Shown here in pieces: positions 1 through 64,000 of a stretch of DNA of 64,000 nt. The DNA comes from an uncultured Arenicella sp. (GTDB taxonomy: Bacteria; Pseudomonadota; Gammaproteobacteria; Arenicellales; Arenicellaceae). The stretch's first letter is position 1. Each line of letters opens with the position of its first letter. The stretch is taken from contig CALINO010000063.1 in NCBI GenBank assembly GCA_938045295.1, positions 1-64,000 on the forward strand, given 5' to 3'. The position numbers and the translations under genes are program-made. The notes under the pieces are model-generated. The model did not search any database. It had not been told where the DNA came from and worked only from the letters and a program-made list of their open reading frames with translations.

Positions 1-273
1 GGTACTCTTGGCGATTTCTTTGCGTAAAATGCCCAATACGCCCGGCAAGCCATTATCAATCATGGCAACGCCGTCATCACCAATGCTCAGGCCAATGTTG
101 CCGCCGGTAAAACCATCAACGCCTGATAGCATGTAAACCGAGCCGGACACTTTTTCGGTTTTAAAGCTCACTCGTGGGTGGTCGTCGCCTTCGTGTGCGA
201 AAGCGGGGTTAATAGCCAGTGTGGCCAGTATGACGCTGGCGGCCGCGTTGCGAAAATTGGGTAGTTTGTTCAT
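1..273 (-). CDS. MBL-fold metallo-hydrolase, N-terminal part (runs off the window)
   Basis: This leftward reading frame starts with ATG at 273 and stays open to base 1, giving 91 residues of a longer protein. Residues 1-26 form a signal peptide (basic start, hydrophobic core, cleavage probably after AFA), so the product is exported. The mature N-terminus begins HEGDDHPR. It continues with SVYMLSG, GGNIGLSIGDDGVAMIDNG, the opening beta strands typical of metallo-beta-lactamase-fold hydrolases of the exported SoxH/quinoprotein-relay type. The metal-binding HxHxDH motif would lie beyond the window edge, so neither catalytic competence nor substrate can be judged. It is transcribed divergently from the LeuB-type gene. 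Family assignment rests only on the N-terminal pattern. Confidence 0.7.
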   Translation of the reverse strand, partial: MNKLPNFRNAAASVILATLAINPAFAHEGDDHPRVSFKTEKVSGSVYMLSGVDGFTGGNIGLSIGDDGVAMIDNGLPGVLGILRKEIAKST

Positions 274-523
274 CGATATAGTTCCGTATGTTCGGTTGGT
301 CTGTAAATAATGATCAAAACCAGAGGTGAGTGCAAAGGTTTCATTGAATATTTTATTAGTATAGGCGTTCGTTTTTTCTGATTCTATTGGCGAAGTAAAA
401 TGTAATTCTTTAATACCGGCTTCAAACTTACGCCAAGCATAAGCTTTTGCTCGCTTAGCCCTTCGATTAGCTTCGTATTTCCGTTAGAATCCATGCGCTT
501 TTCATTTAACGCAACAGACACAA

Positions 524-1627
524 GTGAACAAATATAAGATTGCCATATTGGCAGGTGACGGTATTGGCCCCGAGATTATGGCCGAAGGTATCAAGGTGCT
601 CAAAGTTATTGAAGCACGTAATGATGTTGAATTTGACCTAGTTGAAGCGCCGTTTGGTGCTGGTGCATGGTTTACCCACGGCAGCTCTTTTCCAGAAGAC
701 ACCAAAAAGCTGGTTGATGAAGCCGACGCGGTAGTTAAAGGCCCGATTGGCTTGAACCATGAAGAATCTAAGAAAATCCCGGTAGACGAGCAACCTGAGC
801 GTGGTGCATTGCTGCCATTGCGTGCTCGATTGAATACGTACGCGAATTATCGCCCTGTGTCGTTGCCTAAAGGTTTAGCGCATTTCTCACCATTAAAACC
901 AGAAGTGGTGGGTGAGGGCATTGACATGATCATGGTGCGTGAACTGGTCGGTGGTTTGTATTTCGGTGAAAAAGAAACTGGCGTTAACGAAGAAGGCAAA
1001 CGTTACGTGCGTGAAGCCTTAGAGTATGACGAAGACCAGATTCGCAATATTTTGCACCGTGGTTTTAAATTGGCTCAAAGCCGTAAAAAGGTACTGCACA
1101 ATATTCACAAAAGCAACGTTTTAAAATCCAGCATATTGTGGAATGAAATTTTAGACGAAGTTGCGCCTGAATACCCAGAGGTTGAAGTTCGTCACACCTT
1201 GGTGGATGCGGCGGCGACGGCGTTGTGCTTAAACCCAACGCAATTTGACGTGATGGTGATGGAAAACATGTTTGGTGACATCTTAAGTGACCAAGGTGGC
1301 GGTATTTTAGGCTCGTTAGGCCTAATGCCATCCGCGTGTTTGGGTACTGATGGCAAAGCCTATTACGAACCTTCGCACGGTTCGGCTCCAGACATTGCTG
1401 GCCAGCAGATTGCTAACCCGTATTCAATGATTGGTTCAATGGCTATGATGCTGGAATACAGCTTTGGCATGACAGAAGAAGCGAAGAACTTGTGGAACGC
1501 CATGCAAGCGGTCTTCACCGATGGTTTTTCAACTTCAGATTTGTCTAAGCCTGGCAGTGGCGTAAAAATGTTGTCCACCAGTGAATTTGGTGACAAAGTG
1601 GTAGAGCACTTAAAAGCCAACGCTTAG
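524..1627 (+). CDS. leuB: 3-isopropylmalate dehydrogenase-type beta-decarboxylating dehydrogenase
   Basis: This 367-residue protein belongs to the isocitrate/isopropylmalate dehydrogenase family, NAD-dependent enzymes that oxidise and decarboxylate a 2-hydroxy acid; LeuB performs the third step of leucine synthesis. The N-terminus has the LAGDGIGPE motif. Substrate and metal residues keep the LeuB spacing: Arg100, Arg110, Arg139 (VRELVGGLYFG), Tyr146, Lys196 (KSNVL), Asp228, Asp252 and Asp256 (ENMFGDILSD). GSAPDIAG near residue 286 is the NAD-binding loop. The start is GTG with no clear ribosome binding site. The gene stands alone, without leuA, leuC or leuD, and is followed by a strong terminator. 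A related dehydrogenase acting on another malate derivative is possible. Confidence 0.8.
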   Translation: MNKYKIAILAGDGIGPEIMAEGIKVLKVIEARNDVEFDLVEAPFGAGAWFTHGSSFPEDTKKLVDEADAVVKGPIGLNHEESKKIPVDEQPERGALLPLRARLNTYANYRPVSLPKGLAHFSPLKPEVVGEGIDMIMVRELVGGLYFGEKETGVNEEGKRYVREALEYDEDQIRNILHRGFKLAQSRKKVLHNIHKSNVLKSSILWNEILDEVAPEYPEVEVRHTLVDAAATALCLNPTQFDVMVMENMFGDILSDQGGGILGSLGLMPSACLGTDGKAYYEPSHGSAPDIAGQQIANPYSMIGSMAMMLEYSFGMTEEAKNLWNAMQAVFTDGFSTSDLSKPGSGVKMLSTSEFGDKVVEHLKANA

Positions 1628-1653
1628 TTTATTGGCCAATCAGTTGTGATTGT

Positions 1654-1688
1654 AAAACCCCAATTTGCATGGCAGGTTGGGGTTTTTT
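1654..1688 (+). terminator. Rho-independent terminator after leuB
   Basis: The inverted repeat AAAACCCCAA / TTGGGGTTTT (arms 1654-1663 and 1677-1686) encloses a short loop, and its right arm runs into a T tract. It closes the monocistronic leuB transcript. Confidence 0.85.
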
Positions 1689-1769
1689 GCTTTTTGCACA
1701 GCACAAGATCGCACATTGACGTTTATTCAGGTAGCCTACAAACATAGTAAAAGTAGATATTATTGAGCA

Positions 1770-2651
1770 ATGAACAGCATCACAGTAATGATTCGGCGTT
1801 GGGCAGTGGCGTTTTTGGCAATGCTTTGCTTAAGCGTGGTTACGTTAACCTCGTTGCATGCGCAAACCAACCAGTTAACCGGGCAGATTATGATGCCTCA
1901 AGGAGTAACGCCGGTTAGCAGTGACGCTGTTTTTCGAGTGCAAACGGTGCCGTTAGACACGTTTGTGGTGGGCAATGCGACGGTACAAACCTCAACCACG
2001 GTCACCATACCGCGATTTGCAATGTCAGCTAATTACTCGATTACATTGAAAGATGGCACTGTTGGTGACCTGAATCGTAAGCTTAAGTTCGAATGCATTA
2101 GCGGTTGCAGTAACATTGCTATTACCACGGTTGGTTACTGGGGCGGAATTAATGGCATTGTGGGCGAAGAAGATGCGCAAGAATTTTTCTCGGGCATTCC
2201 TCAAGTAATCAATATTGATTTAGAACGCGCTGATTTTTTTTCTGGGGTAGTGGCATTGCCCGAAGGCTTGGTAGCCAATGGCACTGAAGTGTTCACGGTT
2301 ACGGTTGTGGGCGTGAAAGGATTCAGTGATCGCCCATCTTTTAGCCAAACCATTAATACTCAACAAGGCCAAGACCGTTGGGCGTTTTATATTGGTGCGC
2401 CGCCGAGCTCAACCAACTCGTCTTGGAATTTGCGATTACGTTGCGAGAATTGTGATGCGGCCATTCCATCTGGGCCATATTTTGCATCCACCGGTTTAGG
2501 CAACCCGTTGGTATTTGATTCAAGTGGCGAATTTTTCTTTGCCAGAAATAGGGCACACGCCAATATCACCTTAACCTTACCTGCGCCACCCCCTCCGCCT
2601 CCGCCACCGGTGACCATAACCCCGATCACCACGCTGCTGTTAGACGAGTAG
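1770..2651 (+). CDS. Secreted protein with two tandem Cys-pair repeats and a polyproline tail, function unknown
   Basis: I do not recognise this 293-residue protein. Residues 1-32 look like a signal peptide (two Arg, long hydrophobic core, cleavage near LHAQ), so it is probably exported. The mature part seems to be two diverged copies of one unit of roughly 120 residues. Each copy opens with a similar strand (TGQIMMPQGV and SGVVALPEGL), then a V-F-x-V-x-V strand, and closes with a Cys pair four or three residues apart (FECISGCS and RCENCD). This suggests beta-sandwich domains, each with a small disulfide or metal site. Near the C-terminus there are eight consecutive prolines, then a short hydrophobic and acidic tail. 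No transmembrane anchor or sortase-like signal follows. It is flanked by leuB and a TonB-dependent receptor, but a functional link is not evident. Confidence 0.6.
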   Translation: MNSITVMIRRWAVAFLAMLCLSVVTLTSLHAQTNQLTGQIMMPQGVTPVSSDAVFRVQTVPLDTFVVGNATVQTSTTVTIPRFAMSANYSITLKDGTVGDLNRKLKFECISGCSNIAITTVGYWGGINGIVGEEDAQEFFSGIPQVINIDLERADFFSGVVALPEGLVANGTEVFTVTVVGVKGFSDRPSFSQTINTQQGQDRWAFYIGAPPSSTNSSWNLRLRCENCDAAIPSGPYFASTGLGNPLVFDSSGEFFFARNRAHANITLTLPAPPPPPPPPVTITPITTLLLDE

Positions 2652-2746
2652 GGCATACATACTATTAGCGCTTCTACTTATTGCTGAAAGGCAGCGATAA
2701 CCCCACTGTTATGTAAAACTTTTCTAAGTAATATCTTCTTTTAAAT

Positions 2747-2787
2747 GATAATGGTTTTCATTTATTTGTTGATAATGATTTGCATCT
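2747..2787 (+). promoter_or_regulatory. Two Fur-like boxes upstream of the siderophore receptor
   Basis: GATAATGGTTTTCATTTAT (2747-2765) and GATAATGATTTGCATCTAC (2771-2789) each match 13 of the 19 positions of the enterobacterial Fur consensus. They lie 115-160 bases before the receptor start. A TATAAT-like hexamer (GTATAATCG near 2801) follows directly, so bound Fur would cover the promoter. Iron-repressed expression is the expected consequence, but it is inferred from the sites alone. Confidence 0.65.
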
Positions 2788-2903
2788 ACATTTAATGTTT
2801 GTATAATCGCACCTGTTTCGAGGGGGCTTTGCAGTGTGTTGTTTGTTTAACGATGGCGACATAAAGATAGAAATTAACAAGTTTTATATTTGAGAACAGA
2901 GAA

Positions 2904-5015
2904 ATGAAAAGAAGTCCGATAGCTATTTTTTGCGCAGCCATGATTTTCAATGGCACGGTTACAGCACAAAGCGGTGATGATGTAGAAGAAGTGTTGGTTG
3001 AGGGTAAATACCTTTCTAGCAGTGAAGTTAACTCAATCAAAGTGCCTACGCCGATCATTGATGTGCCACAAAGTTTATCAATTTTCACTGCCGATCAAAT
3101 CACTGAGCAAGGCATTACCAGTATCGCTGACATTGTTGATTACACGGCTGGTGTAAACACCTCGCAAGGCGAAGGTCACCGTGATGCGGTGGTATTTCGT
3201 GGCGTAAGATCAACCGCCGATTTCTATATTGATGGTAACCGCGATGACGTTCAATACTACCGTGGTTTATACAATGTTGAACAAATTGAAGTATTGCGCG
3301 GCCCTAACGCTCTGTTGTTTGGCCGAGGTGGCACGGGCGGCATACTGAATCGTGTTACCAAGAAAGCCAGTCTTGATACTGACGGCTTTACCGGTTTCAA
3401 GAGCACCGTTAACTCTTTCGGTGGTTTTGGTGTGGAACTGGATCACAGCTTTGCATCTTCCGGTTCAGCGGGTTTTCGAATCAACGCCATGTATGAAAGC
3501 CTAGAAAATCACCGTGACTTTTTTGACGGAACACGCGTTGGCTTCAACCCCACTGCACGTTTCGAGTTTGGTTCTGACACCACCTTAGATGTGTCGTATG
3601 AGTACGTTGATCATGAGCGATTTATTGATCGTGGTATTCCTACTGGCGCCGATGGCCGCCCAGTAGAAGCGTTTGAAGATATTGTGTTTGGCGACCCTGA
3701 GTTGAACCTAACCACCTTAGAAGCGCACATTTTTCGCGCCGCATTACAGCATAACTTTTCTGATTCTTTGAAAGCCAATGCCGGTGTTTTCTACGGTGAT
3801 TACGATAAGTTCTATCGCAACTTTTACGCTTCTGGCTACGATCAAGCCAACACCCCAGATATTGTTGAGCTTGACGGGTATGTGGATCAAACAGACCGTC
3901 AAAATTTGATTTTGTCTTCAAATTTAGTGGCTGAATTTGCCACCGGTAATGTTGAGCACACCCTTATTGTTGGCGCTGAATACATTGATACGTCATCGGA
4001 TCAATTTCGTTTCAACCCAGAATTCAGTACTGATTTAAATAGCAAAAGTGATCGTGAAAACTTTACCGTTGCTCGCCCGCTGGCTTTCAGTGGTGGTGTG
4101 GGAACGAATGCGGCCGGTCAGCCTACCTCGTTCACGTTCTCTAACTTAAATGACGATACCCGTGTGGGCATTAAGGTTTCCTCACTGTATCTGCAAGACC
4201 ATATTCAGCTGTCTGATCAATTTGATATTTTAATTGGCGCCCGTTTCGACAGTTTTGATATTGATGTGTTTAATGTCAAAGACACTGAGCAACGCAGTCG
4301 TAAAGACGATGAAGTATCGCCACGTTTGGGGTTTATTTATAAGCCACAAGAGACGGTTTCTATTTACGCCAGCTACAGCGAATCTTTCTTACCGCGCAGT
4401 GGTGAGCAGTTTGCCAACATCAATGGTGACAATAACCAACTAGACCCGAATACATTTGAAAATTCAGAAGTGGGTATCAAATGGGATATTTCTCAAGGCG
4501 TGAGCTTAACGGCCGCTGCATTTGAAAATCAACAAGTTTCACCGCAGACGTCGGATGGCAATGTTGAAATGCTGGATGTGATTGAATCTTCAGTGTCAGG
4601 GTTTGAATTTCAAATTAATGGCCAAATTACTGACTCGTGGTCTGTGATTGCCGGTTACACTAATTTAGACGGTGAAGAAGATGCCGATGGTGATGTGCCG
4701 CGTGAGATTCCTGAAAACATGTTTTCAGTGTGGAATAATATTCGTGTGACTGATGCTTTTGGTTTTGGTATCGGCGCCACTTACCAAGACGAAAGCTTTA
4801 TTACCAATAGCAACAGCGCGAGTAATAGCCCAGTGTTACCAAGTTATACCAGAATTGATGCCTCGGCTTACTACAACGTGTCAGACAACCTACGTGTTCA
4901 ACTAAATATTGAAAACGTAACGGATGAATTGTATTTCCCGAACGCACACTCAAGTCACCAAGCGACTGTGGGTGCGCCGTTAAATGCTCTACTGACACTC
5001 TCGGGCAAATTTTAA
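2904..5015 (+). CDS. TonB-dependent siderophore receptor (catecholate/Fiu-like)
   Basis: This 703-residue outer-membrane receptor imports ferric siderophores using energy from TonB-ExbB-ExbD. A signal peptide (residues 1-22, ending VTAQ) is followed by a TonB-box-like segment (EEVLVEGKY). Next comes a plug domain with the diagnostic run FRGVRSTADFYIDGNRDD and EQIEVLRGPNALLFGRGGTGG. The rest is a 22-stranded barrel of alternating aromatic strands that ends in Phe (LSGKF), the outer-membrane assembly signal. The plug motifs are those of catecholate and hydroxamate siderophore receptors; the exact ligand cannot be told. Two Fur-like boxes upstream support iron regulation. A terminator follows, and the neighbouring receptor on the other strand is convergent. 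Confidence 0.88.
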   Translation: MKRSPIAIFCAAMIFNGTVTAQSGDDVEEVLVEGKYLSSSEVNSIKVPTPIIDVPQSLSIFTADQITEQGITSIADIVDYTAGVNTSQGEGHRDAVVFRGVRSTADFYIDGNRDDVQYYRGLYNVEQIEVLRGPNALLFGRGGTGGILNRVTKKASLDTDGFTGFKSTVNSFGGFGVELDHSFASSGSAGFRINAMYESLENHRDFFDGTRVGFNPTARFEFGSDTTLDVSYEYVDHERFIDRGIPTGADGRPVEAFEDIVFGDPELNLTTLEAHIFRAALQHNFSDSLKANAGVFYGDYDKFYRNFYASGYDQANTPDIVELDGYVDQTDRQNLILSSNLVAEFATGNVEHTLIVGAEYIDTSSDQFRFNPEFSTDLNSKSDRENFTVARPLAFSGGVGTNAAGQPTSFTFSNLNDDTRVGIKVSSLYLQDHIQLSDQFDILIGARFDSFDIDVFNVKDTEQRSRKDDEVSPRLGFIYKPQETVSIYASYSESFLPRSGEQFANINGDNNQLDPNTFENSEVGIKWDISQGVSLTAAAFENQQVSPQTSDGNVEMLDVIESSVSGFEFQINGQITDSWSVIAGYTNLDGEEDADGDVPREIPENMFSVWNNIRVTDAFGFGIGATYQDESFITNSNSASNSPVLPSYTRIDASAYYNVSDNLRVQLNIENVTDELYFPNAHSSHQATVGAPLNALLTLSGKF

Positions 5016-5047
5016 ATCGGTTTAAACCCGTTTAAACTCAGCTCAAT

Positions 5048-5083
5048 AAAAAGCCGCGTGGTAATTTACCCGCGGCTTTTTTT
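5048..5083 (+). terminator. Rho-independent terminator after the siderophore receptor
   Basis: A GC-rich stem (AAAAGCCGCG / CGCGGCTTTT) with a loop of about a dozen bases is followed by a run of T residues. It ends the receptor transcript. Confidence 0.88.
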
Positions 5084-5156
5084 ATTAACTCCGTACTCTA
5101 ATATTTACCGTATTGAGCTTGAGTTAATCTAGATTGAGTTAATGGGCTTTGAATGC

Positions 5157-5187
5157 AAAAAAAACGGCACGCATAAAGCGTGCCGTT
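5157..5187 (-). terminator. Rho-independent terminator of the leftward zinc-receptor gene
   Basis: AACGGCACGC / GCGTGCCGTT form a perfect ten-base-pair stem with a five-base loop. On the minus strand it runs into eight T residues (the A tract at 5157-5164). It sits about 65 bases beyond the stop codon of the leftward receptor. Confidence 0.88.
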
Positions 5188-5252
5188 AAGTGTTTTAAGC
5201 TTGTGTTTACCTCATTATGAATAGGGCATTTACACCGCTTATTCGCTGTGAT

Positions 5253-7391
5253 TTAGAACTTAATTCTAAAGCCTGCTTCGAGTCGGCGCCCCGGTGCTGG
5301 AACGAAGTCTTTAACAAAGGAGGTGTGAGCGCGTTGCTCTTTATCTCCTAAATTGCGGCCATTCAAAAATGCGGTTAATTGGCTACTTCCTAAATCAAAT
5401 GAACGCTCTAAACGTAAGCTAACATCGCTGTAACTGTCGGTGGGTAGCTCGAATGACGCAATGTCATCTTGGCTATCGACTCTGGTCAGTTTAAGTTTGG
5501 CACGCCAGTCTTCGCTTGCCCAGATTAAGGCAATGCCGAAACGGTCGGCCGGTATGCGAGGCAAGTTTTCAGAGTCTGAAAGTTCGGCATTAACTGTGTC
5601 GTAATCGAGGTTCAAGTCGAGATCGCCACCGGCCAGCTCGCTGATGTGCAAACCCAGTTCTAAGTCTAGACCAGTAAAATCAGCGTCGGCTTGGCGATAC
5701 ACTAACACCGGTAATTCATCTTCAATTTCGCCAGTGGCCGATTGAAAAATGAAATCACTGAAGTCGTTTCGGTACACGGTGGCATGAAAATCAACCTTAT
5801 CGGTTTCATACACAAACGAAAAGCTTAGGTTTGTGCTGGCTTCTTCTGTCAGGTTAACGTCACCAATTTCAAATGTTTGAGTGGCTAGGTGCGGCCCATT
5901 TGAATACAGCTCTTCAATGCTGGGCGCGCGCTCGGCGTAGTCAAATAAGGCTGACCAAGTGATGGCCTCACCATGAGGCACTACAATGCCAGCAGAAGCG
6001 CTGAGTGTGTTGAAATCACGTTCTGGCAATGCTGCGTTATCGGTAGGGGCGGTTTCACTGTTTTCAATGCGGCTACCAAGCTCTAAAGAAAAAGCGTCGA
6101 AGTTTTTTTCACCAACCCAATACAAGCCAGCGGTTTGTGTTTCAGCCGGTGGAACAAAGGCTTCCTCGCCAATAGCACTGAAGTCACGATCACCGAGCTG
6201 CAGGCCTAAAACACCGTCAAAGCCAGCGATTGGGTTGTGTTTTAATTGAATCTGAGCTTCCCAAGCGTCGTTATCAAATAGGGTGCCCACTTCACCATTA
6301 CCCTCGATTTCAGCATGTTCGTAGTTATTTACGCCCAATCTAACTTTCAATGAGCTAACACCAGAAAATGGGTTAAGCAGTTCGCCGCTTAGGTCAAAAC
6401 GCGTCTGCTCTAGGTCAATTACACCTGGCGCTTCTTCGCCATGCTCTTCGCCTTCTTCCTCACCTTCCTCATGCTCTTCTTCCTCTTCATGGCCGTGGCC
6501 ACCCACTAAACCATAATCGGCTTCGGTTTTACTGAGAGAAATACCAATATGTCCGCGTTCGCCAACCCAGCTAGCACCTGCGGCTATACCTGAAATATCG
6601 TAACGGCTGCCTTCGACAATGCCTTCGGCTTCTTCATCATCGTGATGCTCTTCACCTTCCTCGTCGCCGTGCTCTTCGGCTTCTTCAGCCTCTTCAAGTG
6701 CAATTTGAAAGCGTGATTCAGCTAACCCTGGTATTTCATAATCGTCCGCTTGTTTGCTGAACGCATCCAAGTGTAAAGCCACTGATTCACCAAGATTAGT
6801 GTCAATTCTAAATGCGCCAATTTCAGTGTCGCCATTATCGCCTAATGTGACCAATGCTCTGCCAGAAAACGGTTGTTCATTCAGCTGGGTTGGAATGCGC
6901 CCAGTGTCGGTATCAACAACGCCACCAATGGCACCAGAACCATAAATTAAGGTGCTGGCACCTTTAAGTACGCTGATTTGATTGGCGATAAAGGGTTCAA
7001 CCGTCACCGCGTGGTCTGTGCTGGTGACTGATACGTCTAATGTGTCAATCAGGCTTTCGGTTGTTTTAACTCGGGCGCCTCCCAAACCATGAATCACGGG
7101 GCGTCCAGAGGCCGCGCCAAAACTGGCTGAACGAATGCCTGGTTGCCCAGCTAAAGTGTCACCTAAATTGCTGTCAAGCACATCAAACAGTTCTTCGCCT
7201 TTCAGCACTTCCACACTTTGAGATAAGCCTTGCTCGTGAAGAGGGTGAATAGAAACAACCACTTCTTCTATGTCAGTTGTGTCGTTTTGCGCAAAGGCCG
7301 TTTGTAAACTGCCAGCGGCGCACGCCATTAATGTGGCGGTGGCAGTTGCCGTGAGTTTCAGCGGCAGTTTAAAATTACTAGGTATGCTCAT
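5253..7391 (-). CDS. znuD: ZnuD-like TonB-dependent zinc receptor with His/Glu-rich loops
   Basis: This 712-residue TonB-dependent receptor has a signal peptide (residues 1-35, ending AFAQ). A TonB-box-like stretch (IEEVVVSI) is followed by a plug with GQPGIRSASFGAASGRPVIHGLGG and VLKGASTLIYGSGAIGGVVD, and a barrel ending in Phe (AGFRIKF). Two surface-loop segments, about residues 233-257 and 298-320, are almost entirely Glu, His, Asp and Gly. Such segments are the mark of the ZnuD family, whose loops capture zinc. A Zur-like palindrome lies 34 bases upstream of the start codon, which independently points to zinc. No strong Shine-Dalgarno sequence is visible. Another divalent metal is possible, but zinc is the best reading. 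Confidence 0.88.
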   Translation of the reverse strand: MSIPSNFKLPLKLTATATATLMACAAGSLQTAFAQNDTTDIEEVVVSIHPLHEQGLSQSVEVLKGEELFDVLDSNLGDTLAGQPGIRSASFGAASGRPVIHGLGGARVKTTESLIDTLDVSVTSTDHAVTVEPFIANQISVLKGASTLIYGSGAIGGVVDTDTGRIPTQLNEQPFSGRALVTLGDNGDTEIGAFRIDTNLGESVALHLDAFSKQADDYEIPGLAESRFQIALEEAEEAEEHGDEEGEEHHDDEEAEGIVEGSRYDISGIAAGASWVGERGHIGISLSKTEADYGLVGGHGHEEEEEHEEGEEEGEEHGEEAPGVIDLEQTRFDLSGELLNPFSGVSSLKVRLGVNNYEHAEIEGNGEVGTLFDNDAWEAQIQLKHNPIAGFDGVLGLQLGDRDFSAIGEEAFVPPAETQTAGLYWVGEKNFDAFSLELGSRIENSETAPTDNAALPERDFNTLSASAGIVVPHGEAITWSALFDYAERAPSIEELYSNGPHLATQTFEIGDVNLTEEASTNLSFSFVYETDKVDFHATVYRNDFSDFIFQSATGEIEDELPVLVYRQADADFTGLDLELGLHISELAGGDLDLNLDYDTVNAELSDSENLPRIPADRFGIALIWASEDWRAKLKLTRVDSQDDIASFELPTDSYSDVSLRLERSFDLGSSQLTAFLNGRNLGDKEQRAHTSFVKDFVPAPGRRLEAGFRIKF

Positions 7392-7424
7392 GTCGTTAGA
7401 TCATCAAGTTAAAATATAATATGC

Positions 7425-7443
7425 AATGTTACATTATAACATA
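7425..7443 (-). promoter_or_regulatory. Zur-like operator
   Basis: ATGTTACATTATAACAT (7426-7442) is a near-perfect palindrome: half-sites ATGTTACA and TATAACAT differ at one base from exact inversion. It matches the gammaproteobacterial Zur consensus (ATGTTATA-n-TATAACAT). It lies directly upstream of the His-rich receptor, where repression under zinc sufficiency would be expected. Confidence 0.75.
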
Positions 7444-7581
7444 ATGAAATCAGCCGGCACCACGAAACAGTTACTATTAATGTTCAATTAATGGGTTTTA
7501 TTGGGCTTTTTGACTGCCCAGCTTGCTAAGATTGAGCGTCTATGGCATTTCAAACGTCAAATTGCTGTTGCTTCTACATGC

Positions 7582-10500
7582 TCAAGAAGGCTGAATGTGC
7601 GTCTTCCAGTATGTGCTTAAGCGTTTATCAGAAACCGGTATCTGCGTTTTTAAGTGTTGCGCGTAGATAGATACCCGCCACTCTTCAAGCATGATTCTAA
7701 AGTGGTTTAAATGCGGGTTGATGATTAGAGGGTAATCAGACTCGAACCCAGCTGGGGTGAGCGCTTGGCAATATTGCTCAAACTTGGTTTGGTGTTTCGC
7801 TAAGTTGATTTCATCGGCTGGTGGTTGCTGGCTGATTGCTTTATCCAGCCGGCTATCAATGGCTTTTAAATAACGAACGTACTGTTGCAGCTGGCAGGCA
7901 TTGGTATAGCGTAATACCGACGGCTCAAATAAGCGATACAGCTGCGCTTTTATGTCTTCGTGCACCAGGTCTACCTGCACATTTTTTGCCGGCTGTTGTT
8001 CAAGCCTCGTTAAGAGGGTGTTGCGCGCTTTAAGTGCACTCAGCAGCGCCGTTTCCAGTTCTATTGCTGTTGGCACCCAGTGTTTTGAATGGGCAATGGC
8101 TTGTTCAAATTCCGCGCTATTGCTGGTGTCTTCGGCGCGGCCGTTAAAGCACCCCCAGTTTAAGGAGGCATTAATTAATTCCAGCACCCATTGTTGATTA
8201 TTCGATTCAGACAGCCTGGGCGTGGCGGTTTTTAATTGCGCCGCCAATTGCCCTAAACCTTTCATTTGGGTGTGGCTGTTATTCGCGTTAGCATTGTTTG
8301 AGCGCTTTTTGGGTTGCATCAACTCTTTTTGCAAATACTTATATGCTTGTTTTTGTGTGCTACTGGCCAGCACTCTTTGTGCTAATTCAATAACCCCAAA
8401 ACGGCTGAAGTATTTGGCTTGATCGGCGTGGTCGTGAATCAGCAATGACAGGCTATTGTCTGCTTGCCGTTGTAACATGGGGAAGGCCAAGACGGTCATT
8501 CCTTGATGTTGGTAATGCACCTCTTGGTTGAGCTGGCCGAAGTTCCAAGACGTAATGTTGTGGCGTTCTAGTTTGTTTTTCTGCGTCGAATTGTTTGAGG
8601 TAACGGCGGCCTGAACGGCATCGGCGTAGCTAAGCTTGAGATTCGCTAAGTCGCGGCTTTCTTCAACCAATGAACCGTCAGTGTCGATTACCCGGTAATT
8701 CATGTGGTAATACGGGTCTAGCTTTTCAGGGGAGAAATCTTCGGCTAGTACTTTGGTGCCTCGGGTGCGATACAAAATATCCGCCAACACACCAGTTAGA
8801 GAAGTGTTGCTGCCAGCGTGTTCAAGCAGTTTTTCAAATACGCGCTCAACAATGTCACTGGCCGGGGAGTAATTTCGCCGTATGGGTTTGGGCAGAGTTT
8901 TAATCAGCGCAATGCATTTTTCACGCAGTAAGCCCGGTACTAACCAGTCCCCCACATGTTGAGGAAATGGCGCAAGCACGGAGATTGGCACCTGCATGGT
9001 AACTCCATCACCATTTTGCCCCGGGTTGAAGCGGTAACGAATATGGATGCGTTTGCCTTGCACGTCAATGTGGTTAGGGAATTGCGCCACTTCATGGGTG
9101 TCTAAATCCGTGAGTAACAGTTGCGTACGTTCGAGTTTTAATATTTCTTGGTTGCCCGGCGTTTTGTTCAACCACTTCTCTAATGCGGCGCGACTGCTAA
9201 TATGCTCAGGCAAGCGCTCGTGGTAAAACGCGTATATTTGTTGCTCATTGATCAACAGGTTGCGCTTACGCGTTTTGGCCTCCATCTTTTCAATGTCGGT
9301 AATCAGCGCTCGGTTGTGCGCCACAAAAAGGGCATTATTGCCTCGCGGTTGGTATTTTTGCCCCACCAGTGCTTCTTGAATAAACACCTGTCGGCTTTCG
9401 TCGCTGTTGATATTGGCGTAGTTCACTAGCTCTTTGTCTTTAAGAGCCAGCCCCTGCAGCAATGTTTTTCGATAGGCTTTTATTGCCCCAGAGCGAACGT
9501 GGTAGTGAGGCGCGCTGTGGCTGTATTTGACTGCGTGCTGTGCGGCTTGAATCACCCAGGTGGGGTTAACCTGAGCGGCATTAATTGCAAACACCCGGCT
9601 GGTTTCTAAATATTCACCCGCCATTAACCAAGCCGGTTTGCGTTTAGCCTGCGATGAGGATGGAAACAAGTGAATGCGGCGGTTTCGTGTGGCTAAGTAT
9701 TCACCATCAACGTCTTTGGTGGCCATATTGCTGAACAAGCCCGACAGCAAGGCTTGGTGTATGGTGGCGTAGCGTTGATCAAAACCGCCAGCTTGGTCAT
9801 TGTTTGCCTTAAGTTTTGCTTTGGGCTTTTTTGTGGTGTTGATTTTAGGCAGCTCTAATTCTTTCCACGGCTCAAGTTGCCAGCCCATTGACTTGCACAG
9901 TTGGCTTAGTTGGCCCACCAATTCGCGCCATTCAAAGATTCTGGCAATAGACCAAAATTGAGTTTGGCACAATTGCTTAAACTTGCTGTTACTTAGTGCT
10001 TTTCGCTCATTAATGGTTTTTTGCCACAGATATAAAAAACTAAAAAAGTCGGACTGTGGGTGATGCAACTCTTTGTGTTTTTGCTCGGCGGCTTGCAAAT
10101 ACTCGTTAGGGCGCTCTCTAGGGTCTTGAATGCTGAGCACGCTGACCAACACCAAGGCATCACGCAAACACCCTAGTTGGTTAGCGGCAACTAATATGCG
10201 TGCAAATCGTGGGTCAATTGGTAAATCACTCATTTGTTTGCCAATGTGAGTGAGCCGGTTGCTTGGGTTCTTGCTCTTTTTTTGTGTAACCGTTTCAATC
10301 GCTTGCAGTTCTTGTAACAGCTTATGACCATCGTTCAGTAAGCGATTATCGGGGCGATCAATAAACGGAAAATGCGAGATGTCTTTGATGCCAAGGCGCA
10401 TCATTTTTAAAATCACTGACGCCAGATTGCTGCGTAAAATTTCGGCTTGAGTGAATTCTGGGCGCTGCTCGAAATCTTCTTGTGAATACAGCCTAATACA

Positions 10501-11535
10501 CACACCATTAGCTACACGCCCGCAACGCCCTTGGCGTTGGTTGGCGCTGGCTTGCGATATTTTTTCAATTGGCAAGCGCTGTATTTTTGAACGAAAACTG
10601 TAGCGTGATATACGGGCAACGCCGGGATCAATCACATAGGCAATGCCGGGTACGGTAATGGACGTTTCAGCTACATTAGTGGCCAGCACGACTTTGCGTC
10701 GGTGCGCTGGCTTAAATACTTTGTTTTGTTCCTGGGTGCTAAGGCGCGAATACAACGGCATTACACTCACTGGGTGTTGGGCTCGCCGAATGGCCTGGGC
10801 GGCCTCGCGAATCTCTCGTTCGCCGGCGCAAAAAATTAAAATATCACCGCTGGCTTTAAATTTGCCTTTGGCTTCATCGCGGATGATTTGTTCTACCGTA
10901 TTAGAGATAACATCGGCCAAATTGGGCGCATCTGACTCCATCGGTTGATACAGTGTTTGTACCGGGTAGGTGCGGCCAGAGACTTCAATAATAGGCGCAG
11001 GCTTGCCGTTGAACGAAAAATGTTCAGAGAACTTTTCAAGGTCTATGGTCGCCGACGTGATAATGACTTTAAGCTCAGGGCGTTTGCGGCAAACGGGTTT
11101 GAGAAGACCTAATAAAAAATCGATATTGAGGCTACGCTCATGCGCTTCATCAATAATGATAACTCTGTATTTTTTCAGTAGGCGGTCGTGCTGCATTTCA
11201 GCTAACAGCACGCCGTCGGTCATGAGCTTAAGCTGAGTTTTCTTACTGCTGTTGTCATTGAACCGAACTTGGTAACCCACCTCAGCGCCCAGTGGCACTT
11301 TTAATTCACTGGCAATACGGTCGGCCACGGTTCTGGCGGCAATTCTTCTGGGTTGCGTGTGGCCAATCAAGCCGTGTTCGGCTAAGCCCAGAGATAAGCA
11401 AATTTTCGGCAGCTGAGTGGTCTTTCCTGAACCGGTTTCACCCGCCACAATCACCACTTGGTGCTGCGCGATTAGTGCCGCAATTTCATCGCGACGTTGG
11501 TTGATGGGTAAAATTTCAGGGAACTCTAACTGCAT
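7582..11535 (-). CDS. hrpA: ATP-dependent RNA helicase HrpA
   Basis: HrpA is a large DEAH-box RNA helicase; in Escherichia coli it resolves stalled ribosomes and processes some mRNAs. The helicase core is complete: Walker A (GETGSGKTTQ), DEAH (IIIDEAHERS), motif III (SAT), and motif VI (QRQGRCGR). The helicase-associated winged-helix, OB-fold and long C-terminal DUF3418-type regions follow. The frame is open back to 11592, but that ATG lies inside the terminator hairpin of the upstream tRNA gene. I therefore prefer the ATG at 11535 (MQLEFPEILPI), just before the conserved LPINQRRDEIAALI segment, giving 1317 residues. It has a shorter N-terminus than the E. coli protein. No strong ribosome binding site marks any candidate start. 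Confidence 0.92.
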   Translation of the reverse strand: MQLEFPEILPINQRRDEIAALIAQHQVVIVAGETGSGKTTQLPKICLSLGLAEHGLIGHTQPRRIAARTVADRIASELKVPLGAEVGYQVRFNDNSSKKTQLKLMTDGVLLAEMQHDRLLKKYRVIIIDEAHERSLNIDFLLGLLKPVCRKRPELKVIITSATIDLEKFSEHFSFNGKPAPIIEVSGRTYPVQTLYQPMESDAPNLADVISNTVEQIIRDEAKGKFKASGDILIFCAGEREIREAAQAIRRAQHPVSVMPLYSRLSTQEQNKVFKPAHRRKVVLATNVAETSITVPGIAYVIDPGVARISRYSFRSKIQRLPIEKISQASANQRQGRCGRVANGVCIRLYSQEDFEQRPEFTQAEILRSNLASVILKMMRLGIKDISHFPFIDRPDNRLLNDGHKLLQELQAIETVTQKKSKNPSNRLTHIGKQMSDLPIDPRFARILVAANQLGCLRDALVLVSVLSIQDPRERPNEYLQAAEQKHKELHHPQSDFFSFLYLWQKTINERKALSNSKFKQLCQTQFWSIARIFEWRELVGQLSQLCKSMGWQLEPWKELELPKINTTKKPKAKLKANNDQAGGFDQRYATIHQALLSGLFSNMATKDVDGEYLATRNRRIHLFPSSSQAKRKPAWLMAGEYLETSRVFAINAAQVNPTWVIQAAQHAVKYSHSAPHYHVRSGAIKAYRKTLLQGLALKDKELVNYANINSDESRQVFIQEALVGQKYQPRGNNALFVAHNRALITDIEKMEAKTRKRNLLINEQQIYAFYHERLPEHISSRAALEKWLNKTPGNQEILKLERTQLLLTDLDTHEVAQFPNHIDVQGKRIHIRYRFNPGQNGDGVTMQVPISVLAPFPQHVGDWLVPGLLREKCIALIKTLPKPIRRNYSPASDIVERVFEKLLEHAGSNTSLTGVLADILYRTRGTKVLAEDFSPEKLDPYYHMNYRVIDTDGSLVEESRDLANLKLSYADAVQAAVTSNNSTQKNKLERHNITSWNFGQLNQEVHYQHQGMTVLAFPMLQRQADNSLSLLIHDHADQAKYFSRFGVIELAQRVLASSTQKQAYKYLQKELMQPKKRSNNANANNSHTQMKGLGQLAAQLKTATPRLSESNNQQWVLELINASLNWGCFNGRAEDTSNSAEFEQAIAHSKHWVPTAIELETALLSALKARNTLLTRLEQQPAKNVQVDLVHEDIKAQLYRLFEPSVLRYTNACQLQQYVRYLKAIDSRLDKAISQQPPADEINLAKHQTKFEQYCQALTPAGFESDYPLIINPHLNHFRIMLEEWRVSIYAQHLKTQIPVSDKRLSTYWKTHIQPS

Positions 11536-11578
11536 GGTCACGCATGTTACTTGAATGTCTGCTGGAAGCCAATCGGGC

Positions 11579-11609
11579 ATAAAAAAACCCATCGCAAAGC
11601 AATGGGTTT
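11579..11609 (-). terminator. Rho-independent terminator of tRNA-Arg
   Basis: On the minus strand AACCCATTGCTTTGCGATGGGTT forms a seven-base-pair stem followed by a run of T residues (A tract 11581-11587). It begins a few bases after the CCA end of the tRNA. The hairpin covers the farthest-upstream ATG of the hrpA frame. Confidence 0.85.
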
Positions 11610-11616
11610 TTAGAAT

Positions 11617-11693
11617 TGGCGCGCCCGGAGGGATTCGAACCCCCGACCAATTGGTTCGAAGCCAACTACTCTATCCAGCTGAGCTACGGGCGC
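11617..11693 (-). tRNA. tRNA-Arg (anticodon TCG)
   Basis: This 77-base leftward tRNA folds into a full cloverleaf. The acceptor stem is GCGCCCG / CGGGCGC, the D arm starts GCTCAGCTGG, and the anticodon stem GTTGG / CCAAT holds the loop CTTCGAA with anticodon TCG, decoding CGA. The T arm is GGGGG-TTCGAAT-CCCTC, and the CCA end is encoded. It sits between gatB and hrpA with its own terminator. Confidence 0.95.
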
Positions 11694-11765
11694 GTCTTAT
11701 CGAACGGGTGGATTATAGTCCAAATAAAAACAGGTTGCGACAGTTGCTTGGGCGTACGGTTAAGA

Positions 11766-13214
11766 TTATGCGTCTAATTTTTCCTTAAGCATTTGATTGG
11801 CCATTTGTGGGTTGGCCTTGCCTTTGGATTTTTGCATTACTTGGCCGACTAAAAAGCCAATGACTTTTTCATTACCGCCTTTGTATTGCTCAACTTGTTC
11901 TGAACAGTTAGCAATGACTTCATCCACAATCGCTTCAATGGCGCCGGTGTCGGTGATTTGTTTTAAGCCTTTGGCTTCAATAATTTCATCCACTTCACCT
12001 TCTTGCTCCCATAAGCCGGTGAACACTTTCTTGGCGGTGTTGCCAGACAGTGTTTTATCGGCAATGCGATCAAGCAAGGTGGCTAATTGAGCGCTGGAAA
12101 TAGGCGATTCATCAATGCTCAGTTCCGACTTGTTTAAGTTTGCGAACAGTTCGCCGGTCATCCAGTTGGCAACCAGCTTGGTTTCTGCTTTGGTTGCGTT
12201 GGCCGCGGCTTCAAAAAAGTCGGCCACTTCGCGTTCGGCGGTTAGCACGTTTGCATCGCTTTCAGATAAGCCGAGTTCGTCAATAAAACGTTGGCGCTTT
12301 TGCGTAGGCAATTCGGGTAAAGTAGCGCGAACTTCATCAAGAAAGCTATCTTCCAGAATCATGGGGGGTAAGTCTGGGTCTGGAAAATAACGGTAATCGT
12401 GCGCTTCTTCTTTTGAGCGCATTGAGCGAGTTTCGTGCTTGTCGGCGTCATACAGGCGGGTTTCTTGCACAATGCTGCCGCCGTCTTCAAGAATATCGAT
12501 TTGACGCTCTATCTCAAATTCAATGGCACGCTCAACAAAGCGAAATGAGTTGATGTTCTTTAGTTCGGTACGAGTACCAAGTTCTTGCTGGCCTCGTGGG
12601 CGTACTGATACGTTGGCGTCACAGCGAAATGAGCCTTCTTGCATATTGCCATCGCAAATTTCAATGTAACGCACCAAACTGTGCAGTTTGCGTAAATACG
12701 CCACGGCTTCGGCGGGTGAGCGCATGTCGGGCTCAGACACGATCTCCAACAATGGCGTGCCAGCTCGGTTTAAGTCAATGCCGGTTTGGCCATGAAAATC
12801 TTCGTGTAAGGATTTGCCTGCGTCTTCTTCTAGGTGAGCACGAGTGATGCCGATTTCTTTGGTGCCTTCCTCGGTTTCAATATCCAGCTTGCCTAAACCG
12901 ACAATAGGCAATTCCATTTGAGAAATTTGGTAGCCTTTGGGTAAGTCGGGGTAGAAGTAGTTTTTACGTGCAAATACATTGCGCTGATTAATGTGCGCAC
13001 CGATCGCTAAACCGAACTTCACCGCTAGGCGCGCCGCTTCAAGGTTCATGACCGGTAATACGCCGGGCAGGGCGATATCAACCGCGCTGGCTTGCGTATT
13101 CGGCTCAGCGCCGTAGGCGGTAGAGCTGCCAGAAAAGATCTTTGATTGGGTTTGCAGTTGTGTGTGCACTTCTAGGCCGATTACAACTTCCCAGTTTTTG
13201 TCCCAAGTAAACAT
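11766..13214 (-). CDS. gatB: Asp/Glu-tRNA(Asn/Gln) amidotransferase subunit B
   Basis: GatB (482 residues) is the kinase and tRNA-binding subunit of GatCAB. It phosphorylates the side chain of mischarged Glu-tRNA(Gln) or Asp-tRNA(Asn) so that ammonia from GatA can convert it to the amide. The N-terminus ([13 protein letters not shown]) and the internal [12 protein letters not shown] and [10 protein letters not shown] segments are family signatures. The C-terminal helical YqeY-like tail ([23 protein letters not shown]) is complete. Its ATG overlaps the gatA stop as TAATG, so the two are translationally coupled. The complex implies indirect synthesis of Asn-tRNA and/or Gln-tRNA; which one cannot be told here. 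Confidence 0.97.
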
Positions 13215-14698
13215 TAGGCTTGCCCTCCGTTGCTAACGCTTTGCGGTGCTTGCGTATGCCAGTCAGTGGCTTGCTGGTATTGGTGAGCAATGTTCAGCAG
13301 CTTGGCTTCTTGCAAATAAGGGGTAATTAAGTGCAAACCGGCGGGTAAGCCTGCTTTGGTAAAGCCTGCTGGAATAGACGCCGCGGGTAAGCCCGCTAGG
13401 TTTACTGGAATGGTGTAAATATCGTTTAGGTACATAGAAACAGGGTCGTCAGTACGGCTGCCTGCCGCAAACGCGGGGCTAGGAGTGGTGGGGCCTAAGA
13501 TAACGTCGCACTCTTTAAAGGCGGCTGTAAAGTCATTTGAAATTAGGCGGCGCAATTTTTGTGCTTGCGCGTAATACGCGTCGTAATAGCCCGATGAAAG
13601 TGCGTAGGCGCCAATCATAATGCGGCGCTTTACTTCATCGCCAAAGCCTTCGGTGCGTGTTTTGGTGTACATATCGACTAAGTCGGAGTATTGCTCGGTG
13701 CGCATACCATAACGAACGCCGTCAAAGCGCGATAAGTTAGACGAGGCTTCTGCCGGCGCAATCACGTAATAGCTGGGCAGTGCCAGTTCTGAATTAGGCA
13801 ACGAGATTTCTTTCACCGTTGCGCCAAGTTTTTCATACTCTTTGATCGCATTTTCCACCAGCTCAGCGATGTCAGCGTCTAAGCCGTCACCAAAGTATTC
13901 TTTAGGTAGGCCAATTTTTAGCCCTTCGAGCGAGTCGCCCAGTTGCGCGCTAAAGTCTTCAGCTGGTACGTCAAGCGAGGTGGAGTCTTTTGCGTCAAAG
14001 CCGGCCATGGTGTTTAGCAATAGGGCCGCGTCTTCGGCGGTGTGTGTCATCGGGCCGGCTTGATCTAATGATGAGGCAAACGCAATCATGCCGTAACGTG
14101 AGCAGCGCCCGTAGCTGGGTTTGATGCCGGTCAAGTTACAAAACGCCGCCGGTTGACGAATGGAGCCACCGGTATCAGTGCCGGTCGCGGCTGGCGCGAG
14201 TTGCGCGGCCACCGCAGCGGCTGAACCGCCAGAGCTACCACCAGGCACTAGGGCGGTGGTGTCGCTTGTGCTGCTGCTCCACGGGTTGATTACGTTGCCA
14301 AAGTAGGAGGTTTCATTGGATGAGCCCATAGCGAATTCATCCATGTTGGTTTTGCCTAAACTGACCACGCCATGTTGATGCATGTTTTCGACCACGGTAG
14401 CGGTGTAAGGCGCGGTGAAGTTTTCTAATATTTTAGAGCCGCACGTGGTTTGCGTGCCCTTGATGCAAAAAATGTCTTTTTGTGCCACCGGTACGCCCAG
14501 CAATGACGAGGCCTCGCCCGAAGCGCGCTTATCGTCAGCCGCTTTCGCTTGAGCTAATGCTTGCTCTTTGTTAATGCTGATAAACGCGTTGTGGTTGCTG
14601 TTATCAACACGGTCAATATAGTGTTGTGTTAATTCAACGCTGGAAATTTTGCCAGAGTCTAAGTCGGCCGACAGTTGGGCCAATGTGGTGATGGTCAA
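13214..14698 (-). CDS. gatA: Asp/Glu-tRNA(Asn/Gln) amidotransferase subunit A
   Basis: GatA (494 residues) is the glutaminase of the amidotransferase and an amidase-signature enzyme. The Ser-cisSer-Lys triad is visible: Lys74 in VAQKDIFC, Ser155 in the glycine/serine loop GGSSGGSA, and nucleophile Ser179 in [11 protein letters not shown]. Length matches the family. It lies between gatC (79-base gap) and gatB (one-base overlap) in a leftward gatC-gatA-gatB operon, the same order as in Pseudomonas. Confidence 0.97.
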
Positions 14699-14777
14699 AA
14701 CGAGGTTCCTTAATAAATTATTGTTGCTAGTCAGTCACGTGCTGAATTTAGGGTGCTGTAATGCGGTGTCTTGACGT

Positions 14778-15065
14778 TTAATCAATCACTTTAGGCACCA
14801 AATACAAACCGGATTCGGCATTGGGCGCAGCGGCTTGAAACTCTTCTCGCTGATTGCTTTCGGTAACCGCGTCGGGGCGCATTCGCAAAGTGGCATCAAA
14901 TGGGTGTGTCATTGGTTCAACATCGCTGGTGTCAACGGCTTCCATTTGAGCAACTAAGTCTAAAATGTTGCTGAGTTCGCCGCGGTATTTTTCAGCTTGC
15001 TGGTCTGAAACACTCAAACGAGCTAGGCGCGCAATGTCTTGCACAGTTTTATTATCAAGTGCCAT
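14778..15065 (-). CDS. gatC: Asp/Glu-tRNA(Asn/Gln) amidotransferase subunit C
   Basis: GatC (95 residues) is the small subunit that wraps around and stabilises the GatA-GatB pair. The sequence has the family pattern: VQDIARLARLSVSDQQ near the N-terminus, a helix with LSNILDLVAQMEAVDTSDVEPM, and the C-terminal LRPD-like MRPDAVTES segment. It is the first gene of the leftward gat operon and is divergent from mreB across a 415-base intergenic region. Confidence 0.95.
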   Translation of the reverse strand: MALDNKTVQDIARLARLSVSDQQAEKYRGELSNILDLVAQMEAVDTSDVEPMTHPFDATLRMRPDAVTESNQREEFQAAAPNAESGLYLVPKVID

Positions 15066-16527
<1,462 letters not shown>

Positions 16528-16556
16528 GCGTGTTTGAAGTTGGCTTTTGTTGAGCA

Positions 16557-16694
16557 ATGACTGAGAAAAAGCTGCGCCTTTTTCAAAATAGTGTCAATGC
16601 AAAGCCTAATAGCTGGCGCTTAACGCCGGCGGTTACATCGGCGGTTACAATAGGCGCTTCGGTTATCTTGTTTTGTTGGTTGAGCCGAATATAA
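16557..16694 (+). CDS. Possible small one-helix membrane protein between mreB and mreC
   Basis: This short frame encodes 45 residues: a basic, polar N-terminal half (MTEKKLRLFQNS) and a C-terminal hydrophobic segment (VTIGASVILFCWL) long enough to cross the membrane once, ending SRI. It starts 30 bases after mreB and stops seven bases before a terminator-like hairpin, so it would share the mreB transcript. No Shine-Dalgarno sequence is evident and I recognise no family, so it may be chance. Confidence 0.3.
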   Translation: MTEKKLRLFQNSVNAKPNSWRLTPAVTSAVTIGASVILFCWLSRI

Positions 16695-16700
16695 CTGAGT

Positions 16701-16733
16701 AAGGCTGTGCGTTATCTGGCACGGCCTTTTTCA
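16701..16733 (+). terminator. Terminator-like hairpin between mreB and mreC
   Basis: AAGGCTGTGC (16701-16710) pairs with GCACGGCCTT (16719-16728) with one G-T pair and a loop of eight bases, followed by TTTTC. It could end most mreB transcripts and leave mreCD expressed by read-through or from a separate promoter. Confidence 0.65.
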
Positions 16734-16780
16734 TTTAATTGAAAAACGTATTATTAGTGTTGAAGAATAAGCGAATTTAA

Positions 16781-17692
16781 GTGGCAAATCAGTTTCGTAA
16801 AAATAACCTTTCCGTCAAATTCGCCGTGGTGGTGTTTGTCTCATTGTTGTTGATGGCAATTGACGCGAATACATCATGGCTTAGTGGTGTGCGTAATGTG
16901 TTGTCGGTGGGTTTGCGCCCAATACAAACGTTAGCGTCGATGCCTTCGGTGCTTGGGGGCAATGTGTCTGAGTTTTTAACCGCGGAGCCAGACGTTAAAA
17001 TTGCGTATGAAAATTTACGCAATGAATATTTTAAGCTTAAATCTGAAACCTTACTGCTCAGAACGCTGCAAGAAGAAAACGCAGGTTTGCGGGCATTGCT
17101 AGATGCAACAGAACGCCTAGAAGAAAAAGTGACGCTCGCTGAACTGATGCAGGTTAACTTAGACCGTGATAAGCATCGCGTGTCTGTTGGTCGGGGTATT
17201 AACAGTGGCGTTTATGTGGGGCAGGCTGTGATTGATGATCAAGGGGTGATTGGCCAAGTGACCGAAGTCATGCCGTTGAGCAGTGTGATTGTGCTGATTA
17301 CTGATCCCAGTCATGCCTTGCCGGTGCAAGTTGAGCGTAATGGCCTGCGCACTATTGTGCGAGGTACCGGCAGTTTATCAACCTTGGTGGTGCCGTATCT
17401 GAACCAGAATTCTGACATCAAAAAAGGTGATATTTTATTGAGTTCTGGCTTAGGTGGCCGTTTCCCGAACGGCTATCCGGTTGCCGAAGTCAGCGATGTG
17501 AGAATTATTGAAGACCAAGCGTATATGGAAGTGTCCGCGCAACCGGTAGCGAAACTTGATCGCTCCAATCACGTATTATTATTATCAAGAGAGAAAACGG
17601 CCTCAGTTAGCGACAAAGAGCGTGACAGTGATGCAAGTTCAAGCTTAATAGAGCTTGAGAGCGTTGACGACGGAGAGACTGATGAACAGTAA
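16781..17692 (+). CDS. mreC: Rod shape-determining protein MreC
   Basis: MreC (303 residues) is a bitopic elongasome protein that links MreB and MreD to PBP2 and helps activate it. One membrane segment (about residues 13-33) follows a basic cytoplasmic start. A coiled coil (about residues 75-110, ENLRNEYFKLKSETLLLRTLQEEN) precedes the periplasmic double beta-barrel domain with GINSGVYVGQAVIDDQGVIGQV and KKGDILLSSGLGGRFPNGYPV. An acidic Asp/Glu/Ser tail ends the protein. The start is GTG. The end overlaps mreD by 11 bases. Confidence 0.94.
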   Translation: MANQFRKNNLSVKFAVVVFVSLLLMAIDANTSWLSGVRNVLSVGLRPIQTLASMPSVLGGNVSEFLTAEPDVKIAYENLRNEYFKLKSETLLLRTLQEENAGLRALLDATERLEEKVTLAELMQVNLDRDKHRVSVGRGINSGVYVGQAVIDDQGVIGQVTEVMPLSSVIVLITDPSHALPVQVERNGLRTIVRGTGSLSTLVVPYLNQNSDIKKGDILLSSGLGGRFPNGYPVAEVSDVRIIEDQAYMEVSAQPVAKLDRSNHVLLLSREKTASVSDKERDSDASSSLIELESVDDGETDEQ

Positions 17693-18179
17693 GAGCCGGT
17701 CACCCAGACGCATTTACTTCTTGTTTGCATTTACCTGCTTTGTGGCCTTTACCTTAATGCTGGTGCAAGTGCCTGATTGGTTGGCCTCATTTTGGCCTGA
17801 TTGGATGGCGCTTATCTTGGTGTACTGGGCGCTGTACACGCCCAGTCGAGTTGGCCCCATCACTGGGTTTGTGGTTGGCACCATGCTTGAGGTTTTGTTC
17901 GCCAAAACATTTGGCGTGCTAAGCTTAGGCATGGCGGCGCTGGCTTTTATGGTTAATTTGTCTCACCTTCAGCTGAGAGTCACGTCGCGTTGGCAGCAGG
18001 TGTTCTTGGTGGTGTTATTTGTTGCCATATTTAAGCTGGTTAATTTATGGCTGGAAGGCATGGTTGATGGCGCTAAAATTACCGCCTCAGATTGGTATTC
18101 GTTGTTGGGCAACTTTCTAATTTGGCCGTTCGTCAACATAGCATTAGATGAGCTGCGGCGCGCGTTCCGTATTCGGTAA
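17682..18179 (+). CDS. mreD: Rod shape-determining protein MreD
   Basis: MreD (165 residues from this start) is the polytopic inner-membrane subunit of the MreBCD complex. Hydrophobic segments span most of the protein, and FWPDWMALILVYWALYTPSRVG and a conserved Gly-rich turn (GFVVGTMLEVLFAKTFGVLSLG) match the family. I chose the ATG at 17682 (MNSKSRSPRR) over an upstream in-frame TTG at 17655, because a GGAGAG ribosome binding site lies just before it. It overlaps the end of mreC by 11 bases, indicating translational coupling. Confidence 0.92.
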   Translation: MNSKSRSPRRIYFLFAFTCFVAFTLMLVQVPDWLASFWPDWMALILVYWALYTPSRVGPITGFVVGTMLEVLFAKTFGVLSLGMAALAFMVNLSHLQLRVTSRWQQVFLVVLFVAIFKLVNLWLEGMVDGAKITASDWYSLLGNFLIWPFVNIALDELRRAFRIR

Positions 18180-18222
18180 TGGCTGTTGATTTTTTGCCAG
18201 ATTGACGCTGCATTGAAACCTT

Positions 18223-20184
18223 ATGGTTAAAGAGAATATAGAACTCAAAGACTATCTGCGTGAAACCAACCTGATTCACGCCAGGTTGATCATTCTGATC
18301 ATCGTGCTCGGTGTTTTGTCGCTGACGCTCATGGTGCGGGTATGGTATTTGCAAATATACAGCCACCAACGCTTTGAAGTGTTGTCTAAGGATAACCGCG
18401 TTAGGTTGGTGCCGGTGGCACCCGTGCGCGGCCAAATATTTGACCGTAATGGAAAAGTATTGGCTGAAAATATCCCTGTTTTTAACTTAGAAATAGTGCC
18501 GGAAAACGTTAAAAACATGACCCAATTGCTGGACGGCATTGCCCAGCTGATTGAATTAACCCCTAATGATATTACTAAATTTAGATCATTGGTGAGGGCG
18601 CGGCCAGATTTTGAGTCGCAAGTGTTAAAGGTTAATTTGTCAGAACAAGAAGTGGCTCGTTTTCTAGTTAATAAACATCGTTTTGCGGGTGCTGAAGTAC
18701 AGCCGCGTTTGCAGCGCAACTACCCTTACGGTGGTGAGCTGGTGCATGTGTTGGGTTATGTGGGGCGAATTAATCAGCGTGATCGAGAAAAAATAGACCA
18801 ACAAGCCTACAAAGGAACCGATTACATTGGCAAGCTGGGCATTGAAGCCAGTTATGAAGACCAGTTGTTGGGTAAGGTTGGCTTTGAGCAAGTTGAAACC
18901 AATGCGCACGGCCAGCGAGTGCGCCGCCTTGATCTAAACCCACCGGTTTCGGGCGATGACATTTATTTGAATCTTGATGCAGATCTGCAAGTCAAAGCGC
19001 GTGAATACTTAGGCGGCAAGCGCGGCGCAGTAGTGGCTATTGAACCTAACACCGGCGGCGTATTAGCGTTTGTTAGTAACCCCGTGTATGACCCGAATGA
19101 GTTTGTGAATGGCATCGGCCATCGCTCGTACAACGCATTGCGTGACGATATAAACAGGCCGCTGATTAATCGAGCATTGAACGGCCGATACGCACCCGGC
19201 TCTACCATTAAAGGCATTGTTTCTTTAGCGGGCTTAGAAAACGGCTGGAATAAAAATGCTTCTGTGCATTGCCCTGGGTACTATAAGTTAAAAGGCAGCA
19301 CTCACCGTTACCGTTGCTGGAAGCGCGCAGGGCATGGTGGCACTTCTATGCTGCAGTCAATTATGCGTTCGTGCGATATCTACTACTACCAGCTGGCTAA
19401 TTGGATGGGCATTGACAAAATGCACTCGTTTTTAAGCAGCTTTGGTTTGGGTCAACAAACTGGCATTGATTTGATTGGTGAGCCTTCTGGTTTAATGCCG
19501 TCTAAAGAATGGAAAAAGAGAGTGCGAGGTACGCCTTGGTACCCCGGCGAAACCCTCATTACTGGCATTGGTCAAGGCTTCACTCTGGCAACGCCACTAC
19601 AGCTTGGCGCCGTGACGGCTACCTTGGCTAATAGAGGTAAACGCATAGAACCACGGCTGGTTAACCGATTGGTTCATGGCGATGAAAAAGCCGTGTACCC
19701 AGTATCTAATCAGCTAGTAGAGGTTGAAGCGTCTTCTGAAAATTTTGATCACATTATTGCGGCCATGCAAGCCGTAGTAGAGCACCCGCGAGGCACTGCC
19801 AGGCGCGCTGGCTTAAATGCTGAGTACAGCATTGCGGGTAAAACCGGTACAGCGCAAGTGGTGAACATTGCTCAGGGTGCTAAATACGACGAAAGTAAAT
19901 TGACCGAGTTTCAAAAAGATCACGCCTTGTTTATTTCATTTGCCCCGGTTGAAAAACCAGAAATTGCGGTTGCGGTGATCGTTGAGAATGGTGGCAGTGG
20001 TAGTGGTGTGGCGGCACCCGTTGCCAGAAAGGTCATGGATTTTTATTTGCTAGGCAAAGATGCCAATGCGGTTGATGTTGAATCCGAGGTGTCGCTGTCA
20101 GCACCTAACGGCCAACCTGCCGTTGAGCAAGCAGCTTTAGAATCGCAGCAGCCGCTGCAACAACCACAGCCCGAAGTAAGATAA
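18223..20184 (+). CDS. mrdA: Penicillin-binding protein 2, elongasome transpeptidase
   Basis: PBP2 (653 residues) crosslinks peptidoglycan during cell elongation, paired with RodA. A short cytoplasmic N-terminus and one membrane helix (about residues 20-42) are followed by the pedestal domain (PVRGQIFDRNGKVLA). The transpeptidase domain has all three active-site motifs: SxxK at Ser327-Lys330 (GSTIKG), the SxN-equivalent Ser383-Cys-Asp385 (MRSCDIYYYQ), and KTGTAQ near residue 540. The C-terminal 30 residues form a Gln/Pro/Glu-rich tail. The stop codon overlaps the rodA start by one base, so the transpeptidase and glycosyltransferase are coupled. Confidence 0.96.
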   Translation: MVKENIELKDYLRETNLIHARLIILIIVLGVLSLTLMVRVWYLQIYSHQRFEVLSKDNRVRLVPVAPVRGQIFDRNGKVLAENIPVFNLEIVPENVKNMTQLLDGIAQLIELTPNDITKFRSLVRARPDFESQVLKVNLSEQEVARFLVNKHRFAGAEVQPRLQRNYPYGGELVHVLGYVGRINQRDREKIDQQAYKGTDYIGKLGIEASYEDQLLGKVGFEQVETNAHGQRVRRLDLNPPVSGDDIYLNLDADLQVKAREYLGGKRGAVVAIEPNTGGVLAFVSNPVYDPNEFVNGIGHRSYNALRDDINRPLINRALNGRYAPGSTIKGIVSLAGLENGWNKNASVHCPGYYKLKGSTHRYRCWKRAGHGGTSMLQSIMRSCDIYYYQLANWMGIDKMHSFLSSFGLGQQTGIDLIGEPSGLMPSKEWKKRVRGTPWYPGETLITGIGQGFTLATPLQLGAVTATLANRGKRIEPRLVNRLVHGDEKAVYPVSNQLVEVEASSENFDHIIAAMQAVVEHPRGTARRAGLNAEYSIAGKTGTAQVVNIAQGAKYDESKLTEFQKDHALFISFAPVEKPEIAVAVIVENGGSGSGVAAPVARKVMDFYLLGKDANAVDVESEVSLSAPNGQPAVEQAALESQQPLQQPQPEVR

Positions 20185-21257
20185 TGCTGCGTTTTAAAAT
20201 AGACATACCGCTTACTGTTTGCCTGCTTATTTTATGCATGGTGAGTTTATTAATACTGTGGAGCGCCGGCGCGGAAAACCCTCGTTTACTTATGAATCAA
20301 GCCATTCGTATGGGGGTTGCGGTGGTGGTTATGTTAGCCATTGCACAAGTACGGCCAGAAACGCTGTTTCGAGTGGCGCCGGTTTTGTTTGGCATTGGTT
20401 TAATCATGCTGGTGTTGGTGTTGGTGGTCGGGCACACAGGAAAAGGCGCGCAACGGTGGCTGAATTTAGGCTTGGTGCGCTTTCAGCCATCTGAGTTAAT
20501 GAAAATTGCGGTGCCAATGATGGTGGCGTGGGTGTTAACACGTAAGTCGTTGCCGCCCTCAAACGGCAATATGATTATTGCGGCCATGGTGTTGGCCGCG
20601 CCTGCTGCGTTGATACTAAAGCAGCCAGACTTAGGCACCACCATTCTTATTTTAATGTCCGGTGCGCTGATTATTTTTCTGTCTGGGTTTGCGTGGAAAT
20701 ACATTGCCAGTATCTTTGTTATGACCGCGGTGGCCATTCCTATTTTGTATCAGTTTTTGCATGAATATCAGCAACGGCGAATTCAAACCTTGTTTGACCC
20801 GTGGTCAGACCCTTTGGGAGCGGGCTACCATATTATTCAATCAATGATCGCCATTGGTTCCGGCGGTGCGCAGGGTAAAGGTTGGCTCGACGGGAGTCAG
20901 TCGCAGCTAGAGTTTATCCCTGAGCGGCACACGGACTTTATTTTTTCAGTATTTGCTGAAGAACAAGGCTTTATCGGCTTTATATTACTGTTGTTGCTGT
21001 ACATTATTATCACAGCGCGAGGTTTGTATATTGCGTATTACACCAAAGACACCTTTTCTAGGTTGATTGCCGGAAGTTTATCTATGACTTTTTTCTTCTA
21101 CGTCTTTGTTAATATTGGAATGGTTTCAGGAATGTTGCCGGTGGTTGGGGTACCATTGCCGCTGGTAAGTTATGGGGGCACCTCAATGGTGACCTTAATG
21201 GCGGGTTTCGGTATTTTGATGAGCATTCATCATCACCGCAGCCTAATGTCGCATTAA
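20184..21257 (+). CDS. rodA: Peptidoglycan glycosyltransferase RodA
   Basis: RodA (357 residues) is the SEDS-family glycosyltransferase that polymerises lipid II for the lateral wall. About ten membrane helices are visible. Family hallmarks include GKGAQRWLNLGLVRFQPSELMKIAVP, the conserved loop GWLDGSQSQLEFIPERHTDF with the catalytic-region acidic residues, and the C-terminal PLPLVSYGGTSMV signature. It follows mrdA with a one-base overlap (TAATG type). Confidence 0.96.
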   Translation: MLRFKIDIPLTVCLLILCMVSLLILWSAGAENPRLLMNQAIRMGVAVVVMLAIAQVRPETLFRVAPVLFGIGLIMLVLVLVVGHTGKGAQRWLNLGLVRFQPSELMKIAVPMMVAWVLTRKSLPPSNGNMIIAAMVLAAPAALILKQPDLGTTILILMSGALIIFLSGFAWKYIASIFVMTAVAIPILYQFLHEYQQRRIQTLFDPWSDPLGAGYHIIQSMIAIGSGGAQGKGWLDGSQSQLEFIPERHTDFIFSVFAEEQGFIGFILLLLLYIIITARGLYIAYYTKDTFSRLIAGSLSMTFFFYVFVNIGMVSGMLPVVGVPLPLVSYGGTSMVTLMAGFGILMSIHHHRSLMSH

Positions 21258-21291
21258 TTTTTATGGTCAGGATTTGGGAAGCGATTAATTT

Positions 21292-22563
21292 ATGACATAT
21301 AAACGCGTAATATCAGCACTACTGCTAATGGTTGCCTTGGGCGCTGGAAATGCCTACGGTATTAATTTGAACGACCACCCTAAAGTAAAAGTGGTGGCCG
21401 ACAAATTGATTGAAAAGGGTTACTACAAGCAAGATGAATTGAATCGTATTTTTGCCGAGGCTGTATTTCAGCAATCGGTGTTGGATGCAATGACCAGCCC
21501 TGCAGAATACAAGTTCACTTGGGGTAAATACCGCAAACTGTTTTTAAAGCCTGATCGTATTGAACAAGGTGTTGAGTTTTGGCAGCTTAATAAAGCCGAT
21601 TTGAGCCGAGCTGAAAAAGAGTACGGTGTGCCGGCCAGCGTGATTGTGGCTATTATTGGTGTTGAGTCAAAGTTTGGAAAATACAAGGGTAAGCACAAAG
21701 TATTGGATAGCTTAGTTACCTTGGTGAGTGGTTTCCCTAGGCGTAGCAAATTCTTTGCCAGCGAGCTTGAAGAGTTTTTAATCTTAAGTAAAGAGAATGG
21801 TTTGGATGCTACTCAAACCTTAGGTTCTTACGCCGGTGCGGTTGGCTTTCCTCAGTTTATTTCCAGCAGTTATCGAAACTACGCCGTTGATTTTAATAAA
21901 GACGGGCGCACGGATTTAATCGATCAAGTACCCGACGCCATAGGCAGTATTGCCAACTACTTTATTGAAAATGGTTGGAAGCCCGGCCAGCCGGTGACTT
22001 CACGCCCGATTAGTTATGTGAACAGCGATGTTCAAGATATGGCTAATCGTAAACGTAAAGTTCAGTATACCGCTGGCGAATTGCGTCAGAAGGGCGCTGA
22101 ATTGGCGGCTAATATTGGCAATGATGAAAAGCTGGGGGTATTGATGCTTGATGCCAGTGAAGAAGTGCACGACAGCAAATCAAGTAACACCTACATTGTT
22201 CGTTCTGGAGACACAGCTTGCCAAATTGCGGAGCGTTTTAAGGTTCCTTGCCGAACGTTTTTCAAACTAAACAAGCTTGATAGCCAAGGGCGTATTTATC
22301 GAGGGCAACGGTTAAAACTTCCCTCTGTGGCCAAATCAACGTCTGAAAACAAGTCCAGTAGCAAGCCAACTGAAAGCAAATGGGAGTTGGCATCAAAGCA
22401 AAAAGCGGCACAGTCTGAGGACAAAACTCAGCCCTTGTATTTTTTCACGCACCATAATTTTTATGCCATTACTAAGTACAATCACAGTGTGTTGTACGCC
22501 ATGGCCGTGCATGATTTGAGCCAAGCCATTGATGCTGAATATCAAAAAGCATCAGTTCAGTGA
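21292..22563 (+). CDS. mltB: MltB-type lytic transglycosylase with an internal LysM domain
   Basis: This 423-residue exported enzyme cleaves glycan strands to form 1,6-anhydromuramyl products. The signal peptide covers about residues 1-23; there is no lipobox, so it is probably periplasmic rather than a lipoprotein. The catalytic Glu is Glu125 in IIGVESKFGKY, and the MltB motif GSYAGAVGFPQFISSSYRNYAVDFNKDG follows. A LysM peptidoglycan-binding domain (about residues 299-343, YIVRSGDT to RLKLP) and a Lys/Ser-rich linker come next. Then the closing MltB segment NFYAITKYNHSVLYAMAVHDLSQAI appears at 389-413. The LysM unit is therefore inserted within the MltB domain instead of appended. It lies between rodA and the carboxypeptidase gene, as in other rod-shape loci. 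Confidence 0.92.
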   Translation: MTYKRVISALLLMVALGAGNAYGINLNDHPKVKVVADKLIEKGYYKQDELNRIFAEAVFQQSVLDAMTSPAEYKFTWGKYRKLFLKPDRIEQGVEFWQLNKADLSRAEKEYGVPASVIVAIIGVESKFGKYKGKHKVLDSLVTLVSGFPRRSKFFASELEEFLILSKENGLDATQTLGSYAGAVGFPQFISSSYRNYAVDFNKDGRTDLIDQVPDAIGSIANYFIENGWKPGQPVTSRPISYVNSDVQDMANRKRKVQYTAGELRQKGAELAANIGNDEKLGVLMLDASEEVHDSKSSNTYIVRSGDTACQIAERFKVPCRTFFKLNKLDSQGRIYRGQRLKLPSVAKSTSENKSSSKPTESKWELASKQKAAQSEDKTQPLYFFTHHNFYAITKYNHSVLYAMAVHDLSQAIDAEYQKASVQ

Positions 22564-22611
22564 TGCATTATTTAATGAATGCTTGTTGGGTTGTCAGCAA
22601 GGTTGTAAAAA

Positions 22612-23832
22612 GTGAGAGTTAACGTGTTTGTAAAGAGTAAAAAACAACAGGGAACGTTTGTTCGTACAGTGGTTCATTCGTTGACGCTGTTTTTATTGTG
22701 TGTGATTGGCAGTGCGAATACGCAAGCGGCTCAGGTTGTAAGCGTGCCTGTTGCGGCATCGCCGCCGGTTATTGAAGCGCAGGCTTGGGCGCTGATGGAA
22801 ATGAACAGCGGTTGGGTGGTGACACACCAAAATGCGAGCACACCTCGGCCGCCGGCAAGTATTACTAAATTGATGACCAATTACGTGCTGTTTGCCGAGT
22901 TAAAAAAAGGCTCGGTCAATTTAAATGACTTGGTTTCAATCAGTGAGGAAGCATGGCGTGCCGAAGGCTCACGAATGTTTGCCGACGTGAATACGCAAAT
23001 TGAATTAGAGCCACTATTGAAAAGCACGGTTATTCAAAGTGGTAATGATGCCTCCATAGCCCTAGCCGAGCATGTGGCTGGCAGTGAAGCCTCGTTTGCC
23101 GCGCTCATGAACAGAACCGCGGGCGAATTAAAACTGCGTAACAGTGCGTTTGCCAACAGCACTGGCTTGCCGGCTGAAAACCACTTCATGAGTGCGTTAG
23201 ATATACTGGATTTAAGTGCGGCGGTGATTCGTGATTTTCCAGAATATTACCCTTGGTACGCCGAAAAGTCCTACACGCACAATAATATTACCCAATACAA
23301 CCGCAATAAGCTGTTGTGGAAAGACTCTACGGTCGATGGGCTGAAAACCGGTTTTACTGAGGCTGCAGGATACTGTTTGGTGGCCAGTGCTAAGCGTGGT
23401 AAGCAGCGTTGGTTGGCCGTTGTGTTGGGCTCGTCGGGCACAAAAGCTCGAGAGAAAGCCGTGCGAACATTGTTGGAATATGGGTTTCGTAATTTCGAGC
23501 CAGTGAGTTTATTGGATGAGCAAGGCGGTATTGCTCAAGTTCAAGTGTATGGCGGTAGCTCTGATGAATTAAGGCTGCAAGTGGCCAAGCCAGCCAATAT
23601 CGTGGTGCCCATAGGGCGCGCGGCCGACGTTGAGCAAGTGATTGAATACAGCCCGTACTTAGAAGCGCCTATTCAAGCGGGTGCGGCAGCCGGTATGGTG
23701 CGGTTAACTTTGGATGGGCGAGAAGTCTACAGCACTCCATTGGTGGCAATTAGCACCATAAATGAAGCCGGGTGGTGGAAAGCTTTTACCGATTCGATTA
23801 AGCTCCGCTGGCGACAATTTTTTGAAGAATAA
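22612..23832 (+). CDS. dacA: D-alanyl-D-alanine carboxypeptidase (PBP5/6 family)
   Basis: This 406-residue class C low-molecular-weight PBP trims the terminal D-Ala from peptidoglycan pentapeptides. The signal peptide ends near residue 40 (NTQAA). Active-site motifs are intact: SxxK at Ser83-Lys86 (ASITKLMT), SxN at Ser143-Asn145 (IQSGNDAS) and KTG at 245-247 (GLKTGFTEAAGYC). The PBP5 C-terminal beta domain and an amphipathic membrane-anchor helix (WWKAFTDSIKLRWRQFFEE) complete it. The start is GTG; a second GTG a few codons later is also possible. Confidence 0.94.
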   Translation: MRVNVFVKSKKQQGTFVRTVVHSLTLFLLCVIGSANTQAAQVVSVPVAASPPVIEAQAWALMEMNSGWVVTHQNASTPRPPASITKLMTNYVLFAELKKGSVNLNDLVSISEEAWRAEGSRMFADVNTQIELEPLLKSTVIQSGNDASIALAEHVAGSEASFAALMNRTAGELKLRNSAFANSTGLPAENHFMSALDILDLSAAVIRDFPEYYPWYAEKSYTHNNITQYNRNKLLWKDSTVDGLKTGFTEAAGYCLVASAKRGKQRWLAVVLGSSGTKAREKAVRTLLEYGFRNFEPVSLLDEQGGIAQVQVYGGSSDELRLQVAKPANIVVPIGRAADVEQVIEYSPYLEAPIQAGAAAGMVRLTLDGREVYSTPLVAISTINEAGWWKAFTDSIKLRWRQFFEE

Positions 23833-23840
23833 ACAACCAT

Positions 23841-24125
23841 ATGTCAGAAGATCCTAAAGATGGGTTTGACTTAATTGAGTACCCCACTGACTTTGCCTTT
23901 AAAGCCATGTGCAAAGCGCAACCAGACTCGCCTGCTCAGGACTATATCAAAGGCCTGATCATGCCGATGGTGAATGATGGTGCGCTGCTTAGCGTGTCGG
24001 GCAACACCAGTAAAACCGGTAAATTTGAGTCAGTGACGGTTAAGGTGCGTTTGCAGAGCCGAGATGAGCTGGAAGCTATTTATAAGCTGATAGCGAACTC
24101 TGAGCGCGTGGTCATGACGCTTTAG
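23841..24125 (+). CDS. ybeD: YbeD/DUF493 family protein
   Basis: This 94-residue cytoplasmic protein matches the YbeD (DUF493) family, a small ferredoxin-like fold found next to lipB. Typical features are FDLIEYPTDFAFKAMC at the start and the closing pattern VTVKVRLQSRDELEAIYKLI. It begins eight bases after the carboxypeptidase stop and precedes lipB by 35 bases, the usual dacA-ybeD-lipB order. Its biochemical role is not established. Confidence 0.92.
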   Translation: MSEDPKDGFDLIEYPTDFAFKAMCKAQPDSPAQDYIKGLIMPMVNDGALLSVSGNTSKTGKFESVTVKVRLQSRDELEAIYKLIANSERVVMTL

Positions 24126-24160
24126 CTGCGTAATTCTTTGTGACCTAAGGCCGTTTTATT

Positions 24161-24802
24161 ATGCAAGCTCAACAACAATTTACGTTGCAAACCAGTCAAG
24201 GCAAAAGCATTGAGGTGCTTTGTTTTGATCAAGTGCCATATCAAGAATCGCACGCCGCAATGATGGCTTATGCCAATGAGCGAACGCAAGAGAGCCCAGA
24301 TCAAATCTGGTTGCTGCAACACCCTGCAGTCTACACTCAAGGCACAGCATGTGAGCAAGGCACGTTTCTGCCCAGCGACATACCGGTGGTTAAGACCGAT
24401 CGCGGCGGGCAAATTACCTACCATGGCCCTGGGCAAATAGTGATGTACCCGTTGCTCAATTTAAAGCGCCATCACTTAGGGGTGAAAGCCTTGGTGAATG
24501 CGTTAGAGCAAGGCGTTATTGACCTGTTAGCAGAATATTCATTAAGCAGTGAACGCAGGCCTGATGCCCCCGGTGTGTATGTTAATGAAGCCAAGATAGC
24601 CGCATTGGGGTTACGAATACGCAAAGGCAACAGCTATCACGGCTTAAGCTTGAATGTGGATATGGACGTAAGCCCATTCAGCAATATTGACCCATGTGGA
24701 TATCAAGGGCTTAAAGTTGCACAGATGTCGCAATTTGATTTAACCCTGTCACCGCAAGACGTTGGTTGCAAGCTGGCACGGGTATTTGTTGGCTTGATTT
24801 AA
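24161..24802 (+). CDS. lipB: Octanoyltransferase LipB
   Basis: LipB (213 residues) moves octanoyl groups from acyl-carrier protein to lipoyl domains, the first step of endogenous lipoate synthesis. The signature RGGQITYHGPGQIVMYPL is present, as are the catalytic Lys (KIAALGLRI) and the catalytic Cys (NIDPCGYQGLKVAQM). The partner lipA, normally next, is not found downstream; the next gene is convergent. Confidence 0.95.
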   Translation: MQAQQQFTLQTSQGKSIEVLCFDQVPYQESHAAMMAYANERTQESPDQIWLLQHPAVYTQGTACEQGTFLPSDIPVVKTDRGGQITYHGPGQIVMYPLLNLKRHHLGVKALVNALEQGVIDLLAEYSLSSERRPDAPGVYVNEAKIAALGLRIRKGNSYHGLSLNVDMDVSPFSNIDPCGYQGLKVAQMSQFDLTLSPQDVGCKLARVFVGLI

Positions 24803-24811
24803 TGGTGCGAT

Positions 24812-24845
24812 AAGTTAAGCCTAATGGAATAAATGAGCTTAACTT
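24812..24845. terminator. Inverted repeat between convergent lipB and murU
   Basis: AAGTTAAGC (24812-24820) and GCTTAACTT (24837-24845) are perfect inverted repeats spaced by 16 bases in the short gap between two convergent genes. There is no T run, so termination is only a guess. Confidence 0.3.
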
Positions 24846-24875
24846 GCTTAATCAATTCGCCCGGTGTCTTGTTTC

Positions 24876-25571
24876 TTAATTGGGTCTTGCGTGTTTTAGC
24901 CTAAGTTCTTCTAAGCGTTCTGGGGTGCCGATATCCTGCCATTCACCCATCAGTTTTGTGCCTTGCAGTGCGTTTTCGTCAATTAATCGGTGAAAAATCG
25001 GCGCCAATGCTTGCTTGCCATGTTCAAGTTTCTCAAACACGGTTTTATGGTAGATCGCAATGCCGCTGAAGGTGAGTTTTTCGTTTGCCGTGTTGTTGAG
25101 TAAGCCTGTGTCACTTAACCCAAAGTCGCCTTCGGGGTTGTGTTCAGGGTTGTCCACCATCACCAGTTTTGCTAATTGTGGCGGTTGCTTTATAAGGTTG
25201 CTGAAATCGTAATCGGTCCAAATGTCGGCATTGATAGTGATGAAAGGGTCTGACTTTATTAGCGTTAATGCGTTTTTTAGGCCGCCGGCGGTTTCCAGTG
25301 CACCGGTTTGAGATTCATCGGAATAGTCAATGCGCAGGCCATACTGTTGGCCGTCACCCAGTGCGGTTGGAAACTGTTCCGCTAGGTGCGCGATATTAAT
25401 CACCACGTGTTTGAACCCTTGGGCACTGATGCGTTTTAAATGATGCTCTATTAAGGAATGTTGCCCCACTGTTAGTAGCGGTTTTGGCGTGCTCTTAGTG
25501 AGCGGCAACATTCGTTTGCCGTGCCCAGCGGCCAGCAATACTACGGTGGTATTGGCGATTAATGAGTCCAT
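24876..25571 (-). CDS. murU: N-acetylmuramate alpha-1-phosphate uridylyltransferase
   Basis: This 231-residue nucleotidyltransferase has the sugar-nucleotide signature VVLLAAGHGKRMLPLTKSTPKPLL near the N-terminus, and INADIWTDYD and a GEWQDIGTPERL ending. Next to AmgK it is best read as MurU, which makes UDP-MurNAc from MurNAc-1-phosphate in the peptidoglycan recycling route that bypasses de novo UDP-MurNAc synthesis. It follows amgK after two bases in a leftward operon, divergent from lptD, as in Pseudomonas. Confidence 0.88.
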   Translation of the reverse strand: MDSLIANTTVVLLAAGHGKRMLPLTKSTPKPLLTVGQHSLIEHHLKRISAQGFKHVVINIAHLAEQFPTALGDGQQYGLRIDYSDESQTGALETAGGLKNALTLIKSDPFITINADIWTDYDFSNLIKQPPQLAKLVMVDNPEHNPEGDFGLSDTGLLNNTANEKLTFSGIAIYHKTVFEKLEHGKQALAPIFHRLIDENALQGTKLMGEWQDIGTPERLEELRLKHARPN

Positions 25572-25573
25572 AT

Positions 25574-26608
25574 TTATGCTTTTCTAATGCCTTGTCTAAT
25601 GCATTGGTTGTGCTTTTCGGCTGTAGTTAGCGCGGTACTGATCTGCGAGGAAAATTCGCGTTTAAAATCGTCGAGTTCTGGGTACAGTTCCAATACTTCC
25701 AAACAATATTTAGCCACCAGCGGTAAGTCATCGAGGTAACGTTCTTTGGCATCGCGATAATTAAGACGACAAAAAATACCCAGCACCTTTAAGTGGCGCT
25801 GAAAGCCGGTTAAGTCGTACCAGCGCACAAGCTGTTCATAGCTGAACGAAGTTTGATCAAGTTGTGTGTAATAGTCTTTTAACCAGGCTAATTGACGGTT
25901 TCTGGGCCACTCGATGTAGCAGTCCTTAAATATAGAAGCAAGGTCGTAACTAATGGGGCCAACCACCAAGTCTTGAAAGTCAATCACTCCGGGGTTATTG
26001 CTGTCCACAACCATCAGATTGCGTGAGTGAAAGTCTCGGTGCACCCAAACTTGAGGCTGCTCTAAGCACACTTTAATTAGCCTGGCGGATGTTTGTCGCC
26101 AAACCTGACTTTGTGTTGAACTCATTGTTTGATTTAGATGACGTTCTAAAAACCAAGTGGGGAATAAGTCCATTTCCTCAGCCAGTTTTTCTTTAGAGTA
26201 GGGCGCGGCATCAGTAGGGTTGCCTTTTTGTATGCTTATTAGGGCTTTGATGGCATCGCTATAGAGTCGGTTGGCGGTGTCTGCGTTGTGAGCTGTGATG
26301 TTATTCAGGGCGCTGAGATAATCCGTTTGGCCGAGGTCCTCGAGCAGTAAAAAACCTTGAGATAAATCATGAGCATAAATTGCAGGTGTGTGAACCGCTA
26401 GCTCAGATAAAGCCTGACTTATTCTGACAAAGGGTTCGCTATTTTCTTTGTCAGGCGGGGCGTCCATGGCAATCAGTGTTTGAGACGCGTTGGTAACACG
26501 AAAGTAACGCCTAAAACTGGCGTCTTCAGAGGCACGTTCGATGCTGAAATTTGAGGTATTCAGGGTCTCATTTAGCCAGGTTTTTAGCGATTCTAGTCGA
26601 GTGTCCAA
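25574..26608 (-). CDS. amgK: N-acetylmuramate/N-acetylglucosamine kinase AmgK
   Basis: This 344-residue aminoglycoside-phosphotransferase-fold kinase phosphorylates MurNAc (and GlcNAc) at the anomeric carbon in the recycling pathway with MurU. Kinase motifs are visible: the Brenner motif VHRDFHSRNLMV with catalytic Asp, and the metal-binding IDFQDLVVGPISYDL. The N-terminal lobe has ASFRRYFRV. It is the first gene of the leftward amgK-murU pair. Confidence 0.88.
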   Translation of the reverse strand: MDTRLESLKTWLNETLNTSNFSIERASEDASFRRYFRVTNASQTLIAMDAPPDKENSEPFVRISQALSELAVHTPAIYAHDLSQGFLLLEDLGQTDYLSALNNITAHNADTANRLYSDAIKALISIQKGNPTDAAPYSKEKLAEEMDLFPTWFLERHLNQTMSSTQSQVWRQTSARLIKVCLEQPQVWVHRDFHSRNLMVVDSNNPGVIDFQDLVVGPISYDLASIFKDCYIEWPRNRQLAWLKDYYTQLDQTSFSYEQLVRWYDLTGFQRHLKVLGIFCRLNYRDAKERYLDDLPLVAKYCLEVLELYPELDDFKREFSSQISTALTTAEKHNQCIRQGIRKA

Positions 26609-26692
26609 AGTTTTTAGTGAGTCTGTGGTTGTTGGCAGTAATAAGCGCTAACTAAATTAATACTAATTAAAGCAGTAACGCCGCAGTTGCTC

Positions 26693-26698
26693 TATAAT
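26693..26698 (+). promoter_or_regulatory. Possible -10 box of the lptD promoter
   Basis: A perfect TATAAT lies 123 bases before the lptD start, in the divergent gap between amgK and lptD. No good -35 hexamer is seen at the right distance, so this is tentative. Confidence 0.3.
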
Positions 26699-26820
26699 GT
26701 CGATCGTTAAGTATAACGAATGCCTGAGATTAACTGAGGATAAATTTATTTTTCAGTGAGGGCTACGTTAAACTTTTATTGGGCAAATTAATAAAAATAA
26801 ACCAAACGTAAGGTACGCAA

Positions 26821-29082
26821 ATGCACGTAAGACTGAAGCCAGCCACCGTTGCAGCATTACTAAGTTCAATTCTTTACTCATTCACACCTATTTCAGCCAG
26901 CGCTGCTTGCAAAGGGGTGAACTGTGCATGTAAGCCGAGTGAGCTTAATTACGCATCGCCAGTAATGAAGCCCAATGAAGATGGCCAATACCCATTGTCG
27001 CTGGAGGCTGATAATGTGCAAGCGCAAGGCAATGATTTGGTCGAACTCATTGGTAACGCTGAAGTGCAGCAAGGCCGACAAACCATTGTGGCCGATAAAC
27101 TGCAGTATTACCGTGAATCTGAGCGAGTGGTTGCTGATGGCGGTGTGGAGATGATTACTGAAAATGGAGATTATCTTTCAAGTGACTCGATTGATGTGTT
27201 CGCACCGACGCAAATAGGTACCCTAAGAAATACTCAGTTCAAATTATCTAAAGGCATCACCAGTGCGGATGGCGTAGATACTGCAACGATTGAATCTCGC
27301 GGCTCAGCCGACGTAGTGAATTTGGAAGGAGAAGGCGTTGTCCGGCTCGAAAATGCGACTTACACCAATTGCCCCGAAGGTAATGAGAGCGTGAAAATAA
27401 GCGCTGGTGAGCTTGAGTTGGATCGTATTGGCGGTGTTGGTCGAGCAAAGAATGCCACGATTAGATTTAAAGGTGTGCCTATTTTTTACATGCCTTATGT
27501 TAGTTTTCCGTTGAATGATGATCGTAAAACTGGGTTTTTAACGCCTAGCTTTGGATCTGACGAAGAGTCTGGCAATGTCATTGAGGTTCCATGGTATTGG
27601 AATATTGCAAAGAACCAAGATGCAACCATTACCCCTCGTTATTACACTGAACGGGGTTTGCAAGTGGGTGCAGAGTATCGTCATCGATCATTAAATTCTT
27701 CGACGTATATTTATGGAGAAGTGTTGCCGGATGATGAGCTTTTTGGCGATGATCGTGACTTGCTAAGCATTCAGCACTCTCAACAATTTACACGTAATCT
27801 GTCTGGCCAAATTAATTATAACGATGTTTCAGATATAGATTATTTTACTGATCTGCGTAATGAAGTCCGTTACTTTAGTGCCACGTTTGTACCCAGAGAT
27901 GCGCAACTGAATTATTCAGGTGAGTATTTCAATGCAACTTTGAGAGCCAATGAGTATCAAGTTATTGATGATCAAGTGCGTAATGCACCTTATGAGCGTT
28001 TGCCATCGTTTAGTTTATCAACAAATCTACCTGATGGGCCGTACGGTTTAGAGTATGGCGCTGCGTTTAATTATACCGACTTTAGTTCTGATACAAGGTT
28101 AGAGGGCAGCCGTTTAGCACTTTCTCCTTATGTTGAATTACCTTTCGAAAATATCTGGGGTTATTTAAAGCCAAGAGTATCTGTTCATCACCGTAACTAC
28201 AGTTTGTCTAGAGAAGAAGACAGTGACCCTAGCTTTACTGTTCCCATTTTTAGTTTAGACGGGCGCATCTTTTTGGAAAAAAATACTTCTTGGTTTGGTG
28301 AATCCGCTACACAGACTTTAGAGCCGAGATTGTTTTATGTCTATGCACCTGAAGAAAATCAGGATGATGTTCCTCTTTTTGATACGAGCCAAATATCACT
28401 GAACAACTTTGGTAATATTTTTCGTGAAACTCGCTTTTTTGGTGGTGATAGAATTGGTGATACTAACCAAGTGACGATTGGTTTAACGTCACGGTTCATT
28501 GAAAATGAAAGCGGCGACGAAAAGCTAAAATTTAGTTTTGGTCAGTTGGTGCTCTTGGATGACCTTGAACAAGGTTTGAGGTCTGAAAGCCAACCCATTG
28601 AAAGTGGTTTAGGTGATTCATTGTTTGAGTTATCTACTAATTCAGGTGGCTCTTGGTCAACGCACAGTTTCTTGCAATACAGTCATGAAGCAGAAGAGGC
28701 TCTGCGTACTGCTCTATTTTCGTTAGCGTATGGGCCTAAAAGTGACTCGCGTAAAAATGTTGGTATAGGTTATTACTTCAGAGAAGGCGGTGATACAGAT
28801 ATCGAGCAACTAACGTTCAACGTGAATTGGCCGTTAGCTGATCGTTGGCAAGCGTTTGGCTCTGGTCGTTACTCACTTGAACGCTCTGAAAATGTGGCCT
28901 CAACGTTAGGGGTTGAATATAACGGTTGTTGTTGGAAGGTGCGTTTAATCGGTACTGAGCGAGTTGACTCTAGACTGTTCAGAAACCGAAATGCTACCTC
29001 TGAAGGTGATGAACGGAAAAGCGCACTTTTTGTCGAATTTGAATTAACTTCATTAGGGCGTTTGAGAACAGGGCTGCAATAA
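26821..29082 (+). CDS. lptD: LPS-assembly outer-membrane protein LptD
   Basis: LptD (753 residues) is the barrel that, with LptE, inserts lipopolysaccharide in the outer leaflet of the outer membrane. The signal peptide ends near residue 28 (SASAA). An N-terminal Cys-rich stretch (CKGVNCACKP) precedes the periplasmic jellyroll domain (LEADNVQAQGNDLVELIGNAEVQ). The barrel follows, with IFYMPYVSFPLNDDRKTGFLTPSFG. A Cys pair in NGCCWKVRLIG near residue 700 matches the family's long-range disulfides with the N-terminal cysteines. It is followed by surA. Confidence 0.96.
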   Translation: MHVRLKPATVAALLSSILYSFTPISASAACKGVNCACKPSELNYASPVMKPNEDGQYPLSLEADNVQAQGNDLVELIGNAEVQQGRQTIVADKLQYYRESERVVADGGVEMITENGDYLSSDSIDVFAPTQIGTLRNTQFKLSKGITSADGVDTATIESRGSADVVNLEGEGVVRLENATYTNCPEGNESVKISAGELELDRIGGVGRAKNATIRFKGVPIFYMPYVSFPLNDDRKTGFLTPSFGSDEESGNVIEVPWYWNIAKNQDATITPRYYTERGLQVGAEYRHRSLNSSTYIYGEVLPDDELFGDDRDLLSIQHSQQFTRNLSGQINYNDVSDIDYFTDLRNEVRYFSATFVPRDAQLNYSGEYFNATLRANEYQVIDDQVRNAPYERLPSFSLSTNLPDGPYGLEYGAAFNYTDFSSDTRLEGSRLALSPYVELPFENIWGYLKPRVSVHHRNYSLSREEDSDPSFTVPIFSLDGRIFLEKNTSWFGESATQTLEPRLFYVYAPEENQDDVPLFDTSQISLNNFGNIFRETRFFGGDRIGDTNQVTIGLTSRFIENESGDEKLKFSFGQLVLLDDLEQGLRSESQPIESGLGDSLFELSTNSGGSWSTHSFLQYSHEAEEALRTALFSLAYGPKSDSRKNVGIGYYFREGGDTDIEQLTFNVNWPLADRWQAFGSGRYSLERSENVASTLGVEYNGCCWKVRLIGTERVDSRLFRNRNATSEGDERKSALFVEFELTSLGRLRTGLQ

Positions 29083-29167
29083 TGCTGTCTGTTGTTTACT
29101 CAAGAAGATATTTAGCTTAAGTGGTGATATGAAGTGAATTTTAGTATTGGTATGAGATTTAATAATC

Positions 29168-30484
29168 ATGTGTAAAAAAAAGAGGACCAATAACCACTCT
29201 TCGATTTTATGTGGTGGTGCCGGAAAAGCCATTTTTGTGAAGGCTGTTAGTGGTTTGTTTTTCTTGTTAAGTGTCATTGGTATCTCTTATGCGCAGCAAG
29301 GAATGGTCGAGGTTGATCGGGTTTTGGTTATTATTAACGAAGATGTTATTACCCAGTCTGAGTTCGATTACCGTAAGCAAACCGTGGTGTCAGATATGCA
29401 AGCCGCTGGTCGCCCGATGCCTGAAGACATAAATGATCAACTCATTGAGTCAATGATTTCCGATCGTTTGCAAATTCAGGAGGCTCGTCGTCGTGGTATT
29501 AGCATTGATGATGCGGCTTTACAGCAAGCGATTGAGCGGTTTGCCGTTCAGCAAAACATGTCTGTGGCGCAATTACAGGCGACAGTGCAACAATCTGGGC
29601 AACCGTTCAGCCTGTTTGCTAACAGCGTTCGTGATTCTTTGACGATTTCTCGGCTCACTGAATATTACGCTCGTTCAAGAGTGGTTGTTCCTGAATATGA
29701 AAAAGACACGTGGGTGGCCATTAACGGCAAGGACAGTGTGGAATATGAAATTGCGCAAATACTGATTAAAGGTGGTGACGAGAAGCGAGCAATTGCCGAA
29801 GAAGTAAAGGCTAAGATAGCGCAGGGAATGAGTTTTTCGGATGCAGCGATTCGCTATTCTGATGCGTCCGATGCGGCAACTGGCGGTGTTATTGGCTGGC
29901 GTAAGCCTGAGCAAATGCCGGAAATTTTTATTGATGCGGTTAAAGATTTGCAAATAGGCCAAGTCAGTCAAGTAATGCAGAGCCCTAACGGTTTTCATAT
30001 TTTGAATTTGATTAACCTGAAAGGTAATAGAACTGAGATTTTACAGCATGAAGTTCGTCATATTTTGATTGCTGCAGACTCTAATGTTGCCAAGAGCCAA
30101 GCCACCAAGCGCGCACTGGAAATCAGAAAACGTATTGTTGATGGTGAAGACTTTGATGCGTTGGCGCGCATCTATTCAGATGATTCGGTCTCTGCTGCCA
30201 CGGGTGGCAGTTTGGGGTGGGTATCACCGGGTGAGATGGTGCCGGCATTTGAAGAGGCGTTTAATGAGTTAGCTCTTGGTGATGTTTCTCTGCCAATAGA
30301 AACGCAATTCGGGGTGCATATTTTGCGTGTTGAAGATCGGCGTAAAAAGAATGTTACTGAGCAGCTAAAGAGGGTTCAAGCCGATAATGTGTTGCGTCGC
30401 CAGCGTGCCGGGCGAGAGTACGGACAATGGGTTCGTGAATTGCTTGAAGGTGCTTATGTCAAGCACGTTGCAAAACCTGCGTAA
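29168..30484 (+). CDS. surA: Periplasmic chaperone and peptidyl-prolyl isomerase SurA
   Basis: SurA (438 residues) escorts unfolded outer-membrane proteins, including LptD, to the BAM complex. The N-terminal signal segment ends near SYAQQ. The SurA N-terminal domain (VDRVLVIINEDVITQSEFDYR) is followed by two parvulin domains, each with the expected FSDAAIRYSDAS...GGVIGWR or FDALARIYSDDSVSAATGGSLGW pattern. A C-terminal helix closes the protein. It forms an lptD-surA pair and ends at a strong terminator. Confidence 0.95.
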   Translation: MCKKKRTNNHSSILCGGAGKAIFVKAVSGLFFLLSVIGISYAQQGMVEVDRVLVIINEDVITQSEFDYRKQTVVSDMQAAGRPMPEDINDQLIESMISDRLQIQEARRRGISIDDAALQQAIERFAVQQNMSVAQLQATVQQSGQPFSLFANSVRDSLTISRLTEYYARSRVVVPEYEKDTWVAINGKDSVEYEIAQILIKGGDEKRAIAEEVKAKIAQGMSFSDAAIRYSDASDAATGGVIGWRKPEQMPEIFIDAVKDLQIGQVSQVMQSPNGFHILNLINLKGNRTEILQHEVRHILIAADSNVAKSQATKRALEIRKRIVDGEDFDALARIYSDDSVSAATGGSLGWVSPGEMVPAFEEAFNELALGDVSLPIETQFGVHILRVEDRRKKNVTEQLKRVQADNVLRRQRAGREYGQWVRELLEGAYVKHVAKPA

Positions 30485-30523
30485 TGGGTTATGTGATTTA
30501 ATATAGTAAAGAAACACCGTTAT

Positions 30524-30560
30524 AAAAAAGCCCCACAGCATGATGCTGTGGGGCTTTTTT
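30524..30560. terminator. Bidirectional Rho-independent terminator between surA and the cytochrome gene
   Basis: A_n-GCCCCACAGC / GCTGTGGGGC-T_n forms a ten-base-pair GC-rich stem with A and T runs on both sides. It can end surA on the plus strand and the convergent cytochrome gene on the minus strand. Confidence 0.92.
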
Positions 30561-30651
30561 GTTTTTAGGCGTATTCTAAACTGGGTCTTTGCAGCTGGAT
30601 TTTTTAACGTTACAGTTCAAAATATTGCAGCTCAAAGCAAGTAAAGTATTG

Positions 30652-31128
30652 CTATTTGGAGTTCTCGAGCATGTAATCCACCGCCGCTTTTACGGTATTG
30701 TCACTCAAATTCATTCCACCTTTAGCCGGCATGGCGCCAATGCCGTTGATTGCATTGCTGTACAGTGTTTCGGCGCCTTTGGTTAGGCGGTTGGCCCAAG
30801 TCGTGGCATCGCCAACGATGGGCGCGCCGGCTGCGCCGCTGGCATGGCAAGCAGCGCAAGGTGCGTAAGCTTCGGCACCGGTTAAGTCTGCAATAACGGC
30901 CGTGGGTGCTGAGGCAACTGTAGTTGCCGCAAATTCACCGACGGGAGATATGCGTTCAGCAACCGCTTGAGTGTTTTCCAGGTCGGACTGGGCATCAAGC
31001 TCTTCATTTACATCGCTTGATGCAAAAGAGGCGAGCACCATTAAAATAATCGTGAGCACACTCATTGCTATAATCATGATTAAAAACAGTCGATTAAACT
31101 TTGAGTCACTCATTTGTGATTCACTCAT
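30652..31128 (-). CDS. Membrane-anchored c5-type cytochrome c
   Basis: This 158-residue protein has an uncleaved N-terminal membrane anchor (about residues 14-37), a Glu/Ala/Thr-rich spacer of about 45 residues, and a C-terminal cytochrome c domain. The haem motif is Cys91-Ala-Ala-Cys94-His95, and the likely axial Met is Met133 in IGAMPAKGG, the short c5-type loop. It should carry electrons on the periplasmic face of the inner membrane. The partner oxidase or reductase is not in the window. The ATG at 31113 (MSDSK) is a possible alternative start. Confidence 0.87.
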   Translation of the reverse strand: MSESQMSDSKFNRLFLIMIIAMSVLTIILMVLASFASSDVNEELDAQSDLENTQAVAERISPVGEFAATTVASAPTAVIADLTGAEAYAPCAACHASGAAGAPIVGDATTWANRLTKGAETLYSNAINGIGAMPAKGGMNLSDNTVKAAVDYMLENSK

Positions 31129-31297
31129 TGCGGCACCTCAATGTATATTTAGAATTTTATTTTTTTAATGTCAAACCAGTACTACCGATACTTCTAAGCG
31201 TAAGTAAAACGGGGGGATTATAGCCTATCCTTTATGTGCGAAAAACCGTTTTGGTTTGCTTTTGAGTAAATATATTGGCTGGTGGTTTTTTACGCTC

Positions 31298-32773
31298 TTA
31301 GCCGCGAAATAACGAGCCTAAAATGCCCCTTATTACGCGCCGGCCTAATTGTGAGCCGATTGCTCGCGCAGCACTTTTAACAAACGCTTCGGTAGGGGTT
31401 TGCCTATTGGAACGGCGACGCTTGGGAGCTTCAGACGCTTGTCTTGCTTCTTCGAGAGCCACTTGCTCTTCCTGAGCGGCGATTTTTTCAGCGCGGACTG
31501 CCAGCATTTCATGCGCCGACTCTCTGTCCAGTGGTGTGTCGTAGCGACCTCGGTAAGGTGAGCGACTTATTTGTTCGGCGCGCTCTTCATCATTCATCGG
31601 GCCAATTCGCGACTCCGGCGGGCGTATTAAAATACGCTCTACTTGACTCGGTACACCTTCAGAATTCAGTGTGCTAACCAATGCCTCACCGACCCCCAGT
31701 TGGGTAATTACTTCTGATGTATCTAATTCTGGGTTTTCTCTGAAGGTTTCCGCCACGGTTTTGACCGCCTTTTGATCCTTCGGTGTGAAGGCACGTAAAG
31801 CGTGTTGAATTTTCAGCCCGAGTTGCCCGAGTATTTCTTCAGGAACATCCAGCGGGCTTTGAGAAATAAAGTAAATGCCGACGCCTTTAGAACGAATTAA
31901 GCGAACCACTTGCTCCACTTTTTCAAGCAGTACTTTAGGGGCACTATCGAACAGTAAATGCGCCTCATCAAAAAACATCACAAATTTCGGCTTATCAGCA
32001 TCCCCGACTTCAGGTAACGACTCAAATAATTCAGACAACAACCAAAGCAAAAACGTGCAGTAAAGCTTTGGAGATTTTTGCAATAATGTGTTCGAGTCTA
32101 AAATATTGATGACGCCGCGGCCTGAAAAATCGACACTCATTAAATCTTGCAGTTCAATCGCAGGTTCGCCTAGAAAGAATTCGGCGCCTTGTTCTTCAAG
32201 AACGATTAAGCCGCGCTGGATGGCGCCAATACTGGCGGTGGATATGTTGCCGTACTCTGATTTTAATTCTGCTCGATTGTCGCCCATCCAGACGAGCATC
32301 GAACGTAAGTCTTTTAAATCAAGAATCATCAAGCCCTGATCATCGGCTATTTTGAAACACGAGTATAAAATTCCGGTTTGTGTGTCGTTTAAATCCAATA
32401 AATTTGATAGTAATAAGGGGCCAATTTCACTTACTGTGGTGCGAATCGGGTGTCCTTTTTTACCGAACACATCCCAAAACACCACCGGATTACCGCTCAT
32501 TTGGTAGTTTTCTATGCCAATGGTTTCAAGGCGTTCATCAATTTTGGGGTGAGGTTTTGCCTCTTTTCCCACGCCTGAGACATCGCCTTTCACATCAGCC
32601 AAAAAGACCGGCACACCGGCTTTAGAGAAGTTCTCAGCTAAAATTTGCAACGTAACGGTTTTTCCTGTTCCAGTGGCGCCAGCAATCATACCGTGGCGGT
32701 TGGCCATGCTGGCGTCCATGTAAACGGTTTGCGACCCGTTGCCGCCAATCAGGAGTTGGTTGTTATCATTCAT
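31298..32773 (-). CDS. HerA-like P-loop ATPase (DUF853/YjgR family)
   Basis: This 491-residue cytoplasmic ATPase has Walker A GATGTGKT (residues 32-39), then PVFLADVKGDVSGV. A Walker B-like FVMFFDEAHLLFDSAP and a VGIYFISQSPLDVPEEILGQLG segment follow. These are the marks of the DUF853/YjgR branch of HerA-type helicases. The C-terminus is basic and rich in Arg and Glu. The true function is not established; HerA relatives pump DNA or act in repair. It is a single leftward gene. Confidence 0.88.
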   Translation of the reverse strand: MNDNNQLLIGGNGSQTVYMDASMANRHGMIAGATGTGKTVTLQILAENFSKAGVPVFLADVKGDVSGVGKEAKPHPKIDERLETIGIENYQMSGNPVVFWDVFGKKGHPIRTTVSEIGPLLLSNLLDLNDTQTGILYSCFKIADDQGLMILDLKDLRSMLVWMGDNRAELKSEYGNISTASIGAIQRGLIVLEEQGAEFFLGEPAIELQDLMSVDFSGRGVINILDSNTLLQKSPKLYCTFLLWLLSELFESLPEVGDADKPKFVMFFDEAHLLFDSAPKVLLEKVEQVVRLIRSKGVGIYFISQSPLDVPEEILGQLGLKIQHALRAFTPKDQKAVKTVAETFRENPELDTSEVITQLGVGEALVSTLNSEGVPSQVERILIRPPESRIGPMNDEERAEQISRSPYRGRYDTPLDRESAHEMLAVRAEKIAAQEEQVALEEARQASEAPKRRRSNRQTPTEAFVKSAARAIGSQLGRRVIRGILGSLFRG

Positions 32774-33173
32774 AAGGCGATGTGAAAGTGTGGGTTGTAA
32801 TCAATTTTATTATGTTTTTGGCTCACTTTAGTGTGAGCGGCTTATTCCGTGCTACTTTTGTTGGTGATTTAAATTGCCAACATGAAATGCCTGAAGTGCT
32901 TAAAAACACGCCGTTTTCAGTAAGTTTAAAGCTGAGCGCTATGCATAGCAAACTAAAACTTTGCGCTTGTGCCTCAATGCTTTACGGTTGTAAAAGATGG
33001 AGTCAATAATTTGCTTTTTTTTCGAGTAACTTTTACATTGTTGCTATAATCTGAATCAAATCAATATTATAACTCTGTATTAGCAATAATAAATTCAATA
33101 GTAGGCAATGTGTTAACTAGCTATTGCTATAAAGTTGTGTAATTAATCTGGTGTAACCAATCTAAAGGTATCT
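32774..33173. other. AT-rich intergenic region before the GTPase/phosphorelay cluster
   Basis: Four hundred bases between divergent genes hold no convincing gene. A 75-codon open frame at 32782-33009 has a high Cys/Ser content and no recognisable domain. The half next to the response regulator is very AT-rich. TTGCTA (33041-33046) and TATTAT (33065-33070), 18 bases apart, could be its promoter. Confidence 0.5.
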
Positions 33174-33860
33174 ATGAGAATCGTAATTTTAGAGGACGAT
33201 AAAGATCAAGCTGACTTGTTAGTGGCTTGGTTGGAAGAGGCGGGGCACCAGTGCACAGTCTACAGTGACGGAAACGCGTTTATAAGAGCCTACAATAAAG
33301 ACAGTTACGATATTGTGTTGCTTGATTGGGAGGTTCCCAATATTACAGGCATTAAAGTGTTAAAGCATTTGCGTGAGCATTTGGATGCACTCGTGCCGGT
33401 GGTGTTCATTACCCAGCGCGAAGCAGAAGAAGACATGGTTGAGGCTCTTGAAGCCGGTGCGGATGATTATATGGCGAAACCGATTCGTCACCTTGAAACC
33501 ATGGCGCGAGTTAATGCCATTGCTCGCCGAGTAGGCTTTGGCGAAGAAAATACCTCAGATACGTACGAGTTTTCACCATTTACGATAGACACCAAAATAC
33601 GCCAAGTTTTTAAGAATGGTGAACAAGTAGAAATGACGCAAAAAGAATATGAGTTGACGTTATTTTTGTTTAAAAATTTAGGGCGAGTTATTTCAAGAGG
33701 GCATTTGCTAGAAATGGTATGGGGCACTAGCTCTAAACTTAATACTCGTACTGTTGATACACACATCAGCCGATTGCGCACTAAGCTGGATTTAGAAAGC
33801 GAGCAAGGCTGGAGACTCACCTCTGTTTACCGTCACGGTTACCGCCTTGAACAGGTGTGA
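33174..33860 (+). CDS. OmpR/PhoB-family response regulator
   Basis: This 228-residue two-component regulator has a receiver domain and a winged-helix DNA-binding domain. Receiver residues are present: acidic pocket Glu7-Asp8-Asp9, phospho-acceptor Asp51 (IVLLDWEVPN), the Thr of VFITQ and the Lys of MAKPI. The C-terminal domain (about residues 130-226) has EYELTLFLFKNLGRVISR and RTVDTHISRLRTKL, the OmpR recognition region. It opens a rightward cluster with a coiled-coil protein, membrane protein, small GTPase, hybrid kinase and Hpt protein. It is the likely transcriptional output of that phosphorelay. Target genes are unknown. Confidence 0.9.
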   Translation: MRIVILEDDKDQADLLVAWLEEAGHQCTVYSDGNAFIRAYNKDSYDIVLLDWEVPNITGIKVLKHLREHLDALVPVVFITQREAEEDMVEALEAGADDYMAKPIRHLETMARVNAIARRVGFGEENTSDTYEFSPFTIDTKIRQVFKNGEQVEMTQKEYELTLFLFKNLGRVISRGHLLEMVWGTSSKLNTRTVDTHISRLRTKLDLESEQGWRLTSVYRHGYRLEQV

Positions 33861-33888
33861 TTTACTAAACACCCAGGAGACACTTTAA

Positions 33889-34437
33889 ATGTCAGACTCA
33901 AAGAGCTCAAATAAAAAGAAATCAGCTGAAATCATTAATCCCGGCTTGGGGGACATCGAAAAGGTAAGAGACATACTTTTCGGTAAATACGTTTCCAGCT
34001 TTGAAGAACGCTTTGCATTGCTTGAAAAGCGATTAGAAGCCGACGTGGAGTCTCTTAAAGAGAGACTGAACAGCAAAATTGAATCATTTGATGATGCGGT
34101 AAATCAATCACTTAAACGCTTGGATGATCAGTTAGAGCAAGAAAAAGTGAATCGTGACAGCGAACTACGTTCATTACAAAATGCCATGTCTGAAGCGCAA
34201 ACCGCGTTGCAACACGCAATTAACGTTATGGAAGACCAGGCTAATCAAGATTTGGCATCAGTGCGAGCGTCTATCGAAGAAAGCCATCAAGAGTTGTTGG
34301 ATCAAACGCTGTCAGTACAAGCGACCTTGGTCGGCGAGATAGAAGCACAAAAGCAAGAGCTTTCTGGCGATAAAGTCAGTCGTCAGGCCTTGGCATTAAT
34401 GTTGGACGAAGTTGCCGTTAAGTTGCGTACCAGCTAG
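33889..34437 (+). CDS. Coiled-coil protein of the small-GTPase cluster
   Basis: This 182-residue, highly charged cytoplasmic protein has no signal peptide or membrane helix. A short N-terminal motif (IEKVRDILFGKYVSSFEERFALLEKRLE, about residues 23-50) leads into a long heptad-patterned coiled coil to about residue 160. A small C-terminal segment (VSRQALALMLDEVAVKLR) ends it. I recall proteins of this shape beside small GTPases and OmpA-like membrane proteins in other bacteria, so it is probably a structural or scaffolding part of that module. A clear AGGAG ribosome binding site precedes the ATG, 28 bases after the response regulator. Confidence 0.75.
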   Translation: MSDSKSSNKKKSAEIINPGLGDIEKVRDILFGKYVSSFEERFALLEKRLEADVESLKERLNSKIESFDDAVNQSLKRLDDQLEQEKVNRDSELRSLQNAMSEAQTALQHAINVMEDQANQDLASVRASIEESHQELLDQTLSVQATLVGEIEAQKQELSGDKVSRQALALMLDEVAVKLRTS

Positions 34438-34493
34438 CAGCATTTGAGGCTGGCTGTACCCTGACTACTAAAATTTAGAGAGCACTGTCGCTG

Positions 34494-36014
34494 ATGACCC
34501 AACTCGATGAACTACGACAAATAATTGTTGGTGACAATTCTGAGCAAATAGCAGAATTAAAAAACCGCATTGAAGACGTTGAAAAGCGTACTCACGATGT
34601 GGCCGAAGTGTTGTCGCCAGCGATTGAAAAAGAAGTTCGTTCAGGTAACCCAAGTTTATCTAAATCACTGCAAAAACCAGTGTCAGAAGGCTTAAAGCGA
34701 GCCATTCGAGCTGAGCCCGAAGAATACGCAGAAATACTATACCCAGTAATGGCTCCGTCCATTCGAAGAGCCATTGCACAGGCCATCAGTTCTATGATGG
34801 TGACCATCAATCGCACCATTGAGTCAGCCACCACAGTGCAAGGCTTAAGCCTGCGTTATCAAGCGATTAGAACAGGGGTGCCATACGCTGAATTGGCACT
34901 CAGAAGAACACTGCTGTATCGCGTTGAGCATGTCTACTTAATTCACCGAGATACGGGTGTTCCCATTTCAACCGTGCATGCGAATGACACGGGTTTTCTG
35001 GACAGCGATGCAGTAAGTGGCATGTTCTCGGCTATTCAAAGTTTTGTTCAAGACTCTTTTTCTGTAGACGATTCCAGCCGGTTGACCAACTTAAAAGTGG
35101 GCGATCATAATGTGTGGGTTGTGCACGGCGCTAACGCTATGTTGGCGTGTGTTATCCGAGGCGATGCCCCTGAGTCATTAAAAACCGAGCTTAATGACGC
35201 ATTAGATGGCATTCGCAGTCATTACGGTAATGAAATTATCAGTTTTGACGGTGATGTGTCGGTCTTCTCAGGTGTGGATTCGCACTTAAGCCCATTATTA
35301 CTCAGCGAGTTAAAAACATCCGAAGCTTTAGGGGTAACGCCAGGTAACCTTGGTGCGAGTTTATTTAAAGTCGGCTTGTTTATCTTACTGTTACTGACCG
35401 GTTGTTATTTTGCTTGGCAGTGGTGGTTGGCAAGGTCGGATGTGAATACGGTAGAGTATTTATTGCGCAACACGCCAGGAATAGCGGCAACCAATGTGTA
35501 TTGGCGAGACGGCACGCTGGTGGTGCAAGGGTTGCAAGACCCCGATGCAAAAATTCCATTCAATAGCCTAGAACAATACGGCATTGATTTGAATATGATT
35601 GAATTTGATACCATTCCTTTCAGGTCGCTTGAAGTGGATATGGAAATACAGCGTTTTGAAGACGAGCTAAATCTACCCAGTGGCGTTAGCCTTTCTGAGA
35701 TAAACGGTGAAATACACTTAGCCGGTTACGCGCCCATTAAATGGCTGCTTAAAAATGACCTTAGAATCCGGCAGTTGGCCGCTGACCGACGTTTATCCAT
35801 TGTTGCTCTGAGTGCCAGTTCGGCCTCCGTGACTGAAATGTTGAATGTGTTTTTTAAGCCACAGGCACTGCAAAAGCTAAGTTGGTCTGTGGTGAAAACC
35901 AGTCGTGCCAGAGAAGTGGTGATTCAAGGGCAGATGAAGGCCGCTGATTTAGCCATTATGAAGGGCTTGTTTGCCAATAATAACTGGATAAAAATTGCCG
36001 TAACCGAATATTAA
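34494..36014 (+). CDS. One-TM protein of the GTPase module with a possible roadblock/longin-like domain
   Basis: This 506-residue protein begins with a short coiled coil (residues 1-35) and an amphipathic helical region (55-115). Residues about 143-245 alternate strands and helices (VEHVYLIHRDTGVPIS, MFSAIQSFVQDSF, VWVVHGANAMLACVIRG). The pattern resembles roadblock/longin-type sensor domains that in other systems bind small GTPases. One membrane helix follows (289-312). The outer part (313-506) has repeated short alpha/beta units like BON/OmpA-linker domains, but it ends without a recognisable OmpA peptidoglycan-binding domain. If the N-terminal part is cytoplasmic, it could receive the GTPase encoded 15 bases downstream. 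The domain call is by pattern only. Confidence 0.65.
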   Translation: MTQLDELRQIIVGDNSEQIAELKNRIEDVEKRTHDVAEVLSPAIEKEVRSGNPSLSKSLQKPVSEGLKRAIRAEPEEYAEILYPVMAPSIRRAIAQAISSMMVTINRTIESATTVQGLSLRYQAIRTGVPYAELALRRTLLYRVEHVYLIHRDTGVPISTVHANDTGFLDSDAVSGMFSAIQSFVQDSFSVDDSSRLTNLKVGDHNVWVVHGANAMLACVIRGDAPESLKTELNDALDGIRSHYGNEIISFDGDVSVFSGVDSHLSPLLLSELKTSEALGVTPGNLGASLFKVGLFILLLLTGCYFAWQWWLARSDVNTVEYLLRNTPGIAATNVYWRDGTLVVQGLQDPDAKIPFNSLEQYGIDLNMIEFDTIPFRSLEVDMEIQRFEDELNLPSGVSLSEINGEIHLAGYAPIKWLLKNDLRIRQLAADRRLSIVALSASSASVTEMLNVFFKPQALQKLSWSVVKTSRAREVVIQGQMKAADLAIMKGLFANNNWIKIAVTEY

Positions 36015-36029
36015 TAGCGTAATTGTTGA

Positions 36030-36512
36030 ATGAAAAAGAAGAAAATATGCATGGTTGGTGACTTTTCCGTGGGCAAAACCAGTCTTACGCAAAAATTTGT
36101 TAACAATGTATTTTCCGATAAGTATCTCACTACAATCGGAGTTAAGATTGATACGGTTGAAGTTGACGATACCAAGTTGATTATTTGGGATGTGGCGGGG
36201 CGAGATTCGTTGTCCCCTGTTAATGTTAGCTATTTGGTTGGGGCTGCTGGGGTTGTTCTTGTTGCCGACGGCACTCGCCCGAGTACGGTAGAAAACCTAT
36301 TTGACATATGGTCTAGTGTCGAGAAGCGCATAGGCGATGTGCCTTGTGTGGTTGCCTTAAATAAAGCGGATTTAAGCGATGGCTGGTCTGTTAGTGAAGA
36401 AACTGTAAATAGCCTTCATGACCGTGGTTGGGAAATCTTTAAAACCAGTGCAAAACAAGGTGATGAAGTCGGCACATTGTTTGAAACTTTGGCAAGAAAA
36501 ATAAACGATTAA
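36030..36512 (+). CDS. Rab/Ras-like small GTPase
   Basis: This 160-residue protein is a single, complete small-GTPase domain. Motifs in order are G1 GDFSVGKTS (residues 10-18), the switch I Thr35 in YLTTIGVKI, G3 WDVAGRDS (Asp54-Gly57), G4 NKAD (111-114) and G5 TSAK (139-142). It looks more like eukaryotic Rab proteins than like translation or Era-type GTPases. The position of Ras Gln61 is Arg58, so intrinsic hydrolysis is probably slow or needs an outside residue. There is no C-terminal Cys for lipidation, so membrane recruitment would need a partner such as the upstream one-TM protein. No cognate GAP or GEF is identified. Confidence 0.9.
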   Translation: MKKKKICMVGDFSVGKTSLTQKFVNNVFSDKYLTTIGVKIDTVEVDDTKLIIWDVAGRDSLSPVNVSYLVGAAGVVLVADGTRPSTVENLFDIWSSVEKRIGDVPCVVALNKADLSDGWSVSEETVNSLHDRGWEIFKTSAKQGDEVGTLFETLARKIND

Positions 36513-36612
36513 CTCTTATTTCTAACTTGAAATTCATTGGATAGGAACTGAGGTAAATATAACGGTAGGCCTGTTTCAATGAGCGAGGCTTGTCTAACTG
36601 CGAATTTTTTAA

Positions 36613-38196
36613 GTGTCTGAAAATACTGGTAAAAATTTAAATAATAACGATTCTCTTAAGAGAATTAACGAAGAGCTGTTTCGTAAGCTTCAGCTTGCGT
36701 ATTTTTCTGTTGATTCAAAGATGAAGGTGTGTGATGCCTCAAAAAACCTTGTTAACTATGGTTTTCCGGAGTTGAAAAAAGGCCAGTCCGTTGAAGATAA
36801 AATTGATTTCATGATTGGTATGGATGCTGATACTGAGCTAGAGCTCCCTGTTGTTAGCAGCCCCTCAGGCATACCGGTGAGTGTTAATCTCATGCCCAGC
36901 AACGATAAATTAACGGTGCTTATTTCAAATGCTGAACGATCTACCGAACAGCATCGAATGTTGCAACAAGCCGCTAATGAAAACGAGCTTCTTGCTGAAA
37001 AGCAAAAGAAATTGATGGCTCGGTTAGAGCAAGCATCAAAAGAACTGGAAGACAAAAATCAACAATTAGAAGAAGCCGCCAGGCTGCAAACCAGTTTTAT
37101 TTCTGGGGTGTCGCACGAATTCAGAACGCCGTTGACTTCCATCATCGGATACACCAATTTAGTGCAACAAGACTTGTCTAAAATGAGCGAAGAAATTGCT
37201 CCTAGAATAGTCAAACAAGACAATGAGCAATATTTAAATGCAGTGCAGCGTTCGAGTAAGCATTTGTTATCGTTAGTTGAAAACCTGTTGGATCATGGCA
37301 AGCTGGATTCTGAAGAAATTGTAGTGAACCCCAAAAAGACCAATTTGGACGAGTTGTTTAATGACGTCAGTTTGCTTTTATCACCCTTGAGTGAAACTAA
37401 AAATATTGAATTAAACGTCAACCTCGATGCGCCTAAAGGCGTTGATGTGGTGATTGATGACAGCCGTCTAAGGCAGTGCCTTATCAACTTAGTGGGTAAT
37501 GCCATTAAATTTACCGATATTGGCAGCGTCAATCTTGATGCCAAACTCGACGGTGACGAGCTAAACGTGGTTGTGCGAGATTCCGGTATTGGTATTGGCC
37601 GCGAAGAAATGGAAAAAATCAGGCTGCCGTTTTATCAAGTTGCCGATACAGGCAAGGTGGGCACAGGCCTGGGTTTAACGATTACCGAGCGCATTGTGTC
37701 TTTAATGGGGGGCAGCTTAAGCATTGAATCGCAACTGGGCGAGGGCACTAGCGTGCATTTGACTATGCCGGCTCCGAAAATAGAGCGTGAAATATTCAGT
37801 GCTGAAATGGGGGCGTTGCCGACCGTATCAAAACTGAAGGTGCTGGTCGCTGAAGACGACTCTTTTATTGCTGACTTGGTTGTTGTCATGCTGCAAGAAA
37901 AAGGAATAGATGTGACCTGCGTTGCTAATGGCGCATTGGCGGTTGAAATGCTGCAAACAAAATCATTTGATTTGGTATTAATGGACATTCACATGCCGAT
38001 CATGGGCGGCTATCAAGCCATTGAAAAACTCAATCAGCTTGGTAATTCAGCGCCCATTGTTGTGATGAGTGCTTCTGCAACGGAATCGGATCAAGAAAGA
38101 GCGGCTCAACTGGGGTGCGCGGCATACTTAGTGAAGCCGGTTGATGTTGAAGAAATTATTTCCATTGCTCATACCGTTACATCCCCGCAACAATAA
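36613..38196 (+). CDS. Hybrid histidine kinase with C-terminal receiver
   Basis: This 527-residue soluble kinase has an N-terminal PAS-like sensor region (about residues 20-108) and a coiled coil (112-158). The HisKA domain carries phospho-acceptor His168 (VSHEFRTPLTSIIGY). The ATPase domain has N box NLVGNAIKF (292-300), G1 DSGIGIG and G2 GTGLGL. A receiver domain follows, with acidic Glu414-Asp415-Asp416, phospho-acceptor Asp458 and Lys508. There is no membrane helix, so the signal is intracellular or comes from a protein partner. The GTPase 100 bases upstream and the Hpt gene downstream make a multistep relay likely. The start is GTG without an obvious ribosome binding site. Confidence 0.9.
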   Translation: MSENTGKNLNNNDSLKRINEELFRKLQLAYFSVDSKMKVCDASKNLVNYGFPELKKGQSVEDKIDFMIGMDADTELELPVVSSPSGIPVSVNLMPSNDKLTVLISNAERSTEQHRMLQQAANENELLAEKQKKLMARLEQASKELEDKNQQLEEAARLQTSFISGVSHEFRTPLTSIIGYTNLVQQDLSKMSEEIAPRIVKQDNEQYLNAVQRSSKHLLSLVENLLDHGKLDSEEIVVNPKKTNLDELFNDVSLLLSPLSETKNIELNVNLDAPKGVDVVIDDSRLRQCLINLVGNAIKFTDIGSVNLDAKLDGDELNVVVRDSGIGIGREEMEKIRLPFYQVADTGKVGTGLGLTITERIVSLMGGSLSIESQLGEGTSVHLTMPAPKIEREIFSAEMGALPTVSKLKVLVAEDDSFIADLVVVMLQEKGIDVTCVANGALAVEMLQTKSFDLVLMDIHMPIMGGYQAIEKLNQLGNSAPIVVMSASATESDQERAAQLGCAAYLVKPVDVEEIISIAHTVTSPQQ

Positions 38197-38237
38197 ACTG
38201 AAGCTCATACGCTCAGGCACAGTTAAAATTATTAAAA

Positions 38238-38546
38238 ATGTCTTTAGGAAATGGATCAATGAGTACAGACTCACCTCAAGTTCAGGCGCTTAAAGAGCGC
38301 TACAAAGAAAGCTTTCAAGAAAAACTCACCGTCGTTCAAAGCATGCTTGACGATATGGGACGTATGGAAGACTTTACGTCAATACGAGAAGAGCTGCATA
38401 AGCTTGCTGGCTCTTCTGGCATGTACGGTTACAGCGATATTTCCGGCGCATGCCGCAGCGCTATCGAATGCATTGATGACGACCACGAAAGTGGGTTGGC
38501 CATGTTCCTTAGTCACTTAATTGGTTTGCTTGAGCAGCAGGTATAG
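38238..38546 (+). CDS. Stand-alone Hpt phosphotransfer protein
   Basis: This 102-residue helical protein has the Hpt signature around His54 (ELHKLAGSSGMYGYSDIS), so it should accept a phosphate from the receiver of the hybrid kinase and pass it to a response regulator. The protein with the matching receiver is probably the OmpR-type regulator at the start of the cluster. The ATG at 38259 (residue 8, MSTDSPQ) is an equally plausible start. Confidence 0.87.
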   Translation: MSLGNGSMSTDSPQVQALKERYKESFQEKLTVVQSMLDDMGRMEDFTSIREELHKLAGSSGMYGYSDISGACRSAIECIDDDHESGLAMFLSHLIGLLEQQV

Positions 38547-38594
38547 GGCTAAACTGTTCTAAATTCACACACGTTATGTACGTAAGAGGGCAAT

Positions 38595-39440
38595 ATGCGT
38601 TGGAGAGGAAGGCGTCAAAGTAGAAATGTAGAAGACCGCAGGGGGCAGCGCTTTATTCGCAGCAAAAAGGGCGCTGGTGGTGGCGCCATGATCTTATTGT
38701 TGCTGGCCGGTTTGTTCTTTGGTGAAGACGTACAGCGTATTTTGTCATTCTTTGTTGGTTCTGGTGGTCAGCAAGTTCAACAATCGTCTCGTTCTCCACA
38801 GCAAGTGGCGGCTAACGACGCTAATAAGCAATTTGTAAGTACCATCTTGGCTGAAACAGAAGATACCTGGAATGCCATATTTGCTCAATCAGGTGTGCAG
38901 TATCAAGCACCTAAATTAGTATTGTATGAAGGTCAAACGTCTACGGCGTGTGGTGTTGGGCAGGCCGCTTCAGGCCCATTTTATTGCCCAGGCGACTATA
39001 AAATTTACATCGACTTAAGTTTCATGAACGAATTGAAGCGCATGGGCGCGCCGGGTGATTTTGCCTTTGCCTATGTGATTGCGCATGAGGTTGGTCATCA
39101 CGTGCAAAACTTAATCGGTGTGGCAAAAGACGTTAGGCAAAAACAAGCACGTGCCAATAAAGCCACGGCGAATGCTTTGTCAGTGAAAATGGAATTGCAA
39201 GCGGATTGCTTAGCAGGTATTTGGATTAATCACACCGAACGCCGAAATTCTATTTTAGAGCAAGGTGATATTGAAGAGGGCTTCGCTGCTGCTGCCGCAG
39301 TAGGCGATGATAAAATCATGTCGCGCGCGGGTATGGCGCCGCGCCGAGAAAATTTCACCCATGGCAGTTCTAAAGAACGCATGTATTGGTTTCAGCAAGG
39401 TATGAAATCGGGCTCAATTGATAATTGCCAAACGCTGTGA
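38595..39440 (+). CDS. ypfJ: Neutral zinc metallopeptidase (YpfJ family)
   Basis: This 281-residue membrane-anchored protein matches the YpfJ/neutral zinc metallopeptidase family. A basic N-terminus (MRWRGRRQSRN) precedes one membrane helix (about residues 28-48) and a periplasmic domain. The zinc motif is HEVGH at 164-168 (AYVIAHEVGHHVQNL); ELQADCLAGIW further on probably gives the third ligand. The natural substrate of the family is unknown. It is the last rightward gene before a strong terminator and may or may not belong to the preceding cluster. Confidence 0.9.
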   Translation: MRWRGRRQSRNVEDRRGQRFIRSKKGAGGGAMILLLLAGLFFGEDVQRILSFFVGSGGQQVQQSSRSPQQVAANDANKQFVSTILAETEDTWNAIFAQSGVQYQAPKLVLYEGQTSTACGVGQAASGPFYCPGDYKIYIDLSFMNELKRMGAPGDFAFAYVIAHEVGHHVQNLIGVAKDVRQKQARANKATANALSVKMELQADCLAGIWINHTERRNSILEQGDIEEGFAAAAAVGDDKIMSRAGMAPRRENFTHGSSKERMYWFQQGMKSGSIDNCQTL

Positions 39441-39564
39441 TGGCTCAAACGCCGTGATGGTTAACGGCAATGATTAAGATGTGCAAACGTTAGTTACGCG
39501 CCTGATATTCACTTTTCGCCACTGGCCTATTCGCGTCGCTTCGAGTCAGTACCGCTTTATTATT

Positions 39565-39606
39565 ACAGCCAATTGCTAAATTTGATTAGCAATTGGCTGT
39601 TTTTAT
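39565..39606 (+). terminator. Rho-independent terminator after the metallopeptidase gene
   Basis: ACAGCCAATTGCTAA (39565-39579) and TTAGCAATTGGCTGT (39586-39600) are perfect fifteen-base inverted repeats followed by TTTTTATT. Confidence 0.88.
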
Positions 39607-39612
39607 TATGGG

Positions 39613-40500
39613 TCAGTCAGTAACTAAAGAATAAGGCTGCGTGTCTGCTATTTGAACTTCGATGCCTGATTCCGTGAATAAGCCATTATTGACATTATCT
39701 AAGCGTAAAACAGCACTGAGGTAAGGGCTGTCATTAACCGCATTGGCGATATTGCCAACGGTTTTACCATTGCTGTCTATGATTTTTTCCGCAATGAGTT
39801 CACTTATATTGGATGTGTCTGTGTCATTGTTTATTTGGCAAACGAATGAACGCTGTTTCAGTTTGCCCAAATAACGCATTCTGGCAATGATTTCTTGGCC
39901 GGTGTAGCACCCTTTTTTAAAGTTGATGCCGTTTACCAGGTCCATGTTAAGCATTTGAGGAATGAACATCTCTGAGCTCTTGGCGGTGACTCGGGGTAAG
40001 GCGGCTAGTACGTCGGCTTCGATCCAACGCTCGTGCTCTGTTGTGTTTTCCAATTTTGATGTGGAGGCAAAATCCACAATTAAATACCGTTCGCCGAAAT
40101 CTAATACATGTTGTTGTTCGCCTACATTTGCGTAATATGGCGCACCGTTATCATTAGACGTGAAGTTGGGGGCGGCGGTGAGCGTTGCCTCAATATCAAA
40201 AGCGCCCAACATTTGAGCATCCAGCTCTTCAAAAATCACATCGCTGCGCATCACGTACATTCTTAGGCGCTTTATTACTGCGTCAGTCACGGACTGGTCA
40301 ATTAACAGGTACAGGTCAGTGTCATCAGACCAGGTTATAAACGTTGCCAGCGCGCGACCTTTTGGCGTGCAATAGGCATTGTATTGCCAATTGTTATCCA
40401 GTTGGGTGATGTCGTTACTGAGTTGGCCTTGTAAGAAGCTTTTGGCGTCATTGCCGGTGACTTTGAATGCGCGTAAATGAATTAAGTTTTCTAGTGCCAT
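39613..40500 (-). CDS. ygfZ: Folate-binding protein YgfZ
   Basis: YgfZ (295 residues) is a GcvT-fold, tetrahydrofolate-binding protein that supports assembly or repair of certain iron-sulfur enzymes; the E. coli protein helps MiaB. The family signature KKGCYTGQEIIARMRYLGKLKQR is intact with Cys198. The N-terminal FLQGQLSNDI and YCTPKGRALATF segments also match. It lies leftward, next to the divergent sdh genes, the usual neighbourhood in which sdhE and ygfZ often sit close together. Confidence 0.93.
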   Translation of the reverse strand: MALENLIHLRAFKVTGNDAKSFLQGQLSNDITQLDNNWQYNAYCTPKGRALATFITWSDDTDLYLLIDQSVTDAVIKRLRMYVMRSDVIFEELDAQMLGAFDIEATLTAAPNFTSNDNGAPYYANVGEQQHVLDFGERYLIVDFASTSKLENTTEHERWIEADVLAALPRVTAKSSEMFIPQMLNMDLVNGINFKKGCYTGQEIIARMRYLGKLKQRSFVCQINNDTDTSNISELIAEKIIDSNGKTVGNIANAVNDSPYLSAVLRLDNVNNGLFTESGIEVQIADTQPYSLVTD

Positions 40501-40611
40501 GGCTGAATATGATGTAGTACACCTGTGAATATGTTGCAGTTGCGCATGCTATCATCGCCTAACTCAAAAAGCATGTCGATTGATGTGTGAATCTAAACCG
40601 TTACTGATGTT

Positions 40612-40863
40612 ATGAATAAAGATACCAATAAAAACGATGGCACTGTGAGTCAGTCTCATGAGTGTGCCGACAATACTATTGTTTCCGCTGACTCTGCGGT
40701 AGAACAGCACGAAAAAAATAGCATTAACAACGAGTCGCCCAAGTCAGGCCTTAAGGCAAACAAAGAAGAGAAATCAAAAGAGAAAGAATTAGGCGGCCCT
40801 AAAGGTTTGGAGCCAACTCGTTATGGCGATTGGGAGTCTAAAGGCCGGTGTTATGACTTTTAG
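40612..40863 (+). CDS. SDHAF4-like succinate dehydrogenase assembly factor (DUF1674)
   Basis: This 83-residue protein has a variable, charged first 58 residues and a conserved end at 60-83: LGGPKGLEPTRYGDWESKGRCYDF. That is the DUF1674/SDHAF4 signature, in which the family binds the flavinylated SdhA subunit and protects it until it meets SdhB. The position 220 bases upstream of sdhC supports the role. The normally conserved residue near the end is Cys80 here. Confidence 0.85.
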   Translation: MNKDTNKNDGTVSQSHECADNTIVSADSAVEQHEKNSINNESPKSGLKANKEEKSKEKELGGPKGLEPTRYGDWESKGRCYDF

Positions 40864-41053
40864 TTTTTTGTACCCCTGCAAACAAAAATGCAATCTGGGG
40901 CCTCGAAAGCCCAATAAGCAACATTTATCTATTAAATAATCGGTATTTTAATTGCAGATTAGCGCCCCGCAATGCGCGACTTAATGTAAAATGCGCCGAG
41001 TTCAAGCATTGCCACCACTTATGCTGTGGTCAATGTTAAACGCCGAGAACGTT

Positions 41054-41062
41054 TTATCCACA
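41054..41062 (+). other. DnaA-box match upstream of sdhC
   Basis: A perfect TTATCCACA lies 22 bases before the sdhC start. A single 9-mer of this kind can occur by chance in a window of this size. Confidence 0.35.
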
Positions 41063-41083
41063 ATTCATATAGAGTAATCGGAT

Positions 41084-41470
41084 ATGCAAAAAGAGAGACC
41101 TATATCCCCCCACCTGCAGGTTTACCGACCTCAAATGACCTCGATGTTGTCTATTTTACATCGTAGTACGGGTGTATTTTTATCGTTGGGCACTCCTGTG
41201 CTTGTTTATTGGTTAGTGAAACTAGCCGGTGGGCCAACAGCGTACGCAGAAGCTCAAGAATGTTTATCACACTGGTTTGTGTGCTTGCTGTTAATCGGCT
41301 GGACATTCGCTTTGTTCTATCACCTATGCAATGGTATTCGCCACTTGTTTTGGGATATGGGCAAAGGTTTTGAAATTCAAGACTTATATAAATCGGGTTA
41401 TGCCGTTTTAGCGGGTGCCACGCTATTAACGCTAATCACGGTTATTGCGGCCTTTTCAGGAGGTGCTTAA
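41084..41470 (+). CDS. sdhC: Succinate dehydrogenase cytochrome b556 subunit
   Basis: SdhC (128 residues) is one of the two membrane anchors that bind haem b and ubiquinone. The N-terminal RPISPHLQVYRPQMTSMLSILHRSTGV contains the conserved Ser and Arg near the quinone site, and three membrane helices follow with the haem-ligand-type His in HLCNGIRHLFWD. It overlaps sdhD by one base (TAATG). Confidence 0.95.
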   Translation: MQKERPISPHLQVYRPQMTSMLSILHRSTGVFLSLGTPVLVYWLVKLAGGPTAYAEAQECLSHWFVCLLLIGWTFALFYHLCNGIRHLFWDMGKGFEIQDLYKSGYAVLAGATLLTLITVIAAFSGGA

Positions 41471-41850
41471 TGAATTTACGTAGCCCTCGTTCAAAAGCGG
41501 TTGGCCTAGGTAGTGCCAAACACGGTTTTTCTCACTGGTGGTGGCAGCGCGTTACCGCGATTGCTCTTGTGCCATTGGTATTGTGGTTTGTGTATTCAAT
41601 TCTATGTTTAATGGGTGGCGGGTATAGCGAAGCCACGGCATGGTTGAGTTCACCAATAAATGCCACGTTAATGTTGGTGTTTGTTTTAGCCATGCTGTTT
41701 CATGCTCAAACAGGTCTTCAAGTCGTTATTGAAGACTATATTCATGTTAAATGGTTAAACCTAACTCTTATATTGTTCGTTAAATTTTCAGCGGTTGTGT
41801 TGGCTGTGTTGGCGACTATCTCTGTCTTAAAAGTTGCTTTAGGAGGCTAA
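41470..41850 (+). CDS. sdhD: Succinate dehydrogenase hydrophobic anchor subunit
   Basis: SdhD (126 residues) pairs with SdhC to anchor the enzyme and complete the haem/quinone site. [15 protein letters not shown], a haem-binding-type His in [17 protein letters not shown], and three membrane helices fit the family. It lies between sdhC (one-base overlap) and sdhA (four-base gap). Confidence 0.94.
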
Positions 41851-41854
41851 CCCG

Positions 41855-43642
41855 GTGAAAGGCGATTATAAAATTATTGACCACGCATTCGATGTTGTTG
41901 TGGTCGGTGCCGGTGGTGCTGGTTTACGTGCTACTTTTGGTATGGCAGCGGCAGGCCTTTCTACGGCTTGTTTGACTAAAGTTTTCCCCACTCGTTCTCA
42001 TACCGTTGCGGCGCAAGGCGGCATGTCTGCTGCACTTGGCAATATGGGTGAAGACAATTGGCGTTTTCATATGTACGACACGGTTAAAGGGTCCGACTGG
42101 TTAGGTGACCAAGACGCCATTGAATATATGTGTCGAAATGCCCCAGCAGCGGTGTACGAACTGGAGCATTACGGTGTGCCATTTTCGCGCACTGAAGAAG
42201 GCAAAATTTACCAGCGTGCATTTGGTGGTATGACCACCCATTATGGCGAAGGCCAAGCCATGCGTACTTGTGCGGCGGCAGACCGAACCGGTCACGCTAT
42301 TTTGCATACGCTGTATCAACAAGCGTTAAAGCACGACGCGCAATTCTTTATTGAATTCTTTGCGTTAGACTTAATTATGGAAGATGGCGAATGTCGTGGT
42401 GTTATCGCCATTGATATGGCCACCGGCATTATTCACCGTTACCGTGCTAAGCAAGTCGTGCTTGCTACCGGTGGCTATGGCCGCGCTTACTTCTCGGCTA
42501 CTTCAGCACATACCTGTACCGGCGACGGTAACGCCATGGTGCTGCGCGCTGGCTTGCCATTGCAAGACATGGAATTTGTACAAGTCCACCCAACGGGTAT
42601 TTACGGTGCCGGTTGTTTGATTACTGAAGGTGCTCGTGGTGAAGGTGGTTATTTGACCAACTCTGAAGGCGAGCGTTTTATGGAACGCTATGCACCTAAC
42701 GCCAAAGACTTAGCATCGCGCGATGTGGTTTCACGGTCAATGACCATCGAAATTAACGAAGGCCGTGGTGTGGGTTCTGAGGCCGATCATATTCATTTGC
42801 ATCTTGAGCATTTAGGCGCAGAATTATTAGACGAGCGTTTGCCGGGTATTTCAGAGTCAGCGAAAATTTTTGCGGGCGTTGATGTCACTAAAGAACCCAT
42901 TCCGGTATTGCCAACGGTGCATTACAACATGGGCGGCATTCCAACTAATTACCACGGCGAAGTGGTGACCTCGAAAGACGGCAACCCAGACAGTGTTGTG
43001 CCAGGCTTAATGGCCATAGGCGAGGCCGCTTGTGTGTCTGTACACGGTGCTAATCGTTTGGGCTCTAACTCGTTGTTGGATTTGATTGTCTTTGGTCGCG
43101 CTGCGGCATTGCGTGCGAAAGACGTGATTGACCCTAATGAGCCAATTCCAAGCATTCCGGATAATGCGGGCGAAGAAACATTAGAGCGCCTTGATAAGTT
43201 ACGCTATGCCGAAGGCTCTCGTTCTACCGCTGAGATTCGTATTGAAATGCAGCGTACCATGCAAGCGCATTGCGCGGTATTCCGTACCGGCGAGTCAATG
43301 AATCAAGGGGTTGAAAAACTGGCGGCGACTGCGGCCACTTTTGCCGACGTTAAAACCACCGACCGTGGTCTTATCTGGAACACTGATTTAATTGAAACTC
43401 TTGAGCTTGAAAACCTATTAAGCCAAGCCGTGGTTACCATGAACTCAGCGGCCAATCGTGACGAAAGTCGCGGTGCCCATGCGCGTGATGACCTTGAAGA
43501 TCGTGACGATGAAAACTGGATGAAGCACACATTAACGTGGTGTGATGACAGTCATAAAACATCGATTGATTACCGCCCAGTACATGACTTCACTATGACT
43601 GATGAAGTTGAGTACATTAAACCAAAACCACGTGTCTACTAG
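41855..43642 (+). CDS. sdhA: Succinate dehydrogenase flavoprotein subunit
   Basis: SdhA (595 residues) oxidises succinate to fumarate with covalently bound FAD. The FAD-binding [12 protein letters not shown] is followed by the His attachment motif ([11 protein letters not shown]), the catalytic HPTGIYG and GARGEGGYL segments, and [21 protein letters not shown]. The C-terminus ([14 protein letters not shown]) is the typical end. The GTG start is close to sdhD and preceded by AGGAGG. Flavin attachment is expected to use SdhE and the SDHAF4-like protein encoded on either side of the operon. Confidence 0.97.
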
Positions 43643-43675
43643 GTTTGAGAATAAACAAGGTTTGGGAGAATAAAA

Positions 43676-44467
43676 ATGGCAGAATTTAGTTTACCTAAGA
43701 ACTCGAAAGTAAAAGAAGGCAAGCACTTCGCAGCACCAGAAGGCGCTAGTAATGTGCGCACTTTCAGCATTTACCGTTGGTCACCTGATGATGACCAGAA
43801 CCCGCATGTTGATACTTACGATATTGATATGGATAACTGCGGCCCGATGGTGTTGGATGCGTTAATCAAAATTAAAAATGAGATTGACCCAAGCTTAACG
43901 TTTCGTCGTTCGTGCCGAGAAGGTATTTGTGGTTCATGTGCCATGAATATTGACGGTACTAACACCTTGGCGTGCACCAAATCGATTGAAGAGTGCGCTG
44001 ATGGTAAGAAAGACGTAAAAGTATACCCATTACCGCACATGTCGGTAGTGAAAGACTTAGTGCCTGACATGACTCACTTCTACGCGCAATACGCGTCGGT
44101 CGAGCCATGGTTGAAAACTAAGACACCGGTTTCGCAATCGGCAGAACGTTTACAGTCTAAAGAAGACCGTGAAAAACTGGATGGCTTGTACGAGTGTATT
44201 TTATGCGCGTGTTGTTCAACCTCATGCCCAAGCTACTGGTGGAACAGCGATAAATACCTTGGCCCAGCCATTTTATTGCAATCTTACCGTTGGTTGGCAG
44301 ACAGCCGCGATGAGGCCAAAGGTGAGCGTTTGGATGCCCTTGAAGATCCATTCAAGCTTTACCGTTGTCACACTATCATGAATTGCACCAACACATGCCC
44401 TAAAGGTTTGAACCCGGGTAAGGCAATTGGTGAAATCAAAAAAATGATCGCAGAGCGCGCGCTCTAG
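43676..44467 (+). CDS. sdhB: Succinate dehydrogenase iron-sulfur subunit
   Basis: SdhB (263 residues) passes electrons from FAD to quinone through three clusters. Motifs are [12 protein letters not shown] with the later Cys for [2Fe-2S], [16 protein letters not shown] for [4Fe-4S] and [17 protein letters not shown] for [3Fe-4S]. The N-terminus is longer than in E. coli SdhB by some 25 residues ([18 protein letters not shown]), as in many marine and alphaproteobacterial proteins. Confidence 0.97.
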
Positions 44468-44494
44468 ATCAGTTGTTAATAGGCGGCATAGCCA

Positions 44495-44743
44495 ATGTCA
44501 TCTGAGTTGTCAGACAGTCAATTGCATTGGCGTTGCCGGCGAGGGGTAAGAGAGCTGGATGTTCTCTTTACCCGTTTCCTTGAAACAACGTATTACACCT
44601 TGAGCAAGGAAGAACAGTTAAGTTTTCAGGCCTTATTAGAGGTGCAAGACCCAACGATCATGGATTGGTTAATGGGCAAAGTGCCGCCAGAAAAAGGCAA
44701 AGAAAGCATTGTTAAGTGCCTTCAAGAGCTGTCAGGGCTTTAA
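44495..44743 (+). CDS. sdhE: SdhE flavinylation factor (SDHAF2 family)
   Basis: SdhE (82 residues) is a five-helix protein that promotes covalent FAD attachment to SdhA. The RGxxE motif is present at Arg16-Gly-Val-Arg-Glu20 (RRGVRELDVLFTRF), followed by the usual acidic C-terminal half (LLEVQDPTIMDWLMG). It begins 27 bases after sdhB, so it is in the sdh operon. Confidence 0.93.
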   Translation: MSSELSDSQLHWRCRRGVRELDVLFTRFLETTYYTLSKEEQLSFQALLEVQDPTIMDWLMGKVPPEKGKESIVKCLQELSGL

Positions 44744-44851
44744 TTCAATCGTGTCCAGCAAATGAGTTTCAATGCCTTTTAAATTGCTTAAAAATTAATC
44801 AATTGAAGGCGAGCCATACGATCATTTGCATAGCCATAATTACTCACAAAG

Positions 44852-44874
44852 TTATCCACAGGTTTTGTGAATAA
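44852..44874. other. Inverted pair of DnaA-box matches after sdhE
   Basis: TTATCCACA (44852-44860, plus strand) and TTATTCACA (minus strand, 44866-44874) face each other across five bases. Both fit TTATnCACA, the DnaA-box consensus. The stretch is non-coding and lies between convergent genes. Confidence 0.5.
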
Positions 44875-44900
44875 CCTTAAAAAGAGTTTAAGGTTTTCTT
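44873..44900 (+). terminator. AT-rich terminator after the sdh operon
   Basis: AACCTTAAA (44873-44881) and TTTAAGGTT (44887-44895) form a nine-base-pair stem with a short loop, then TTCTTTACTTC. A weak intrinsic terminator in the gap between convergent genes is likely. Confidence 0.5.
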
Positions 44901-44918
44901 TACTTCTTTCAGCTCAGT

Positions 44919-45869
44919 TTAATTTAACTGAAAACCATTGCTGATATAACGCACCATTAAATCTACCATGGCTTGAGTGGAGCTGGGTGAACAGGCATCG
45001 CCCGAAAGCACGTGCTGAACGTGATCTTTAGATATTTTGAATGGATACAGCGTGACCGCTGCGCTGCTAAATTCACGCGCGGTTGATTCGATTTTTTCCA
45101 CGTCCACCACTTCGTCTTTGGGTGAATAGATCAAAAATTGCGGCTGTTTGAATTGGCTTTTATCTAATTCATCAACTTCGTCTACCAGATCCAGCATCGG
45201 CATTACTGCTTCTAAAGGGTAACGCTCGGTCCAGTATTTGGCGTGTTTTTCGCTCACCGGAGTAAAGCTGACGTAGTCGCCATTAACCCACTTGGCGATG
45301 GTTAAGCCCATTGGCCAGCTCAAAATTTTAGCCGAAGAGCTTTTCACGCCATAGTTTGCTGACACCATGATATTGGCGGCAACGTCGTTACTTTCTGCTT
45401 GAGACAATAACCACGTAGCCAGTGTGCTGCCGGTGGATGCGCTGATTAAAATGACCTTATCACCAATTTGTTTGCCAATGCTAAGGGCTTCTTTGGTGTC
45501 TTTTTTCCAATCATCCATGCTCGGTTCTGCCATGGCGTCATCACTGCGCCCATGGCCGCGTAACCGTGTGTAGTAAACGTTTGCGCCGATACGTTCAGCC
45601 ACAAGTTCAGTGGTTGGGCTGAGTTCTTGCCGAGTGGCAGAAAACCCGTGAATGTAAACGATTGCGTAAGGGGTTTTTTGTTTGGTTTGGTCGGCCCAGC
45701 GAATGTGCTTTTCAGCGCCATCAATAATGTCTGAATAGCGTGCTTCTTGTTGGGCGATAGCCAGTTCAAGCTTACTTAAGTCAGCTAATGAAGCGCTCGG
45801 CAACAGTGCTATTAGCAAAGTAACAAGAGGCGTGAACAGAGCCAACAGATTGATTTGTATGCACTTCAT
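44919..45869 (-). CDS. Secreted alpha/beta hydrolase
   Basis: This 316-residue protein has a signal peptide (residues 1-29, ending SASLAD) and an alpha/beta-hydrolase fold. Motifs are the oxyanion region YIHGFSATR (72-80), LRGHGRSD (103-110), the nucleophile elbow ISASTGS with Ser145, a probable Asp252 (YSPKDEVVD), and a probable catalytic His283 or His286 (SKDHVQHVLSG). The usual first Gly of GxSxG is Ser143, an atypical elbow. It resembles monoacylglycerol-lipase-like or carboxylesterase proteins; the substrate is unknown. It is a single leftward gene. Confidence 0.82.
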   Translation of the reverse strand: MKCIQINLLALFTPLVTLLIALLPSASLADLSKLELAIAQQEARYSDIIDGAEKHIRWADQTKQKTPYAIVYIHGFSATRQELSPTTELVAERIGANVYYTRLRGHGRSDDAMAEPSMDDWKKDTKEALSIGKQIGDKVILISASTGSTLATWLLSQAESNDVAANIMVSANYGVKSSSAKILSWPMGLTIAKWVNGDYVSFTPVSEKHAKYWTERYPLEAVMPMLDLVDEVDELDKSQFKQPQFLIYSPKDEVVDVEKIESTAREFSSAAVTLYPFKISKDHVQHVLSGDACSPSSTQAMVDLMVRYISNGFQLN

Positions 45870-46000
45870 TTGATTGTTATCCTTGCGAAATAGACAAGGT
45901 TTAACTCTAACACGGAATAAGTGATCGCATTGCAGACCAATTTATTCTTTGCTAATGTTAATCATACCTAACCCAAACGAGGCCTTTAAGGCTAAAGCAT

Positions 46001-46297
46001 ATGACTAAATTAATAAAAAGAATCGGCTGTTTCGGTGTCTTTTCCATGGCAACAATCGTTGTGTCAGCAAGCGTTAGTGCTCAGTCTATCGAGCAAGTAC
46101 GTTGGAAAAGTGAGCAACAAGTGAGTAATTTGTTGGGTAAGCCACAAAGCAAGTCTACGCCGACGGGAACGCACGCCAGCTACACTCTTTGGAAGTACGA
46201 TGACTTTACTGTTGCGTTTGCTAACAACAGAGCATTTCATTTGTTTAAAAAAGACAGTTTGAAAAAGGTTGTGTTAGAAGAAAATCGCCCTAACTAG
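46001..46297 (+). CDS. Small exported protein with a BamE-like pattern
   Basis: This 98-residue protein has a signal peptide (residues 1-27, ending VSAQ) without a lipobox, so it is periplasmic. The mature part contains SEQQVSNLLGKPQSKS and then LWKYDDFTVAFANNRAFHLF, the alpha-alpha-beta-beta pattern of BamE/SmpA-like domains. I would not name it bamE because the lipoprotein Cys is missing and it is short. It is a single gene between a hydrolase and dapE. Confidence 0.6.
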   Translation: MTKLIKRIGCFGVFSMATIVVSASVSAQSIEQVRWKSEQQVSNLLGKPQSKSTPTGTHASYTLWKYDDFTVAFANNRAFHLFKKDSLKKVVLEENRPN

Positions 46298-46395
46298 TAC
46301 TCGGCTTAATTAATGCTTAGTAGGTTCTAGGTTTCGCTCAACTACTTTGGCTGTTTGGGGCTGATCACGGCTATTCACGCGATCGCTATTAGCGA

Positions 46396-46430
46396 ACAGG
46401 GGTTCAATGTTTTGAAGCCCCTGTTTAGTC
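46396..46430 (+). terminator. Possible weak terminator
   Basis: ACAGGGGTTC and GAAGCCCCTGT pair with one bulge, followed by a T-rich but interrupted tail. It may end the small BamE-like gene, about 100 bases upstream. Confidence 0.35.
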
Positions 46431-46571
46431 TATTAGCCAATACCCATTTAACCATTGCCTGCGCAGAGGGCTGCAAGCGCACTCCGTTTTCCTCTTTTAC
46501 TGTTCCTTGTGTTTGGTTTTTAGGTAGTAAGGGTTCCCATCAATAAAAATGGTCCCAATTAGTAAAAAGGG

Positions 46572-47714
46572 TTAAGTCAGTAAATTTTCCATTACTTTGG
46601 TGTACACCCGTGAGAGCTGTTCAGGGGCGTCAGCGGCCACGCATTCATTTACTTTGTGAATGGTGGCGTTTACTGGCCCTAGCTCAACCACTTGCGCGCC
46701 GGTAGGCGCAATAAAGCGACCATCAGAAGTACCACCGCTGGTCGATAATTCGGCTTCTAACCCGGTCTCAGACTTTATCGCCTTTAAGCAAGCGTCTACC
46801 AGCTTGCCTCTTTCTGTTAAAAAGGGCAGGCCAAACACCGTCCATTGAGCTTCATACTTCACACCAAGTTCGTTCAGCTTTTCGCTTACCACCTGTTGGA
46901 TTTGCGTTGCGTCTATTTCAGTTGAGTAGCGCAAATTAAAAGTGATGTTCACGTCGCCCGGTATCACATTGGTTGCGCCTGTACCGCCAGCAATGTTGGA
47001 TATTTGAAACGTGGTCGGCGGAAAGTACTCATTGCCTTGATCCCACTCAATGCTCTTTAACGCATTAATAACGTCACCGGCATGGTGAATGGGGTTGTCG
47101 GCTAAATGCGGGTAGGCCACATGACCTTGCACGCCAACAATACGTAACACGCAGCCGACAGAACCTCGGCGCCCGTTTTTAATAACGTCACCCAATTGAT
47201 TGGTTGAGCTGGGTTCACCGACTAAGCAGTAATCTATTTTTTCATTACGCTTTTCTAACTCTTCGATGACCTTAACTGTGCCGCAGGTAGAGGGGCCTTC
47301 TTCATCTGAGGTAATCAGCAGCGCAATTGAACCGTCATGATCTGGGTGCTCAGCCACAAACGCTTCGATGCTGGTGATAAATGCGGCTAATGAGGTTTTC
47401 ATGTCGGCCGCACCGCGCCCATAAAGCACGCCGTCTTTAATGACGGGTTCAAATGGGTCGGTATCCCAATGCTTGAGCTCACCGGTGGGTACTACGTCGG
47501 TATGGCCAGCAAACGCCAAGCAGGGCGATGCTGTACCACGTCGTGCCCAAAAGTTTTGCACGGCGCCGTGATGGTCTGAAAAGTTCATCGCCTCAATAGT
47601 GAAGCCGCAGGCTTCGAGGCGTTTGGCCATCAGGTCTTGGCAGCCCGCGTCTAATGGGGTGACCGAAGGAGCCGAAATTAAGCTCTTGGTAAGTTCAAGC
47701 GTTGAGTTACTCAT
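46572..47714 (-). CDS. dapE: Succinyl-diaminopimelate desuccinylase
   Basis: DapE (380 residues) removes succinate from N-succinyl-L,L-diaminopimelate in the lysine and peptidoglycan precursor pathway. It is an M20-family two-zinc enzyme: [35 protein letters not shown], a catalytic Glu-Glu ([11 protein letters not shown]), and a closing [14 protein letters not shown]. It follows dapD by 14 bases in a leftward operon. Confidence 0.96.
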
Positions 47715-47728
47715 AATTATCTATCGCC

Positions 47729-48553
47729 TTAGTCAACGCGCAACAGCTCGTTTAAGCCTGTTTTGCTGCGAGTCTTGGCGTCTACCTTTTTAACAATCAC
47801 CGCGCAATACAGGCTGTGTGTGCCGCATTTGCTTGGTATTGAGCCTGACACAACCACAGAGCCTGCAGGAATACGCCCGTAAGTGACTTCGCCTGTTTCA
47901 CGGTCAAGAATTTTGGTGCTTTGGCCAATGTAAACACCCATTGAAATAACCGAGCCTTCTTCAACCACCACGCCTTCTACAATTTCAGAGCGAGCGCCGA
48001 TAAAACAATTGTCTTCAATGATAACTGGGCCAGCTTGAATTGGCTCAAGTACACCGCCAATGCCTACGCCGCCTGATAGGTGTACGTTTTTACCAATTTG
48101 GGCGCAAGAGCCTACCGTAGCCCAAGTGTCTACCATGCTGCCTGAATCAACATAGGCGCCAATGTTAACGTAACTTGGCATTAGTACAACGCTGGGTGCA
48201 ATGAATGAGCCCTTACGAACAGCGGCCGGTGGCACAACACGAAAACCGTCTTGTTTAAAACGAGCTTCGTCGTAATCGGCAAATTTCGATGGCACTTTGT
48301 CGAAGTAATTAGTTTCGCCGCCTGGCATGATTTCATTGTCGCGTAGGGCAAAAGACAGCAATACGGCTTTTTTTAGCCACTGGTTTACCACCCATTCACC
48401 GTTTACTTTTTCAGCCACGCGAGCTTGACCACGATCAAGCATATCAATGGCCGATTCAACGGCATCCTTGATTTGAGGGTCTACCTTGCTGGGTGAAAGT
48501 TCAGCGCGGTTTTCAAACGCGGTTTCGATAATAGATTGCAATTCTGCGGTCAT
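47729..48553 (-). CDS. dapD: Tetrahydrodipicolinate N-succinyltransferase
   Basis: DapD (274 residues) succinylates tetrahydrodipicolinate, the first step of the succinylase branch to meso-DAP and lysine. It is a left-handed beta-helix trimer: hexapeptide repeats run through [50 protein letters not shown] and [20 protein letters not shown]. The length matches E. coli DapD. It is immediately upstream of dapE in the same direction. Confidence 0.97.
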
Positions 48554-48674
48554 GATCTTCTCTATCAGTAATAATTAAGGTGTAAACTTGGTGCGCGATT
48601 ATCGTATATCGCGCGGCAATACGCCATTGCGCATTGAGATAAAACTGTTCTAAGTTGGTTTAATTAGCGGTGCT

Positions 48675-51380
48675 TTAGGCCGATTTAGCGGCATTGGGGC
48701 GTTGATCCAATGCCTGGCTTATTTGTTGCTCTAATTGAGCCAAGAGCTTAGTGTCTGTAACGGGGGAATGATCGCTATGGCGAATGTAAAAGACATCTTC
48801 CGCGCGCTCACCAAAGGTCGCCACTCGTGCGCTCAGTAATACCAAGTTATGACGTTTTAAAATAAGCGCCACGTTGTGCAGTAAGCCGGGTTGGTCTTGT
48901 GCAATGACTTCCATGGTTGTGTAGTCATCGTGGTTAAATAAAAACTTAACTCTGGGTTTAATAGGGAAGTGCTTAAGCGCTCTAGACGTTGACTTTCTGG
49001 AGATTGCTTGTGCCGATTGTTGTTCCAAAATTAACTCACGCAACTTATTTTCTAAATGTTGCATGTAGTCTTGTTGGGTGGCGTATTCGGCTTCAGGCAC
49101 AATGGCGTTGAAGCTGTACAGTGCAAAGCCGTTATTGCTGAGCTGCAGGCGAGCTTCAATGATGTTTAATTCCAGTTGGTCGAACGAGCCCGTTACTTGC
49201 GTCAGCAGGCTGTTGGTGGCCGGGGCAAACACAAAAAACATATTCGCTTGCAAGCGTTCACTGAAACGCACAGACACCAGTGGCACGCTAATGGCCGGCG
49301 ATCTTAATAAACTGCCTGCATGCCAAGCAATGTAATAGGGCTCGTTACGAATAAAATAGTCTAATGGCAGCGTGCCCCAAAATTGGTGTAGCTCAGCCTC
49401 TTGAATGTCTACCTTTGCGCCAATCTGTTCTTTTAACAGTTCAATGGCCGCTTGTTTGTCGTCTGCCACGTGCTCTTCGGCATTAATTGGCTTGGCCACA
49501 CCTTGCCGTAAAGCCGCGCGCGTAGCGGTATAAAGGTCGAGCAATAATTGGCCTTTCCACGCATTCCACACTTTGGGGCTGGTGCCGCGAATGTCGGCCA
49601 ATGTGAGCAAATACAAATTATCTAAATGCTCTAAGTCGCCAACAATGTCGGCAAATTCTTTAATAACTTCTGGGTCTGAAATGTCGCGTCTTTGTGAAAA
49701 GTGCGACATTCTTAAGTGGTTCAGTACCAGCCAACCGACCAATTTTGCATCGTACTCACTTAAACCGTGGTTAATACAAAACTCGTAAGCGTCCGGTTCG
49801 CCCAATTCTGAGTGGTCGCCGCCACGCCCCTTGGCAATGTCATGAAATAGGGCGCTTAGGAAAAGGCGTTCAGGCTTGTAGAGTGCAGCCAAAATTTCAC
49901 TGGCAATGGGGAACTCATTGGGGTCTTGACGCAGCTTTGTGATGTTTTCAATTACCTTCAGTGTGTGCCCGTCCACCGTGTACACATGAAACAAGTCGTG
50001 CTGCATTTGCCCCACAATGGCGCCAAAAATAGGCAAGTATGCACCTAAAACGCCATACGCATTCATGCGAGCCAGTACGTTGGTGAGCTCTACGCCCTCG
50101 TCTTGAAACAAGGCTAAAAATAATTGTTTGGCGTTTTCGTCGTTGCGAAACTGGTTGTTGATCAGTTCTAAGTTGGCCCGAATGCTGCGAATGGTGTCGG
50201 GGTGAATGCCGGTGACTTTATGCTTTTGCATTAAGGTGAAAAGCTTAATCATTTGAATTGGCTTTTCGCTGAACAAGTCTGGATCACGTTGCTCAATCAG
50301 CTTGTTACGCAATAAGAAATGCTGATCTATATTACGCCCTACGGCCAGTTTCATTCGCTTGCTGTGGCTAATGCGGTAGTGCGATAACAGCAGTTCGTTT
50401 AAATAGATGACGTCTTTGGCGGTTCGGTAAAACCGCTTCATCAACTGCTCAACGGCCAAGTGCGCTTGAGTGTCGGTGTAGCCAAAGCTTTCGGCTAATT
50501 GGCGCTGGGTATCAAACAATAAGCGGTCTTCGTGGCGGCCGGTAATTAAATGTAAGCCGGCGCGCATTTTCCATAGAATATTGCGTGCCCGAATCAATAA
50601 GCGGTACTCATTGTCATTAATGAGTTCTTGTTCATTCATTTCTTTGAATGAGCGAACGCCGTAATGGCGATTGTAAACCCACAAAATGGTTTGCAAGTCA
50701 CGCAAGCCGCCTGGGCTTTCTTTGATGTTGGGTTCAAGGGAATAGGCGGTGTCTTGATATTGTTTGTGTCGGCTCAGTTGTTCTGCAACTTTGCCTTCAA
50801 AAAAGCTGTTCGGTGACCAGGTTCTAGCGCCACGAATTTTGGTATCAAGGTTGCTGAATAAGTCTTCTGACCCTGCTAAATGTCGTGCTTCTAGCAGATT
50901 GGTCATTATGGTTATGTCGCCTCGCGCTTCTTTCAAGCAATCTTTAACTGAGCGAACGCTGTGGCCTATTTCTAGCCCAATGTCCCATAAAAAACGAATA
51001 AAGCCTTCAATTAATTCACTTAATGCGTCGTAGTCGTTATTGCCAAGCAGTATGAGTAAGTCAACGTCTGACTTGGGGTGTAACTCTCCGCGCCCATAAC
51101 CGCCAACGGCAACCAGTTCCGCAGCGTTATCATTGCCGTGCAGCTGGTAGTAATGATCCCAGGCGATAACCACTAGCTGGTCTATCATCCAGGTGAATTT
51201 ATTCAGCAAATCGGCTGAAGACACCCCTTCGTTTTGGTGTTCTTGCAAATTTTCCAGTGCCGTCTTGATCGTAGCCTTGAATGGTTTGATCGGCATGTCT
51301 GAAACACCATCGGCTTTTTCTTTGTTTAGCTGATGTTTAAATAACGACGGGTTGAGTAGTTTACTTTTGGCGAAACGCAT
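48675..51380 (-). CDS. glnD: Bifunctional PII uridylyltransferase/uridylyl-removing enzyme
   Basis: GlnD (901 residues) senses glutamine and adds or removes UMP on PII proteins, controlling nitrogen metabolism. The domains are in the family order. The nucleotidyltransferase has AVGGYGRGELHPKSDVDLLIL near residue 90-110. The HD domain has LFHDIAKGRGGDHSELG near the middle, and two C-terminal ACT domains include TTMEVIAQDQPGLLHNVALIL. The start could also be the Met at residue 29 (MPIKPF). It follows map by 24 bases, leftward. Confidence 0.96.
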   Translation of the reverse strand: MRFAKSKLLNPSLFKHQLNKEKADGVSDMPIKPFKATIKTALENLQEHQNEGVSSADLLNKFTWMIDQLVVIAWDHYYQLHGNDNAAELVAVGGYGRGELHPKSDVDLLILLGNNDYDALSELIEGFIRFLWDIGLEIGHSVRSVKDCLKEARGDITIMTNLLEARHLAGSEDLFSNLDTKIRGARTWSPNSFFEGKVAEQLSRHKQYQDTAYSLEPNIKESPGGLRDLQTILWVYNRHYGVRSFKEMNEQELINDNEYRLLIRARNILWKMRAGLHLITGRHEDRLLFDTQRQLAESFGYTDTQAHLAVEQLMKRFYRTAKDVIYLNELLLSHYRISHSKRMKLAVGRNIDQHFLLRNKLIEQRDPDLFSEKPIQMIKLFTLMQKHKVTGIHPDTIRSIRANLELINNQFRNDENAKQLFLALFQDEGVELTNVLARMNAYGVLGAYLPIFGAIVGQMQHDLFHVYTVDGHTLKVIENITKLRQDPNEFPIASEILAALYKPERLFLSALFHDIAKGRGGDHSELGEPDAYEFCINHGLSEYDAKLVGWLVLNHLRMSHFSQRRDISDPEVIKEFADIVGDLEHLDNLYLLTLADIRGTSPKVWNAWKGQLLLDLYTATRAALRQGVAKPINAEEHVADDKQAAIELLKEQIGAKVDIQEAELHQFWGTLPLDYFIRNEPYYIAWHAGSLLRSPAISVPLVSVRFSERLQANMFFVFAPATNSLLTQVTGSFDQLELNIIEARLQLSNNGFALYSFNAIVPEAEYATQQDYMQHLENKLRELILEQQSAQAISRKSTSRALKHFPIKPRVKFLFNHDDYTTMEVIAQDQPGLLHNVALILKRHNLVLLSARVATFGERAEDVFYIRHSDHSPVTDTKLLAQLEQQISQALDQRPNAAKSA

Positions 51381-51404
51381 AATGGTTTGATTGAGACGGG
51401 CAGC

Positions 51405-52175
51405 TTAAGGTAATACGGCGCCGGCCGAATTGGTTAAAATTTCATAACCAGAGCTGGTTACCAGAAGAGTGTGCTCCCATTGCGCTGACAACGAGTGGTC
51501 GCGCGTAACCACCGTCCAATTATCGGCCAGTAAGCGTGTTTCTTTGCGCCCAGCATTAATCATGGGTTCAATGGTGAAGGTCATGCCTTCGCGCAGCTCC
51601 ATGCCTGTGTTGGGTTTGCCGTAATGCAGCACTTGAGGTTCTTCATGAAACACCTTGCCAATACCGTGCCCGCAGTACTCTCGAACCACTGAAAAGTTGT
51701 TGCTTTCAGTGTGTTGTTGTATCGCATGGCCAATGTCGCCCAGGCGAACTCCGGGTTTAACCATATCAATACCAATAAGCATGGCCTCTTTGGCAACTTC
51801 GCTGATGCGCTTGGCTAAAATGCTGGGTTTGCCCACGTAATACATGCGGCTATTGTCGCCGTGGTAGCCATCTTTGATCACGGTGACATCAATATTGATG
51901 ATGTCGCCTTTCTTGAGCTTTTTGTCGCTGGGTATGCCGTGGCAGATAACGTGGTTGACCGAAGTGCAAATCGATTTTGGGAAACCGCGGTAATTTAACG
52001 GGGCTGGAATGCCGCCTTGAACATCAACAATATAATCATGACAAATGGTGTTCAGCTCATCTGTGGTGATGCCTGCTGTAACGTGTTCTTCAATCATGTC
52101 TAGGACTTCGCTGGCCAGTTGCCCAGCAATCCGCATTTTTTCTATTTCTTCTGGTGTTTTGATTGATACGGTCAT
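51405..52175 (-). CDS. map: Type I methionine aminopeptidase
   Basis: Map (256 residues) removes the initiator Met from nascent proteins. Metal ligands appear in the family pattern: Asp in NIDVTVIKDGYHGDNSRM, His in EYCGHGIGKVFHEEP, and Glu in TFTIEPMINAG and the last QWEHTLLVT. It is divergent from rpsB, as in most gammaproteobacteria, and precedes glnD. Confidence 0.96.
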   Translation of the reverse strand: MTVSIKTPEEIEKMRIAGQLASEVLDMIEEHVTAGITTDELNTICHDYIVDVQGGIPAPLNYRGFPKSICTSVNHVICHGIPSDKKLKKGDIINIDVTVIKDGYHGDNSRMYYVGKPSILAKRISEVAKEAMLIGIDMVKPGVRLGDIGHAIQQHTESNNFSVVREYCGHGIGKVFHEEPQVLHYGKPNTGMELREGMTFTIEPMINAGRKETRLLADNWTVVTRDHSLSAQWEHTLLVTSSGYEILTNSAGAVLP

Positions 52176-52343
52176 AATGAAGTGGTTTGTTTGAACTTTG
52201 TGCTTATTGTAGCAAATACCTAATTGGAAAGGTGAGTTAGAATTGTTCTTTAGTGGGTCGATTTGATATGTATTTGTTGTCTGTCAGTCGTGCTTGGTGC
52301 TTGCGCTGTGAATGATATTTAGCGGGAATTTGGTGAATATTTC

Positions 52344-52380
52344 TTGTTGCTTTTGAGGTGGTGTGTTATAAACGCGCCTC
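52344..52380 (+). promoter_or_regulatory. Putative stringent-type promoter of rpsB-tsf
   Basis: TTGTTG (52344-52349) and TATAAA (52367-52372) are spaced by 17 bases, and CGCGCCTC follows directly. A GC-rich discriminator at this place is typical of ribosomal promoters that respond to ppGpp. Confidence 0.55.
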
Positions 52381-52460
52381 AACTTAAATCATCCATTTAT
52401 CACTACTGTTTGCTGGGTGCTTTTTATTGCTGTAAGTGATTGTTTTATTTCAATCAATAC

Positions 52461-52476
52461 ACGTTCAAATGAACGT
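52461..52476 (+). promoter_or_regulatory. Inverted repeat in the rpsB leader
   Basis: ACGTTCAAATGAACGT is a perfect palindrome with a two-base centre, within the long untranslated leader. S2 represses its own mRNA through the leader in E. coli, so an RNA structure is expected here. This hairpin is only a candidate part of it, and a protein-binding site is also possible. Confidence 0.35.
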
Positions 52477-52569
52477 TTGTTTGAGTTTGTAAATAACACG
52501 GTCATGTAATAAAAGGTTAGCAAATTAGATAAGGTGGATTTGTCATAACCCGTACAATTTGGAGTACAC

Positions 52570-53628
52570 ATGTCAAACGTTACTATGCGCCAGATGCTTG
52601 AAGCAGGCGTACACTTCGGCCATCAAACTCGTTACTGGTCACCTAAAATGCGCCCGTTTATCTTCGGTGAGCGCAACAAAATTCATATCATCAATCTTGA
52701 AAAAACATTGCCGATGTTCTCTGACGCAATGAACTACGTGAGCAATGTAGTGGGCAATGGCGGTACGGTCTTAGTTGTTGGTACTAAGCGTTCTGCAAGC
52801 AAGATTGTTAAAGAGACGGCCGAACGTGCCGGCACTCCTTATGTTAACCACCGCTGGTTAGGCGGCATGTTGACTAACTTTAAAACAGTTAAAAATTCAA
52901 TCCGTCGTTTGAAAGAACTGGATACCGCATTGGTTGAAGGCACAAACGCTCGTTTGGGTAAAAAAGAATCGTTGATGCAAGAGCGTGAGCGAGTAAAGCT
53001 TGAGCGCAGCTTGGGCGGCATTAAGAATATGCAAGGCCTGCCTGATGCATTGTTCGTGATTGACGTTAAATCAGAATACATTGCGGTTTCAGAAGCCAAC
53101 AAATTAGGTATTCCTGTTATTGCGGTTGTGGACACAAACTGTGTGCCTGATGGCGTTGACTATGTGATTCCGGGTAATGATGATGCGATTCGTGCCATTG
53201 ATCTGTACGCTAACGCGTTAGCTGACACCATTGAATCTGCACGTGAAGCGGCTCAAATTCGCCCAGCGGTTGCTGAAGGCGATGCTAACGAGTACGTTGA
53301 AGTTACTGAGAAGCAAGTGGCTGAGAAAGTAGAAGAAGCTGTAGCGGCTGAAGCAGAAGCCAAACCTGAGCCTGAAGCCAAGCCTGAAGCCAAGCCTGAA
53401 ACTAAACCAGAACCTGCGGCAGAGCCTGCCGCCGCTGATAAATTGACTGACATCAATGGCATTGGCCCAGTGATTGAAGGCAAGCTAAACGGCATGGGCA
53501 TTACTACGTTTCAACAGATCGCTGATCTGAAGCCTGAAGACGTTGAGCGCATTGACGGCGAGCTGAACTTTAAAGGCCGCATCGATCGTGAAGAGTGGAT
53601 CTCACAAGCGAAAGCGAAGATCGCATAA
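52570..53628 (+). CDS. rpsB: 30S ribosomal protein S2 with C-terminal helix-hairpin-helix extension
   Basis: Residues 1 to about 228 are a normal S2 ([53 protein letters not shown]). Bacterial S2 is usually about 240 residues; this protein has 352. The extension is an acidic, Glu/Ala/Pro/Lys-rich linker (about 229-290), with short EAKP-type repeats visible in the DNA as 12-base units. A compact helix-hairpin-helix-like domain follows (291-352), with [28 protein letters not shown] and a [17 protein letters not shown] end. This domain resembles the C-terminal tails of L21 and NuoE in alphaproteobacteria. The frame is continuous with no sign of a frameshift. S2 sits on the small subunit near the mRNA exit side, so the tail might touch RNA. 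Confidence 0.96.
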
Positions 53629-53635
53629 TTTCAGG

Positions 53636-53665
53636 TTGCGCTGGTTGTTTAAACGGCCAGCGCAA
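53636..53665 (+). promoter_or_regulatory. Hairpin between rpsB and tsf
   Basis: TTGCGCTGG and CCAGCGCAA are perfect inverted repeats around 12 bases, 8 bases after the S2 stop codon, without a T run. It may stabilise or partly attenuate the transcript before tsf. Confidence 0.5.
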
Positions 53666-53794
53666 CTGTCATTATTGAGTGTTATGTTGCTGCATTAACA
53701 GTCGCTCAAGCCAACGGTTTAGAACCATTAGGTATGTGTGATTGTTAACGCTAAGCAACAACAGAAATAATCTTATATTTTTATAGGTGACACT

Positions 53795-54673
53795 ATGGCA
53801 ATTACTGCCTCATTAGTTAAAGAACTACGCGAGCGTACTGGCGCTGGCATGATGGAATGCAAAAAGATGTTGACCGAAACCGACGGTGACATTGAAGCTG
53901 CAATTGAAGAGCTACGTAAGCGTGGCGCAGCACAAGCGGACAAAAAAGCAGGTCGCATAGCGGCTGAAGGTACTATTGTTACTTTGGTTGAAGGTTCAAC
54001 CGGCGTTGCCGTTGAAGTGAATTCTGAAACAGACTTCTCAGCTAAAGACGAGTTTTTCGTGGCGTTTTCAAAAACGGTGGCACAGTCAGTATTGGCCAAC
54101 AAGCCGGCCAGCATTGAAGCCTTAGCGGATTGCTCTGTTGAAGGTGGCCAAACGGTTGAAGCGGCGCGTCAAGCTCTGATTCAAAAGATTGGTGAAAACA
54201 TCACAGTTCGTCGCTTTGAAATTATCGAAGCGGGTGACGGTGAAGTGGTTGGTGCTTATCAGCACGGCAACAAAATTTCAGTGTTGACCTTAATTAAAGG
54301 CGGCAGTGAAGATTTGGCGAAAGACATTGCCATGCACGTTGCAGCCAGTAAGCCTGTGTGTGTATCAGCGGATCAAGTTCCTGCTGAGTTGTTGGAAAAA
54401 GAGCGTGAAATTTTCGCCGCTCAAGCCGCTGAAAGTGGTAAGCCAGCTGAAATCATGGAAAAAATGGTTGACGGCCGAATTCGTAAATACTTAAACGAAG
54501 TGACTTTGTTAGGCCAATCTTTTGTTAAAGATCCAGACCAAACGGTTGAGAAGCTGCTTAAATCAGCCGGTGCTGAAGTAGCTCAATTCGTTCGCTATGA
54601 AGTTGGCGAAGGTATTGAAAAGAAAGAAGACGATTTCGTTAGCGAAGTAATGGCTCAAGCTGGTAAAGCTTAA
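53795..54673 (+). CDS. tsf: Translation elongation factor Ts
   Basis: EF-Ts (292 residues) is the guanine-nucleotide exchange factor of EF-Tu. The N-terminal UBA-like domain ([19 protein letters not shown]) and the core signature [11 protein letters not shown] are present, with the second core half and the C-terminal module ([26 protein letters not shown]). An AGGTGA ribosome binding site precedes the ATG. It follows rpsB after a hairpin. Confidence 0.97.
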
Positions 54674-54748
54674 GCACATACTAAAAACGAACCGCCATTA
54701 ATATCGAACATTACTAACCACACAACAAACCTGGAGGGAGTTCTTCCA

Positions 54749-55516
54749 ATGCCAAACGATTCAACAGCTAATGCGCAAAATGTTAGCGGGTCAACAAAAG
54801 GTTATAGACGAATTCTTCTTAAACTAAGTGGTGAAGCACTTGCAGGCAGTGAAGGCGACAGTAAGTTCGGTATTGATGCGCAAACGCTCAATGGCGTGTG
54901 TAAAGAAATTGCCGCGGTTATTGAGTCAGGAACACAAGTTGCCATTGTCGTTGGCGGTGGTAACTTTTTCAGAGGCATTTCTGCTTCTGAATCTGGGATA
55001 GAACGAGCCACGGCGGATTACATTGGCATGTTAGCCACGGTGATGAACGCACTGGCGGTACAACAAGGCTTAAAGCAAATTGGCGTTGAAGCTCGAGTTC
55101 AGTCGGCCATTCCTATATCTCCGGTCTCTGAGCCTTATGTGCGCTTAAGAGCATTGAAGCACTTAAATAACGGGCGCGTTGTTATTTTTGCTGCCGGCAC
55201 CGGCAACCCTTATTTCACAACCGATACGGCGGCTAGCTTGCGTGCCGCTGAAATGAATGCCGATGTGTTGGTGAAAGCCACCAATGTTGACGGGGTTTAT
55301 GACTCTGACCCTGCGAAAAACCCACAAGCCAAGCGTTACGACAGCGTGACCTATGATGAAGTGTTGCAAAAGCGCCTTGGTGTGATGGATGCAACGGCCA
55401 TTGCCTTGTGCCGAGATAACAACATGGCCATGAAAGTGCTTTCAATCAATGAAGAAGGCGCGCTTACTCGAATGTCTCAAGGCGAAGATATTGGTACTAC
55501 GATTACCAGCACTTAA
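54749..55516 (+). CDS. pyrH: UMP kinase
   Basis: PyrH (255 residues) phosphorylates UMP to UDP and is the hexameric bacterial-type UMP kinase. It has RILLKLSGEALAGSE, VVGGGNFFRG, and FAAGTGNPYFTTDTAASLRAAEM signatures. The first 18 residues are an extra polar start. A strong GGAGGGAG ribosome binding site supports the chosen ATG. Confidence 0.97.
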   Translation: MPNDSTANAQNVSGSTKGYRRILLKLSGEALAGSEGDSKFGIDAQTLNGVCKEIAAVIESGTQVAIVVGGGNFFRGISASESGIERATADYIGMLATVMNALAVQQGLKQIGVEARVQSAIPISPVSEPYVRLRALKHLNNGRVVIFAAGTGNPYFTTDTAASLRAAEMNADVLVKATNVDGVYDSDPAKNPQAKRYDSVTYDEVLQKRLGVMDATAIALCRDNNMAMKVLSINEEGALTRMSQGEDIGTTITST

Positions 55517-55671
55517 GTCAGCATTGATTTGAGTGCGGGCAGGCCGTTTGGGCTTGCCAATAGCCTTATTGGTTCCTAACTGCTAACATTCGGCAATACA
55601 AAATTGGTCGCTTGCGTATAATTGACCGATATTCTCCTATTTAATAAGCAAAGACTTAGCTCGAGAGCAAC

Positions 55672-56229
55672 ATGATTGACGATATTTTAAAAGACGCAGA
55701 ACAGCGCATGCAAAAAAGCATCGAGTCGATGCGTGGTGAAATGGCCAAAATTAGAACTGGCCGTGCTTCTCCAGCCTTAATTGACCACCTTATGGTTGAT
55801 TATTACGGCAGCCCAACCCCCATTAATCAAGTGGCTAATATTACCGTGCAAGACGCGCGTACCTTAGGGGTCCAACCTTGGGAAAAGCCAATGGTGCCGG
55901 TGGTTGAAAAAGCCATTATGGAAGCCAATTTGGGCCTGAACCCCATGACCGCAGGCGAGTTAATTCGTATTCCCTTGCCGCCGCTAACCGAAGAGCGCCG
56001 TAAAGAAATGGTGAAAGTGGCTGCGGCTGAAGGCGAGAGCGGTAAAATTGCCGTGCGTAATATTCGTCGCGATGCTAATAACGATTTTAAAGCCTTGTTG
56101 AAAGATAAAGAAATTTCTGAAGATGACGACAAGCGTGCGCAAGACCTGGTGCAAAAACTGACCGACAAATATGTGGCTCAAGTTGACGAAGTAGTAAAAG
56201 AAAAAGAAGCCGAAATATTAACGGTGTAA
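55672..56229 (+). CDS. frr: Ribosome recycling factor
   Basis: RRF (185 residues) splits post-termination ribosomes together with EF-G. It shows the normal three-helix stem and beta hinge: [31 protein letters not shown], then [28 protein letters not shown] and [11 protein letters not shown]. The length is the usual one. Confidence 0.97.
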
Positions 56230-56237
56230 AAAATAAT

Positions 56238-56260
56238 GCCAAGCACCTTAGGTGCTTGGC
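56238..56260 (+). promoter_or_regulatory. Perfect hairpin between frr and uppS
   Basis: GCCAAGCACC and GGTGCTTGGC pair over ten bases around a three-base loop, with no T tract. It begins 8 bases after frr and contains the upstream GTG candidate for uppS. It may protect the frr mRNA end or limit uppS translation. Confidence 0.55.
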
Positions 56261-56275
56261 AAACCCGCTGCAATT

Positions 56276-57082
56276 ATGTTCACCACCCTCAAAGCTTTTT
56301 TTGCTTTATTCTTAAGCAAATTTAAACGGCAAAAACACTCTTCCCCCGATCTTATATCACCCAAGCCACAGCACATTGCTGTGATTATGGATGGCAATGG
56401 CCGTTGGGCAAACTCGCAAGGTATGTCGCGTGTTGCCGGGCATAAGCGTGGGGTAGAAGCGGTCAAAAATTTGATCAAAGGCTGTTTGCATCATGAGATT
56501 CCGTATCTATCGATTTTTGCCTTCAGCAGTGAAAACTGGAATCGGCCAGAATCGGAAGTGAAGGCGTTGATGGAATTGTTGATGACCGCACTGAAGAATC
56601 AAACCAAAAAATTGGATGAAAACGGTGTGCGTCTGAACTTGATTGGTGATTTGAGTAAGTTTGACCCTAAAATCCAGCAGCTTGCACAGCAAGCCATGCG
56701 GGACACCGCGCACAATGATAAATTGATTTTCAATGTTGCGATTAATTACGGTGGTCGCTGGGATGTGACTGAGGCGGCGAAAAGAATTGCTCAGAAGGTG
56801 GTTGATGGTGAATTGAGCGTGGAACAAATAGGCGAGTCGACCATCAGTCAAGAGTTAAGTACCGCCGACCAGCCTGATCCGGATTTGTTAATTCGCACCA
56901 GCGGCGAATACCGAATCAGCAATTTCATGTTGTGGCAGGCGGCCTATGCTGAGTTTTACTTTACCGATTTGCTCTGGCCTGAATTTGATGAAGAGGCGTT
57001 TACCCAAGCGCTTATTAAGTTCACCAGTCGTGATCGTCGTTTTGGCAATGCCATTGACAATGTCCCCAATTCAAAGCCTTAG
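56276..57082 (+). CDS. uppS: Undecaprenyl diphosphate synthase
   Basis: UppS makes C55 undecaprenyl diphosphate, the lipid carrier for peptidoglycan and O-antigen synthesis, from farnesyl diphosphate and isopentenyl diphosphate. Catalytic motif HIAVIMDGNGRWAN is followed by GHKRGVEAVKNLI, FAFSSENWNRPESEV and LLIRTSGEYRISNFMLWQ. I chose the ATG at 56276 (268 residues); a GTG at 56252 in the same frame lies in the right arm of a perfect hairpin and is less likely. It is followed by cdsA. Confidence 0.94.
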   Translation: MFTTLKAFFALFLSKFKRQKHSSPDLISPKPQHIAVIMDGNGRWANSQGMSRVAGHKRGVEAVKNLIKGCLHHEIPYLSIFAFSSENWNRPESEVKALMELLMTALKNQTKKLDENGVRLNLIGDLSKFDPKIQQLAQQAMRDTAHNDKLIFNVAINYGGRWDVTEAAKRIAQKVVDGELSVEQIGESTISQELSTADQPDPDLLIRTSGEYRISNFMLWQAAYAEFYFTDLLWPEFDEEAFTQALIKFTSRDRRFGNAIDNVPNSKP

Positions 57083-57097
57083 GAGCCTAATATAATC

Positions 57098-57898
57098 ATG
57101 CTGAAACAACGAATAATTACAGCGTTAGTATTGGTGGCCATTTTACTGTCAGCGCTGCTTGCTGAAAAAGCCGTGTATTGGACGGTCTTTATTAGCGTTG
57201 CTATTTTAATCGCCTTTTACGAATGGCAGCGCTTCTGCAAGCTTGAGAAACTGCTTGAGCAGGCAATAGCCTATCTCGCTTTCTTTGCCTTCTCGGCACT
57301 GTTGTTGCTGGGGTACGTACCATTGAGCCTCATTGTGCCTGTGGTATGTGTGCTGTGGGTGACGTTGTTAGCATTTACCTTTTTTGATGCGTTTGCTTTT
57401 TTTCATACCAAATGGGTTAAATTGCTTGTCGGTTTGCTTATTTTGCCCACTGCAGGTTTTTTGATCATCTCGTTTAAGTCTTTAGAGAATGGCGTATTGT
57501 GGGTCGTTTGTTTCTTTATCTGCGTGGTAGCCGCCGATATAGGCGCCTATTTCTCAGGTAAACGTTTTGGTAAAACCAAGCTGGCGCCGAGTATTAGCCC
57601 AGGTAAAACGGTGGAAGGCTTCGTTGGCGGTATTGCATTGGTTGCGCTTATTTTTGTGCCAATTATGTTTTCGCAGTTTTCAGCCTCAACCGCGGCCGCA
57701 CTGACTCTAACCGCCATTGTGACCGCCATTGTGTCGGTTGGCGGAGACCTCTTTGAAAGTAAGTTAAAGCGTTATGTAGGCTTAAAAGACAGCAGCCAAA
57801 TATTACCCGGTCATGGTGGTGTATTAGATCGAGTCGATAGCTTGATGGCTGGCATTCCCGTATTTTCTCTGGGTTTGTTGCTGCTCGGCTATTTGTAG
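57098..57898 (+). CDS. cdsA: Phosphatidate cytidylyltransferase
   Basis: CdsA (266 residues) makes CDP-diacylglycerol, the precursor of all membrane phospholipids. It has about eight membrane helices and the family signatures SPGKTVEGFVGGI and SKLKRYVGLKDSSQILPGHGGVLDRVDSLM. It lies 15 bases after uppS, so it is co-transcribed. Confidence 0.95.
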   Translation: MLKQRIITALVLVAILLSALLAEKAVYWTVFISVAILIAFYEWQRFCKLEKLLEQAIAYLAFFAFSALLLLGYVPLSLIVPVVCVLWVTLLAFTFFDAFAFFHTKWVKLLVGLLILPTAGFLIISFKSLENGVLWVVCFFICVVAADIGAYFSGKRFGKTKLAPSISPGKTVEGFVGGIALVALIFVPIMFSQFSASTAAALTLTAIVTAIVSVGGDLFESKLKRYVGLKDSSQILPGHGGVLDRVDSLMAGIPVFSLGLLLLGYL

Positions 57899-57977
57899 TG
57901 GTTATTTATAGCGATTGGTTTCCTGATATAACTTGTTTGTATTTATCATTTTTAATTAACGGTAAAGGCGTAGCATC

Positions 57978-59141
57978 GTGCAGTCAATTTCAATACTAGG
58001 CAGTACTGGCTCTGTGGGCAAAAGCACGCTGGATGTGATTGCTCGCCACCCTGAGCGCTATCAGGTGGCAGCACTGACTGCCCACTCAAATCACGCCTTG
58101 TTATTGGAGCAGTGTCAAAAATACACCCCTAAGCTCGCCGTTATGGTGTCTGAATCGGCGGCCGAAAAGTTGCAGCATTCATTGCAAGAGCTGGGTTTGA
58201 GCCATATTCAGGTTAATTCCGGCGTTGATGCGTTGACGCAAGCCGCCACGCTGGGTGACTCGGTAATGTCGGCCATTGTTGGAGCGGCAGGCCTGGTGCC
58301 AACCTTAGACGCGGTTAAAGCCGGTAAACGCGTTATGATTGCCAATAAAGAACCCCTTGTTATGACGGGCGGCTTGTTTATGGCGGAGGCCAAGAAAAGT
58401 GGGGCCACGGTGTTGCCGATTGACAGTGAACACAATGCCATTTTTCAATGCATGCCGTTTGACCAATCTAAGCAAGGGGTGCGAAAATTACATTTAACCG
58501 CCTCAGGCGGCCCATTTTTGGGTAGAAAATGGAACGATTTATCGGGCATTACGCCAGAGCAAGCCTGCGCGCATCCTAACTGGTCAATGGGGCAAAAAAT
58601 CTCCGTTGACTCAGCCACCATGATGAACAAAGGCTTGGAGTTGATTGAGGCTACGGCCTTGTTTGATATTGCGGCCGAGAGCGTTGATGTGATTGTTCAC
58701 CCGCAAAGCATCATTCATTCAATGGTTGAATACACTGACGGTTCGTTTCTAGCGCAATTGGGCTCGCCAGATATGCGAATTCCGATTGCGCATGCGTTAA
58801 GTTGGCCTGAGCGCATTAATTCGGGTGCAAAAACCTTAGATATTACTGAAATAGCCCGTTTAGACTTTCAAAAGCCAGACATGCAGAACATGCCATGTTT
58901 GGCGTTGGCGCGTTGGGCGGCCACAGAGGGTGGCGCGTTGCCGATTGCGTTAAACGCCAGCAATGAAGTGGCGGTCAGCGCCTTTTTATCACAAGCTATT
59001 GGTTTTACTGATATTCCGTTGGTTATTGAACGCACTATGAATGAGGTTGTTGGCCAAGACACCACAGATTTGGTAAGCATATTAAACATTGATAATGAAT
59101 CGAGAGCGCTCGCGCAGGCGGCGATAGACTCATTACGATAA
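57978..59141 (+). CDS. dxr: 1-deoxy-D-xylulose 5-phosphate reductoisomerase
   Basis: Dxr (387 residues) makes 2-C-methyl-D-erythritol 4-phosphate, the first committed step of the MEP isoprenoid route that feeds UppS. It has the NADPH-binding ILGSTGSVGKSTLDVI, the KEPLVMTGGLF segment, metal-binding DSEHNAIFQC and the WSMGQKISVDSATMMNKGLE catalytic loop. The start is GTG. Confidence 0.96.
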   Translation: MQSISILGSTGSVGKSTLDVIARHPERYQVAALTAHSNHALLLEQCQKYTPKLAVMVSESAAEKLQHSLQELGLSHIQVNSGVDALTQAATLGDSVMSAIVGAAGLVPTLDAVKAGKRVMIANKEPLVMTGGLFMAEAKKSGATVLPIDSEHNAIFQCMPFDQSKQGVRKLHLTASGGPFLGRKWNDLSGITPEQACAHPNWSMGQKISVDSATMMNKGLELIEATALFDIAAESVDVIVHPQSIIHSMVEYTDGSFLAQLGSPDMRIPIAHALSWPERINSGAKTLDITEIARLDFQKPDMQNMPCLALARWAATEGGALPIALNASNEVAVSAFLSQAIGFTDIPLVIERTMNEVVGQDTTDLVSILNIDNESRALAQAAIDSLR

Positions 59142-59282
59142 GCTGGCGTTAGCAAAGGCCAGTGCGTAAACGGCACGAATAGTAGGTTCAAGCATTATTT
59201 GCATAAACGCGAAGAATTTCACACGCATTGTGCTTAAAATGTCGGGTAGATTGATTAAATTGGGCAGGCGCTCTAAAAATAC

Positions 59283-60647
59283 ATGGGTTTTCTTTACAGC
59301 ATTATTGGGTTTTTAATAGCCATTGGTATTTTGGTGGCTGTTCACGAGTTTGGGCATTATTGGGTTGCGCGAAAATTGGGAGTGAAAGTTCTCCGGTTTT
59401 CGGTTGGCTTTGGCAAGCCGTTATGGAAAAAGGTAGCCGGCCCAGACAAAACCGAATACGTGATAGCCGCCATTCCTTTAGGCGGTTATGTAAAGATGCT
59501 GGGTGAAAATGACCCAGATAACCCTGTCGCCAATGAAGAAAGTCATCGAGCGTTTGATAATCAGCCAATTTGGAAGCGCAGCCTGATTATTCTGGCAGGC
59601 CCGGGAATCAATTTTTTGTTCGCGATACTGCTTTTCAGTATTTTAGGGCTGCAAAGTGTTGAGCGCATAGCGCCGGTATTTGGCGAATCGCCAGTGGCTT
59701 CGGCGGTTGGCCAAGCGGGCATCAAATCTGGAGACCGCTTATTGGCGGTAGACGGCAGACCGGTTGATTACTTAGCGCATCAGCAGCTATACATCATGAA
59801 TAAGGTGTTGCAGGGCAATGCCATTGAGTTAGATGTGTTGTCGGGCGGAAGCCAGCGCCGAGTTGAGGTGCAGACGTCTAATATTCCTATTTATAATATT
59901 AACCCCCGCAGCATGATGTATCAGCTGGGCATTATTCCTGAGCTGCCAACGTTGAGCAGCGAGATAGATGATGTGGTGCCAGAATCACCCGCGGCGTTGG
60001 CCGGCATGAAAGCGGGCGATGCGGTGGTTGCTATTTCGGGCACTCCAGTTAATTCATGGGGCGATTTAGCCAACCAGATTTCCCCTAATGCCGGTAAAGA
60101 GTTATTAATCGACATTGAGCGCTCAGGCCAGCGCCTACAACTTGCCATTACTCCCATGGAAAAAGAGTTTAATGGTGAAAAAATAGGTATTATTGGTGTT
60201 AAGCCTAAGCCGGTAGAATTTCTGCCGGAGCAAATTGTTTTAGTCGACCGAAGTGTTTGGGGCGCGTTTACCGAAGCCGTTGATCAAACTTGGCAAATGT
60301 CATCAGTGACATTGCGAATGCTCGGTAAAATGCTGACTTTGCAAGTGTCGCACAAAAACGTGAATGGCCCCATTACCATTGCCAATGTGGCCGGAAAAGC
60401 CATTCAGGTTGGTTTGGATTATTACCTTCACATATTGGCGGTAATCAGCATCAGCCTTGGGGTAATGAACTTATTGCCAATACCCATGTTAGACGGTGGC
60501 CATTTATTAATGAATGCCATTGAGTCTGTAGCGGGCAAGCGAGCGGCGGAAAACTTCTTTGCTGTAGGGCAAAGATTTGGCGTGGCAATATTGCTCTGTT
60601 TTATGGGGCTCGCTTTTTATAATGATATTTTTAAATTATTGAATTAG
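59283..60647 (+). CDS. rseP: Site-2 protease RseP
   Basis: RseP (454 residues) is the inner-membrane zinc protease that cleaves the anti-sigma factor RseA and cleans up signal-peptide remnants. The zinc motif HEFGH (residues 21-25) lies in the first membrane helix. Two PDZ domains (SAVGQAGIKSGDRLLAVDG and AALAGMKAGDAVVAISG) and the second metal motif NLLPIPMLDGGHLL follow. It precedes bamA as usual. Confidence 0.96.
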   Translation: MGFLYSIIGFLIAIGILVAVHEFGHYWVARKLGVKVLRFSVGFGKPLWKKVAGPDKTEYVIAAIPLGGYVKMLGENDPDNPVANEESHRAFDNQPIWKRSLIILAGPGINFLFAILLFSILGLQSVERIAPVFGESPVASAVGQAGIKSGDRLLAVDGRPVDYLAHQQLYIMNKVLQGNAIELDVLSGGSQRRVEVQTSNIPIYNINPRSMMYQLGIIPELPTLSSEIDDVVPESPAALAGMKAGDAVVAISGTPVNSWGDLANQISPNAGKELLIDIERSGQRLQLAITPMEKEFNGEKIGIIGVKPKPVEFLPEQIVLVDRSVWGAFTEAVDQTWQMSSVTLRMLGKMLTLQVSHKNVNGPITIANVAGKAIQVGLDYYLHILAVISISLGVMNLLPIPMLDGGHLLMNAIESVAGKRAAENFFAVGQRFGVAILLCFMGLAFYNDIFKLLN

Positions 60648-60813
60648 AATTAATCGTTCGGTTTTGAGTAATGCCTGACATCGGTGTGTTAAACCGGTAT
60701 TAAATAAACGCTCTGATTGATTGCACATACAAAGAAAAAACTGTGTCTAAGCCGTATGTTCTGCTTAGATTGGCAACTGGCTTACATTGGTTAGGCGCCG
60801 CGTGAGGAAAAAT

Positions 60814-63132
60814 ATGCTAAAAAAACAAATTATCACGATCGCATTTATTGCGTTAATCGGCGCGCTAACGCCTTCGGTGTCGTATGCACAAGCACAAGGC
60901 AGCGTTAATCAGTCTGAGTTTGTGGTGCAAGATATACGCATTAAAGGGCTGCAAAGAATATCGGCCGGTGCCGTGTTTAATTTATTGCCAATTAAAGTGG
61001 GTGACAAATTTTCAACGACTCAATCGTCAGACCTGATTCGAGAGCTGTATAAAACCGGCTTCTTTAAAAATATTGAATTAGCCACGCAAGACAACGACAT
61101 TGTGGTGACGGTGATTGAATACCCGTCGATTGCGCAAATTGAGTTTGCTGGTAATAAACTCATTAAAGAGGAATCGCTTAGAGAAGCGTTGTCAGGCAAT
61201 GACTTTGTTGAAGGGCGCGTGTTTAAGCCAAATGTACTAGACCAAGTCAAACAGGAACTAAAGCGCCAGTACTTAAACCAAGGCAAGTACAATGCGCAGG
61301 TTGGTACTGAAGTTACCGAATTGCCTCGTAACCGCGTTAAGGTCACCATGCACGTTAAGGAAGGGCCTTCTGCAAAAATTAAACGCATTAACATTGTAGG
61401 TAATAAATATTTCAGCGACAAAATGTTGATGAAAGAGTTTGAGTCGGCCGATGGCAAACCGTTTTGGGCTTTCTGGAGTTCAAAAGATCAATATTCGCGA
61501 GAAAAACTGTCGGGCGATTTAGAAACGCTGCGCAGCTTTTATCAAAACCAAGGCTTTTTAGACTTTGAAATTGTCTCCAACCAAGTCAGTATTTCCCCTG
61601 AGAAAGACGGCATATTCTTAACCATCAACATTAACGAGGGTGAGCGTTATAGCGTTTCTCAGTTTGTGTTAAATGGGCGTTTGATCGTGCCAGAAGAAGA
61701 ATTGCTGCCTTATGTCTTTATTGCCCCGGGGCGCACCTATTCACGAAAAGACGTTGACGACACCATTGAAGTGATTCAAAACCGTTTGGCCGAAGAGGGC
61801 TATTCATTTGCCGAAGTTGTGCCTGTTCCTAATATTGACAGAGAGAACAACACGGTGGCGTTCTCGATTAACGTTAAGCCTGGGCGCCGTGTGTATGTGC
61901 GCCGAATCAATGTGGTGGGCAATAAGCTGACCAATGATGAAGTGATTCGTCGTGAGCTACGGCAAACTGAGGGTGCGGCGTATTCGCCGAGCCGAGTTGA
62001 GCGCTCAAAGATTCGTCTGCAACGCCTAAGCTTTTTTGATGAAGTTGAGATTGAGACCGTGGATGTGGCGGGTCGAGAAGACCAAGTCGACCTTGAAGTG
62101 GTTGTGAAAGAGCGTTCTACCGGCAGTTTTCTCTTTGGTGTGGGTTTTTCAGGTGACGATGGCGCGCTTATCAATGCCAGTGTGTCGCAAGCCAACTTAT
62201 TTGGCACCGGTAACTTTTTGCAATTTGCAGTGCAACGCTCAGACATTGTTGAATCCGTGTCGTTGCAGTACACCAATCCGTATTACACCAAAAGCGGCAT
62301 TAGCCGAACCGTTAGCTTAAGCAGCCGTAGCATTGACCAAGTTCGTGCTAACACTTCTGCGTTTCTTGCCGACACATTGGCATTGAATGTCAGTTACTTA
62401 TTTCCAATTAACGAAAATAACTCGTTTGCTATTGGTGGTGGTTTTGAGCGTATTGATTTAATACCCACGTTTGGCTCGGTTCCTGAAGTGACTGACTTTA
62501 TTGCCAACAGCCCTGACAATGATTTGATTAAGCTAACCGCGGCCTTCAATCATGATACTCGTGACAGTTTGTTGTACCCAACGTCGGGCAAAAACATACG
62601 CTTATCAACTGAACTAACGGCTCCTGGCAGTGACTTAGAGTTCTATCAGATTAATCTTGATAGTTCTTATTACTACCCATTTACTCGTAAAGCGGCATTG
62701 AAGTTGGGGCTGGATATTGGTTATGGCGACGGCTATGGCGATACTGAAGGGTTACCATTTTTTGAAAACTACTTTGCCGGTGGCTCGCGTTCAGTGCGTG
62801 GTTTCGAGGCTCGCTCTTTAGGCCCACGTGATAGCAGTCAATTCCCACGTCCATTTGGTGGCGCAAAAAGAGTGTTGTTTAACGCCTCTTTGCTATTGCC
62901 TGTGGGTGACGGTGGCTTAGATAAGCGTCTGCAGTTATTTGTCGATGGCGGCCAAGTGTTTGCCAACGATCAAAGTATTGAAACTGATGACATTCGTTTT
63001 TCAGCGGGTATCGGCTTTAACTGGATCTCGCCGGTTGGGCCGTTGTCAATCAGTTACGCCGTGCCTTTGAACGAAGAAGAAGGCGACGAAATAGAAAAAT
63101 TTCAATTTAGCGTTGGCACACTTATTCAGTAA
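60814..63132 (+). CDS. bamA: Outer-membrane assembly factor BamA
   Basis: BamA (772 residues from this start) is the essential Omp85 barrel that inserts outer-membrane proteins. The signal peptide ends near residue 26 (SYAQAQG). Five POTRA repeats occupy about residues 30-430, with recurring motifs such as DIRIKGLQRISAGAVF and IKRINIVGNKYFSDKML. The barrel has the conserved SRSVRGFEARSLGP loop and ends IGFNWISPVGPLSISYAVPL...FSVGTLIQ. I chose the ATG at 60814, preceded by a GAGGAAA ribosome binding site, over an upstream TTG at 60787. Confidence 0.97.
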   Translation: MLKKQIITIAFIALIGALTPSVSYAQAQGSVNQSEFVVQDIRIKGLQRISAGAVFNLLPIKVGDKFSTTQSSDLIRELYKTGFFKNIELATQDNDIVVTVIEYPSIAQIEFAGNKLIKEESLREALSGNDFVEGRVFKPNVLDQVKQELKRQYLNQGKYNAQVGTEVTELPRNRVKVTMHVKEGPSAKIKRINIVGNKYFSDKMLMKEFESADGKPFWAFWSSKDQYSREKLSGDLETLRSFYQNQGFLDFEIVSNQVSISPEKDGIFLTININEGERYSVSQFVLNGRLIVPEEELLPYVFIAPGRTYSRKDVDDTIEVIQNRLAEEGYSFAEVVPVPNIDRENNTVAFSINVKPGRRVYVRRINVVGNKLTNDEVIRRELRQTEGAAYSPSRVERSKIRLQRLSFFDEVEIETVDVAGREDQVDLEVVVKERSTGSFLFGVGFSGDDGALINASVSQANLFGTGNFLQFAVQRSDIVESVSLQYTNPYYTKSGISRTVSLSSRSIDQVRANTSAFLADTLALNVSYLFPINENNSFAIGGGFERIDLIPTFGSVPEVTDFIANSPDNDLIKLTAAFNHDTRDSLLYPTSGKNIRLSTELTAPGSDLEFYQINLDSSYYYPFTRKAALKLGLDIGYGDGYGDTEGLPFFENYFAGGSRSVRGFEARSLGPRDSSQFPRPFGGAKRVLFNASLLLPVGDGGLDKRLQLFVDGGQVFANDQSIETDDIRFSAGIGFNWISPVGPLSISYAVPLNEEEGDEIEKFQFSVGTLIQ

Positions 63133-63235
63133 CGGTTCAGCAAGTAATTTGTACACTTGAATGATTAATCGGCAGTGTTCAACGACTGATTTAACGAATA
63201 ACAATATAAAAATTATTAACACTAGGTATTTGAAG

Positions 63236-63742
63236 ATGTTTAAAAAAAGTTTATTACTGGCCGCTGTTATTGCCGCCAGCGCAATGGCAAGCACAGCCTC
63301 AGCACAGTTGAAGATTGGTTACTTTGACAACCGCGAAGTATTGCAAAGCTTGCCTTCTTTGCAAAAAGAGAGCCAAAAACTGCAAGCCGAATTCGAGCCT
63401 AAAGAAAAAGAAATGAATGACTTGGCTGCCGAGCTACGTAAGTTGCAAGAAGACTTGCAAAAAAACTCAGGCACAGTGTACACACCAGAACAAGTGCAAG
63501 CCAAGCAGCTTGAGTATCAGAGCAAACGCCAACAGCTTGAGTTGAAAAAAGGCGATTATGATCGTCGTCGCCAAGCTCGAAACAATCAAACCTTAAGCAA
63601 AATCCAATCGCAAATTGCCGAAGAAGTTGCCAAAATTGCCAAGGAAGAAAACTACGATTTAATTCTTCATACCGGCGTATTTTTAGCCAGCCCGAAAGTT
63701 GATATTACGCAAAAAATATTAGAGCGCATGTCATCTCGATAA
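63236..63742 (+). CDS. ompH: Periplasmic chaperone OmpH/Skp
   Basis: Skp (168 residues from this start) holds unfolded outer-membrane proteins in the periplasm. The signal peptide ends near residue 23 (STASAQ). The mature protein opens with LKIGYFDNREVLQSLPSLQKESQKLQ, then forms long coiled-coil arms rich in Glu, Lys and Gln, and ends with EEVAKIAKEENYDLILHTGVFLASP. I chose the ATG at 63236 because the 25 residues before it are not part of a signal peptide. Confidence 0.94.
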   Translation: MFKKSLLLAAVIAASAMASTASAQLKIGYFDNREVLQSLPSLQKESQKLQAEFEPKEKEMNDLAAELRKLQEDLQKNSGTVYTPEQVQAKQLEYQSKRQQLELKKGDYDRRRQARNNQTLSKIQSQIAEEVAKIAKEENYDLILHTGVFLASPKVDITQKILERMSSR

Positions 63743-63761
63743 GTTTTGTGCGATAAGTGCC

Positions 63762-63782
63762 ACCTCAGGCACAGTCTGAGGT
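63762..63782 (+). promoter_or_regulatory. Hairpin between ompH and fabZ
   Basis: ACCTCAG and CTGAGGT pair over seven bases around a seven-base loop in the gap where lpxD usually begins. No T run follows. Confidence 0.4.
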
Positions 63783-63840
63783 AGAATTACGCCCGTTTTC
63801 GACATTTTAAAATTAACGCTTTTTTATCAGGAAGTCTGCC

Positions 63841-64000
63841 GTGGCACTTTACGATATTCATCAAATCAAAAATCTTTTACCGCATCGCTATCCTTTTTTA
63901 CTTGTAGACCGAGTTCTAGAGGCGGTGCCTGAAGAGCGCATGGTTGCTCTAAAAAATGTGACTGTGAATGAGCCTTTCTTCAATGGTCATTTCCCTAAAC
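63841..64000 (+). CDS. fabZ: 3-hydroxyacyl-ACP dehydratase FabZ, N-terminal part
   Basis: This gene starts with GTG at 63841 (AGGAAG ribosome binding site just before it) and runs off the window after 53 codons. [23 protein letters not shown] and FNGHFP contain the catalytic His region of FabZ, which dehydrates 3-hydroxyacyl-ACP in fatty-acid synthesis. The gene follows ompH directly; the catalytic Glu would lie beyond the edge. Confidence 0.93.

Follow-up and report, generated by a model that had tools for sequence, protein, structure and literature searches.

Among described systems, the gene set closest to the one analyzed here is that of the Group 1 Rup GTPases, in which a GTPase, a coiled-coil protein, a membrane protein and a histidine kinase were grouped on computational grounds only (Wuichet & Sogaard-Andersen 2014, PMC4316618; this and the following papers are cited from parts of their text). 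Its authors proposed a Gln in trans and likened Group 1 Rup to the conservon, whose output they take to be the GTPase (PMC4316618). Like the present cluster, actinobacterial conservons (Cvn) unite a small GTPase and a histidine kinase in one conserved operon; they contain an MglB-type roadblock protein, CvnC and an MglA-family GTPase, and the cited text gives them no response regulator (PMC13343842, PMC4316618). The Myxococcus MglA/MglB/RomR/Frz system is similar in combining a small GTPase, a roadblock/longin-type partner and receiver-domain proteins, and differs in its GTPase family (MglA, not Rup), its scattered genes and its polarity output (PMC4316618). The eukaryotic Rab-GEFs Mon1-Ccz1 and Inturned-Fuzzy pair a longin-fold partner, as predicted here, with a Rab-like GTPase, but function as complexes and contain several longin domains (PMC6864590), whereas the cluster has a single predicted longin on a TM helix and a GTPase without a C-terminal Cys. 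In E. coli RdcA/RdcB-DgcE, a GTPase partner directly controls a PAS-containing signaling enzyme, as could be the case here, although RdcA is dynamin-like, acts on a MASE1 domain and, in the cited text, involves no kinase (PMC6510439). Longin and roadblock domains are related folds (PMC3521125, PMC10933270).

The window, a stretch of 64,000 nucleotides from a gammaproteobacterium, carries six signaling genes at 33174-38546, all rightward (ORF positions were re-read). With Group 1 Rup as presented in the cited text (PMC4316618), the cluster shares a single-domain Ras-superfamily GTPase with the G3 Gln missing, a coiled-coil neighbor of the GTPase, a protein with a conserved unknown domain and an inner-membrane helix (equated by position and architecture), and an output kinase whose N-terminal region carries an invariant Gln, the Group 1 output being such a kinase or a c-di-GMP enzyme. 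Unlike in that account, the kinase of the cluster has a phosphorelay with a stand-alone Hpt and an OmpR regulator; the Group 1 Rup membrane protein 'often' ends in a C-terminal OmpA domain, whereas that of the cluster does not. The initial annotation had put the locus forward as undescribed, which does not hold for the combination of GTPase, coiled-coil protein, membrane protein and kinase, known as Group 1 Rup since 2014 (PMC4316618); what is new relative to the cited parts of that paper is the Hpt/OmpR phosphorelay, the predicted longin fold, the PAS-helix Gln118 and the DILFG motif of the coiled-coil-like protein. In our judgement, the balance tips slightly toward a G-protein-coupled phosphorelay, i.e., a Group 1 Rup GTPase module with a hybrid kinase as a swappable output. 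Conservon identity was rejected, as a roadblock gene was not found among the eight proteins scanned (no Robl_LC7 match at E 1 among the listed Pfam rows for the six proteins and two neighbors); in addition, unlike conservons, the cluster has an OmpR-family regulator (33174-33860).

Gene layout and component proteins

The features discussed below are as follows.

33174-33860, + strand: OmpR-family response regulator (RR), 228 aa, receiver and winged helix (Response_reg 3.3e-24, Trans_reg_C 4.1e-20)
33324-33326, + strand: RR phosphoacceptor Asp51
33889-34437, + strand: coiled-coil-like cytoplasmic protein (CC), 182 aa, no TM segment (weak Pfam matches, hydropathy)
33955-33984, + strand: CC residues 23-32, IEKVRDILFG, proposed docking motif (DILFG)
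34494-36014, + strand: one-TM longin protein (predicted fold), 506 aa, the 'Unc' protein of the Rup literature
34503-34532, + strand: N-terminal LDELRQIIVG of Unc, resembling the CC motif
34914-35315, + strand: predicted longin domain, residues 141-274 (structure comparison of the model)
35349-35408, + strand: TM helix, about residues 286-305 (hydropathy maximum 2.03 at residue 286)
35481-36011, + strand: putatively periplasmic part, residues 330-506, strand-strand-helix-strand repeats, BON/YscD-like
36030-36512, + strand: Rup-type small GTPase, 160 aa (Pfam Ras 2.7e-27)
36189-36203, + strand: GTPase G3 motif DVAGR, without the catalytic Gln
36613-38196, + strand: soluble hybrid histidine kinase, 527 aa, GTG start (PAS, signaling helix, HisKA, HATPase, receiver)
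36964-36966, + strand: kinase Gln118, near the start of the signaling helix (invariant in 48/48 kinases)
37114-37116, + strand: kinase His168 in HEFRTP (at least 90% conserved in 48 kinases)
37984-37986, + strand: kinase receiver Asp458 (at least 90% conserved in 48 kinases)
38238-38546, + strand: stand-alone Hpt, 102 aa, HKLAGSSGMYGY (Pfam Hpt 2.3e-7, 31.4 bits, cut-off 24.6)
38397-38399, + strand: Hpt His54 (invariant in 16 orthologues)
38595-39440, + strand: Zn-peptidase gene, starting 48 bases after the Hpt gene
39565-39600: terminator-like hairpin 3' of the Zn-peptidase gene

The ORFs sit exactly where the six rightward genes had been annotated, and their successive intergenic gaps measure 28, 56, 15, 100 and 41 bases, so the 15-base gap before the GTPase and the 100 bases after it had been given correctly. 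Promoter and terminator scans scored under the shuffled means.

The GTPase reached 73.2 bits against TIGR00231 small_GTP (cut-off 42.5), and the nearest solved sequences were those of Rab8A (78 bits). The motifs GxxxxGK[ST] and NKxD were present in all 108 distinct GTPases, while a Gln after DxxG occurred in 0/107, the 108th giving no motif and a few being read by a looser fallback pattern. Rabs are lipidated; this GTPase has no C-terminal lipidation Cys, and its hydropathy peak (1.75) falls inside the G domain.

At E 1 or better, the Unc protein matched no Pfam family; its AlphaFold model reached pLDDT 83 and pTM 0.49. Its N-terminal part is conserved and followed by one TM segment; the one-TM assignment made earlier agrees with a single strong hydropathy segment starting near residue 286, from which the model helix extends to residue 325. 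The domain before this segment is predicted to have a longin fold, closest to Rab-GEF and SNARE longins. Its best VIA match among those listed was Fuzzy-Inturned (Z 13.8, 2.8 A over 125 residues), followed by the Vamp7 longin (13.6), TRAPP (13.1), Mon1-Ccz1 (11.7) and MglB (10.7), and the matches listed were mostly longins, adaptin longins and roadblocks. Foldseek gave a best E of 2.3e-4 for the region, the match to PF19036 (17.5 bits) stayed below the 26.1 cut-off, and a Pfam scan of 99 longin regions at E 0.1 returned four longin/roadblock family matches amid scattered chance families. PDB sequences searched with the longin profile yielded no significant match (best roadblock match E 0.72), and model confidence varies across the region (63-92 per ten residues, falling to 47 at the end). 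Confidence is 92-97 per ten residues in residues 330-506, for which Foldseek matched CdsD (E 2.3e-4) and YscD (E 3.9e-4). No OmpA domain was found in this protein by Pfam; 32/51 relatives have one.

The Pfam matches of CC were all weak and below cut-off, many of them to coiled-coil families, and the CC gene adjoins the Unc gene in relatives. The motif pattern was found in 83/84 distinct CC proteins, with the 84th reading LSQLKEILFG. It is gone from the CC proteins of two genomes without the GTPase (G006 and G015) and retained in CC of several Thiotrichaceae loci, e.g., L101-L104, where the GTPase is absent from the stretch examined. The similar LDELRQIIVG-type pattern occurs in 54/107 starts of Unc relatives vs. 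68/20000 random 25-residue windows, and aligning CC with the Unc N-terminus by hhalign gave E 3.6e-4 with a probability of 37% in local mode and E 0.046 in global mode.

Pfam recognized HisKA, HATPase_c and Response_reg in the kinase, and its earlier description as soluble was borne out by hydropathy (no TM segment, maximum 1.42). The model of the predicted PAS domain (pLDDT 91, pTM 0.70) had the ThkA PAS as its best VIA match (Z 9.6). Gln118 is the sole invariant column among 47 kinase N-terminal regions, and a Gln at a like position, judged by eye, also precedes HD-GYP and GGDEF-EAL outputs. The kinase alignment A4 (named loci) omits L073, L119 and L123, alignment A5 omits L068 too, and alignment A3 omits L123. 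In the RR, D51, T80 and K102 are invariant across 14 orthologues. Of the eight Hpt matches in the genome, seven lie in frames of 576-2480 aa and only that of the cluster is in a short frame. Judged by their sequences, all four phosphorelay residues (His168, Asp458, His54 and Asp51) are intact.

Co-occurrence of the genes in relatives

The survey set comprised 61 genomes from the genus, family and order. The GTPase and the membrane protein were found in an identical 18/61 genomes, and 17 of these 18 had a kinase match, a contig end cutting it in the remaining one; the RR was likewise matched in 17/18, the exception being G001, where a contig end truncates it. All six genes follow the same order in 12/20 homologous stretches, and L039, where the Hpt was found as well, is a 13th, so the arrangement is not due to chance; it was seen again in other families and orders. 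The initial annotation asked whether the six genes stay together, which holds for these 13 stretches and fails for G006 and G015; its refuting condition, separate occurrence of the GTPase module and the phosphorelay in relatives, mostly did not apply. In these two genomes of the same genus, the GTPase, membrane protein, RR and kinase were unmatched at the thresholds used and the locus has no Hpt, while the CC gene alone is left between the same neighbors, HerA and the Zn-peptidase; the absence probably reflects one event. With orthologues in 20/61 genomes, CC persists without the other genes and is thus not strictly part of the unit. Chance neighborhood was rejected by the coupled presence and absence of the genes, and the GTPase module and phosphorelay, earlier taken for a joint system, are inherited as one unit within the order.

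As to their separate occurrence, RR and kinase accompany GTPase and membrane protein in the order, save one contig-end cut each, but the two halves also occur apart, which implies that the joint system was assembled from two older modules. Five order-mates (L227, L228 and L231-L233) have the RR with its own Hpt and no GTPase, and the RR may therefore answer other kinases; in L228, the orthologous Hpt directly follows the RR at about ten bases. The GTPase core is paired elsewhere with HD-GYP or GGDEF-EAL outputs, the HD-GYP ones being absent from the account of Rup in the cited parts of PMC4316618.

Relatives of Unc were found in 31/369 genomes of the class, and in 2 of these 31 (L167 and L171) no GTPase adjoined the Unc gene on a contig that continued past it. 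When the full membrane-protein profile was searched across the phylum, OmpA domains matched in 396/398 genomes, which is not a system count, and about 50 rows, judged by eye, covered the Unc domain. An OmpR regulator lay beside 11/18 kinase-type vs. 0/8 HD-GYP or GGDEF-EAL clusters (Fisher p 0.0074, lineages not independent; table entered by hand from the class survey, with L160 and L179 typed from sequence reading and not by Pfam), and at least three of the seven kinase-type clusters without OmpR are cut by contig ends (L161, L170 and L180). On the GTPase tree, which omits L124-L153, L159, L178, L061 and rows beyond the length limits, the HD-GYP label switches at least two times, bootstrap not being settled.

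Proposed signaling and alternative readings

The best reading of the sequences and models is a GTP-state switch that would gate the kinase at the inner membrane. We infer a chain leading from envelope state through the longin protein, the GTPase and the kinase to transcription. The part of Unc beyond the membrane would read envelope or peptidoglycan state, and the longin domain, probably dimeric, would bring the GTPase to the inner membrane; like longin Rab-GEFs, it may also control which nucleotide the GTPase carries, an MglB-like GAP being the alternative. The GTP-loaded GTPase would dock on the PAS-helix unit of the kinase, switching it on or off, and Gln118 may extend into the GTPase active site and terminate signaling, a role that the 2014 paper suggested for the Gln of Group 1 (PMC4316618). 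Phosphate would pass from kinase His168 to receiver Asp458, Hpt His54 and regulator Asp51, and from there act on transcription, with CC as a putative scaffold or target tethered via its DILFG motif.

More tentatively, the locus could represent a bacterial Rab cascade, in which the membrane-anchored longin protein would act as GEF and the GTP-form GTPase would gate kinase, HD-GYP and GGDEF-EAL outputs via one PAS-Gln-helix interface. If so, longin control of Rab-like GTPases would constitute an operon-encoded bacterial envelope-sensing pathway running directly to transcription. The predicted longin partner, the DNA-binding output, the candidate catalytic Gln and the docking motif open the gene set to simple experiments and make a small-GTPase-to-gene-expression pathway in bacteria testable, which bears on the existence of longin-Rab pairs outside eukaryotes and archaea.

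Control could also run the other way, from the kinase to the GTPase, which as the output would position a membrane machine, while the PAS-Gln helix served as GAP and the phosphorelay as a side branch, much as in conservons. Gln118 is invariant while the GTPase has no Gln, CC and membrane partners are at hand as targets, and Gln in trans, the likeness to conservons and the GTPase as conservon output all come from the 2014 authors (PMC4316618). Nevertheless, we regard this direction as unlikely, as conservons in the cited text have no response regulator (PMC4316618), whereas OmpR is kept beside 11/18 kinase-type clusters, and the outputs vary (kinase, HD-GYP and GGDEF-EAL) around a constant core, in keeping with outputs that act downstream of the GTPase.

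That the genes are uncoupled neighbors, a Rup module having been inserted between the RR and its Hpt gene and held there by operon expression, appears decidedly improbable. The Rup genes do lie between RR and Hpt in the window, and the two directly adjoin without a GTPase in the five order-mates, but G006 and G015, which have no GTPase and membrane protein, also have no RR and kinase although HerA and the Zn-peptidase remain, none of the eight class-survey clusters with HD-GYP or GGDEF-EAL outputs has OmpR, and the kinase has both an Hpt-requiring receiver and the conserved Gln helix. A polarity device like MglA-MglB-RomR, in which a longin GAP would confine the GTPase to a pole or septum and the phosphorelay would report, is very improbable, since Rab-GEF-complex and SNARE longins outscore MglB (13.8 vs. 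10.7) and motility or pilus genes were not found by Pfam among the eight proteins scanned (the six and two neighbors), even though MglB is among the VIA matches, the longin and roadblock folds are related (PMC3521125, PMC10933270) and the OmpA domains in 32/51 membrane-protein relatives suggest peptidoglycan anchoring.

The Zn-peptidase downstream was rejected as a member of the system and left out because its gene, present in 35 of the 61 surveyed genomes, persists where the system is absent. The hairpin 3' of this gene is accompanied by weaker ones inside genes.

Composition and conservation of the six-gene cluster

The six open reading frames and the spacing described in the initial annotation match the sequence exactly; Pfam agrees with the identities given there to the OmpR-type regulator (RR), GTPase, hybrid kinase and Hpt protein, and one transmembrane segment was found in the 506-aa membrane protein (Unc) and none in the kinase, as had been read. 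The view that the system is undescribed was abandoned, as its kind had already been named in 2014 (PMC4316618). It is that kind of system, here with a full phosphorelay and a newly assigned, predicted longin partner. The residues needed along the phosphorelay are conserved (kinase His168, receiver Asp458, the Hpt His, and regulator Asp51), and the kinase receiver would naturally pair with the Hpt of the cluster, since this is the only one of eight Hpt matches in the genome that lies in a short frame. Ras-family matches in the same genome comprised one strong and two weaker ones.

Whether the genes stay together in relatives, a check proposed with the initial annotation, was followed in 61 genomes drawn from the same genus, family and order. 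The GTPase and the membrane protein occurred in the same 18 genomes (omitting one weak GTPase match within a 463-aa frame in G039), and the kinase (E 1e-90) in 17 of these, the copy in G018 being cut by a contig end (L040). The coiled-coil-like protein (CC) was present in all 18 as well as in genomes G006 and G015, while RR (E 1e-60) was detected in 24 genomes, i.e., 17 with the GTPase and seven without, and was missing from one GTPase genome (G001), where a contig end cuts. All six genes stood in conserved order in 12 of the 20 fetched stretches, plus L039 with Hpt read separately; in four others (L035, L037, L040, L044) contig ends leave only part of the cluster, and three (L041, L042, L043) deviated. 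In two f9 genomes (L042, L043) we found a Rup-like cluster whose Unc protein is shorter and whose hybrid kinase ends in an Hpt-like part (by eye); an OmpR gene of the cluster's kind was not found in these stretches. One of the 12 (L038, G004) carries an in-frame TAA in each of the RR, membrane-protein and kinase genes and a frame break in the zinc peptidase gene, reflecting either decay or assembly error. The cluster is a real, conserved and jointly inherited system; the mechanism we infer for it is slightly likelier to be right than wrong. A second GTPase of Rup type (47% identical) stands alone, without the module, in L041 (990-1478, G014 contig C51).

Related loci lacking the GTPase

RR orthologues matched at 52-59% identity in order-mates without the GTPase, and in five of seven such loci (L227, L228, L231-L233) an Hpt that shares the HxLAGSxxMYGY signature comes after RR, with no adjoining GTPase module. 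In the remaining two, L229 and L230, a large ORF downstream of RR matches the kinase core, and in L229 a more distant Hpt-like ORF comes after it. The window has its Rup genes between RR and Hpt, and by these comparisons the cluster is made up of two older modules. In L229 (5513-8140) and L230 (9014-11635), the RR orthologue precedes a protein that looks secreted (LysM-like start, by eye) and the large kinase-core protein.

The genes flanking the cluster in most Arenicella stretches are kept where it is absent, as is CC in L225 and L226:

Window 31298-32773, - strand: HerA-type ATPase, flanking the cluster
Window 38595-39440, + strand: neutral zinc peptidase, flanking the cluster
L225 9116-9640 (G015): surviving CC gene between HerA and the zinc peptidase
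L226 7283-7807 (G006): surviving CC gene between HerA and the zinc peptidase

G006 and G015 belong to the same genus (82% and 99% complete, respectively) and, at the thresholds applied, matched none of the GTPase, membrane protein, RR and kinase; CC was the only gene found between the two flanking genes, with no Hpt there. As their CC genes are alike, the loss was probably a single event. These CC proteins are 45-47% identical overall to that of the window and their C-terminus is conserved where the rest of the cluster is absent, which suggests a second, independent role for CC. Of 84 distinct CC proteins, 83 carry the pattern of the motif IEKVRDILFG and the 84th reads LSQLKEILFG; in the CC of G006 and G015, unrelated residues with a short gap take the place of the motif. 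Because it was lost together with the machinery, we propose that this motif may dock CC to it; however, some Thiotrichaceae loci without a GTPase in the stretch (e.g., L101-L104) keep the motif. A similar motif was found at the start of the membrane protein in 54 of 107 relatives vs. 68 of 20000 random windows.

Predicted longin domain and kinase input

In an AlphaFold model of the membrane protein (51 sequences), residues 140-249 have the order strand-strand-helix-strand-strand-strand-helix. Foldseek returned nine matches at E 0.001 or better, covering adaptin longins, TRAPP and Mon1-Ccz1 and, for the region past the membrane, CdsD/YscD. In the structure comparison VIA, the top match was Fuzzy-Inturned, a Rab23 GEF (Z 13.8, 2.8 Å over 125 residues), followed by Vamp7, CPLANE, TRAPP, Ykt6 and Sec22b; Mon1-Ccz1 scored 11.7 and MglB 10.7. 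Best Z scores without a clear match are typically 7-8, but reach 14 for mostly helical models, and the matched domain is mixed alpha/beta. From sequence alone, support for the longin assignment is weak. The 2014 paper left the Unc domain as unknown (PMC4316618), and a table in a second source records that longin/roadblock occurs in bacteria, the membrane protein of the window not being named there (PMC4917890). Among the matches listed, no Rup-longin connection was found in open-licence literature, and one may exist in print.

Kinase residues 1-150 are predicted to form a PAS domain (ThkA PAS, Z 9.6) and a long helix. Gln118, about ten residues into this helix, is the sole invariant column among 47 kinase N-terminal regions, and HD-GYP and GGDEF-EAL outputs have, by eye, a Gln at a like place. 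None of 107 GTPases has a Gln after DxxG (a 108th gave no motif). On this newly gathered set, both observations agree with the proposal made in 2014 that the Gln is supplied in trans (PMC4316618).

Outputs of the GTPase core

The membrane-protein profile matched 31 of 369 class genomes; 28 neighbourhoods were fetched and labelled, the remaining three being the window itself and two genomes of its genus. The GTPase adjoins Unc in 28 of the 31 (missing in L167 and L171, contig end in L156). By profile, Pfam or sequence, 18 outputs were kinase-type, seven HD-GYP and one GGDEF-EAL, with five unassigned. An OmpR regulator stood beside 11 of 18 kinase-type vs. none of eight other-output clusters (p 0.0074, with lineages that are not independent); of the seven kinase-type clusters lacking OmpR, contig ends cut at least three. 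In the 79 loci of the named set, biased by being chosen for similarity to the window membrane protein, the OmpR gene occurred in 41. Of 29 loci taken from a phylum search (1.5 kb flanks), 26 showed the GTPase and 28 CC, counted by locus. On the GTPase tree the HD-GYP label needs four changes, at least two of them forced by well-supported branches, the bootstrap not being settled.

Unc is very long (about 750-1470 aa) in L089, L090, L091, L095, L113, L121 and other loci of Thiotrichaceae type (large sulfur bacteria), where sometimes two such proteins lie in tandem and some have no GTPase in the stretch. In L178 (1011-1439), a stand-alone 143-aa protein next to the GTPase matches only the PAS-Gln-helix region of the kinase N-terminus and has no Pfam hit. 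The HD-GYP outputs of L173 (4869-6338) and L174 (11189-12676) carry the N-terminal region twice, with a Gln helix after each (by eye).
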